IMG/VR virus record: IMGVR_UViG_3300027971_000009
Span: 1 to 35,533 of that record
Direction: 5' to 3' (one strand)
DNA length: 35,533 nt
Origin: a virus
Made by a program: the position numbers and the translations under genes. Below, in pieces: positions 1 to 35,533 of this stretch; position 1 is the first letter of the stretch, and the number at the start of each line of letters is the position of its first letter. The notes beneath the pieces are model-generated. The model was not told where the DNA came from. It ran no database searches and saw only the letters and a program-made list of their open reading frames with translations.

Positions 1-127
1 ATTCTCTGCTAATTGGGCATCAATAAGTGCAATGGTTGATGCTCTTAGTTTGGCATTCTCAATACCTGATTTAGCAGCAGCCTTATCTATCTCTGCTTGT
101 TTGTTAGCTTGGTCAATCTTATTCTGA
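1..127. repeat. terminal direct repeat (circular closure), left copy
   Basis: The first 127 bases are identical to the last 127 (35407-35533). A gene frame continues perfectly across the joined ends, so this is most simply an assembly overlap of a circular contig; 127 is a common maximum k-mer length in short-read assembly. The unique circle would be 35,406 bp. A genuine short terminal redundancy of the virion DNA cannot be excluded from sequence alone. Confidence 0.95.
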
Positions 128-1704
128 GTTGATTCACCATCTACTATCTCCAATCTCTTCAATCCATTAAGTTCAGCATTCAACCTATCCTCAATCAACT
201 TATCATTGATGTCTTTAAGTTTGGCAGCATTCTCTTTGGCTGCATCAATGTCAATTAGATTTATTGAATTATTAGCAGTCTCAGATACATTAGTTTTAAT
301 GTTACTGATGTTTGCATTGACCTCACCTAATGCTTTTATGGTGGTTGTTTTTTGTTTCTCTAAATTATTTATGGCAGTTTGATTAGTAGCAATTGATAAT
401 GCTGCACCTTCTCGTGTTGATTTAGATGCTAAGTCAATGGCTTTCTGTTTTGCCTCAATCTCTATGGTCAATTGTTTTTCTTGCTCAATCAATTTCTCTC
501 TTTGAGTAATCTGAGGAACTAATTGTGCTTTAATCTCTGCTTGAGTATCACGTTGAATCTTTCTCTTATCTGCTTCTGCTTGAGTTAACTTACCAGCACT
601 AACCAATAACTTATCATTCAGGTCTTGTCTTTCAGCAGTTTGTTTTCTTATCTCATCGGTAGCAGCCTTGTTAAGTTTTTCTTGTTCAGAAATCAAGTCA
701 TTAAACTTCTTAGTAGCTTCTGCATTCTTTTGATAAACAGAATACAATGCACCAAGTATAAGAACCAATGCACCAATACCAGTACCAGCAATTGCCACCT
801 TCAATAAGTCAAGACTTTTCTTGGTTGCTAATGTTGCTACTGCTGCACCTTCTTCAGCAGCAGTTAATGTACCTACTGCACCAGCAGCAGAACCAGTCAC
901 TACTACCTTTTCTTTTAAGAAGATATTCTGTAATGCTATCTTGGTAGCACCTTGACCAGTTACCAAGTTAGCTATCTCTTGCAGTCCAGTTAGTAATGCT
1001 AATGCTCCCTGAGTTCGTGCAATGGTCTTATTAAGTTCTTCACTATCTACACCAAATGCAGCAGCAGCACCTTGAGCAACTGCAAAACCAGCAGCCAAAC
1101 CTTTGACCGCACCTAATGCTGCATCAAATTTGAATGTATCAGATGCAAGTACCTTAACCCTTTCTTGAGTATCACTTACTTGGTCTTGTAACTTACCAGC
1201 CTCAATTGATAGTTTTTGAAATGCTGCACTACCTTCTTGACCAGCAGTCTCAAGTTTAGATAGTTCTTCTTTTAATTCTCTAAGTCTACCCTTTAGTGAT
1301 TGAGTTCTTTTACCAGTTGAATCAGTACCATTGGATGTATCTGTTAATGTCTTTTGGTACTTGGCTAATGCCTCCTTTGCTTTTAAAGTTTCTGCTGCAT
1401 TCTCTTTAACAACCTTGCCCAATGTCAATGCAGCCTTACTGAACTTTATTGATTCACCAGTTAGCTTATTAAGTGCATCACGATTCTTATTGATGTTTGC
1501 TATGTTGCTATTGATTGCCTTAGATACTTCTTGTGAACTAAATGCAGCACTCATAGACTTACCCATAGCTTTATATGCAGCACTACCTTCTTTGGCTGCT
1601 GCTTCAGCACTATCACCAATCTGCTTATTGGCATTGATAATAGTATCTGTTACTGCCTTTAACGATGCTGCTTGTGCTTCATACTCAATAATAACTTTAG
1701 CCAC
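1..1704 (-). CDS. tail tape measure protein, N-terminal part (continues across the circle junction)
   Basis: These are the first 568 codons of the tape measure protein, which sets tail length and helps deliver DNA. The frame starts at a GTG (1704-1702, MAKVIIEYEAQA) that overlaps the stop of the preceding small ORF by 8 nt, and runs off the left edge. It continues at 35406 in the same frame, giving about 1,039 aa in all. This part is Ala/Lys/Glu-rich coiled coil with a hydrophobic, membrane-like stretch (KVAIAGTGIGALVLILGALY) around residues 300-320, as is usual for tape measure proteins. No ATG is available near the natural beginning, so GTG with translational coupling is the best start. Confidence 0.88.
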   Translation of the reverse strand, partial: MAKVIIEYEAQAASLKAVTDTIINANKQIGDSAEAAAKEGSAAYKAMGKSMSAAFSSQEVSKAINSNIANINKNRDALNKLTGESIKFSKAALTLGKVVKENAAETLKAKEALAKYQKTLTDTSNGTDSTGKRTQSLKGRLRELKEELSKLETAGQEGSAAFQKLSIEAGKLQDQVSDTQERVKVLASDTFKFDAALGAVKGLAAGFAVAQGAAAAFGVDSEELNKTIARTQGALALLTGLQEIANLVTGQGATKIALQNIFLKEKVVVTGSAAGAVGTLTAAEEGAAVATLATKKSLDLLKVAIAGTGIGALVLILGALYSVYQKNAEATKKFNDLISEQEKLNKAATDEIRKQTAERQDLNDKLLVSAGKLTQAEADKRKIQRDTQAEIKAQLVPQITQREKLIEQEKQLTIEIEAKQKAIDLASKSTREGAALSIATNQTAINNLEKQKTTTIKALGEVNANISNIKTNVSETANNSINLIDIDAAKENAAKLKDINDKLIEDRLNAELNGLKRLEIVDGESTQNKIDQANKQAEIDKAAAKSGIENAKLRASTIALIDAQLAEN

Positions 1705-1807
1705 GATTCTGAGATTTTATGAACGACTCAAATTTAGTCAAAAATAAATCAACATCACTATGCATTAGTTGATTGTATGCTACCACATCACCCTCAACAA
1801 TTGTCAT
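1697..1807 (-). CDS. small ORF between tail chaperone and tape measure (possible frameshift product C-terminus)
   Basis: This is a 36-codon ORF (MTIVEGDVVAYNQLMHSD...) whose ATG overlaps the stop of the upstream gene as TAATG and whose stop overlaps the tape measure GTG. The frame is open back to 2011, in the -1 frame relative to the upstream gene. Many tail chaperone loci have a short second ORF made only as a -1 frameshift fusion just before the tape measure gene. The Asp-Val-Asp-Leu-Phe-Leu-Thr-Lys-Phe-Glu ending looks like natural protein. It could be expressed by coupled reinitiation at TAATG, or as a roughly 253-aa fusion after slipping at the T7 run (1984-1990). Confidence 0.6.
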   Translation of the reverse strand: MTIVEGDVVAYNQLMHSDVDLFLTKFESFIKSQNRG

Positions 1808-2457
1808 TACTTGAGTTTTAATTCTCGTGGTCGTTTCACTCGCTCTGTATCGTGGAGAGAATCTAAGTGGGTCAATGCTTTTATCAGGTTGCGTTGTGCC
1901 TCCACGTTGTATACCCATAATTTCTGCATATCTTCTGCTGACATAGACATTAAGGGTATTAGCGGCTCTATACCCAGCCGTGTAAAAAAATCGTGTGAAC
2001 CCTCCATGCACATCTTTTCAAATACCTCAAGTTTCTCTTTGTGGATATCGTTGTTAATGATGGTAGGGTCTTCATCGTCACGTATAATCCATGTGGCAGC
2101 AATGTTAAGCAGTAGGTCACGATGGATAATAGTATCTTGCCTCTCACGTATAATGTGAATGTAGGTAGCAACCAATGCTGCATTCTTAGGATTAGATAGA
2201 CCAGCAGCCAATGCCTTCTCCATACCTTCCAGTATGCCTTCCATCTCACTACCACTTATACCCGAACTCAATCGTTCAAGTAGTGCCATAGACATTGAAA
2301 ATCTTTCAAGTGGCATATTGGTCTCCTTTGGGAATCGTAGGTAGTCGTAACCATCCTTAGTGAATACCTTCACCAAGTTGTAACTGGTCTGCTTCTGATT
2401 CCATCTATTGAATAGATGCAACCACTTGTGAGGCATTAATCTTCTGAATAACTTCAT
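1807..2457 (-). CDS. tail assembly chaperone-like protein
   Basis: This is a 216-aa, mostly helical soluble protein directly upstream of the tape measure gene, the position of tail assembly chaperones. Recognisable text includes FTKDGYDYLRFPKETNMPLERF and a helical core ending around IRDDEDPTI; I know this type of protein from Bacteroidota phage tail operons but cannot assign a catalytic function. The start at 2457 overlaps the preceding gene by 53 nt; the ATG at 2436 (MPHKWLHLF) is an equally reasonable start. The gene contains a T7 slippery run at 1984-1990 and ends in TAATG with the small ORF that follows, suggesting a lambda G/GT-like arrangement. The role is inferred mainly from position. 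Confidence 0.6.
   Translation of the reverse strand: MKLFRRLMPHKWLHLFNRWNQKQTSYNLVKVFTKDGYDYLRFPKETNMPLERFSMSMALLERLSSGISGSEMEGILEGMEKALAAGLSNPKNAALVATYIHIIRERQDTIIHRDLLLNIAATWIIRDDEDPTIINNDIHKEKLEVFEKMCMEGSHDFFTRLGIEPLIPLMSMSAEDMQKLWVYNVEAQRNLIKALTHLDSLHDTERVKRPRELKLK
1984..1990 (-). promoter_or_regulatory. candidate -1 ribosomal slippery site (T TTT TTT)
   Basis: Read on the minus strand in the frame of the upstream chaperone gene, the codons are GAT TTT TTT ACA, a perfect X-XXY-YYZ type heptamer of seven T. A -1 slip there enters the frame that stays open to 1697. The fusion would be 158 + 95 residues instead of 216. No strong stimulatory hairpin was recognised just downstream, so this rests on the heptamer, the frame and gene position. 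Confidence 0.45.
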
Positions 2458-2665
2458 CTATTGTGTTGTTGCTAACCAACCTATCTAAGTTGGTTAAGGT
2501 TAATATTGTTGTTCCTTGATTCTCTACCACCATCATTATTGAATTGACATTGACCAGCACCTTGCAGTCTCCTAAATCAATTGCAGATAGTTCTTGTAAC
2601 TCTTCATCTTCAATGTTCTTATTGTATTCTAATAGGGTCGATTGTAGAATGATAAAGTTAGCCAT
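2405..2665 (-). CDS. hypothetical small tail-operon protein
   Basis: This 86-aa ORF (MANFIILQSTLLEYNKNIEDEELQ...) starts at an ATG 3 nt past the stop of the zinc-ribbon gene and overlaps the next gene. It is alternating hydrophobic/polar, suggesting a small beta-rich domain (CKVLVNVNSIMMVVENQGTTILTLTNL). I do not recognise the family. Its placement between TerL and the tail chaperone gene suggests a tail or connector role, or an assembly factor. Confidence 0.65.
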   Translation of the reverse strand: MANFIILQSTLLEYNKNIEDEELQELSAIDLGDCKVLVNVNSIMMVVENQGTTILTLTNLDRLVSNNTIDEVIQKINASQVVASIQ

Positions 2666-2668
2666 AGG

Positions 2669-2875
2669 TCACCAGTATTCGTGAGGGCATTGTGCATCTT
2701 CAACCCTTGTCTTGGCTGGTAGAAAGCAACCACAAGCATTACATACATTAAGTGGTTTATATCGGTGTTGGCAGTTGTTACATATGGCAGTCCTACCCTT
2801 ACTGAGTTCCCTTGACTTCTTGTTGGCAGTAAGGTAGTAGTACCACCCTCTGATGATTGCAGATAACTTAGTCAT
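2669..2875 (-). CDS. small zinc-ribbon protein
   Basis: This 68-aa basic protein has an evident zinc ribbon: CNNC near residue 33, CNACGC near residue 45, then LPAKTRVEDAQCPHEYW at the C-terminus. The Cys-Gly-Cys...Ala-Lys...Cys-Pro...Trp ending is a recurrent signature of small zinc-binding proteins in Bacteroidota phages. The first 30 residues are Lys/Arg/Tyr-rich. It overlaps the upstream gene by 8 nt, so it is translated with the packaging/tail operon. Nucleic-acid or protein binding is plausible; the exact role is unknown. Confidence 0.75.
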   Translation of the reverse strand: MTKLSAIIRGWYYYLTANKKSRELSKGRTAICNNCQHRYKPLNVCNACGCFLPAKTRVEDAQCPHEYW

Positions 2876-3215
2876 TGGTCAAGTTAACTATTGATGGTTC
2901 ACTATCACTTACCGCAATGCTGAAGTCAATGCAAGTATAGGTATCTTCTCCTATGGTCAGGTCTTGCCTTGTACCATTTGGTGTATCAGTTGTTATCCAA
3001 AGAGTATAGCCTTGTAGTGGGTCAATCAAGACTCCTTCAATGGTAATGTTACCAAACTCATCACTAATGCTTACAAAGGTCTGAATGCGACCAGTAGCCT
3101 TATACTGGATGCACACAAGGTAAGAGGTATCAGGTGCTGCTACCCCAAAGGTCAGACCAGTAGCACATACATCTACATAACTGCCTGAGTCGTAACAAGG
3201 TGAACAAATGCTCAT
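2868..3215 (-). CDS. hypothetical beta-rich structural protein
   Basis: This 115-aa protein starts [20 protein letters not shown]. The start at 3215 was chosen because it overlaps the TerL stop as ATGA; the longer frame upstream runs inside TerL. The N-terminus has four closely spaced cysteines, and the rest is beta-strand-like with Thr/Asp-rich turns (YTLWITTDTPNG). The same Cys-rich, beta-sandwich flavour is seen in the tail proteins at 29715-31991. I infer a minor virion or tail component, with no specific family recognised. Confidence 0.65.
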   Translation of the reverse strand: MSICSPCYDSGSYVDVCATGLTFGVAAPDTSYLVCIQYKATGRIQTFVSISDEFGNITIEGVLIDPLQGYTLWITTDTPNGTRQDLTIGEDTYTCIDFSIAVSDSEPSIVNLTND

Positions 3216-4533
3216 AGGTATCGTTTTAAAATTGAATTCACAAAGTAACGGAAACAATCAAGAAAATCTGCTCTCTCTGATAAGTTTTTTCTATTTGATT
3301 TAATGATTCCACCATCAGCATTACATTGTACTTGTTTGGCATCGTACACGAACCCTTTACACTTAACAGAGTTAACCTTTACATCAAGACGAGTTAATGC
3401 GTTATTGCAGTCTATTCGACTATTGTAGTGGGTTGGATTCGCTGGTATGATTATCTGACTATCGGCAAGGTGCAACCTTCTTTTGATTTGGGTATAGGCA
3501 CTTGAGTTATCACGTTGTTGGATGCTTCTGCCATTACCCATTGCATCTCCAGTTATCCTTAGTAGACCACGAGGCACATTAAGACTTTCAACATAGTCAC
3601 AGAATGCATCAATGCTACCCTTATCTATGTTTATCTCACCAATGACTGAACAACCTTTAGTTGTGTGTTGCTGGATGATTAATGCTGAGAGTGGGTTGAT
3701 GTTGAAATCCACAGATACGAATACTGGTAGGTGAGGGTTAAGACTTAGTGAATCGTCAATGTGTCTATCGTCATCCCAAGCATATAGGAATGGATTGTTT
3801 ACCTCATCCATTACATCCCAGTCACCTTCTACGAATCTTGCATACTGAATTGGTGGTAGTTCTTTCAATGACTCAAGATAGTCTTGACTTATGTATGGGT
3901 TATCTGTGATGCGTGAATTGATGTAGCACCATTTCTCAGGTAGTGTGTTACTTCGCCATCTTTCATAGATTACTGACTTTACCCAATTGTTAGCTGGATT
4001 GCAAGTAGCCAAACATACTATTGGTGGTTGACCTTGTGCCTTATTCCAACTACCTATACGTTCTTGCACCTTGTAGAATGTTGCTTCTTGTAGTTCGTTT
4101 ACCTCGTCAAGACCAGCACCATTTACCTCAAGTCCTCTGAACCTATTCAAGTCTTTATCATCATCATAACTCTCAGCCATGAAGATTAACTCTGAGCCAT
4201 TGGTGAACGTAACTACATTGGTCTCACGATTCCATGAACTTATGTATTGATTCAATCCATCGTTAAGTATTGAACTGAATGATGGAAAGGTTGTACGTTT
4301 AAGGTCAGGCAATGTCTTACGAATGATTACCCATCTTGAACGTGGGTATAGTAAAGATAATGAAGATAGTGTTAGTAGTAACCAATATGTCTTACCACCA
4401 CGTTATTCTTTCCCCCTTACATTTCTGCAAGGGGCAACCATCGTATAGCACCACCGAATACAATAACCTTCTTGTATCCGTTGATAGCCATATCGTAGGC
4501 TTTAGTTTGTCTCTTAGTTAGTTTGAATGACAT
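3212..4533 (-). CDS. terL: terminase large subunit, interrupted in the Walker A motif by a 41-nt insert
   Basis: TerL is the ATPase-nuclease that packages phage DNA. The ATG at 4533 ([15 protein letters not shown]) begins 31 codons that end in GGAIR at 4441. The frame then meets TAA at 4419-4417. The rest resumes at 4399 with GGKTYWLLL and runs 395 codons to 3212. Joining them gives a 426-aa protein of normal size with Walker A GAIRGGKT, Walker [10 protein letters not shown] (about residues 125-133), CLATCNP, and nuclease acidic residues near 262 (SVDFN), 316 (TGDAMGNG) and 409/412 (DFLDCFRY). The downstream frame has a stop (TAA 4405-4403) just before it, so simple frameshifting cannot connect the halves. 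Translational bypassing, splicing, or a broken gene are the options. The TTG at 4312 cannot restore an ATPase. Confidence 0.9.
4400..4440 (-). other. 41-nt insert in terL with GAAA-tetraloop hairpin; candidate translational bypass element
   Basis: The insert lies exactly between Arg and Gly of the TerL P-loop. It is flanked by a 3-nt direct repeat ACG, so the boundaries can shift by up to 3 nt with the same result. On the minus strand it has a 6-nt spacer, a 9-bp stem (4434-4426 with 4421-4413, one G-U pair) closed by GAAA, then a purine-rich stretch GGAAAGAATAA before the codon CGT. The upstream codon is CGA; both Arg codons are read by tRNA-Arg(ICG). T4 gene 60 and mitochondrial byp elements share the general plan of matched take-off/landing codons and a short gap with a hairpin. 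Unlike T4, there is no stop directly after the take-off codon. The mechanism is inferred. Confidence 0.6.
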
Positions 4534-5038
4534 ATGCTTTGTTTAATCTCTTTATTGATGAAATAGAACAATTAAACATATCTGCTATAATTTGATTCTT
4601 TACTCCTTTAGATTTCAAATCAACTATTGCCTCAATGCCTTCTTTAGTTTGTTTACATCTATGATGTAAGTGTAGTCTATTAGATTTACTTAAACCTAAT
4701 TTATATGCGTGTAATTGATTCTCTGAGTTATTAACCCATTCAAGATTATCAACTGCATTGTTTAATTTATTGCCGTCAATATGGTTAACTTGTGGTTTAC
4801 TATATTCATTGTCAATAAATGCCATAGCAACTATCCTATGCAGTTTATAAGTAATTAGTTTACCATCTTTCATTATGGCAAATCTCTTATAGCCTTTGTT
4901 ATCTATTGCTGGTTTTAATATCTTACCCTTCAGTCTTAATTGATTCTTAGATGTTGTAACTATTCTATCAATGCTTCTAACATTGCCCAAGTTTGACACT
5001 TCGTATCCAGTCTCAAATACTTTCCATAACTCATTCAT
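4514..5038 (-). CDS. HNH homing endonuclease with NUMOD4 domain
   Basis: This 174-aa protein has an N-terminal NUMOD4 motif ([20 protein letters not shown], about residues 5-24) and an HNH nuclease core (LHRIVAMAF...[18 protein letters not shown], about 67-103). A C-terminal helix-turn-helix ([19 protein letters not shown]) probably contacts the DNA target. It is a free-standing mobile endonuclease gene lodged between terS and terL. Its start overlaps the terS stop by 8 nt and its C-terminal codons overlap the terL start by 20 nt, so it inserted without leaving a gap. Its position 73 nt upstream of the terL insert recalls T4 mobA beside gene 60. The likely target is an endonuclease-free terS-terL junction of related phages. 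Confidence 0.9.
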
Positions 5039-5477
5039 CTTTGTCTCCCTCAGTCCTTATGATAATCAATGGCTCTGTAGTATACATTGTACTTTCACCA
5101 TTGTTTGCCCATAACTTTCTTTGTCTATTGGCTAACCAATGCTTTGCTGCTGGTGTATCAGGAGGTAACTCTTTTCTTAGTTGTACTATCTGACCATCTT
5201 TAGTTAGTGCCTCCTCAATGATGGTTAAACCTAATGCACGTTTGTACATTGCCTTCGCCACTTTGCCGTCTGCATTCTCTTTCCCTTGCGTTAATGACTC
5301 GGAAAAACTCGGATAGACTTTCTTCCACTCATTGAATGTATCTTGATTTACACCAATGATTGTAGCCATTTGAGTATCTGTTAAACCAAGCAATGACATC
5401 TCAAAGACTTGGTCATTGAATGCCTCCTTATACTTAGTTGGTCTACCTACACTATTAGGTTCATCTTGATTATTCAT
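5031..5477 (-). CDS. terS: terminase small subunit
   Basis: This 148-aa protein has the characteristic N-terminus [10 protein letters not shown] followed by a helix-turn-helix ([30 protein letters not shown]) and [21 protein letters not shown]. This is the DNA-recognition subunit that brings TerL to the packaging site. The C-terminal part is acidic (RTEGDKDE). It starts within the HAD gene (8-nt overlap) and is followed by the HNH gene, with terL after that. Confidence 0.88.
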
Positions 5478-5784
5478 AACTTACTTTTTCTGCTCGTGTA
5501 TCAGTATTCTCTTTTATCTTATCAATCTGTTCTTGATTGTTATCGTAATGAACATCTATACTAAGTCTTTTAATCGTGTTCCATTTGTCTTTGCCATTGG
5601 TAAAGTAAACGTGCAGTCTTGGTATGCCTAACTCTTTTGCTACCTCATATACATTTCTTGACATTGTTGATTCTTGTCGTGCCGTGATGATGTATACTTG
5701 GTCACCTTCATTAATCTTTCTACGAGCAAGTGCCTTCCCTTGTGGTGTCTCCAGTACCCCATCGAAATCAAATGATACTTTCAT
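5470..5784 (-). CDS. HAD-like phosphatase/nucleotidase domain protein
   Basis: This 104-aa protein opens with MKVSFDFDGVLETPQGKALA, the DxDG-type motif I nucleophile loop of the haloacid dehalogenase superfamily. Motif II (YIITARQES) follows, with a conserved Lys near KDKW and the late acidic motif VDVHYDNN that completes the metal site. Small single-domain HAD proteins of this sort are frequent in phages, with 5'-nucleotidase or polynucleotide 3'-phosphatase roles proposed. The substrate cannot be told from sequence. It overlaps TerS by 8 nt and the preceding small gene by 4 nt. Confidence 0.8.
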   Translation of the reverse strand: MKVSFDFDGVLETPQGKALARRKINEGDQVYIITARQESTMSRNVYEVAKELGIPRLHVYFTNGKDKWNTIKRLSIDVHYDNNQEQIDKIKENTDTRAEKVSYE

Positions 5785-5915
5785 CTTTTACGTTTTGATT
5801 TTTGTGCTTCAGCATATGCAATGGCTACTGCTTGTTTAGGCTCGTATCCTTCCTTAATCAACTTCTGAATGTTCTTGTTGATTACCTCGTAGGTATCACC
5901 TTGTATGAGTGGCAT
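5781..5915 (-). CDS. small conserved phage protein (44 aa)
   Basis: This short ORF reads MPLIQGDTYEVINKNIQKL then IKEGYEPKQAVAIAYAEAQ, ending in a basic tail SKRKR. The pattern Asn-Ile...Leu-Ile-x-Glu-Gly-Tyr-x-x-x-Gln-Ala-Val-Ala-Ile-Ala is common in small phage proteins near packaging or head genes. The stop overlaps the HAD gene start as ATGA, which supports real translation. Function is unknown. Confidence 0.75.
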   Translation of the reverse strand: MPLIQGDTYEVINKNIQKLIKEGYEPKQAVAIAYAEAQKSKRKR

Positions 5916-5931
5916 AGGTATCTGTTTGAAG

Positions 5932-6318
5932 TTACAAAGTTATGAAAGAATTTAGTTTGTCAAGTGATATGAATTTCTGTAGTTCGAATCCTTGAGTCTT
6001 GAAGTTCATCGTGGTGCAATGTTGAATAAGATATTCTTTAGGTATGAGCCATCTACTTTGTTCATCTGTTATCTCAACCTTGTCAAATAACTTACCATTT
6101 TCTATCAGGTAGTAATTGATTCCGTATGAATTATTAACTCTCATAAGATGCTTACCTCGTGACCTTACGAGCCTTAGAGTCCTTGTGACCTTATCAATCT
6201 GACCTATGGCTCTCTTCTTACCATCAGCAAGTAGCAATGATAGATTGATGATTGAATCCTTATGATAGGCAATTAACTTATTGCCACTTGAATCTTGTAT
6301 GGTGTGGGTCTTGTTCAT
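5932..6318 (-). CDS. hypothetical protein
   Basis: This 128-aa ORF (MNKTHTIQDSSGNKLIAYHK...) has its ATG overlapping the stop of the preceding gene as ATGA. It has a basic middle section (RTLRLVRSRGKHLMR) typical of nucleic-acid contact surfaces and a hydrophobic C-terminal end. No family was recognised. It belongs to the run of small genes leading into the packaging genes. Confidence 0.65.
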   Translation of the reverse strand: MNKTHTIQDSSGNKLIAYHKDSIINLSLLLADGKKRAIGQIDKVTRTLRLVRSRGKHLMRVNNSYGINYYLIENGKLFDKVEITDEQSRWLIPKEYLIQHCTTMNFKTQGFELQKFISLDKLNSFITL

Positions 6319-6698
6319 AACTGGTAGGTGTCAATTCGTTTCTTGACCATATCAATGAACTTATCCATCATTGATGCATAGTAGGTATTGAAGTCATTAA
6401 AGCCTTCAGGGTTGCGTTCAAATAGAACGTATAGGCAAGACCTCAACCTTTGACTTGGTGTCTTAGAACCCATCTCTTCAGCATCTATCTTCATTGACTT
6501 GAGTAACTCTTCATCATTGTAATTGAATGCCTCACCCTTGAATGCCATCACACCTACACCTGATGTCCATTGGTTGAATAGTTCAGCAGCCTTTGCTGGT
6601 GATAGTTCTTGTGTACCAATTACTACCTTTAAGGTCTTATCTCGTCTTGTGGCTACTGATTCAATTGCACAAGGTATAAGTAGTAGGTTACTTTCCAT
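6315..6698 (-). CDS. hypothetical protein
   Basis: This 127-aa ORF starts at MESNLLLIPCAIESVATRRD (6698), chosen because it overlaps the preceding stop by 11 nt; the longer frame would overlap the upstream gene needlessly. Contents include KTLKVVIGTQELSPAKAAEL and a helical C-terminus (DFNTYYASMMDKFIDMVKKR). I have an impression of similar proteins in Bacteroidota phage early regions but know no function. Confidence 0.65.
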   Translation of the reverse strand: MESNLLLIPCAIESVATRRDKTLKVVIGTQELSPAKAAELFNQWTSGVGVMAFKGEAFNYNDEELLKSMKIDAEEMGSKTPSQRLRSCLYVLFERNPEGFNDFNTYYASMMDKFIDMVKKRIDTYQL

Positions 6699-6894
6699 AG
6701 GATGAGGTGTAGTAGTCTTGTGCAGTCTTAAATTCAAATGGTGTCCACTCTGATTCTCCTTGTTCATATGCTTCAATTATCTGCTCCTTCTCAATTTCTT
6801 TGGCTTCTCTAATCAGAGAATCAAATTTGAAATTGGGTTTGGCTAACTTAATCTTTTCAACCAGCCAATCAACTGCTAACTGCTTACTCTCCAT
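6688..6894 (-). CDS. small conserved protein, second of two tandem paralogues
   Basis: This 68-aa ORF reads MESKQLAVDWLVEKIK ... EKEQIIEAYEQGE ... DYYTSSYGK. The start at 6894 was chosen for its 11-nt overlap with the previous stop. The pattern of an N-terminal A-V-x-W-L helix, a Glu-rich middle with A-x-x-x-G, and a Tyr-Tyr...Ser-Tyr-Gly end recurs in the gene just upstream and in many Bacteroidota phages. Function is unknown. Confidence 0.7.
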   Translation of the reverse strand: MESKQLAVDWLVEKIKLAKPNFKFDSLIREAKEIEKEQIIEAYEQGESEWTPFEFKTAQDYYTSSYGK

Positions 6895-7105
6895 AAGACT
6901 CTTTATAAAATACAGATGAGCCGTGAGTTGAGAATCCACTCTTATATGCATCCTCTTGACCACAATCAAATGCACCCATTACTTCTAACTTATGCTGAGA
7001 CTTTAACTCTTCATAGTTAGATGTTAGCCATAGATTAAAATCATCAATGGTCAATTCGTTTTGTTGTTCAAAGATTAGTTCAATAACAGATTGTTCAGCA
7101 GCCAT
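6884..7105 (-). CDS. small conserved protein, first of two tandem paralogues
   Basis: This is a 73-aa ORF starting MAAEQSVIELIFEQQNELT. The frame is open to 7150 (GTG, or ATG at 7147), but the ATG at 7105 gives the same 11-nt stop/start overlap as the neighbouring pair and avoids a 50-nt overlap. It ends FYKESYGE, matching the SSYGK end of its neighbour, and shares a central Glu/Ala/Gly pattern. This suggests an old tandem duplication. Role unknown. Confidence 0.65.
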   Translation of the reverse strand: MAAEQSVIELIFEQQNELTIDDFNLWLTSNYEELKSQHKLEVMGAFDCGQEDAYKSGFSTHGSSVFYKESYGE

Positions 7106-7307
7106 AATGTTGTTCAGGTTTAGTTGGTTTGTTTGATTTATGTTCATCACTCACCCTATCAAGATACTGCTTGACCATTACCTTGATGAGTTCCTTATGC
7201 GATGTTGGTATTCTAAATGTAATGTTGATTGTCTTCTCACCATACTTAAAAGGATGACCAGCACCAAGTCTTTTGCCGCCCCTATTTTCTTTCTTGATTT
7301 GTTCCAT
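7095..7307 (-). CDS. small basic GGKRxGAG-motif protein, putative DNA-binding
   Basis: This 70-aa protein starts MEQIKKENRGGKRLGAGHPF and continues KYGEKTINITFRIPTSHKEL. A Gly-Gly-Lys-Arg-x-Gly-Ala-Gly-x-Pro start followed by a short beta strand and helices is a common layout of small phage and plasmid proteins, some of them ribbon-helix-helix-like. DNA binding is plausible from the basic N-terminus and the strand-helix order, but not shown. A TAnnTTTG element sits 6 nt upstream of the ATG. Confidence 0.65.
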   Translation of the reverse strand: MEQIKKENRGGKRLGAGHPFKYGEKTINITFRIPTSHKELIKVMVKQYLDRVSDEHKSNKPTKPEQHYGC

Positions 7308-7313
7308 AGTCAA

Positions 7314-7321
7314 CAAATATA
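7314..7321 (-). promoter_or_regulatory. possible Bacteroidota -7 element (TATATTTG)
   Basis: On the minus strand TATATTTG matches the TAnnTTTG consensus in the roughly 40-nt gap between the PP-loop gene and the small basic protein. No convincing TTTG/TTG was seen 17-23 nt upstream, and the position would make the transcript nearly leaderless. It is a weak call. Confidence 0.25.
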
Positions 7322-7356
7322 GTGATTATTTGATTACGTTTTACATTGATTATTAT

Positions 7357-8211
7357 TTATGACCCACATTCAGACCATACTTCACAACTTTCACCACCAA
7401 GTAAATCAAGTTGATAGTTGTATACATCAGCATCATTTAAAACTTTTTTATTCCAGTTCTTTGATTGTTCTAATATTTGTTTGGCACTTCTATTATATCT
7501 AAAAAATGTTTTGTTATGACCTAATGGGTCTATTGGATATTTCAATTCCATTTCATTCATAAAATCAAATGCTGATGGATTCTCTTTTGCAATCTGAAAT
7601 AGTTTTTTATCTGATTTTTTCCAGCAAGTAGTACAATTTCCTTGATAACCTTTTAACTCTAATCTAAATGGCATTGACTTCCAATATAAATTTATCATAG
7701 GTTTAGTCATTGGTATCATTTTACTATTGATAAGAGGATAAATAAATCCCATTTCTTTTGCATTAGCATTCATTCTATCTATTTCATCTCTTCTTATACC
7801 TATAGCAGTATGATATGGTTGACCGCCAAACCAAACTTTAGCAAATGCTTTTATAGGTTTCTGTTTTAACTCCCTTGTGCAATGTGGTGTTGCTGGATTT
7901 GGAATACCATATTTTTTAATTATAGATTCAAATGGCTCTCCTTTACGTTTAGCATATTCAAAATTGGTTATTGTATACCCTGTTCCTTTTCTTTCTTCTT
8001 GATAAACCAATGCTTCAACCCAATGCAATTTCAATTCAAATTTAGTATCACATCTTTCAACAAATTCTAATGTTTGTTCATTTTCAAGTCCAGTATTAGC
8101 AAAAACAAATACAATGTTTTGATAACCTAATTCTCTATAATTATTTTTTAACCATTGAGCCATAAATCCTGATGTCTCACCACCAGAAAATGATACTAAT
8201 AAATTTTTCAT
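7357..8211 (-). CDS. PAPS reductase-like PP-loop (adenine nucleotide alpha hydrolase) protein
   Basis: This 284-aa protein opens with a PP-loop, LLVSFSGGETSGFMAQW (SGGxTS), which binds and adenylates through ATP. HCTRELKQKPIKAF, a hydrophobic core (YHTAIGIRRDE) and a Cys pair in GNCTTCWKKSDK are typical of phage PAPS-reductase-like proteins. Members act in sulfate assimilation, in tRNA thiolation or, as DndC, in DNA phosphorothioation. Here no other sulfur or Dnd gene is seen, so the reaction is open. It follows the DnaB helicase and a small Cys protein. Its base composition looks somewhat more A/T-rich than its neighbours by eye. Confidence 0.8.
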   Translation of the reverse strand: MKNLLVSFSGGETSGFMAQWLKNNYRELGYQNIVFVFANTGLENEQTLEFVERCDTKFELKLHWVEALVYQEERKGTGYTITNFEYAKRKGEPFESIIKKYGIPNPATPHCTRELKQKPIKAFAKVWFGGQPYHTAIGIRRDEIDRMNANAKEMGFIYPLINSKMIPMTKPMINLYWKSMPFRLELKGYQGNCTTCWKKSDKKLFQIAKENPSAFDFMNEMELKYPIDPLGHNKTFFRYNRSAKQILEQSKNWNKKVLNDADVYNYQLDLLGGESCEVWSECGS

Positions 8212-8216
8212 TTTTC

Positions 8217-8336
8217 TTATTTACATTGTTTGTTAGTACAAAATATCTTGCCGTGATATACTTTAGCAAATTCGCACTTACCACTTCTTATCTCGTAGTA
8301 ATTGAACTCACATGGTAATGGCTCAGAAAGGTTCAT
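8217..8336 (-). CDS. small four-cysteine protein (39 aa)
   Basis: This short ORF reads MNLSEPLPCEFNYYEIRSGK then CEFAKVYHGKIFCTNKQCK. Cysteines at residues 9, 21, 33 and 38 could bind a metal. It begins inside the last codons of the helicase gene and ends 5 nt before the PP-loop gene, filling an otherwise empty gap. The composition is clearly protein-like (Tyr, Cys, Lys), so I take it as real. Function is unknown. Confidence 0.65.
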   Translation of the reverse strand: MNLSEPLPCEFNYYEIRSGKCEFAKVYHGKIFCTNKQCK

Positions 8337-9708
8337 TGGTTTCTTTATCCCAGTCTTTGTCTGCATAGTGTCTTAGGTCTTTAGGTTGTGGTAAGTATGT
8401 ACTACCAATGTCATGTGTAACCACATCAGTAAAGTTGGTCATGTTAGGTGAATGTCTGAACTCAACTATACCAGTAGCACCTTGCCGATGTTTCTCAAAT
8501 AGATAGAAAATGTGGTTAGTGTATGGGTTACCATCTTCATCATTCAATCCATAGTATGATGGTCTCCAAACAAAAGCAACTGAGTCTGCATCTTGCTCTA
8601 ATGAACCCGATTCTCTTAGGTCAGATAAGATAGGTTTCTTATCGGGTCGTTTCTCCACCTCACGACTAAGTTGAGCAAGTGCTATAATTGGTATACCAAG
8701 TTCTTTTTGTGCTGCTTTTAATGTTCTACTTATCTCAGCTACTTCTGCTTCTCTATTGCCTCCTTTGAACCCTTCTATGGTCATTAATTGCAAATAGTCG
8801 ATGATTGCCCACTTACATCTGCCTTTACGATGCTCTCTCTTCATTACACGAATTGCCTCATGCACACCACATCTTGCCTTATCGTAAATTAGAAATGGTA
8901 CTTTCTCGATGCTTCCAATAGTCTTCTCAAATGAATGCAGTTCTGATTGACTAAGGTTTCCATCCCTGAGCCTTGAAGAATGAATTGAATCACCAGCCTC
9001 TTGAAGTATTAGCCTCTGACATAGTTGACTCTTGTTCATCTCAAGATTGAAATAGATACCAGCCTCACCACTCTTCATACCATGAAATAATGCAAGTGCA
9101 GTTTTACCCATTGATGGTCTACCAGCTATGATAATAAACTCAGGATGAAAACCACCCGTAAACTTATTAAGTGACTTTAACCCTGTCTCAAGACCAGTAG
9201 TCTTACCTGATAATGTTAGTGCTGCCCTACGATAGTATGCCTCACGTTCATCATTGGTAAGGTCAGATAGGTTAATGATATTATCTGAATTGCTTCCAGT
9301 ATCAAGTAGGCTGGTCAATGACTTGATGATTGATGTAGCAGTTGTGAATCCATCGGTATTAGAAAGTCCTAATGATTGCTCAGTTACGATTGATGCTATT
9401 GACCTCTTGATGTGTTCATCCTTTAGTATGGCAATGTATTCATTAACTGGTTCATTGTAGGTCAAGTTGTTTGACCAAGTAACTATCTCAGATGTTTCTT
9501 TAGGTGTGAACTTATCAATGTCGTTTGCAGTCATAAAGAAATTGACTAAGTTAGGTGTAAGACCTTTGTCAATTACTTTCTTGATTACTTGGTAGCAACG
9601 TGAGGTAAGCACCTCATTGAATAGATGCTCACCAAGTTGTGGCATTAGTTCTTGATGTGTTTCACCAGTCATTAAGATACCTATTAGTGCTTGTTGTGGG
9701 TTAGTCAT
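8323..9708 (-). CDS. dnaB: DnaB-like replicative DNA helicase
   Basis: This 461-aa protein is the hexameric helicase that unwinds the replication fork. It has the DnaB layout: a helical N-terminal domain (residues 1-100), a linker, then a RecA-fold domain with Walker A GRPSMGKT (196-203), ICEFxxLEM-like YFNLEMNKSQLCQRL, Walker B AIIDYLQLM (about 301-309), the IPIIALAQLSREVEKRPDK motif and SDLRESGSLEQDADSV. Length matches the family. It starts 4 nt inside the preceding gene. With no phage polymerase or primase recognised, host polymerase is probably used. Confidence 0.95.
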   Translation of the reverse strand: MTNPQQALIGILMTGETHQELMPQLGEHLFNEVLTSRCYQVIKKVIDKGLTPNLVNFFMTANDIDKFTPKETSEIVTWSNNLTYNEPVNEYIAILKDEHIKRSIASIVTEQSLGLSNTDGFTTATSIIKSLTSLLDTGSNSDNIINLSDLTNDEREAYYRRAALTLSGKTTGLETGLKSLNKFTGGFHPEFIIIAGRPSMGKTALALFHGMKSGEAGIYFNLEMNKSQLCQRLILQEAGDSIHSSRLRDGNLSQSELHSFEKTIGSIEKVPFLIYDKARCGVHEAIRVMKREHRKGRCKWAIIDYLQLMTIEGFKGGNREAEVAEISRTLKAAQKELGIPIIALAQLSREVEKRPDKKPILSDLRESGSLEQDADSVAFVWRPSYYGLNDEDGNPYTNHIFYLFEKHRQGATGIVEFRHSPNMTNFTDVVTHDIGSTYLPQPKDLRHYADKDWDKETNEPF

Positions 9709-9902
9709 TTGAATGTTCTTTTAATTTCACGTTCACCTATCAGCATCTTATCATCAGGATAGTTAGGGTTGACATCGTATGTGAACTCTACCCATCTGTG
9801 ACCAACTACTTTTAGTTTGTAGTCTTGTTTGCCAAATGGCATAGCAGCAATGATTGGAAACTTCTTAATTTCTTTCTCTGTGATTTGATTGTAGATTGTC
9901 AT
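9705..9902 (-). CDS. hypothetical protein
   Basis: This is a 65-aa ORF (MTIYNQITEKEIKKFPIIAAMPFGKQ...). It is translationally coupled to the helicase by a 4-nt ATGA overlap. The sequence alternates polar and aromatic residues, suggesting a small beta domain (LKVVGHRWVEFTYDV). No family was recognised. Confidence 0.65.
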   Translation of the reverse strand: MTIYNQITEKEIKKFPIIAAMPFGKQDYKLKVVGHRWVEFTYDVNPNYPDDKMLIGEREIKRTFK

Positions 9903-9929
9903 AATGATTTAGTAATTGAGTAAGTAAAA

Positions 9930-9950
9930 TGGGTGGTTATTAGTCACCCT
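9930..9950 (-). promoter_or_regulatory. intergenic hairpin
   Basis: A 6-bp stem (AGGGTG with CACCCT, 9-nt loop) lies in the gap between two small genes. It is followed on the minus strand by ATTTTACTT, too weak for a clear intrinsic terminator. It may tune transcript ends or stability in the replication operon. Confidence 0.35.
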
Positions 9951-9961
9951 TGATTATTATT

Positions 9962-10147
9962 TTAGTAAGGGTTAATTCCAAGTTTGATTCTTTCGCTTAC
10001 CAATAAATCTACTAATGTGTTATAATTTCCAATATCACCTTTGAATATTATGTTTTTACCAACTATAGTATATTCAAGATTTAAAGTAATTAAAACTTCT
10101 TCTCTCCATTGAGTATTTACTGCTTTATGTGTTTTTGAAGTTAACAT
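9962..10147 (-). CDS. hypothetical protein
   Basis: This 61-aa ORF (MLTSKTHKAVNTQWREEVLI...) is the first gene after the promoter at 10188-10215, which supports expression. It has alternating strand-like segments (YTIVGKNIIFKGDIG) and a helical end. No family was recognised. It leads the transcript that continues to the helicase. Confidence 0.6.
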   Translation of the reverse strand: MLTSKTHKAVNTQWREEVLITLNLEYTIVGKNIIFKGDIGNYNTLVDLLVSERIKLGINPY

Positions 10148-10187
10148 TGTGTTTGAATTAGTAATTGATTAGTGAATTATTGATAGG

Positions 10188-10215
10188 CAAATATATACTT
10201 ATTTTGAATACGCAA
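10188..10215 (-). promoter_or_regulatory. Bacteroidota-type promoter (TTG-N17-TATATTTG)
   Basis: The minus strand carries TTG, 17 nt, then TATATTTG, matching the TTTG...TAnnTTTG consensus of the Bacteroidota housekeeping sigma factor. It lies in the 113-nt gap after the DnaD-like gene and drives the small gene at 10147 and the helicase. The -33 TTG is inside GTATTGC-N4-TCAAAA, a motif shared with 15080-15113 and 24083-24101. Downstream it shares about 19 of 23 positions with the promoter at 15080. Confidence 0.75.
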
Positions 10216-10260
10216 TACATTTACAAATTATTTTCATTTATTTTTTTTATGTACGTACAA

Positions 10261-11004
10261 CTATTTGACATCGTCACCTACATAGTGTTGACCTTGTGAT
10301 GAACGATTGAAGACTACTGGTGTTTGTTTGACAAAGTTGTTAGTGTTATTAGTCTTTAGTTCAAATATGCCTATCCAGTTATTCTCTATTGAGTTTTCAA
10401 GAATCTTAATAGCAACATCTTTGTTAGCCTTAGATATCTCTTTTAGTTTTTTAGTAAGTAACTCAACTGAATTCTTAGTAGGTGTCTTTTTCATATTGAT
10501 TCTCATTTGAATAAAGTTGATGAAGGTCTTGTTAAGAATTTCATCAGTTCCTAAATATTTCTCAGACTCAATCAACTTGACAAAATCATTTATAGATTTT
10601 GGCTCTTTGTATTTATATTCTTTATTCTCTTTTACCTCTTTAATAGTCTTATGAATATGGGTTGTGCTTTGGTTGTTGCTTTGGTCTTGCTCTATACTTT
10701 GCTTTGGTTGTGCTATGGTAAATTTTACTAAGGCAAGTACATTACATTTATACTGATTAATGGATGGTTGAACTACCTTAATCAATCCATTTTCAACCAA
10801 TTCGTCAAAGTGCTTCTTATATGTCTTGTAGGTTGCTATATTAACACCATTCATTATCTGAGTAGCAGATAGACCAAATGATTCTTTCCAATGTAATTCA
10901 TTCGCAATTGATAAGATGTAAAAATAGATTGCAGTTGATGTTGAATTAATCTTATTTGGGTTGATACTTGCCCAGTTCCAATACCCATTAAAATAGTCAA
11001 ACAT
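10261..11004 (-). CDS. DnaD/replication initiator-like winged-helix protein
   Basis: This 247-aa protein starts MFDYFNGYWNWASINPNKIN; the ATG at 11004 overlaps the previous stop by 8 nt. Residues 20-95 read as a winged helix (TAIYFYILSIANELHW, SATQIMNGVNIATYKTYKKH, FDELVENGLIKVV). A Gln/Asn/Lys-rich linker and a helical C-terminus (KILENSIENNWIGIF) follow; this Asn-Trp-x-Gly-Ile motif is typical of DnaD-like C-terminal domains. Such proteins recruit helicase to the phage origin, consistent with helicase lying in the next transcription unit. Confidence 0.7.
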   Translation of the reverse strand: MFDYFNGYWNWASINPNKINSTSTAIYFYILSIANELHWKESFGLSATQIMNGVNIATYKTYKKHFDELVENGLIKVVQPSINQYKCNVLALVKFTIAQPKQSIEQDQSNNQSTTHIHKTIKEVKENKEYKYKEPKSINDFVKLIESEKYLGTDEILNKTFINFIQMRINMKKTPTKNSVELLTKKLKEISKANKDVAIKILENSIENNWIGIFELKTNNTNNFVKQTPVVFNRSSQGQHYVGDDVK

Positions 11005-11200
11005 CGTGACCAAAATATTTTAAAATATTATTGTCAATATTGATTGCAGTATCAATAAATAAAGATTCAAGTGAAATTTGTTTTTGTACACATTCATCGG
11101 GGTATTCATAATCTAAATCTTTTAATATTTTTTCTACCCACATTGATTTAATCATTTCAATCAATTCTTCTTTTTCAAGATTGTCTATTTTTGCTTTCAT
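10997..11200 (-). CDS. hypothetical small acidic protein
   Basis: This is a 67-aa ORF (MKAKIDNLEKEELIEMIKSM...) with a helical, acidic N-terminus (leucine-rich heptads) and a Cys in YPDECVQKQ. It follows a structured RNA directly (ATG 13 nt after the stem), so its expression may depend on read-through of that element. No family was recognised. Confidence 0.6.
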   Translation of the reverse strand: MKAKIDNLEKEELIEMIKSMWVEKILKDLDYEYPDECVQKQISLESLFIDTAINIDNNILKYFGHDV

Positions 11201-11204
11201 AACA

Positions 11205-11323
11205 ATAAAAATACCCTATGAGGACTGCGCTGGAATCGGCTCAGATTTTAATCATTGCCTCGCAGTCACCATAGGGTGACAATGTTTTTAAATCATTCAG
11301 GATTCCAGTTCTGAATGGTGCTA
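11205..11323 (-). ncRNA. structured RNA or RNA leader with two complementary loops
   Basis: On the minus strand the region folds into hairpin A (7-bp stem 11317-11311 with 11300-11294) whose loop holds CTGGAATC. Hairpin B follows, with an 8-bp outer stem (11277-11270 with 11220-11213), a 3x3 internal loop and a 6-bp inner stem (11266-11261 with 11229-11224). The apical region of B contains GATTCCAG (11237-11230), fully complementary to loop A, so a kissing-loop or pseudoknot is possible. ATTTTTATT follows stem B, making it terminator-like, and the ATG of the next gene is at 11200. A promoter lies just upstream. It may be a separate small RNA or an attenuating leader; no known riboswitch class was recognised. 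Confidence 0.65.
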
Positions 11324-11328
11324 ATATA

Positions 11329-11359
11329 CAAAATTATTCTTGATTAAGATAACTCTCAA
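11329..11359 (-). promoter_or_regulatory. Bacteroidota-type promoter (TTG-N20-TAATTTTG) for the structured RNA
   Basis: TAATTTTG matches TAnnTTTG, with TTG 20 nt upstream, inside the final codons of the VRR-NUC gene. The expected start, several nt downstream, would fall right before hairpin A of the structured RNA. That coincidence supports both calls. Confidence 0.55.
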
Positions 11360-11717
11360 TCACTTTAATTGTTTCATCTACTCCAGTAGAAAATAATGCT
11401 GCATAACCTACTTCATTCAATGCCTTTAATACTTCTGCTTGACGTTCAGTATGTTCATTTGCTTTGAGTGTACCATCTTTCTTAAATGGGTTAGCCTTAT
11501 CTGTTTTGATTTCGATAAATAGACCAGCAAAGTTACCTTTAGGAATTGCAATGAATAGGTCAGGGTAGCCTTTGATTGGATTTTGAGACCTATGCTTGTT
11601 TGCCATATAAGGACTCAGGTAGAGTCCAGCAGCAAAATCAAACCTAAAGATTAACTTAGGGTACTTGATGGTTAGATACCTTGCTATGACCTTGTATATC
11701 TCTGCTTCTTGACTCAT
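11334..11717 (-). CDS. VRR-NUC domain nuclease
   Basis: This 127-aa single-domain protein has the VRR-NUC layout: an N-terminal helix, KGYPDLFIAIPKGNFAGLFI (catalytic Asp), EIKTD (Glu-x-Lys), then HTERQAEVLKALNEVGYAAL at the helix that carries the conserved Gln. These nucleases belong to the PD-(D/E)XK superfamily and cut branched or gapped DNA; phage versions are usually found beside replication genes. It overlaps the previous gene by 62 nt. Likely substrates are recombination or replication intermediates. Confidence 0.88.
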   Translation of the reverse strand: MSQEAEIYKVIARYLTIKYPKLIFRFDFAAGLYLSPYMANKHRSQNPIKGYPDLFIAIPKGNFAGLFIEIKTDKANPFKKDGTLKANEHTERQAEVLKALNEVGYAALFSTGVDETIKVIESYLNQE

Positions 11718-12102
11718 TTAGAAAAAGTTTGTAGTTGTGGATTAGTTGACTTCTTGAATTGTTGGCAAGGTAAAGATAGTAGTTCAGTTCATATACTGGT
11801 TGCCATTCAAATCTGTATGACTTAGGGTATATTCTTTCTAACTCTTTTTTTGAATAGGTGACCTCAACCTTTGGTGCTTGGTCTTTAATATCAACACCAG
11901 TTATCTTAGACATCTGTTTCTGAATCAGCAGAGTTAACTTATTGTGGTTGATGTCAAGGTAGTTTGCAATCTGTGAAGATGGAAGGTCACCACCACATAA
12001 GAACCATCTATTGACTGCTATTGTATACCTTTCGTCAATCTCTTTGAACTTAATTGACTTACCAGTTAAGTATTCGATGTGTTCGATTAGTTTAGCCTTC
12101 AT
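11656..12102 (-). CDS. hypothetical helical replication-region protein
   Basis: This is a 148-aa ORF (MKAKLIEHIEYLTGKSIKFKE...). The N-terminal 70 residues look helical with a possible DNA-binding helix pair (SSQIANYLDINHNKLTLLIQ). The C-terminal half has YPKSYRFEWQPVYELNYYLY and ends in a long overlap with the nuclease gene. No family was recognised; association with the nuclease is suggested by the overlap. Confidence 0.65.
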   Translation of the reverse strand: MKAKLIEHIEYLTGKSIKFKEIDERYTIAVNRWFLCGGDLPSSQIANYLDINHNKLTLLIQKQMSKITGVDIKDQAPKVEVTYSKKELERIYPKSYRFEWQPVYELNYYLYLANNSRSQLIHNYKLFLNESRSRDIQGHSKVSNHQVP

Positions 12103-12107
12103 TGGTT

Positions 12108-12329
12108 CTAATATATTTGATTGAAATATTCTTTTCCATTATCATAGTTTTCAAGTATATGACCATTTTTACCTAATGAATAACCATCATTAAAAGCATC
12201 TTGTATCTGCAATCTTTCTATTTCTAAATAACTTTCAATCACTTCAATAACTTCAGGACATTCTTTGTTCAATTTATAGTGTGAACTAAGTAGCCTTAGT
12301 ATAATTTCAATTGATGTTTCTTTTTTCAT
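12108..12329 (-). CDS. hypothetical protein
   Basis: This 73-aa ORF (MKKETSIEIILRLLSSHYKL...) is mostly helical with a middle IQDAFNDGYSLGKNGH that resembles the A-x-x-x-G core of the tandem paralogues at 6688-7105. It sits 2 nt after the exonuclease gene in the same operon. Function unknown. Confidence 0.6.
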   Translation of the reverse strand: MKKETSIEIILRLLSSHYKLNKECPEVIEVIESYLEIERLQIQDAFNDGYSLGKNGHILENYDNGKEYFNQIY

Positions 12330-12331
12330 TT

Positions 12332-12949
12332 TTATGATTTATAAGATGAATTAAAATTTGATTTGAGTTCATTGATATTAGTGTCAAGATAACCAGTAAT
12401 CAGTTTGTATGCATCTGCTATCTCGTGGTCATTGTGACGATATACTAAGATGCTATCTGATGTGCTGCCACTTCTTTTAGACCTTGATGTAACACCAATG
12501 TAGTAGAAGTTCTTAGGGTCAATACCAGCAATCAATGAATACCATACTGCTTGAATGTGATTGTAATGCTTAACCATATCTGAACCAAATACATCTAATG
12601 TCTTTGCTGATGTGGTCTTAATGTCTGCTATCACATTTAACTTCTTATTGTAGATGTCAAACATTGCCTTACCTTCTATGGTATGCCTACCTACTTGAAC
12701 TTCTTTAATCATTGGATGTTCATTGATTGCACCATTCATTATTCTCTTAGCTACTGGATGGTTAGATATTGCCTTATGGACATTGTATGCCTCAAGGTTC
12801 ATATCTTCAGGTTTCAAATCTAACAACTGATGGTGTAGACTAACACCTAACTCAAGTGCTGCTTTTGCATATGATATATCTCCAGTATAGTGTTTCTTGA
12901 TTCGTGAGCAAGATAAGGCTGGAAAGTAAACGAATTGGTCTCTTGTCAT
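12332..12949 (-). CDS. PD-(D/E)XK nuclease-like protein (RecE/exodeoxyribonuclease VIII type)
   Basis: This 205-aa protein has an N-terminal LSCSRIKKHYTGDISYAKAA, then LELGVSLHHQLLD, IEGKAMFDIYNKKLNVIADI followed by KTTSA (Asp...Asp-x-Lys core), and HIQAVWYSLIAGIDPKNFYY (the Gln-Tyr helix of RecB/Cas4-type nucleases). Such phage exonucleases resect ends for annealing-type recombination. It is next to a DUF1351-like protein and the SSB-like protein, a usual recombination cassette. No RecT annealase was recognised in between; the SSB-like protein may serve. Confidence 0.8.
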   Translation of the reverse strand: MTRDQFVYFPALSCSRIKKHYTGDISYAKAALELGVSLHHQLLDLKPEDMNLEAYNVHKAISNHPVAKRIMNGAINEHPMIKEVQVGRHTIEGKAMFDIYNKKLNVIADIKTTSAKTLDVFGSDMVKHYNHIQAVWYSLIAGIDPKNFYYIGVTSRSKRSGSTSDSILVYRHNDHEIADAYKLITGYLDTNINELKSNFNSSYKS

Positions 12950-12951
12950 AA

Positions 12952-13602
12952 CTAACGAATTACTTGTGTTTTATGGTCGTAAATTTCAATACCATCTATT
13001 TTCACTACTCCGCACTTTTCCATAGCTTTAGCAAGTGGTGTAAGCAAATCTTGGTAGTCAAGGCACTCAGCAGCAAACAATACATTAAGTACCATCGACC
13101 AGTTGACCTCACCACAGATACGAGCCTTCTTAGTTACCCTTATGTTTTTAGGCTGCTCAGTATTGATGCTAATTGATTGGTCAACTAACTGACCAGCTAA
13201 TGCAGAGAAATCTTCAATGGATACATCTGACAATGCTTTCTCAGATTCAATCCTTAGTTTCTCATTTGCCTCACTTTGCACTCTCTCAAGTTCTTCATTG
13301 TATGCCAACATCTTAGTCTTAGCAGATTCGATGTACATCTTGAGTGGTTCAGTTGCTTCTTTCTCCAATTCCATTATCTGCTTCTTGTATGCATCAATAG
13401 GAGTGGTTACGTATTTACGCATTGATTCAATCGATTTAACGACCTCATTTGCCAATTTGATGGTATACTCTGTAATGTCATAAGATAGCTTATCTTCTAC
13501 CTTAGATGGTGCATCTTTGATTAGTTGCTGAGTCTTGAGAGTATTTGAATGGTTGATGACTTCATAGAGTGAATCAACCTTGAGTAATAATTCTGCTTTC
13601 AT
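12952..13602 (-). CDS. DUF1351-like coiled-coil recombination-region protein
   Basis: This 216-aa protein is strongly helical over residues 40-130, with SIESMRKYVTTPIDAYKKQI and MELEKEATEPLKMYIE, the pattern of DUF1351-like phage proteins found beside recombination genes. A globular C-terminal part (ARICGEVNWSMVLN...GVVKIDGIEIYDHK) resembles the small domain these proteins often carry. It is followed 2 nt later by the exonuclease-like gene, suggesting a shared role in end processing. Exact function is unknown. Confidence 0.65.
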   Translation of the reverse strand: MKAELLLKVDSLYEVINHSNTLKTQQLIKDAPSKVEDKLSYDITEYTIKLANEVVKSIESMRKYVTTPIDAYKKQIMELEKEATEPLKMYIESAKTKMLAYNEELERVQSEANEKLRIESEKALSDVSIEDFSALAGQLVDQSISINTEQPKNIRVTKKARICGEVNWSMVLNVLFAAECLDYQDLLTPLAKAMEKCGVVKIDGIEIYDHKTQVIR

Positions 13603-13615
13603 AGCTGGTTTTTTA

Positions 13616-13636
13616 AGGAGGGCTATTAACCCTCCA
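13616..13636 (-). promoter_or_regulatory. intergenic hairpin
   Basis: A GGAGGG/CCCTCC stem with a 7-nt loop fills the 42-nt gap between the SSB-like gene and the coiled-coil gene. It is followed on the minus strand by TTAAAAAACC rather than a T-run, so it is not a canonical terminator. It could protect the upstream transcript end or modulate the next start. Confidence 0.4.
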
Positions 13637-13644
13637 TTGATTAA

Positions 13645-14343
13645 TTAAAATGGTAGTTTACTTGGGTCTTCACTATCTCCTTGCATCCAGTCAAAGTCAC
13701 TTGGGTTAACACCTTTCTCAATAGTGAATGTAGGTAGTGCTTCAATCTTAGGATACTTAGCTGACATCTCGGCATTCATATAAGCAATGAACTCATCACT
13801 TAACTTAATCTTGTCTTGTACGAAATCAGGTAGACTTCTGAACACATCCATATCAGGTTGTTGAGTAGAGAATACAACTGCTGGATTAACTGCTGGAGGA
13901 CATACCATACCTTTAGGAAGTGGTGTGATGGTTTGAACATTGGCATAAGTCTTATCACCACTATGACGATGAATTACGTTAACCATACATTCTTTACCAA
14001 TCAATGTGAAGATGTTAAACTTCTTAGCCTCTTCATCTGTTAAGGTCTTACCAAGCATAGACTGAACATCTTTTCTTAGGGTTGACTTCTCGTGCATTGA
14101 CAATGTATACATACCTCTTACGTAATAAGGTTGTTCACCTTTGTTAGGGTCAAAGATTGCAGTCTCAAGTGGTAACTCAAGAAGTACCTGAACCTTTCTT
14201 TTTTTACCACCAAACTGACCAGTTTGTTCAGTAGTTCCTAAGTCAATGATTTGATAGATACGTGCAAGATGCATACCTACTGGAGCAATCTTATTAGTGT
14301 AATTGGATTCGCCACCGATGGGCGCATTTAGTGTTGGTAACAT
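13645..14343 (-). CDS. single-stranded DNA-binding-like protein
   Basis: This 232-aa protein has a beta-rich N-terminal two thirds compatible with an OB-like fold (MHLARIYQIIDLGTTEQTGQ, KKRKVQVLLELPLETAIFD, GKECMVNVIHRHSGDKTYAN). It ends in an acidic tail finishing GDSEDPSKLPF, like the Asp-rich, Pro-Phe-ended tip with which SSB proteins recruit partners. I have seen similar proteins near phage recombination genes in Bacteroidota. The SSB role is inferred from the tail and the neighbours (exonuclease and coiled-coil protein); it might alternatively act as an annealing protein. Confidence 0.65.
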   Translation of the reverse strand: MLPTLNAPIGGESNYTNKIAPVGMHLARIYQIIDLGTTEQTGQFGGKKRKVQVLLELPLETAIFDPNKGEQPYYVRGMYTLSMHEKSTLRKDVQSMLGKTLTDEEAKKFNIFTLIGKECMVNVIHRHSGDKTYANVQTITPLPKGMVCPPAVNPAVVFSTQQPDMDVFRSLPDFVQDKIKLSDEFIAYMNAEMSAKYPKIEALPTFTIEKGVNPSDFDWMQGDSEDPSKLPF

Positions 14344-14370
14344 AATTGAATTGGATTTATTGATTAAAAA

Positions 14371-14664
14371 TTAAAGTGATTTAAACATTATGTGTGCAGC
14401 ATCTTCTAACTTAGCTAATGCCTTATCGTATGCTTCAATATATTCATCTATACTTATTGCAACATAGTCACGATACATATCAGGTACATTGTGATATTCT
14501 TCTTTGTGGAACTGACGAGCCATTACCGCACAATTGGAATCACATCTTGTGAAGATTCCGCTATAGCATCCTTCAGTTACGATTGAAATCATTGAGCCAT
14601 TAAGATGGTCATAGTGAAAGTAGGTGTTACCTTCTGCAAGTTTGAAAATAGTTGATGTGTTCAT
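14371..14664 (-). CDS. hypothetical protein
   Basis: This 97-aa ORF (MNTSTIFKLAEGNTYFHYDH...) has a beta-like N-terminus with three cysteines (GCYSG, RCDSNC) and a helical, acidic C-terminus (YIEAYDKALAKLEDAAHIMF). No family was recognised. It precedes the SSB-like gene. Confidence 0.6.
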   Translation of the reverse strand: MNTSTIFKLAEGNTYFHYDHLNGSMISIVTEGCYSGIFTRCDSNCAVMARQFHKEEYHNVPDMYRDYVAISIDEYIEAYDKALAKLEDAAHIMFKSL

Positions 14665-14706
14665 AGTTTATGAATTATAGATTGATTGATTAGAAATTTA
14701 GAAATG

Positions 14707-14733
14707 AAAAAGTAGGGAGGTCTGAGCCTCCCT
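14707..14733 (-). terminator. intrinsic terminator-like hairpin
   Basis: On the minus strand AGGGAGG-CTCAGA-CCTCCCT is a 7-bp stem followed by AC and TTTTT. It sits 8 nt after the stop of the 101-aa gene and may partly terminate the transcript begun at 15080. Confidence 0.6.
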
Positions 14734-14740
14734 TGATTGG

Positions 14741-15046
14741 TTAGGCAGGGCAATTCATTACTTCATTTGTCTTAATCCGATTTGCAATGCAATAGTATCG
14801 AAGATTAATATAGCATCCTTTTCCGTCCCAACAATATTGATTATATTCAGATTGTACCTCTTCGTCAATATCGACAATAATAACTTCATCAAAGGCAAAG
14901 TCACAAGTATCAAATCTGCCTTCGCATATTTGCGATGGAATTTGTAATTCAATTGAATTTGATAGGACTTTTTTTACTTCAAAGGTATGTCCATTTAGAT
15001 AAGAATATCCCGAAGATTTGCGCTTAATGTTGATGATTGCTTCCAT
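14741..15046 (-). CDS. hypothetical early protein
   Basis: This 101-aa ORF starts MEAIINIKRKSSGYSYLNGH; the ATG at 15046 lies downstream of the promoter, while the longer frame would begin inside it. It contains KRKSSGYSYLNGHTFEVKKV, an acidic middle (VIIVDIDEEVQ) and several Cys/Tyr near the C-terminus (YNQYCWDGKGCYINLRYYC). It is the first gene of the early block, a position often used for host-takeover proteins. No family was recognised. Confidence 0.6.
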   Translation of the reverse strand: MEAIINIKRKSSGYSYLNGHTFEVKKVLSNSIELQIPSQICEGRFDTCDFAFDEVIIVDIDEEVQSEYNQYCWDGKGCYINLRYYCIANRIKTNEVMNCPA

Positions 15047-15079
15047 AGTGAGTAAATGTTTGATTGAATGATTGATGGG

Positions 15080-15113
15080 CAAATGTAAAACCTTTTTTTG
15101 ATTCTGCAATACC
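15080..15113 (-). promoter_or_regulatory. Bacteroidota-type early promoter (TTG-N19-TACATTTG) with shared motif
   Basis: TACATTTG (15087-15080) with TTG 19 nt upstream matches the consensus well. It lies in the roughly 140-nt gap between the lysis block and the first early gene. The -33 region is within GTATTGC-N4-TCAAAA, and the sequence from -7 onward closely matches the promoter at 10188. The rest of the gap (15114-15185) holds only a weak CACATT/AATGTG inverted repeat. Confidence 0.75.
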
Positions 15114-15185
15114 TCTATCAAAATAAATACAATTATTTTTAGTCACATTGCGTAACTAACTGATAATGTGCTTTCCTAATTTATT

Positions 15186-15860
15186 TTATTTTATTTGGCT
15201 GCTAATACCAATACCTAAAAGCACACCAACACCTACCTTAAATGCAGTTAATTGATACCATTTAGGTTCTTTTTTAACGTATATATTTGAAAGGTTAGTG
15301 ATTGACATAGTAGGATTGTCAATGTGCAATCTGACTATACTATCTGATTTCCTCAGTAACCTATTAATAAGACCATCTCTTAACGTATCTCCCACCGAAT
15401 AGGTCAAAGTACCACTTGACACGATTGAGTCGATTACAAGGCTTCCAGTAGTGTCAATCTTACCATCTATAGACCACCAATCATTATAGTCTGAGAATTC
15501 AACTGGTAGCTTAATGTAATTGGTTGAATCAATTGTGATAGGTTCAGCAAGTTGAATCTTGGTTTTAACTATGGTCTTATACTTAATCTTGACTATCTCT
15601 TTAGGATTCCTAATAGCAAGTAGTTTCAAGTCAATATCTTTGATATCAATTAATGTTTTATAGTTAATTGCCTGACTGATTAACTTACTACTATCTGCTA
15701 AATGTTGAATCTTGTATTCTTGCACCTCTTCTTTCATCTTACGATAGTCAATAGTCAACTGACCATTCTTACCACAAGTATGAATGAAGATAAGTATCAT
15801 TACAAATGCACCAACAATCATCAATACTTTATCAAGTGAGTCAAACTTATTTTGTTCCAT
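15186..15860 (-). CDS. membrane-anchored lysis-region protein, spanin-like
   Basis: This 224-aa protein starts MEQNKFDSLDKVLMIVG (ATG at 15860). It has an N-terminal transmembrane helix (LMIVGAFVMILIFIHTCG, about residues 14-31), a charged periplasmic region with coiled-coil character (YRKMKEEVQEYKIQHLADSS), a beta-rich middle, and a hydrophobic C-terminal stretch (FKVGVGVLLGIGISSQI). Position at the end of the lysis block suggests an inner-membrane spanin or a related lysis factor of a Gram-negative host. That role is inferred; no separate outer-membrane lipoprotein was found. Confidence 0.6.
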   Translation of the reverse strand: MEQNKFDSLDKVLMIVGAFVMILIFIHTCGKNGQLTIDYRKMKEEVQEYKIQHLADSSKLISQAINYKTLIDIKDIDLKLLAIRNPKEIVKIKYKTIVKTKIQLAEPITIDSTNYIKLPVEFSDYNDWWSIDGKIDTTGSLVIDSIVSSGTLTYSVGDTLRDGLINRLLRKSDSIVRLHIDNPTMSITNLSNIYVKKEPKWYQLTAFKVGVGVLLGIGISSQIK

Positions 15861-16047
15861 AACTACCAATTAACTTAATGAACTTTTCCCACTTCAATTC
15901 AAAGCAAGACTTATCTCTTAGGTTTGACCTCAACACATTCTTTGCTACATATATTGGCATTTCTCTCTCGGTAACATAGTGCTTTACCACAATTAGCAGT
16001 CTTTCATCTGCTTCTTCTTCATCCATTGGTAAGGTGCATTCTCTCAT
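15847..16047 (-). CDS. hypothetical protein
   Basis: This 66-aa soluble protein (MRECTLPMDEEEADERLLIV...) is acidic at the N-terminus and basic at the C-terminus. It overlaps the PAS-HisKA gene by 4 nt (ATGA) and the following membrane protein by 14 nt. No family was recognised; it may work with its direct neighbours. Confidence 0.6.
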   Translation of the reverse strand: MRECTLPMDEEEADERLLIVVKHYVTEREMPIYVAKNVLRSNLRDKSCFELKWEKFIKLIGSYGTK

Positions 16048-16613
16048 AATTGCCTTGTTGCTTTCTTGACAAGTAAATGTATTGATTCATCTAACCTCTT
16101 CATTGAATCATCAACCATCTTTAGTAGTTCAGTCTGCTCTGATTCTTGCATCTTACCCTCCTTATCAAGCAGCAACTTAACCACACCAGCAACTGATGTC
16201 AATGGTTGCCTTAGTTCGTGACTAAGCATAAACCTAAACTCTTCCAGTAACTGCTTTTGCTTCTCGTGTTCGTGGCTGGTGATTGATGTAACATCAGTTA
16301 TTTGAAAACCTATGAAATGAAGACTACCAAGTATGGCATAGCAATTCCACAACACCCACCTTAAACCACTATTTTTCTGCTTAGTTCGTGCGTAGATTCG
16401 AACTGGATTAGGTGATATTTCAATGGCTCTCTTAACTGATAGAACATAATCATCAAGTTCACTATCATCAGTTATAATATCACTAACCTTCTTAGGTTTG
16501 ATGTGAGATGAATACTCTTTGAAGAGGTCATTAGAACTAACAATCTTACCCTCATAGTCAGAAACTACATACAACAAGTCAATAGAATTGGCTAAGATGT
16601 ATATTGCTGACAT
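16044..16613 (-). CDS. PAS-HisKA protein lacking a kinase ATPase domain
   Basis: This 189-aa protein has an N-terminal PAS-like sensor domain (about residues 1-108: LYVVSDYEGKIVSSNDLFKE ... SLHFIGFQITDVT). A two-helix dimerisation and phosphoacceptor domain follows, with the H-box FRFMLSHELRQPLTSVAGV (His132) and a second helix (LLKMVDDSMKRLDESIHLLV). Full histidine kinases continue with an HATPase domain; here the gene stops after the two helices. It could be phosphorylated by, or dimerise with, a host kinase and act as a decoy or phosphotransfer adaptor. It lies among the lysis genes, with only a 3-nt gap from the preceding membrane protein. Confidence 0.8.
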   Translation of the reverse strand: MSAIYILANSIDLLYVVSDYEGKIVSSNDLFKEYSSHIKPKKVSDIITDDSELDDYVLSVKRAIEISPNPVRIYARTKQKNSGLRWVLWNCYAILGSLHFIGFQITDVTSITSHEHEKQKQLLEEFRFMLSHELRQPLTSVAGVVKLLLDKEGKMQESEQTELLKMVDDSMKRLDESIHLLVKKATRQL

Positions 16614-16616
16614 CGA

Positions 16617-17126
16617 CTAACTACGAACTATTTTGTTAATCTTACGAATCATTTCTAACCAGTAGAATGTAGAACGATATAGCCAAATAGATGTAGCCAA
16701 TAACATCAACATCATTACAATTGAGTTAGATAAATCACTATACTGGTAAGGTTGAGCCATAGTTAATTCTGTTTTGTGTGAAATAATCGGTTTAAGATTC
16801 AACTTTTCACCACGAATTAACCACTTAGCATCACAAGGTTGGATGGTATCCGATGCTCTGAATGGTATAGATAGTGATGGTTCAACTTCTACCTCATCAT
16901 TTGCCTCAAATTTAGTGATTTCTTTGTCAACATATAGTGTCTCACCCCATTGATTTTGGTAAATGAACATAGATGTGTCACCCATATAGTGATTTACAAA
17001 TGTAAATGGCTCAGGTGTACCTATAATTTCCTTAATAACGTGGTTGTGAATCTTACACGATGCACCAATTACGCATACATTATCAATAGTATGAGTATAA
17101 ATAGTATCCTTTACACCATCAATCAT
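16617..17126 (-). CDS. membrane protein of unknown function in lysis block
   Basis: This 169-aa protein has a mainly beta-like N-terminal domain (about 1-130) and a single clear transmembrane segment near the C-terminus (SIVMMLMLLATSIWLYRSTF) followed by a short basic tail (RKINKIVRS). The orientation would place the large domain in the periplasm if the positive tail stays inside. It overlaps the holin-like gene by 8 nt. Possible roles are lysis control or superinfection exclusion; no family was recognised. Confidence 0.6.
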   Translation of the reverse strand: MIDGVKDTIYTHTIDNVCVIGASCKIHNHVIKEIIGTPEPFTFVNHYMGDTSMFIYQNQWGETLYVDKEITKFEANDEVEVEPSLSIPFRASDTIQPCDAKWLIRGEKLNLKPIISHKTELTMAQPYQYSDLSNSIVMMLMLLATSIWLYRSTFYWLEMIRKINKIVRS

Positions 17127-17328
17127 TGCTACCTCCTTTATCAGATGGTTTCCACACCCATTTTAAGGTCACAACTGCACCAATGATGTATGCAAATGAT
17201 TCTTTGTCTATCTTCTTGGTAAAAAATAGCCAAAAACCAACCACAGATATGAGTGAGCCAATAGTCAAGTGCCAATACACCATAAGTAAGTCAGCTATTT
17301 GTTTGAATTTCTTAGGGTCGATAGCCAT
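17119..17328 (-). CDS. holin-like protein with two transmembrane segments
   Basis: This 69-aa protein starts MAIDPKKFKQIADLL. Two hydrophobic helices (WHLTIGSLISVVGFWLFFT and FAYIIGAVVTLKWVW) are separated by a charged turn KKIDKES, with a charged C-terminus. Size, topology and a position directly after the lysozyme gene fit a holin, which would time lysis by permeabilising the inner membrane. Confidence 0.7.
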   Translation of the reverse strand: MAIDPKKFKQIADLLMVYWHLTIGSLISVVGFWLFFTKKIDKESFAYIIGAVVTLKWVWKPSDKGGSND

Positions 17329-17334
17329 ACACAC

Positions 17335-17793
17335 CTATACGACCTTTTTGAAATATAGTTCTGCTTCTTTTTGCCTTCTTTTGGTTAAACCTTTCAACAC
17401 TACACCACCACCACGATTCCATTTTAAGAACTCTGCTGCTATCTTAGGGTCATTTGGGTTAGTAAGTACCATCTTGAGTAAAGTAGACTTACTGAGATTA
17501 CCTAAACCAATATTAAAAGCAAATGATACAAGAGCATCAAATTGATATTGGGTTAATTTGACTGACCTTGTGTACTTACTTACATAGATATCATAGTCTT
17601 CAAGGGTGTTAATTAGTAATATCTCAGCCTCTTCTTTGTCACGCAAAACATCACCCATCTTGACATTAGATTTGTCGGGATAAAAGCAAGAACCATAGCC
17701 AATTGTAGGCATACCAGCACTGCACTTGTATGCATTGAGCCTAAGACCTTCAAAGTCTTTGACTAATTGAATACCAGTCTTACTAATATTCAT
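17335..17793 (-). CDS. T4-type lysozyme (GH24 endolysin)
   Basis: This 152-aa lysozyme has the family catalytic spacing E-x8-(D/C)-x5-T: Glu15 in KDFEGLRLNAY, Cys24 in place of the usual Asp, Thr30 in AGMPTIGYGSC. It also has LTQYQFDALVSFAFNIGLGN and LKGLTKRRQKEAELYF, standard GH24 landmarks. It cuts peptidoglycan beta-1,4 links at lysis. No signal peptide or SAR helix is seen, so it probably depends on the adjacent holin. The start overlaps the previous stop as TAATG. Confidence 0.93.
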   Translation of the reverse strand: MNISKTGIQLVKDFEGLRLNAYKCSAGMPTIGYGSCFYPDKSNVKMGDVLRDKEEAEILLINTLEDYDIYVSKYTRSVKLTQYQFDALVSFAFNIGLGNLSKSTLLKMVLTNPNDPKIAAEFLKWNRGGGVVLKGLTKRRQKEAELYFKKVV

Positions 17794-18299
17794 TAAACAA
17801 CTTGATATTGGAATTGGATTGCTACATATTGTAATGAAACAGATGGTGTAGCTACTTCAATATCAACAATACAAGTATTATTAGTTGTCTCTCCACCGAT
17901 GCTACAAGATACAATTTCAGATAAAGGTAAACCACCAAAACTATATTGCATCAAACCAAAACATTGTTTTTGAGATGTTATATCTGATGATACTGGAAGA
18001 GAAATTTCAAATGTGCCAGTTGTCTCTCCAGTATCCATACTAATCTGTAATTGAGCAGATACTACTACAATAGTTCCAACTTTGATGTAAGTTGCAGAGT
18101 TAACATCTACAACAATGCCATTCACCTCTCCGCTAATTGTTGGAGTGTAGCTTCCACTTGAAAACATCTTACCCACTTCAATTTGTTTAGAAGTTCCTTG
18201 AGGACTTTCTGTATTGTCAGAGACATCTACAATATATAATAGGTCATCACTTGCAGCCGTAGCAAGTGGAGTTAAGTCGGTTATTTTTACTCCAGCCAT
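17793..18299 (-). CDS. virion appendage/tail fibre-type protein
   Basis: This 168-aa protein begins MAGVKITDLTPLATAASDDL LYIVDVSDN, a short N-terminal motif (KITDL...A...DLLYIVD) found in many phage fibre and appendage proteins. A Ser/Thr-rich, beta-strand C-terminal domain (TFEISLPVSSDITS ... SLQYVAIQFQYQVV) follows. It lies between the main fibre and the lysozyme gene. A role in virion decoration or receptor contact is inferred. Confidence 0.65.
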   Translation of the reverse strand: MAGVKITDLTPLATAASDDLLYIVDVSDNTESPQGTSKQIEVGKMFSSGSYTPTISGEVNGIVVDVNSATYIKVGTIVVVSAQLQISMDTGETTGTFEISLPVSSDITSQKQCFGLMQYSFGGLPLSEIVSCSIGGETTNNTCIVDIEVATPSVSLQYVAIQFQYQVV

Positions 18300-18303
18300 T
18301 TGT

Positions 18304-18522
18304 TTAGTTATTAGTTATGTATGTATATGCTTTAGTTGAATTGGTGAACTTGATGCTATTAAAGGTGAACTGATTTACATTTATTAAGAACACACCTACA
18401 TTAGTTCCTAAGTGAACGCTCATATCATCTACCACCTCAACAGATTCTACATTAGATGCTATTGCACCTATTAACGATGAATAGAAAGTAACAAAGCCAC
18501 CTTCAAGAGTTATGTCTATCAT
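18304..18522 (-). CDS. hypothetical protein
   Basis: This is a 72-aa Val/Thr/Asn-rich, beta-like ORF (MIDITLEGGFVTFYSSLIGA...). Its ATG overlaps the fibre stop by 4 nt, so it is coupled to the fibre gene. It may be a fibre chaperone or accessory; no family was recognised. Confidence 0.6.
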   Translation of the reverse strand: MIDITLEGGFVTFYSSLIGAIASNVESVEVVDDMSVHLGTNVGVFLINVNQFTFNSIKFTNSTKAYTYITNN

Positions 18523-21062
18523 ATTATTGTCATTGATATAAATGAAATTAAAGAAGAATCAGTACCAATTGCATTTTGGACTGCACCAATTATATATTTA
18601 TCGCTTGTCCAATCTACTGCGATTGGTGAAAAGGTAGTATTTTGAAAGTCATTCCCAACATTGGTAACTGCCGTTGACATCATCTCAGTATTCGTTGTTG
18701 CATTTTTAACTACTCCAGTCCTCACCATTTGCTGACCAAATGCACCAGTCTGACCACCACTATAAACACCAAGTAATACTGCACCAGTTAAGTTATTCGC
18801 AGAGTTAGCATATAGTCTAATGGTGTATGTATTACCAGTACCAGTCTTTATTCCTCTTAGCTTAAACTCAAGTATATTACCAGCAACAACTGAATTAGCT
18901 GGTACAAGAACTGATGAACTAAATGTGTTAAGTAATAAACTTGATGCAGCACCATTAGTAGTGTTCTTATATACTCCAAAAGATGATATTGCTATATCTC
19001 CACTACCAAGCAAGGAAGTTGAGTTAATGGTCTTGATGTTTGTACCACTTACCAATGTTGCTTGTTTGCCATTTAATGCAGTTTGAGTAGCAGTGCTTAT
19101 TGGCTTATTGGCATCGCTTGTATTATCAACATTTGCTAATCCTACGGCATTTTTATCCAATGTTTGGAATGTCTTATCGCCTCGATAGTATTGCGATATT
19201 GTACCAGCACTTATAGTAGGCTCAACTGCTATGTTGCCACTACCAAGAACACTTGTTGAGTTTATTGTCTTGATGTTTGTACTACTAACAAGTGCGTCTT
19301 GTTTAGCTGCAAAAGTTGTGAAGTCAGTAGCTGCAAGGTAACCATCAACTGAACCAGTAGCTTTGGTTATAGAAATTGTTCTATCAGCACTCAAGTCACC
19401 TCCACCAGTTAATGGTGCAGATGTTCCAATGTTGCGTGATGTAGGAATAATTGTTGGCTTATTGCTAAGGTCATTATAGCTTCCACTTGTAGCTACTGCT
19501 GCTAATGTTGGCTTATTTAATATCTGACTTAATCCAGTTGTTGCATTCCAATCTGAGTTGACTTGATTTACAATATCTGATGTAAGTGCAATAGTCCCAC
19601 TTGCATCTGGTAAGTAATGGTCTCTTGTTTCAGTTAAATCACTTGTAAATAAATTCGATTGAATGGTATCACTCAAGTGAATCTGCATAAAGCCATCTTC
19701 GATGACAAGCATCTTATGTCCATCAGCATCTTCAATGTGGAAGTCAGTATCAGTAAAATGAATACTTCCATAGTTATCATTTACTGCATCATATAGCCAA
19801 TGCTTACCAGCATATATATCATTTGCACCAAGTTCAACATCAGCAGTTGCGCCAGTATAAGGTACAAGTAATGTTGCGTCTGGTATAGTAGGTTTGTTTA
19901 ATATCTCTTCTACACCACTACTTGCATTCCAATCAGCATTAACTTGCGGTGGAATATCACCACTTGTTATAAAACCACTATCATTAGTTAGTTCACTTGT
20001 TAGGGTAGGTACATCAGCAGATGTTATAAAACCACTATCATTAGTTAAATCACTTGTTGCAGTTGGAATAGTTGGTTTGTTTAAAATTTGACTTAACCCA
20101 CTTGATGAATTCCAATCTGAGTTAATTTGTGCTGGAGGTATTGATGGTTTATTTAGAATCTGATTGTTACCACTTGTGGCATTCCAATTAACTGGTCTTT
20201 CAATCGTTTCAAAACCTGCACCAAGATTAGTCCAGTAAGTAGCATTGGTTGGTAGTATTGAATCATTTGCAGCAATACATCGATATATGTTTCCATTATA
20301 CCAAACAACATTACCAATTACATACTGATTACCAGTTGATGCAAGATGGTCAGTTGAAAATGCAATGGCAGTCTTAATACCACCACCACCACCACCACCA
20401 ATTGCCACCAATGGGTCAGCACTTGTACCATTCCCTATAATAGTTACACCATCTACTGCTACCTCTGTTAGGCAAGGTTGACAAGGTTGTAAGTCAGGCA
20501 GTGGAATATCACCAGTAGCACAAATATCATAACACCCATCTTCACTTGCACTAACTACTGCCACATCAACATCTACTGCAACACAAGCCCATTCATAGTT
20601 AGCAGTCAAAGACTTAATCTCATTAACATATCCATTAGGTATTACCTCATATTGAATGACTGCTAATGCACTCTTAAAGTCAGGGTCAGTACCACTTATC
20701 AATCTATAGATACGTGATGCTATCCAATCTTGGGAATCTTCACTATCGCAAGGTAGATGTGACTTTCTAACAACTGCATATGCAGTCAATGGAAAGGTTG
20801 TTAAGTATAAAGTCTTACAACCACTAACCTTTAATGATTCAGTTTTACTTACTGATACCTTACCACGTTTTGCCCAAAATAGAGTACCTTGTTTTGCATC
20901 GAAATTAGTTACTACCTCAGCCTGACCATTGCCAATATAATGTACCCATGCTTTTTCATTGCCATTGGCATTGAGTTCACAGAGTGGGTAGATTTGGTCG
21001 AATATATTAGCAACTTCAACCCTTTGATTTAATCGGTCTATTATGTTTTTAAGTAGGTTCAT
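18519..21062 (-). CDS. large fibre / receptor-binding protein with NKPxI repeats
   Basis: This 847-aa protein has a distinct N-terminal domain (about 1-190, Cys-containing, probably the virion attachment module) and a Gly-rich hinge (VAIGGGGGGGIKTAIAF). A long repetitive shaft follows. Repeats include W-N-x-x-S/T-G...I-L-N-K-P-x-I (at least four copies), LTNDSGFITS (two), NIKTINSTSxLGSGxIA (two), and a phage fibre motif NIGTSAPLTGGGDLSADRTI. The C-terminal 150 residues are non-repetitive and likely form the tip. It is encoded after the connector genes and before lysis. Trimeric beta-structure is typical for such shafts. The tip would contact the host surface. Confidence 0.85.
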   Translation of the reverse strand: MNLLKNIIDRLNQRVEVANIFDQIYPLCELNANGNEKAWVHYIGNGQAEVVTNFDAKQGTLFWAKRGKVSVSKTESLKVSGCKTLYLTTFPLTAYAVVRKSHLPCDSEDSQDWIASRIYRLISGTDPDFKSALAVIQYEVIPNGYVNEIKSLTANYEWACVAVDVDVAVVSASEDGCYDICATGDIPLPDLQPCQPCLTEVAVDGVTIIGNGTSADPLVAIGGGGGGGIKTAIAFSTDHLASTGNQYVIGNVVWYNGNIYRCIAANDSILPTNATYWTNLGAGFETIERPVNWNATSGNNQILNKPSIPPAQINSDWNSSSGLSQILNKPTIPTATSDLTNDSGFITSADVPTLTSELTNDSGFITSGDIPPQVNADWNASSGVEEILNKPTIPDATLLVPYTGATADVELGANDIYAGKHWLYDAVNDNYGSIHFTDTDFHIEDADGHKMLVIEDGFMQIHLSDTIQSNLFTSDLTETRDHYLPDASGTIALTSDIVNQVNSDWNATTGLSQILNKPTLAAVATSGSYNDLSNKPTIIPTSRNIGTSAPLTGGGDLSADRTISITKATGSVDGYLAATDFTTFAAKQDALVSSTNIKTINSTSVLGSGNIAVEPTISAGTISQYYRGDKTFQTLDKNAVGLANVDNTSDANKPISTATQTALNGKQATLVSGTNIKTINSTSLLGSGDIAISSFGVYKNTTNGAASSLLLNTFSSSVLVPANSVVAGNILEFKLRGIKTGTGNTYTIRLYANSANNLTGAVLLGVYSGGQTGAFGQQMVRTGVVKNATTNTEMMSTAVTNVGNDFQNTTFSPIAVDWTSDKYIIGAVQNAIGTDSSLISFISMTII

Positions 21063-21658
21063 TTCAATAATTCATTTATAACATCAACAACATATTGACC
21101 ATGTAATTTCAAGAACTCTTCTTCTTCCATATCAGTAGGTTGGAAGATAACACCATACCCTTTGAAATTTCTATTTCCAAATTGCAATCCTTCAGCCTTG
21201 TCTGCTTCTGAATCAGGTAGTGTTACACTAACTGATAGACCATCTTTAACTACTTCAGATTTATCAAATCCACCAGCTAACTTACCAGTTAATTGAAGTG
21301 GTAAAGTAGCAGATGTCTTAGTCTTTAATTGAGCATATCCTAATGGAAAATAAAGTGATTTAATTGGTTTACCTTTTTTCTTTTTACCCTTAGAATCTAT
21401 TGTAGGTTTACCGAACTTAAATGATGCTGGTGCATTTCTTAGTGAATTAGGGTCAACGTAAATAGGTGTAGTTGAATAAGGAAATGTTGGTAGACTATCC
21501 ATAGCAGTATTATATCCACCACTTTTACCCTTACCAAATATACGTTTGAACATAACTCTCTTCAAATTATTACCAGCACGATAGAGTGGTTTAAAGTTAG
21601 TTAACCACTCTTTGTTAAGTGCATCCATACGTGCGTTCATTTCCTTAATCGTAGGCAT
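21059..21658 (-). CDS. head-tail connector / tail completion-like protein
   Basis: This 199-aa protein is rich in Lys and Gly, with a helical N-terminus (MPTIKEMNARMDALNKEW), a basic stretch (KRIFGKGKSGG and KGKKKKGKPIK), a short strand region (LQLTGKLAGGFDKSEV) and a helical end (FLKLHGQYVVDVINELL). The overall order resembles HK97 gp10-type neck proteins that join head and tail, and it sits between a capsid-linked gene and the fibre. The assignment is based on layout and position. Confidence 0.55.
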   Translation of the reverse strand: MPTIKEMNARMDALNKEWLTNFKPLYRAGNNLKRVMFKRIFGKGKSGGYNTAMDSLPTFPYSTTPIYVDPNSLRNAPASFKFGKPTIDSKGKKKKGKPIKSLYFPLGYAQLKTKTSATLPLQLTGKLAGGFDKSEVVKDGLSVSVTLPDSEADKAEGLQFGNRNFKGYGVIFQPTDMEEEEFLKLHGQYVVDVINELLK

Positions 21659-22704
21659 CAGGGTAGTGCAGTTACGTACTTATAATTCTTATTACAATCA
21701 AAACAATGTCTATCATCAGGCAATCTCATATTAGTCAACATTGCACTTAACTCTTCATTGTATCGTGTTGCTGCAATATCTCGTGCTGCCACAATACCTT
21801 CTGTAGCATCAGCAGTTGCAAAGACCTTATTACCTTTGTTGACTGATACCGCAGTATTGACTCTCTGATTAGGTGAAATGGTTAAGGCATAGTTAAAGAT
21901 TTCGACCGCAGTAGCATATGCAAGTGGCATAGCCATTAAACCACCAATAGAACATAACCAACTTTCTCTATCACAATTTACGTTATAGACAAAGGACATA
22001 CCTTGAGTATACTTCTTAGATAGTGATGATGTAACATTTAAACCATCAGTAGTTAGTTCAATACCTATGGCATCTACGAATGGGCAAATATGAGCCTCTT
22101 TCAATCTACCTCCACAATCTGTACAAGCACCTTTCTTGGTAATCATCTTAGTAGTATCGTACAATGACTCATAGACAAAAGCTAAATCTAACTTTCTACG
22201 TTTTGCCTTAAAGGTTCTACCAATAAACTCTTCTACTGCTTCTGATTGATAATCGAATGAATCAATTAATTTGAGAGTAGTCATATCAAACACCAATATT
22301 TCTACTGGTGTAGCCATTGTATAGATGTCAATCTGCAATTGACTTAGGTAGAAATTAAGAAATGATGTATTATTTGGGTCAATCTTAACACGAATACCAG
22401 CATATCTACCAGCACCAAGTGCAAGGTCAACATTAGATGCATTGGTTAAGACCTGACCAATTCTTTTATTTTCAATGATAGTATCTGCTTTCATTGTGGC
22501 TTGTAGACGAGTGAGAATATCACTTGATAGTTTCCTCCAAGCAAAGGCTCTCTTACCTTCAAACAATTCGACACCAGTATTGTATTGGTCAGTAATCAAT
22601 TGACCTAACAGAGTCGTGTTAATGCCTAAATCATCTATGTATAAACCAGTAGATGGTTCAGACAATTGGCAGCCTTTCAAACCTACAAGTTTTTCAAAGC
22701 ACAT
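21658..22704 (-). CDS. capsid-region structural protein with Cys pairs
   Basis: This 348-aa protein follows the major capsid gene after a terminator. It has a beta-rich N-terminal half, a basic middle (FKAKRRKLDLAFVYES) and Cys pairs GACTDCGG and HCFDCNK near the C-terminus that may bind zinc. I associate this kind of protein with the neck region of Bacteroidota phages, but no solved family comes to mind. The C-terminal IAATRYNEELSAMLTNMRLP is helical. A connector or minor capsid role is inferred from position. Confidence 0.6.
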   Translation of the reverse strand: MCFEKLVGLKGCQLSEPSTGLYIDDLGINTTLLGQLITDQYNTGVELFEGKRAFAWRKLSSDILTRLQATMKADTIIENKRIGQVLTNASNVDLALGAGRYAGIRVKIDPNNTSFLNFYLSQLQIDIYTMATPVEILVFDMTTLKLIDSFDYQSEAVEEFIGRTFKAKRRKLDLAFVYESLYDTTKMITKKGACTDCGGRLKEAHICPFVDAIGIELTTDGLNVTSSLSKKYTQGMSFVYNVNCDRESWLCSIGGLMAMPLAYATAVEIFNYALTISPNQRVNTAVSVNKGNKVFATADATEGIVAARDIAATRYNEELSAMLTNMRLPDDRHCFDCNKNYKYVTALP

Positions 22705-22726
22705 ATTTTAGTTTTTTCAAAGTTAT

Positions 22727-22756
22727 AAAAAAGGGTGGGCAATTAATCACCCACCC
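22727..22756 (-). terminator. intrinsic terminator after the capsid gene
   Basis: On the minus strand GGGTGGG, a 10-nt loop and CCCACCC form a 7-bp GC-rich stem directly followed by six T. It lies between the capsid-adjacent small ORF and the next structural gene, so it likely limits read-through and keeps capsid mRNA abundant. Confidence 0.8.
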
Positions 22757-22762
22757 CTCAAT

Positions 22763-22867
22763 TTATTGTGATAGTAAGTTATCACCGCCTTCACTCAACA
22801 ATTCATCTGAATTTTCACTCAGTAGAAATTGTGAGTCAATTACGGGACATTTACAATTGATACACAA
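22763..22867 (-). CDS. small Cys-rich ORF overlapping the capsid gene end
   Basis: This is a 34-codon ORF in the -1 frame relative to the capsid gene. It reads MCINCKCPVIDSQF then LLSENSDELLSEGGDNLLSQ if begun at the TTG (22867). It covers otherwise empty sequence between the capsid stop and the terminator, and shows an internal LLSE-x4-LLSE-x4-LLS repeat, which is unlikely by chance. The start codon is uncertain: no ATG is available, so TTG initiation or a -1 frameshift near the capsid end would be needed. Function unknown. Confidence 0.45.
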   Translation of the reverse strand: MCINCKCPVIDSQFLLSENSDELLSEGGDNLLSQ

Positions 22868-23886
22868 TTCACATAGTTAACACCAGCGAATTTATCTCCA
22901 GCCTCATAGATGTCAGTTGGTAAAGTAACAATCTTACCAATTGCAGTTACGATAACAGATAAGTTACCACAATCATCTTTAAGAGTCAAGTCAACTGGTA
23001 CTCCAGCAGGAGTGAATGCAATTGTACGTGAGTAACCATTACCAACACTTGGTGTAAAGTTAGAGTTCCACTCAGCAAGATTGTATGACAACCATTGGAT
23101 AGCACCAGCAGTAGTTACTAATGCGTGAGTTTGGTCACCTTGTGCAGCAGCAACACGAGCATCATAAGCAAATCCAAAACCATTTTGTTGAGAGATTGCT
23201 AAGATGTCAATACCGCTATTTGAGCAGCATCCAGCCTTAACTGCATTAGCATATCTTTGCATAGCAGCACCACCAAAAGCAATTGGTGAAGATGGGTAAT
23301 TAGCCATTGTCGCTGCTTGTTGAATATCAGCAAGTGCAAATGGATTAACTTCACCACCACTACCAATAGTTGCAACTTCGATGCAGTCACCATCCATTGT
23401 GTAGAAATCTTCAACATCAGTACCCCAAGTACCAATAGCAGCAACCGCTTGTGTAGCAGCAGCAGTAGCAACTTTTCTATCAATCACATCCATAAGACGC
23501 ATAACTGATTCTAAGAAGTATACACTATTGTCTTGACAATGACGTGCTATATCTGCACCCGAAATTAACTGAGATGCTTGGTAAGTATCAGTAGTCTCTA
23601 ATGTATAGGTAGTTGTTGAATCACCATATACATTAGTAGCAGTACAATTCATAATGTCTGCACCTTCTACTACTTCTGTTTCGGGAAGACGTTGAATCCA
23701 TCGTGCTTCTACGGTACGTAGTTTACCACCACCAGCAGAAACTTGTTGACGAATTAATTTAACATTTTCAGGTGAGTTAAGATACTCAAGAAAAGGTAAT
23801 GACTCACGTTGACCAACCTCAATGAAGAGTTGACCAAGTGGTGCTTGAATGTTTGGACATTCGGAAAGTATACGAGAAATTGACAT
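22840..23886 (-). CDS. major capsid protein, HK97-like
   Basis: This 348-aa protein forms the head shell. The N-terminal helix region (MSISRILSECPNIQAPLGQL) leads into strand-rich segments with LRTVEARWIQRLPETEV, a spine-helix-like stretch (SVYFLESVMRLMDVIDRKVA, AATQAVAAIGTW), DIQQAATMANYPSSPIAFGG and a beta-rich C-terminal domain. Length and layout fit a HK97-type capsid protein. It has its own promoter and long leader, follows a scaffold-like gene and is flanked by two intrinsic terminators, consistent with very high expression. No specific catalytic motif is expected. Confidence 0.85.
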   Translation of the reverse strand: MSISRILSECPNIQAPLGQLFIEVGQRESLPFLEYLNSPENVKLIRQQVSAGGGKLRTVEARWIQRLPETEVVEGADIMNCTATNVYGDSTTTYTLETTDTYQASQLISGADIARHCQDNSVYFLESVMRLMDVIDRKVATAAATQAVAAIGTWGTDVEDFYTMDGDCIEVATIGSGGEVNPFALADIQQAATMANYPSSPIAFGGAAMQRYANAVKAGCCSNSGIDILAISQQNGFGFAYDARVAAAQGDQTHALVTTAGAIQWLSYNLAEWNSNFTPSVGNGYSRTIAFTPAGVPVDLTLKDDCGNLSVIVTAIGKIVTLPTDIYEAGDKFAGVNYVNCVSIVNVP

Positions 23887-24038
23887 TGTTAGTCGATTTA
23901 GAAAGTTAGTTTTTGACTCATTAAAGGTTGAGTATTTTACCTACTTTTTGGCATCGTGTTAAAGTCACGATTGACTACTTTGTCTTTTTGCGTGGTAAAT
24001 TTACAAAAATATTTTAGATATTATTTGTTTTTATCAAA
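23887..24038 (-). promoter_or_regulatory. capsid gene promoter and long leader
   Basis: TATTTTTG (24011-24004) matches TAnnTTTG, with TTTG 23 nt upstream (24038-24035). The leader to the capsid ATG is about 115 nt and contains two small hairpins (ATCGTG/CACGAT at 23953-23971 and ACTCA/TGAGT at 23916-23933). The whole 23887-24251 gap of 365 nt has no supported gene: besides this it holds the motif at 24083-24101 and a terminator at 24151-24180. Confidence 0.6.
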
Positions 24039-24082
24039 TCGTTTTTAAAGCCTCAAATAAACGATTTAAGACACTCAATTAG

Positions 24083-24101
24083 TTTTTGATACTGCAATAC
24101 C
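24083..24101 (-). promoter_or_regulatory. third copy of the TTTTGA-N4-GCAATAC motif
   Basis: These 19 plus-strand bases match 15095-15113 at 18 of 19 positions. At the other two sites the motif holds a promoter -33 element, but here no TAnnTTTG lies 17-23 nt further on. It is therefore either a decayed promoter or a binding site upstream of the capsid promoter. Confidence 0.5.
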
Positions 24102-24150
24102 TTTTTAAAAAGATAATTCTTTTGCCTGATAATCAATCAATTACAAACAC

Positions 24151-24180
24151 AAAAAAAGGGTAACATTTCTGCTACCCTTT
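24151..24180 (-). terminator. intrinsic terminator after the scaffold gene
   Basis: On the minus strand an 11-bp stem (AAAGGGTAGCA with TGTTACCCTTT, one G-U pair) closes on a GAAA tetraloop and runs into seven T. It separates the head operon from the capsid gene. Its apical GCAGAAATGT is identical to that of the hairpin inserted in terL. Confidence 0.85.
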
Positions 24181-24251
24181 CCTCAATCAAACATTATTTA
24201 CTTAATCTTCGCATAAAAAGTAAACCACTATGAACACTCAAAGATACTAAA

Positions 24252-25067
24252 TTACATACCTAAAAAACGTGGGTTAACACTTTTTGTTTTGTTGCTTTGT
24301 GGCATTTCAATAGCTGGTATAAATGCACCTCTTTGATTGATTGGTTTGCCTTGATGTACATTCTTCTGAATGATACCAGCATCAGTTGCTTCTTTTAATA
24401 ACACATCAGAGATACCCAAAAATGAACCAGCCTTAGCAGTTGACTTTAATCTCTCACCACTTTTCTTATCCTTCACAATTGCATTGCCATCGTCTTCAAG
24501 GTCTATCACATACTTTTCTGCAATAACTGATTTGAACCCTCTAAGAGTAATGTCACTAACAGATGGGTCAATCTTGATAGCAGTAAGTTCTTTCTCAAAG
24601 ATTGAGTTGATTGAATTAATCTTACTTTCTTCTTTTACTTTCTCCTTATACTTTTCAAATTGAGTCATTACATCTTGACGAGCAGAATCAATCTCATTGT
24701 GCTTTTTTTCAAGTGATTTGTACTTAGACTCCCACTCCTTGATTAAGGTCTCAGAGCCATTACCTGATGCTCTCTTTTCCCACTCTTCACGTTGTGCCTC
24801 AAAAGATTCTTTAGCACGTTCAGATGCACTTCTAAGTACCTCTTCTACTTTCTTATCTTTGAAATCATCTTCAGTAAGTACAATACCAAATGGTTCAAAT
24901 GCCTTACGTGCTACGTTGGTAATGCTACCAGTTACTCTTCCAATCTTTGAAGATAACTCCTCAGACTTTATCCATTGTTGAGTAAATTTTTCCTTCGCTT
25001 CCTCTATTGATTCTGCGCTTTCGAGGTTTAGGAATTTCACTAATTCCAATGCTTCTTGTTCCTTCAT
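24252..25067 (-). CDS. capsid scaffold-like coiled-coil protein
   Basis: This 271-aa highly charged protein has long helical segments rich in Glu/Lys (KEWESKYKSLEKKHNEIDSA and MTQFEKYKEKVKEESK), then KIDPSVSDITLRGFKSVIAE and LKEATDAGIIQKN. It ends IEMPQSNKTKSVNPRFLGM. Composition, size and position immediately before the major capsid gene are typical of scaffolding proteins that shape the procapsid and are then removed. No protease was recognised nearby, so removal without self-cleavage is possible. Confidence 0.75.
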   Translation of the reverse strand: MKEQEALELVKFLNLESAESIEEAKEKFTQQWIKSEELSSKIGRVTGSITNVARKAFEPFGIVLTEDDFKDKKVEEVLRSASERAKESFEAQREEWEKRASGNGSETLIKEWESKYKSLEKKHNEIDSARQDVMTQFEKYKEKVKEESKINSINSIFEKELTAIKIDPSVSDITLRGFKSVIAEKYVIDLEDDGNAIVKDKKSGERLKSTAKAGSFLGISDVLLKEATDAGIIQKNVHQGKPINQRGAFIPAIEMPQSNKTKSVNPRFLGM

Positions 25068-25191
25068 TGTTATTTGTATTTAGTTCAATTGGTTTAAGTT
25101 CTAATCTGCGACCACCATTAAGTATAAGTAGTTCAGCAACCATATTGGAGACTTTTTTTATCTCTCCTTCAGGCATTACTATTACGTTCAT
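24961..25191 (-). CDS. small ORF overlapping the scaffold start
   Basis: This 76-aa ORF reads MNVIVMPEGEIKKVSNMVAE LLILNGG..., starting at the ATG at 25191 that follows the minor head gene. Its last 107 nt overlap the scaffold gene in another frame and encode an Arg/Lys-rich end (PKPRKRRINRG). The first 40 residues fill a region with no other gene and look natural. It may be a real small head protein, with the tail of the frame being accidental. Confidence 0.5.
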   Translation of the reverse strand: MNVIVMPEGEIKKVSNMVAELLILNGGRRLELKPIELNTNNNEGTRSIGISEIPKPRKRRINRGSEGKIYSTMDKV

Positions 25192-25225
25192 TTTGTAAAG
25201 ATAATAATTATTTGAATACGTTATA

Positions 25226-26170
25226 TTAAGCAGTATTTCTTGTTCTTGTTGGTGTTTCTCCAGTATCAAAACCTTCAGCCTTTGCTCTTGCTTTAACAGA
25301 ATCATCTACCATATCTGCTTCTATTGGTACTAAGTAGTGTCTACAATTCCACCCACCAACAAAGGTGAATATACTCTTAGCATCAGTACCATCTATTCTA
25401 CCAGCCCAAGTACCATCTTCAATATCATCAATGCCACCACTATTAATACCTCTACCCCATTGTTGAATCTCATCTCTATGGAAAACTTGACCCTCACGAT
25501 GTTGGCAAAATGGTCTTGTAGTTGGAATCTCACCACCTAAGTATTCAAAGTATATAGCACCAATGGTTTCATTTACCGCTGCTGAATATGACCTATCAGC
25601 AACTGCTTGAGCAGTCAATGCATTAGTCTTTATATGCCTTAGTAAGAAACCATCATTAGCATCAGTTCCAAGTATAACACCTTGTAGTGCATTAATAGTG
25701 TCTTTTAGTGGCGCACGTGCTGATATGTTAGTCACTAACTGCTCAACAAATGGTTGAGTAACATTGTTCTTTAATCCACTACCAATGAATGTATCTATGG
25801 CATTGGTCTTAGATATTTGTAGTAGCTTAGTTTGTGCAGCAGTTGGTTCAAATGCTGGGTCAAATTTCTGAGCCACTTCATTACTCAATATAACACCTTC
25901 ATCAATAGAGTTAAGAAAAGTCTTTATAACTGCTTGATATTCTTTACCAGCTAATGCCTCATTCAACTTATCTGCAATGATTCCAATACGTGCAACATTG
26001 TTATCACTTTGAATAATGTTACCAGTTGAACTTACCTCAAGGTCATTAATGATAGGTAGTAGTTCCTTCCATATCTTTAACTGCACCTTCTCAGTAGCAG
26101 TACCCATTTTATCGGGTGTACTATCAAAGAGTTTTATTTTCTCCTTAACTATATCACTAAGCGATGCCAC
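25226..26170 (-). CDS. minor head / head morphogenesis protein
   Basis: This 314-aa protein starts at a GTG (26170) that overlaps the portal stop by 14 nt. The C-terminal third contains RPFCQHREGQVFHRDEIQQW and FVGGWNCRHYLVPIE, the Cys/His landmarks of Mu gpF / SPP1 gp7-type minor head proteins, which bind the portal and are packaged with the head. The N-terminal part is helical. Its place directly after the portal gene is the rule for this family. Confidence 0.82.
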   Translation of the reverse strand: MASLSDIVKEKIKLFDSTPDKMGTATEKVQLKIWKELLPIINDLEVSSTGNIIQSDNNVARIGIIADKLNEALAGKEYQAVIKTFLNSIDEGVILSNEVAQKFDPAFEPTAAQTKLLQISKTNAIDTFIGSGLKNNVTQPFVEQLVTNISARAPLKDTINALQGVILGTDANDGFLLRHIKTNALTAQAVADRSYSAAVNETIGAIYFEYLGGEIPTTRPFCQHREGQVFHRDEIQQWGRGINSGGIDDIEDGTWAGRIDGTDAKSIFTFVGGWNCRHYLVPIEADMVDDSVKARAKAEGFDTGETPTRTRNTA

Positions 26171-28067
26171 TCAATAGATTTTGTTGTGCTAATTGTATAG
26201 GGTCAAGTACCTCACGTACCTTACCTACTGCTGCATCTCTTAGTTGAACTATTTGGTCTTGCATAGGTTGCTCAAGGAAGTTTTCATATTCTGCATTAGG
26301 TACAAATGTTCTTACTAATTCCATTACAAGTTGAGGAGCAGATTGATGAAGAACATCTTGCCACTTTTCAATAGTTCCTAAACCAAGTCTTGCTACTATG
26401 TCTGCTTGACCCATCAATAAGAGTTCATCAGCATTCATAATCAATTCATAGACCGATGCACTTTCATCATCAGTATAGTTGATTGCCTTGATATAGTTGT
26501 ATACATTGGCATATGTTACCGCTGGAGGTACACCAGCAGTAATACCCTCTGATATAACTGCAAGATAATCACTTGGAGTAGAGATGTCAAACGAAGTAGG
26601 ATATACCAAAGTAACACCTCCAAAGTATTCGCCATAACGCATCTGACCAATAGTGTTGAGCATAAATTCATACATTCCAAAGAGTTGGTCACTAATAGGT
26701 TTTACAAACGCATACAATGCTCTCATTTTATTGAGTGAACCAGTAGCAGTTGATGCCTCACCAATAGTACCAGCAGCATCACTTGATGGTAGATGTAGTA
26801 CACTCCTTGACTTATCCATCTGAGTATTAATCTCATTTCTAAGAAAGGTTAAGGTATCCATTGGTGGACTTACAAATTTCATATAGTCACCAGTTAATCC
26901 TGAGTCACCTTCACTCATTGATGTCTTAGGCTTTACTAACAACATACCAGTAGGTGAGAATCTACTCTTAACACCAGCACCACTACAACTACCACAAGTA
27001 CGATAACCACCACCAATAGGGTCAAAGATTTGTCCATTGTCGCATCTATTACCCTCTCTATCTACGAACTCGCAAATCTCACCAAGTGCAACCATAAATG
27101 GAAAAGCAGAGGTAGCCTTGCTCATCTGCAAGTAACTCTCATCAAGTACCACTTGGTCAAGTAATGGAACTGCCGTGATGAATGGTGATTGGAATACTAA
27201 CTCATTGTTGACCAGCAATGGTGTACCCATCAACTTACGACAAGGTACATAGCCTAAGTCGTGATTGAAATATATAACTGGTTCACCAAATGTTAAGTCA
27301 CCTTTCTTACCTACTTGTACGATTCTCCAAATGTTTATATCATCAAATAACTCAAGTACAATACCACTCTCTTCAACCTTGCTACCTACCCTTACGTGAC
27401 TCTTATCTTCACATATAACCAAGTACCATCTACCATATTCTTGACCTACGATTCTCTTGCAGTTATAGTATGATGGCATTGGTTTGATTAGGTTATTACC
27501 CATCAATACCTCTTCACCATTATCATCACTCTCTATATCAAAATCTTCAGGTTCAATTGCTATGATACCATTAGGGTCAATCAACTTGAGAGTAGGTAGC
27601 ATTGACTTTACAAATGCCTCAACACTACCAAACTTTTCAATCTCTTCATTGATGAATCTTCTGAATGTATCTTCACCAAATCGTTCATCTGTTTCGGGTC
27701 GTACATTGATACTCCAATTTTGGTCAGCAAAAGCACGAGAGATTGTAGCTTTAAAATCTTCAAAGACATTTAGAGTAGTAGCCTTGTAGTTAGCTTTGAT
27801 ATATTGGTATTGAGCATCAGTCTGATTTGGTGACCTTACAGAAAGTAAATGCTCAGGATATACATCTGCTCTTGCGTGAGGTAGGATACTATCATACATC
27901 ATAGCAGAGAAATTATACCCATCCCAATATTCGGGATACTGGTACATTCCTACCCTTTGCTTGGATATAGGATTGGTCATTGACCTTGACTTATCATTAT
28001 CGAATGCCTTATGTTTCTTAGCAAACTTATTGACTATCTTATTTACCTCCTCAATTGAGAGTGCCAT
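26157..28067 (-). CDS. portal protein with a zinc-finger-like insertion
   Basis: This 636-aa protein would form the dodecameric DNA gate of the capsid vertex. It has an acidic and Tyr-rich N-terminal half, a long central helical part and a C-terminal helical tail (QDQIVQLRDAAVGKVREVLD). The assignment rests on size, position before the minor head gene, and general resemblance to Bacteroidota phage portals. Residues 332-361 carry Cys332, Cys342, Cys358 and Cys361 in a DnaJ-like RTCGSCSGAG context, suggesting a bound zinc in an inserted loop. The segment LPSSDAAGTIGEASTATG may be a flexible loop. Confidence 0.75.
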   Translation of the reverse strand: MALSIEEVNKIVNKFAKKHKAFDNDKSRSMTNPISKQRVGMYQYPEYWDGYNFSAMMYDSILPHARADVYPEHLLSVRSPNQTDAQYQYIKANYKATTLNVFEDFKATISRAFADQNWSINVRPETDERFGEDTFRRFINEEIEKFGSVEAFVKSMLPTLKLIDPNGIIAIEPEDFDIESDDNGEEVLMGNNLIKPMPSYYNCKRIVGQEYGRWYLVICEDKSHVRVGSKVEESGIVLELFDDINIWRIVQVGKKGDLTFGEPVIYFNHDLGYVPCRKLMGTPLLVNNELVFQSPFITAVPLLDQVVLDESYLQMSKATSAFPFMVALGEICEFVDREGNRCDNGQIFDPIGGGYRTCGSCSGAGVKSRFSPTGMLLVKPKTSMSEGDSGLTGDYMKFVSPPMDTLTFLRNEINTQMDKSRSVLHLPSSDAAGTIGEASTATGSLNKMRALYAFVKPISDQLFGMYEFMLNTIGQMRYGEYFGGVTLVYPTSFDISTPSDYLAVISEGITAGVPPAVTYANVYNYIKAINYTDDESASVYELIMNADELLLMGQADIVARLGLGTIEKWQDVLHQSAPQLVMELVRTFVPNAEYENFLEQPMQDQIVQLRDAAVGKVREVLDPIQLAQQNLLSGIA

Positions 28068-28068
28068 A

Positions 28069-28149
28069 TTATGCTACTACTTTAGTTGATGTTGTTGAAT
28101 TGATAATGTGTGAGCCACAAGATTTAGAACGACAGAATGTAGTTTTCAT
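28069..28149 (-). CDS. very small ORF upstream of portal (26 aa)
   Basis: The ORF reads MKTTFCRSKSCGSHIINSTT followed by STKVVA. It starts at an ATG and ends 1 nt before the portal ATG, filling the gap after the methyltransferase gene. The Cys-x4-Cys pattern at the N-terminus looks deliberate, but at this length chance cannot be excluded. Confidence 0.35.
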   Translation of the reverse strand: MKTTFCRSKSCGSHIINSTTSTKVVA

Positions 28150-28156
28150 AAGTAGA

Positions 28157-28765
28157 TTATTTATGGATTATTGAAAGACCACGACCTTCAGGTGTGTTTA
28201 ATGTTGTTGTGTTGTACTTGTAGTATGCTGCATACTCAACTAATTTCTTAGGGTCATTAAGATGGATGGTATCGTGATAAACGATTACTCCACCACGACT
28301 AACCAACTTTTCAACTAACTTGAACTCAGGTAGTATAGATGCCCACGAATGGTCACCATCTACAAATATTAAATCAAAGTGAGCAGTTGGTAATTTTTTT
28401 AATTCATTGTGTGAATTGCCTAAGATGAAATCAATTGATTTACCACCCTCTGCCATATACAATTTGGTTGCATCTGTTCTATAATCATTGATGTCTATAC
28501 CTACGTATTGACCACCTTTTGGTAGTGACTTGATAAGGTGTTGTGTTGTTTCACCTTGAAATACACCCACTTCAAGTATTGTCTTATACTTTGACATTTT
28601 AACAAGTGATGCTAAAAATTGACCTACCTCATCTTCTGAGTTCCAGTCGTGACGTGCTACCTCTTTGAAAGTCTCAGTTGTGACAATGTCAGTAGTATTA
28701 ATTTCAATTTCTGTTACGACCTTCTTAGGTCTTCCTTTCGGTTTTTTGGTAGATGTATCTTTCAT
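28157..28765 (-). CDS. class I SAM-dependent methyltransferase
   Basis: This 202-aa protein has a basic, AT-hook-like N-terminus (KKPKGRPKKVV) and then a Rossmann methyltransferase core: TILEVGVFQGETTQHLI (SAM-binding motif I), GGQYVGIDIND (motif II acidic residue), HFDLIFVDGDHSW and SRGGVIVYHDTIH. The VDGDHSW signature points to the Methyltransf_24 group, whose members often modify sugars or small molecules. It overlaps the glycosyltransferase gene by 4 nt, so the pair may build or cap a glycan on a virion or host surface. The substrate is not determinable here. Confidence 0.85.
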   Translation of the reverse strand: MKDTSTKKPKGRPKKVVTEIEINTTDIVTTETFKEVARHDWNSEDEVGQFLASLVKMSKYKTILEVGVFQGETTQHLIKSLPKGGQYVGIDINDYRTDATKLYMAEGGKSIDFILGNSHNELKKLPTAHFDLIFVDGDHSWASILPEFKLVEKLVSRGGVIVYHDTIHLNDPKKLVEYAAYYKYNTTTLNTPEGRGLSIIHK

Positions 28766-29715
28766 TTGTTCACGTATTTTTGACCAATAATTCGGTCAAT
28801 ATGGAATTGATGTATCTTTTTTTCTGACTTCATTATAACCTTTAACAATCTATCTAACCACTCAGTATAGAAACGTGATGTAAAGTTACGACCACCATAG
28901 TAAGACTGAAAGTAATAGTTATCAGTTACTTCTTGGAATGACAAACCACGAACAGATGCAAAGTGAATGAACCCAGTCTCAGATGTACCACCACCTACTA
29001 TACCATCATTCTTATAAGATGGGTCATACTGAGTCATTGCTAATGCAACATTCATATAAAGTTCATCAGGTTGCCCATTACCCCACTTCATTCTAAGTTT
29101 TTCAGTTGGTAGTTGGTTAGTCGTATAAAGGATTCTAAGCATTCCAAATAGATTATTAGACTCATTGCATACTTTAATAAATTGAAGACTGCTATTGATT
29201 GCTGGTAAGATGGCATCATTACTTAATTTGAAATGACTCCATATATCATCAGCCCAAGCCCATTGCATTGAGGGGATACCACGACCTAAATCAATAGTAT
29301 GATATCCCACACAATGACTGATGTAATGCCTCTTTGTACTAACTAAATCATCAATGAGTGGTTGAATGTCTTTAAGACATATAGCATCAACATCAAGATA
29401 AAGATTATTTTTAAAAGGCAAATACTTATATAAAGACACCTTTAACATAGCTGGGTCAAATTTACTATCAACGTAAAGGTCGGAATGTTCTATTTCTGAA
29501 ATTGAATCAACATACTTGTTGATGTCACCAGTAGCATTATTGCACTTAGTAATATCATCAACAAAGAGCGCAATCTTAACTGATGGTGAATAGTGCTTAA
29601 TTGAATAGGCAAGGTTGTATGCTGCTTGATAGTATCCAGCCTTGCCAAAAGCAAATAGTACCACACCCTCCGTAGAAGATGTGGTATTATCGTTAGTGTT
29701 AGTTTCTAATTCCAT
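28762..29715 (-). CDS. glycosyltransferase, GT-A fold (GT8-like)
   Basis: This 317-aa protein starts at the ATG (29715) that forms TAATG with the tube gene stop. Its N-terminal strand-helix start (VVLFAFGKAGYYQAAYNLAY) is followed by IALFVDDITKC, NNLYLDVDAICLKD with the metal-binding Asp-x-Asp at residues 108-110, and a later acceptor-site region (RMKWGNGQPDELYMNVAL). GT-A enzymes transfer sugars from nucleotide donors. Found with a methyltransferase between tail and portal genes, it probably glycosylates a virion protein or alters the host envelope; this is inferred. Confidence 0.82.
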   Translation of the reverse strand: MELETNTNDNTTSSTEGVVLFAFGKAGYYQAAYNLAYSIKHYSPSVKIALFVDDITKCNNATGDINKYVDSISEIEHSDLYVDSKFDPAMLKVSLYKYLPFKNNLYLDVDAICLKDIQPLIDDLVSTKRHYISHCVGYHTIDLGRGIPSMQWAWADDIWSHFKLSNDAILPAINSSLQFIKVCNESNNLFGMLRILYTTNQLPTEKLRMKWGNGQPDELYMNVALAMTQYDPSYKNDGIVGGGTSETGFIHFASVRGLSFQEVTDNYYFQSYYGGRNFTSRFYTEWLDRLLKVIMKSEKKIHQFHIDRIIGQKYVNK

Positions 29716-30254
29716 TAATTGAACAATCCTGCTGGTGCAGTAAATTGTGTTGGAATCTCTTTTTGTCTCCAAGAAAATGTTACTTCATATCTCTGTAGTT
29801 CGTTGTTCTGTTCAGGGATAATGAAGTTAGCAGATGTTGTAATACCTACTGGTGGGTCAATGTAAATAACCTTACCTGAGTCACACAAGTATGCCATAAT
29901 CCAACCAACTTTTTGTGCATTCAATGAATTGTAGAATGAATTGTTTTGGTCAGTTACGTTAGCATCGTAAAGAGTAGCAGTTCTATCTTCGTTAATTCTA
30001 ATCTGAGTTCCACAACCAACTGGTGAGTCAACCTGAATAGGTGAACCCGCTGGAAGAGAAAAACGAATATCTTCAACTAATACTGCATCTCCACTAATAA
30101 GCATTTCTTCTATCTCTTCAGGTGATGTAGGGTCAACTAATGTTGCACCACAAGCACCAATAATAATGGCGGATACTCCACCAAGTTTGTACTCTCCACA
30201 AGCGACTAAGTCGTGTGCTTCAAGTCCCGATTCGCAATAAGAGGCGCAGCCCAT
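29715..30254 (-). CDS. probable tail tube (major tail) protein
   Basis: This 179-aa protein starts MGCASYCESGLEAHDLVACG and continues EYKLGGVSAIIIGACGATLV. It then has SPVGCGTQIRINEDRTATLY and DANVTDQNNSFYNSLNAQKV, a pattern I recall from Bacteroidota phage structural proteins. Size, beta-rich composition, a dedicated promoter (30331-30360) and a tail-module position fit the abundant tube protein. The N-terminal Cys cluster is unusual. Another abundant virion protein, such as a head decoration protein, is the main alternative. Confidence 0.55.
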   Translation of the reverse strand: MGCASYCESGLEAHDLVACGEYKLGGVSAIIIGACGATLVDPTSPEEIEEMLISGDAVLVEDIRFSLPAGSPIQVDSPVGCGTQIRINEDRTATLYDANVTDQNNSFYNSLNAQKVGWIMAYLCDSGKVIYIDPPVGITTSANFIIPEQNNELQRYEVTFSWRQKEIPTQFTAPAGLFN

Positions 30255-30330
30255 TGTAGTATAGATTTAAGTTGTTTCAGTCGCTCTTAAAGGTCGCTTC
30301 TGTTAAACCTACGGGTTGCAAAAAGATATA

Positions 30331-30360
30331 CAAATCTACAAATTATTTTCGTAATACAAA
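30331..30360 (-). promoter_or_regulatory. Bacteroidota-type promoter (TTTG-N18-TAGATTTG) for the tail tube gene
   Basis: TAGATTTG (30338-30331) with TTTG 18 nt upstream is a full consensus match. It overlaps the 3' end of the upstream tail gene. The leader to the ATG at 30254 is about 70 nt and includes a small AACC/GGTT hairpin and a repeated GCGAC. This gives the tube candidate its own transcript, as for the capsid gene. Confidence 0.7.
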
Positions 30361-31991
30361 TTAACAGAATCTTGAGTAGTGATTCTATTTAAATCTTGAG
30401 TAAGTATAAATGGTTCATCTTGATTGTCTAATATGGATGGTAAACAATCAGCATCTGAGTCACCACATTGTACCTTAACAACCTTATTCTCTTTCTCAAC
30501 TAAATCAATTGCAAATGAACCTAAGTATGTATCAGCATCTGACCAATCAATCGTAGGGAATGCATTATCTTGTGGAAACATCAATACACCATTGACATAG
30601 CAATTGTCATAGTAGAAGATGGTAGATAAAAAGTCAAGAACATATTCGGGTAGTCTGCCAAAGTAATAAGTCCATTGCTTTAATCTGTTGACATAGTTTG
30701 CTGACCATTGACCTGATGCATATCTAAAGGTATTAGCATTGGTCACGTATTGAGCCTTAGACCTTCTGCCTTCAAGTCTTATCATAGGTAAGAATGATGA
30801 ACCACCAAAGGCAAGATTAAACTGGTCTTGTGCGTTACAACCTTCTATCTTAAAATATTTGCAAGAATCATTATAGTCACCAATTGTAAGTATGTCACTA
30901 TACATATCCCATTGGATATCATTATCTTCTATCTGTATCTCAACAAGTTTAATGATTGCATTAGATGGCTCACCGCCAAACTCAATAACTAATATTTCAA
31001 GTGGGTTGTTGCCATTGGCAGCTATAAGAATAGTTTGGTATCCAGTTCCAGTAATTTGTACTTGGTTACTTCCAATCTTAGCAAAGATTCTAACATTACT
31101 ACGTGACTCAATAAATATGCTTACATAGTATTGTAAACCATCACATAGTTGATTTCCATTAGAGGTAATGGTTGCAATTTGAGATTCAAGTAATACAAAC
31201 TCTGCTTGACCTTCACTTAGTGTAATAGTACCAGTACCGCTTGTAATCCACCCATCAACACCTATTCTTGGTGAACTTCTAAATACACCATTAAAGACAA
31301 ATGATTGACCACAAGTATTACTACAAAAGTCAGTCATTGCCAAACGATAGCAACCAGCACCTATCTCAACATCAGTCAAATCAAATGCAGTAGTTATCTT
31401 ATTATCTTTTAATGTGTATGTAGGATTAATAAAATCAATTGTTTCTAAGGTTGTTGAATCCACAATACCAACCTTCATTTGATTAATTGATGCTAAACCA
31501 TCTACCAATATATATTGACTCAAGCATCCCACCCAACCTATCTCACCACTATTGGTAAAGAATCGTAATGTGATACTATCATTAGTCATTGTGGGGTTAG
31601 CAAAATACAAGGTATAAGTACCAGCTAATGTGATTTGATATGTTGATGAACCATCAACACTAACATTCAATACACCCTCTTCAAATGTTGGTATAGTAAA
31701 TGTAACTTGGTAAAGTTGGAATATGAACTGAGTTCTAAGATAAACAACATAGTTACCAGCCTCACCAATACTACATACTTTATTATCTGCATTTTCCCAA
31801 ATACCAGTAAATGTATCATAGGTAAATAACCTTGATGTGGTACAAGGTGTTGACTCAACTTGATAGAATATTTGGTCATTAAAGTCTATCAACTGCTTGT
31901 AGTCACTACTTCCGCATTCCTCACAAAGAGTCTGTATTTCATCTTGTGAATGAAAAATAATAGGCTGATTTGGTATTGATATGTAACTCAT
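30336..31991 (-). CDS. large tail/baseplate protein with a carbohydrate-binding-like domain
   Basis: This 551-aa protein is Cys-containing and beta-rich throughout (SQDEIQTLCEECGSSDYKQL at the start). The middle part (about 230-360) has the jelly-roll-like flow of carbohydrate-binding modules: YYVSIFIESRSNVRIFAKIG, VQITGTGYQTILIAANG, IIKLVEIQIED. The C-terminal part has QWTYYFGRLPEYVLDFLSTI. It is coupled to the previous tail gene by a 4-nt overlap. A distal tail or adsorption role is inferred from location and domain type. Confidence 0.65.
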   Translation of the reverse strand: MSYISIPNQPIIFHSQDEIQTLCEECGSSDYKQLIDFNDQIFYQVESTPCTTSRLFTYDTFTGIWENADNKVCSIGEAGNYVVYLRTQFIFQLYQVTFTIPTFEEGVLNVSVDGSSTYQITLAGTYTLYFANPTMTNDSITLRFFTNSGEIGWVGCLSQYILVDGLASINQMKVGIVDSTTLETIDFINPTYTLKDNKITTAFDLTDVEIGAGCYRLAMTDFCSNTCGQSFVFNGVFRSSPRIGVDGWITSGTGTITLSEGQAEFVLLESQIATITSNGNQLCDGLQYYVSIFIESRSNVRIFAKIGSNQVQITGTGYQTILIAANGNNPLEILVIEFGGEPSNAIIKLVEIQIEDNDIQWDMYSDILTIGDYNDSCKYFKIEGCNAQDQFNLAFGGSSFLPMIRLEGRRSKAQYVTNANTFRYASGQWSANYVNRLKQWTYYFGRLPEYVLDFLSTIFYYDNCYVNGVLMFPQDNAFPTIDWSDADTYLGSFAIDLVEKENKVVKVQCGDSDADCLPSILDNQDEPFILTQDLNRITTQDSVNLYYENNL

Positions 31992-34000
31992 CTTAGTATT
32001 CTATTAGACTTTAATTCAAATGATGCTTCTTGTTCTATGATGCTCTTAACATCTAACTTCTTGATGTAACCTTTGATTACTCTAAATGGGTCATCCCATC
32101 TACCAAATGATATTGGTCTTGAAGAGTTATCAAGTATCTGTTCAATCTCATTCATTGTCAATGGTCTTTCAAACTTATAGATTAACCTTCTTATCTCATT
32201 TGGGTCAACTGGTACAAGTTCACTTCTATCAAATGGTCTACCACTACCTTCAAAATATGTCTTATAGCCTTGTAGATTTTCTTTTGCTATCCTTGCAATA
32301 TATGGTATTGATGAATCTACAGATGTGCCACACCAATCAACCTTAATAATGTCACCAGCAACACATACTAAATTATTCCATACTACACTCGTAACATTAC
32401 CACTATTAATAGTCATTATATTAGGTGCGCCACTACGTTCTTGTATTAATGTAGTATCATCACTCTCATATCTTTGTATTTTACATAGAAATGCTGATAA
32501 TGTATCAGGTGAATATGTTGCATAATCTTTTACACATTGTGCGCTGAATGAGTAGATACCATCATATGGTATTACATATCTATCTCCAAAGAAATTATTA
32601 CCATTATCAATTAATTCTTCTGTAAAATCTAAATGACTACCTACCATTGTAGAGTAACATCTTACACCATCAACTGGGTTACCAATAGTAAATTGTTGAA
32701 CAGGGTCTAAAGTATCTTCTATCTCTGCTCTGAAAATTGTAGTATTAGGGTCGAATCCTTGAAGATATTGATATAGTGAGTTAGGATAACCACCAAGCCA
32801 GTTCTCAGCAACTTGTTCATTAATATAGTCAGAATTGTAAACGTGACCACCTACTCCCAATGGGTCACCTTGTGCTGCTAATATTGGATTTGCAAAGCCA
32901 TTCCAAATACTATCAACAAGAACCACATCAGTATCATAATCTTCAGCATCAAATCTAAATATATTTTCAATCACATTAGTGTCAAAGATTATATCACTTG
33001 AACTAAGGTCTAACTTATTAGTCGTGTTACATTCACCAAGCACACCAAATGTCTCATCTCTAAAGCCTCTAAAAGTAGTCTGAGGAAAAGAACATCTCTG
33101 AGTATCATCTCCACATTCAAAGTCATTCAAGAATGGGTCAGAGCCGAAATCAACAGATGCATACAACTGAGTTGAATCATAATTAAATTTAATCTCAGGC
33201 TGATTATATAAATTGACTGATGGTGTTAGTTGTTGAAAGTATGCATACTCTTCAATCCTAAGTAACGGTTTTCCATTTGTTTGTCTCTGAATTACCATAC
33301 CAAGTCTTAATCTTCTATTAAGTGCATTATATAATTTCTCAAAAACTAAGTTGGTATGTATGGCACTATCCGACCTTATTGCTTGACCATTACTTACCAT
33401 CAATGTTTTACCAAATCCATTTGAATCAATTTGATTTCTAAAATAGTCAGATTCAAAATCAACAAGGTTATCACTCATACAACCTACAAGATGTTTAAAT
33501 GCATCGTAGATAGTAATGAATCCAGTATTAGAACTTGTTTGATAAACGTTGGTAGCTGGATTGAATAGATTAACATAATGTATTTCAGGTGGTACTATTG
33601 GTTGTAGATTCTTAGTGATGTTTGAATCACTAAAGAATGGTATTGATTTATTGTTATTAATCTTAGTTGAGAATGAGTCATCATACAACTTGGTAGTAAC
33701 ACTACACCTATCAAGGTCAAATACACATTCACTTACTACGATGTAACCAGTTGTAAGTCTTTTCCAAACACCAGCGCATAGATACTGAACCTCAACATTA
33801 ATTAATGAACATCCACCAGTATCAATTAAGTTAGTATAGATATATTCAAATGCAGCACCAGTAAAGTTAAGGTCATTGTTGAATGATACTATACGTGCAT
33901 TGATGCTTGATTCTTCTGAAATAGTGAAACCAAAGTCATTAGCATTAGTTGGTTGACCATAATCATTACCATCAATTAAGAATCTTATGTCTACTGCCAT
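31988..34000 (-). CDS. large tail protein following the tape measure
   Basis: This 670-aa protein starts inside the last codons of the tape measure gene (10-nt overlap). The N-terminus MAVDIRFLIDGNDYGQPTNA and following strands (CSLINVEVQYLCAGVWKRLT) resemble the first strand-rich domains of distal tail or hub proteins. A later stretch (YEDTLDPVQQFTIGN region to FSAQCVKDYATYSPDTLS) looks like a C1q- or TNF-like trimeric beta domain, and the C-terminus is conserved-looking (RRLIYKFERPLTMNEIEQIL). Location right after the tape measure indicates a distal tail/baseplate hub component. Confidence 0.7.
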   Translation of the reverse strand: MAVDIRFLIDGNDYGQPTNANDFGFTISEESSINARIVSFNNDLNFTGAAFEYIYTNLIDTGGCSLINVEVQYLCAGVWKRLTTGYIVVSECVFDLDRCSVTTKLYDDSFSTKINNNKSIPFFSDSNITKNLQPIVPPEIHYVNLFNPATNVYQTSSNTGFITIYDAFKHLVGCMSDNLVDFESDYFRNQIDSNGFGKTLMVSNGQAIRSDSAIHTNLVFEKLYNALNRRLRLGMVIQRQTNGKPLLRIEEYAYFQQLTPSVNLYNQPEIKFNYDSTQLYASVDFGSDPFLNDFECGDDTQRCSFPQTTFRGFRDETFGVLGECNTTNKLDLSSSDIIFDTNVIENIFRFDAEDYDTDVVLVDSIWNGFANPILAAQGDPLGVGGHVYNSDYINEQVAENWLGGYPNSLYQYLQGFDPNTTIFRAEIEDTLDPVQQFTIGNPVDGVRCYSTMVGSHLDFTEELIDNGNNFFGDRYVIPYDGIYSFSAQCVKDYATYSPDTLSAFLCKIQRYESDDTTLIQERSGAPNIMTINSGNVTSVVWNNLVCVAGDIIKVDWCGTSVDSSIPYIARIAKENLQGYKTYFEGSGRPFDRSELVPVDPNEIRRLIYKFERPLTMNEIEQILDNSSRPISFGRWDDPFRVIKGYIKKLDVKSIIEQEASFELKSNRILR

Positions 34001-35533
34001 TGGTATCTTTGGTCAATTGAATTATTATATTGTCTCTTATCGTTTCTTAAATCTTTTCTTAGACCTTTTAACTCAGCCTCCATAGTCTTTGAGTTAAGAG
34101 TAGCATTAACATTAACACCCATCTCTTTAGATTTATTACCTAACATATAATTCATTATAGCTGGTCTAACATACCTTTCATTGATTAGCTTCTTGAATGC
34201 ATCAGAGGATTGATTTAAGGCATTCAATTCTCTTCTATGGGCAGATGTTTGCTTTCTGTTGACGATATACTCACCTTGCTCTGCTTCTACCATCGTACCA
34301 CCTTCACTATGTCTCTTACCACCAATCTCTCCACCCTTCTCAAACTTAGGTATTGGTTGACTGGCAATGGCTGCTATCTGAATTGCACCAGCAGCACCTA
34401 CTAAGATTGATAGTGGTATGTTTGGTAATGCCTCTGCTACTGCTCTTGCCGTTGATACTACTGCTTGAAATAATGCTAATGCCTTATCCCTATTTGCTTG
34501 TTTTGTTTTCTCAGCAGATATTGCTGCTTGAGTTCTTTTCTCAAGTGCGGCACGTTGCTTAATCTTATCACGTTCTAATGCATCTGAGTCATTGATGGCT
34601 TTTAACTCAGCCTCACTTGATGCAGTTATATCTGATACTCTTTGCTCTGTTGCTTGTTTGCTCAAGTCATTGATACCTGAGAATACACTAACTACTGCAT
34701 TTGCATACTCAAATACCTTATCTAATCGTGCTTGTTGCTCTGCATTTAACTTAGCAGTTGTTTCTGCATTAATCTTAATGACTGCTGCATTATACTCTTC
34801 CTCAGTCATCTTCTTTTTATCCAATGAGTTTATTTGTTTTTGACCCTCGTCTTCAATCAACTTTACTCTTTGGTCATATGTCGATATACCTAAAGTAACC
34901 GCTGCTTGTGCAGTTGCATTCTCAATATCAATACGTTTGTTTGCTTCTACTATCTTAGCTTGAGCAATATCATTGTCAGTCTTAGCAATGATTGCCTTTC
35001 TATCTGCTTCTTTCTGTTCTAATGACTTATTAGAATCTTTGTTAGCATTCAATTCTGCTTCACCTCTTGCACGTATCAATGATAGTTCGTCTTCAAGGGT
35101 AGTAACACCTAACATCTTCTGTAGTTCAAATGCCTGAACTCTAAGATTGTATTGTTCCTGAATACCTTTATTCTTGATGTCAGTAACTTTCTTTTCGTGA
35201 TTGGCAGTTAATAACTCAAGGTCAGCATTAGATGCTTTATTAGCATCAATTAGTGCTTGTAGCTTATTCTTTTCAATCTGAAATGTCTTATCTGCAATCT
35301 TAATCTCTTCTTCAATTGTTGCAGTTCCAGTCACTCTTTTTACCTCAAGTATTTTAACTTCATCTTCAATTGCTTTGTTAGTTGCATCTAATCTAATCTG
35401 AGCAACATTCTCTGCTAATTGGGCATCAATAAGTGCAATGGTTGATGCTCTTAGTTTGGCATTCTCAATACCTGATTTAGCAGCAGCCTTATCTATCTCT
35501 GCTTGTTTGTTAGCTTGGTCAATCTTATTCTGA
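33991..35533 (-). CDS. tail tape measure protein, C-terminal part
   Basis: This is the rest of the tape measure frame; the last 127 bases duplicate the window start. It begins with more coiled coil, then a hydrophobic Gly/Ala segment (ILVGAAGAIQIAAIASQPI). It ends in a tail with FEKGGEIGGKRHSEGGT and EQGEYIVNRKQTSAHRREL, a C-terminal pattern I associate with tape measure proteins of Bacteroidota phages. An internal ATG at 35334 exists but is not the gene start, since the frame stays open upstream through the junction. The stop overlaps the next tail gene by 10 nt, typical of a tightly coupled tail operon. Confidence 0.9.
   Translation of the reverse strand, partial: QNKIDQANKQAEIDKAAAKSGIENAKLRASTIALIDAQLAENVAQIRLDATNKAIEDEVKILEVKRVTGTATIEEEIKIADKTFQIEKNKLQALIDANKASNADLELLTANHEKKVTDIKNKGIQEQYNLRVQAFELQKMLGVTTLEDELSLIRARGEAELNANKDSNKSLEQKEADRKAIIAKTDNDIAQAKIVEANKRIDIENATAQAAVTLGISTYDQRVKLIEDEGQKQINSLDKKKMTEEEYNAAVIKINAETTAKLNAEQQARLDKVFEYANAVVSVFSGINDLSKQATEQRVSDITASSEAELKAINDSDALERDKIKQRAALEKRTQAAISAEKTKQANRDKALALFQAVVSTARAVAEALPNIPLSILVGAAGAIQIAAIASQPIPKFEKGGEIGGKRHSEGGTMVEAEQGEYIVNRKQTSAHRRELNALNQSSDAFKKLINERYVRPAIMNYMLGNKSKEMGVNVNATLNSKTMEAELKGLRKDLRNDKRQYNNSIDQRYQWQ
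35407..35533. repeat. terminal direct repeat (circular closure), right copy
   Basis: This is an exact copy of positions 1-127. It lies inside the tape-measure coding frame, as expected if the window was cut from a circular or circularly permuted molecule at an arbitrary point rather than at a packaging end. Confidence 0.95.

Follow-up and report, generated by a model that had tools for sequence, protein, structure and literature searches.

In a 35,533-nt stretch of viral DNA, the whole of which we call the window (IMG/VR record IMGVR_UViG_3300027971_000009, positions 1 to 35,533), the Walker A motif of TerL is split by a 41-nt insert, and translational bypass is very probably the best explanation for the split gene, as all classes of insert that we found can be explained by a hop that starts at an Arg codon and ends at a second codon. 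We also consider it likely that homing-endonuclease cassettes are widespread at the P-loop of several diverged terL families in phages, probably of Bacteroidota, that their inserts of 4–42 nt are tolerated through ribosome hopping and not splicing and that they include natural 6-nt stop-hops, with a hairpin immediately 5' of the take-off codon as the driving element. A preliminary description of this DNA had proposed a single byp-like site. The byp-like part is strongly supported by comparison, namely by the precise absence of the insert in relatives, purifying selection on both halves of the gene, the CGA/CGH codons, covariation, a second hairpin, insert lengths that disregard the frame and an HNH cassette. 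The site is not an isolated one but a mobile hotspot of several lineages that recurs in dozens of contigs. That description did not include the 5' stem-loop, the relatives with short inserts and the membership of the HNH gene in the unit, which are added here.

The features of the locus are collected in Table 1. Exon 1 of terL reads on the minus strand from the start codon ATG (4533–4531) to the last codon CGA (4443–4441), is intact in all insert-bearing loci and ends with GAIR, and coding resumes at 4399 with the GGT of GGKT. Rechecking of the coordinates confirmed that removal of the insert gives a TerL of 426 aa (31 + 395). As described before, the two frames do not overlap, with the upstream frame ending at TAA 4419–4417 and the downstream frame being closed by TAA 4405–4403. 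The proposed stem was also found, 4434–4426 pairing with 4421–4413 around the GAAA loop at 4425–4422, and the 47-nt hairpin region has a minimum free energy (MFE) of −16.7 kcal/mol (z = −3.9) with 0 of 200 shuffles being equally stable. The HNH gene is placed in the terS–terL junction, with terS as the preceding ORF, and the record contains a single terL-like locus and a single NUMOD4-HNH locus of this kind. Elsewhere in the window (7357–8211) a phosphoadenosine phosphosulfate reductase-like gene (phrog_424) is present as an auxiliary metabolic gene.

Table 1: Features of the terL locus, given as positions in the window.
Feature	Position	Strand	Description	Basis
terL exon 1	4441..4533	-	31 aa; first half of Walker A; overlaps the end of the HNH gene	read directly
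Take-off codon CGA (Arg)	4441..4443	-		CGA in 35/35 unique insert-bearing loci
Non-coding insert, 41 nt	4400..4440	-	putative bypassed gap, landing codon included	exact absence in 195 related loci
Landing codon CGT (Arg), putative	4400..4402	-		CGA/CGC/CGT counts in unique insert-bearing loci
terL exon 2	3212..4399	-	395 aa + stop; GGKTYW...	Terminase_3 / Terminase_6N (Pfam)
5' stem-loop inside coding sequence	4445..4491	-	outer AUGGC/GCUAU, inner 9 bp; ends 1 nt before take-off codon	
Take-off hairpin	4413..4434	-	9 bp + GAAA (GNRA) tetraloop	covariation
NUMOD4-HNH endonuclease gene, putative homing endonuclease	4514..5038	-	174 aa	Pfam NUMOD4 1.9e-10, HNH_3 2.2e-10
terS, terminase small subunit	5031..5477	-	148 aa	phrog_309, E 4e-39

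An unbiased sample of terL genes was collected by protein searches seeded solely with the sequence downstream of the joint and comprised 234 loci, 39 of them with an insert at the same joint (21 with 39 nt and 18 with 41 nt). The precise absence from relatives, which the preliminary description had named as a check, was found in the other 195, which are uninterrupted. Together with a 40-nt form in locus L102, inserts of 39, 40 or 41 nt are present at this joint in dozens of IMG/VR contigs, and as these lengths cover all three frames, the insert is not read as codons and only its complete removal restores TerL. The exact 22-nt hairpin of the window occurs in 16 other contigs, 14 of which have it in a diverged terL gene at this very joint. 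Finding the same hairpin at the same joint in diverged genes of other contigs means that the insert is not a product of chance or an assembly error. The 22-mer was also seen in intergenic, terminator-like position in two unrelated contigs (L002, 2877–2898; L010, 780–801), a likeness that is probably due to convergent terminator sequence. One 52 kb contig (IMGVR_UViG_3300044695_002763) contains two insert-bearing terL copies (L339 and L342), suggesting an over-length or concatemeric assembly.

All 25 distinct inserts form a stem of 9–10 bp with a GNRA loop and a changing stem sequence, and the covariation of this take-off hairpin, with 40 two-sided cells, reaches a score of 0.465 compared to at most 0.066 for slid partners. 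RNAalifold revealed a second hairpin in exon 1, which ends just before the take-off codon. In this 5' stem-loop of 17 pairs 97% of the cells are paired in 31 distinct insert-bearing exons, compared to 59% in 133 insertless exons and 78% (maximum 82%) after synonymous randomisation, and 0 of 2000 column-wise synonymous shuffles reached the observed pairing. Its mean MFE is −22 kcal/mol with and −10 kcal/mol without the insert, it also covaries in the insert-bearing genes, and it is missing from the insertless relatives. In locus L441 exon 1 is of the local type and shows a different fold of equal stability. We also looked for a conserved 3' stem-loop after the landing codon, which was not found, and for a peptide peculiar to the insert-bearing exon 1 as a counterpart of the stimulatory nascent peptide of T4 (KKYK), where nothing beyond what the RNA stem explains was detected.

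In all 35 unique insert-bearing loci of the unbiased sample the insert is preceded by CGA, which occupies this position in 49 of 143 insertless loci, and the Ile codon in front of it is ATA in 35/35 and 54/143, respectively, counts that are not independent draws as the loci share ancestry. A pattern search with CGA fixed was excluded from these statistics. Unlike the fixed take-off codon, the neighbouring GGN and GCN codons are variable. As landing codon we found CGA (14), CGC (11) and CGT (10) but never AGA, AGG or CGG in this terL family, which bears out the matched exit and landing codons CGA and CGT proposed for the window. CGA, CGU and CGC are the set expected for tRNA-Arg(ICG) by established wobble rules. 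A tRNA-Arg(acg) is carried by a Bacteroidota MAG, which may not represent the host of the phage. The matched codons could also partly reflect the origin of the insert.

The codon following the take-off site differs between the classes. UAA or UAG follows directly in most 39-nt forms and UGA in the 42-nt form of L275, a locus from another terL family described below, and some inserts have UGG or UGU at this position and then an early stop. In the 41-nt class UGG or GGU is found instead of a stop, the GGU form having its stop one codon later, and in the window the take-off codon is directly followed by TGG, so that the adjacent stop of the T4 type is absent. The earlier statement that no stop follows the exit codon is thus correct for the 41-nt class and incorrect for most 39-nt forms and the 42-nt form.

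The HNH gene immediately precedes terL in 17 of 33 insert-bearing loci and in 0 of 146 insertless loci (Fisher 4.6e-15), and an independent-pairs sign test respecting the tree gave a median p of 0.004 for this link. About half of the insert-bearing loci have no HNH gene and must be read as cases of HNH loss. The tree of the downstream terL DNA contains 29 changes of the insert state, at least 17 of them forced by supported branches, and from this distribution the insert is mobile and has moved many times. When insert-bearing genes were compared with their nearest insertless relatives, the mean identity was 92.0% after the joint and 69.6% in exon 1, whereas insertless pairs showed 91.7% and 92.0% for the same two regions. 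Exon 1 including the 5' hairpin thus travels with the insert, with the native gene resuming right after it, and this pattern fits what homing predicts for a HNH gene, exon 1 and insert that moved as one unit.

To look beyond this family, a covariance model of the two hairpins was run on 68 loci, consisting of 67 neighbourhoods of related HNH genes and T4. It matched two of them, L275 and L280 (E 5e-4), which belong to a different terL family. In L275 the gene preceding terL encodes an HNH protein 43% identical to that of the window. UGA comes directly after CGA there, a stem of 11 bp is capped by a GUAA loop, and GGT GGA AAA is reached after 42 nt. Among the relatives of the L275-type TerL, L538 has a 41-nt hairpin insert with a GCAA loop at the same joint, and others have a 6-nt CGN-stop-CGN insert, a 7-nt insert or a 4-nt insert there. 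In total, two further divergent terL families have inserts of 4, 6, 7, 41 and 42 nt at this position. The landing codon is AGU in L275 and AGA in L538 and hence not CGN. As in the first family, HNH genes accompany the inserts, being present beside terL in 5 of 13 insert-bearing and 0 of 57 insertless loci (p 1e-4). The loci L523 and L524 carry the 4-nt insert CAGC after CGA at the same terL joint, L523 with an HNH gene 165 nt upstream. Ribosomes could either hop 4 nt to AGC there or shift the frame by +1 and add a single Ser. In the Flavobacterium phages FPSV-S27 (L641) and lotta8-2 (L642) TerL matches the L275-type protein only from about residue 186, which suggests that the nuclease half is shared and that the ATPase half has diverged or been exchanged.

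A scan for the 6-nt form with the pattern GG-GCN-ATH-CGN-TRR-NNN-GGN-GGN-AAR yielded 40 terL contigs, and the landing position NNN, left unconstrained in the pattern, is CGN in all 40. The stop is UGA in 34, UAG in 3 and UAA in 3 of them. From 18 distinct exon ends 13 form 5' hairpins with −22 to −36 kcal/mol over 60 nt and 5 are without a strong one. The latter 6-nt CGN-stop-CGN sites are found in L599, L624, L629, L630 and L608/L621, and the hop at such hairpin-poor sites may be driven by something else.

From these patterns we infer the hop itself, a role for each hairpin and the HNH cut site, which leads to the following model. Ribosomes would translate exon 1 up to the Arg codon CGA and stall there due to the downstream mRNA hairpin, to which many relatives add a stop codon in the A-site. 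The peptidyl-tRNA-Arg would then leave CGA, and the ribosome would slide or hop 39–41 nt forward, helped by the 5' stem-loop refolding behind it. After re-pairing of the tRNA at an in-frame CGA, CGU or CGC, GGKT would follow and complete the P-loop. At the DNA level the HNH endonuclease encoded upstream would cut the uninterrupted terL P-loop, repair would copy the HNH gene together with exon 1 and the insert as a single unit, and the insert would destroy the cut site. The element is thus best explained as a mobile homing cassette whose scar in the recipient gene would be removed by the ribosome and not by splicing.

Among the other explanations the one that fares best is a minimal intron that some unknown splicing activity would excise from the mRNA, even if we regard it as improbable. 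It would agree with a structured RNA insert that is precisely absent in relatives and that has a homing endonuclease alongside, as is often the case for mobile introns. However, 39–42 nt is far below any known self-splicing intron, no Rfam family was matched and no catalytic core of group I or group II was recognised in the 41 nt by covariance models, and no RNA ligase or splicing gene was detected among the window proteins scanned with PHROGs. Furthermore, splicing predicts neither the in-frame CGA/CGH codons at both ends nor the stop in the A-site, and the inserts of 4–7 nt (4, 6 and 7 nt) at the same joint, also found with HNH genes, cannot be introns.

Translation of the insert by stop read-through or frameshifting into a longer P-loop is very improbable. 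The 6-nt class could in principle be read with two extra residues, but all three stops are used in this class, lengths of 39, 40, 41 and 42 nt would need different events, the two frames of the window do not meet, and the extra residues would break GxxxxGK[TS]. We give equally little credence to termination and re-initiation giving two polypeptides that assemble as TerL halves. The stops within the insert and the purine-rich stretch before the joint would suit it, but the split interrupts the P-loop, whose two parts GAIR and GGKT are both conserved, the window has no in-frame ATG, GTG or TTG before GGKT, translation from the nearest start after it (TTG at 4312) would give a protein that lacks the motif, and the matched CGN codons and the 5' hairpin are left unexplained.

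As an essential gene with a shifted frame and two in-frame stops, terL might also be broken, due to a defective phage population or an assembly error, but the same element recurs with compensatory base changes in dozens of contigs that are independent of each other, and no second terL-like locus is present in the record. This very unlikely explanation is already close to refuted. The dN/dS values also speak against it and indicate strong purifying selection on both TerL halves, the median of the downstream part being 0.035 with and 0.036 without the insert and the value of exon 1 about 0.13. In the 6-nt class the median for TerL is 0.068.

Returning to ribosome hopping as the preferred reading, we also searched more widely. 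A genome-wide hairpin pattern was inspected in 80 of 118 genome stretches and none was in a terL P-loop, these 80 being terminator-like chance matches. The covariance model and the stop-hop pattern gave no match in 395 Bacteroidota genomes and therefore no host or prophage example among them. Named phages showed no homologue of the insert region, their nearest TerL being 24–34% identical, and six cultured phages (five infecting Bacteroides or Flavobacterium and one Cellulophaga) each have one uninterrupted terL. From distant terL matches only, we infer Bacteroidota as the probable host. Our literature search found no report of this terL element.

The element is apparently a new and widespread variant of a very rare type of decoding. 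Outside yeast mitochondria, T4 gene 60 is to our knowledge the only bypass that has been studied well. The terL element is compact and offers dozens of natural variants, all located at the same codon of an essential enzyme and accompanied by sister alleles that lack the insert, and the gap lengths in three frames together with the natural stop-hops make the rules for take-off, sliding and landing testable by comparison. The data also suggest that homing endonucleases are able to be mobile on the back of ribosome hopping, which, if true, would make hopping a recurrent counterpart of introns and inteins for these enzymes and more than a T4 curiosity. Gene finders will have labelled such terL genes as broken or truncated.

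A suspected bypass in a terminase gene is also known from the Streptomyces phage Hau3, a candidate cited in PMC5009743, which differs by its link to UUA decoding and a much shorter gap and for which neither an HNH cassette nor a GNRA hairpin is described there. The byp elements at 81 sites in Magnusiomyces capitatus mitochondria (PMC5009743) are likewise short, interrupt essential genes and are bypassed, in many cases between matched codons. However, they belong to yeast mitochondria and apparently depend little on mRNA context, whereas the element described here is from phages, in a single gene, and has conserved hairpins and an adjacent HNH gene. In synthetic E. coli constructs stop-hops read 9 nt as one amino acid, and no natural in-frame stop hop was known (PMC5009743). 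The 6-nt CGN-stop-CGN relatives have exactly this layout but are natural, in an essential gene and often with a very stable 5' hairpin.

The closest parallel is T4 gene 60 with its 5' stem-loop, take-off stem-loop, matched codons and adjacent stop (PMC11194080; T4 record). Both systems share a non-coding mRNA gap whose removal restores one protein, a take-off stem-loop with a stable tetraloop and a 5' stem-loop. Matched codons (CGA to CGA, CGT or CGC) are found throughout the terL family of the window but not in L275 (AGT) and L538 (AGA), and the stop after take-off is shared by most 39-nt forms, the 42-nt L275 form and the 6-nt forms but not by the window. They differ in gene (terL P-loop and topoisomerase), gap length (41 nt in the window and 50 nt in T4), codons (Arg CGA/CGN and Gly GGA) and loop (GNRA and UUCG). 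The hairpin starts 5 nt after the take-off codon here and encloses it in T4, and the run to the landing site is, unlike in T4, as short as 7–9 nt. The mobA/byp arrangement of T4 has its counterpart in the linkage of the HNH gene with the insert and in its absence from alleles that have no insert, and the unit of HNH gene, exon 1 and insert parallels the T4 homing cassette discussed in PMC5009743, even if the HNH protein of the window shows no significant similarity to T4 MobA, which is a 37-aa remnant. Co-transfer of flanking DNA and many gains, as for a cassette of the mobA/byp type, are seen here, and unlike T4 gene 60 the terL element is widespread and demonstrably mobile.
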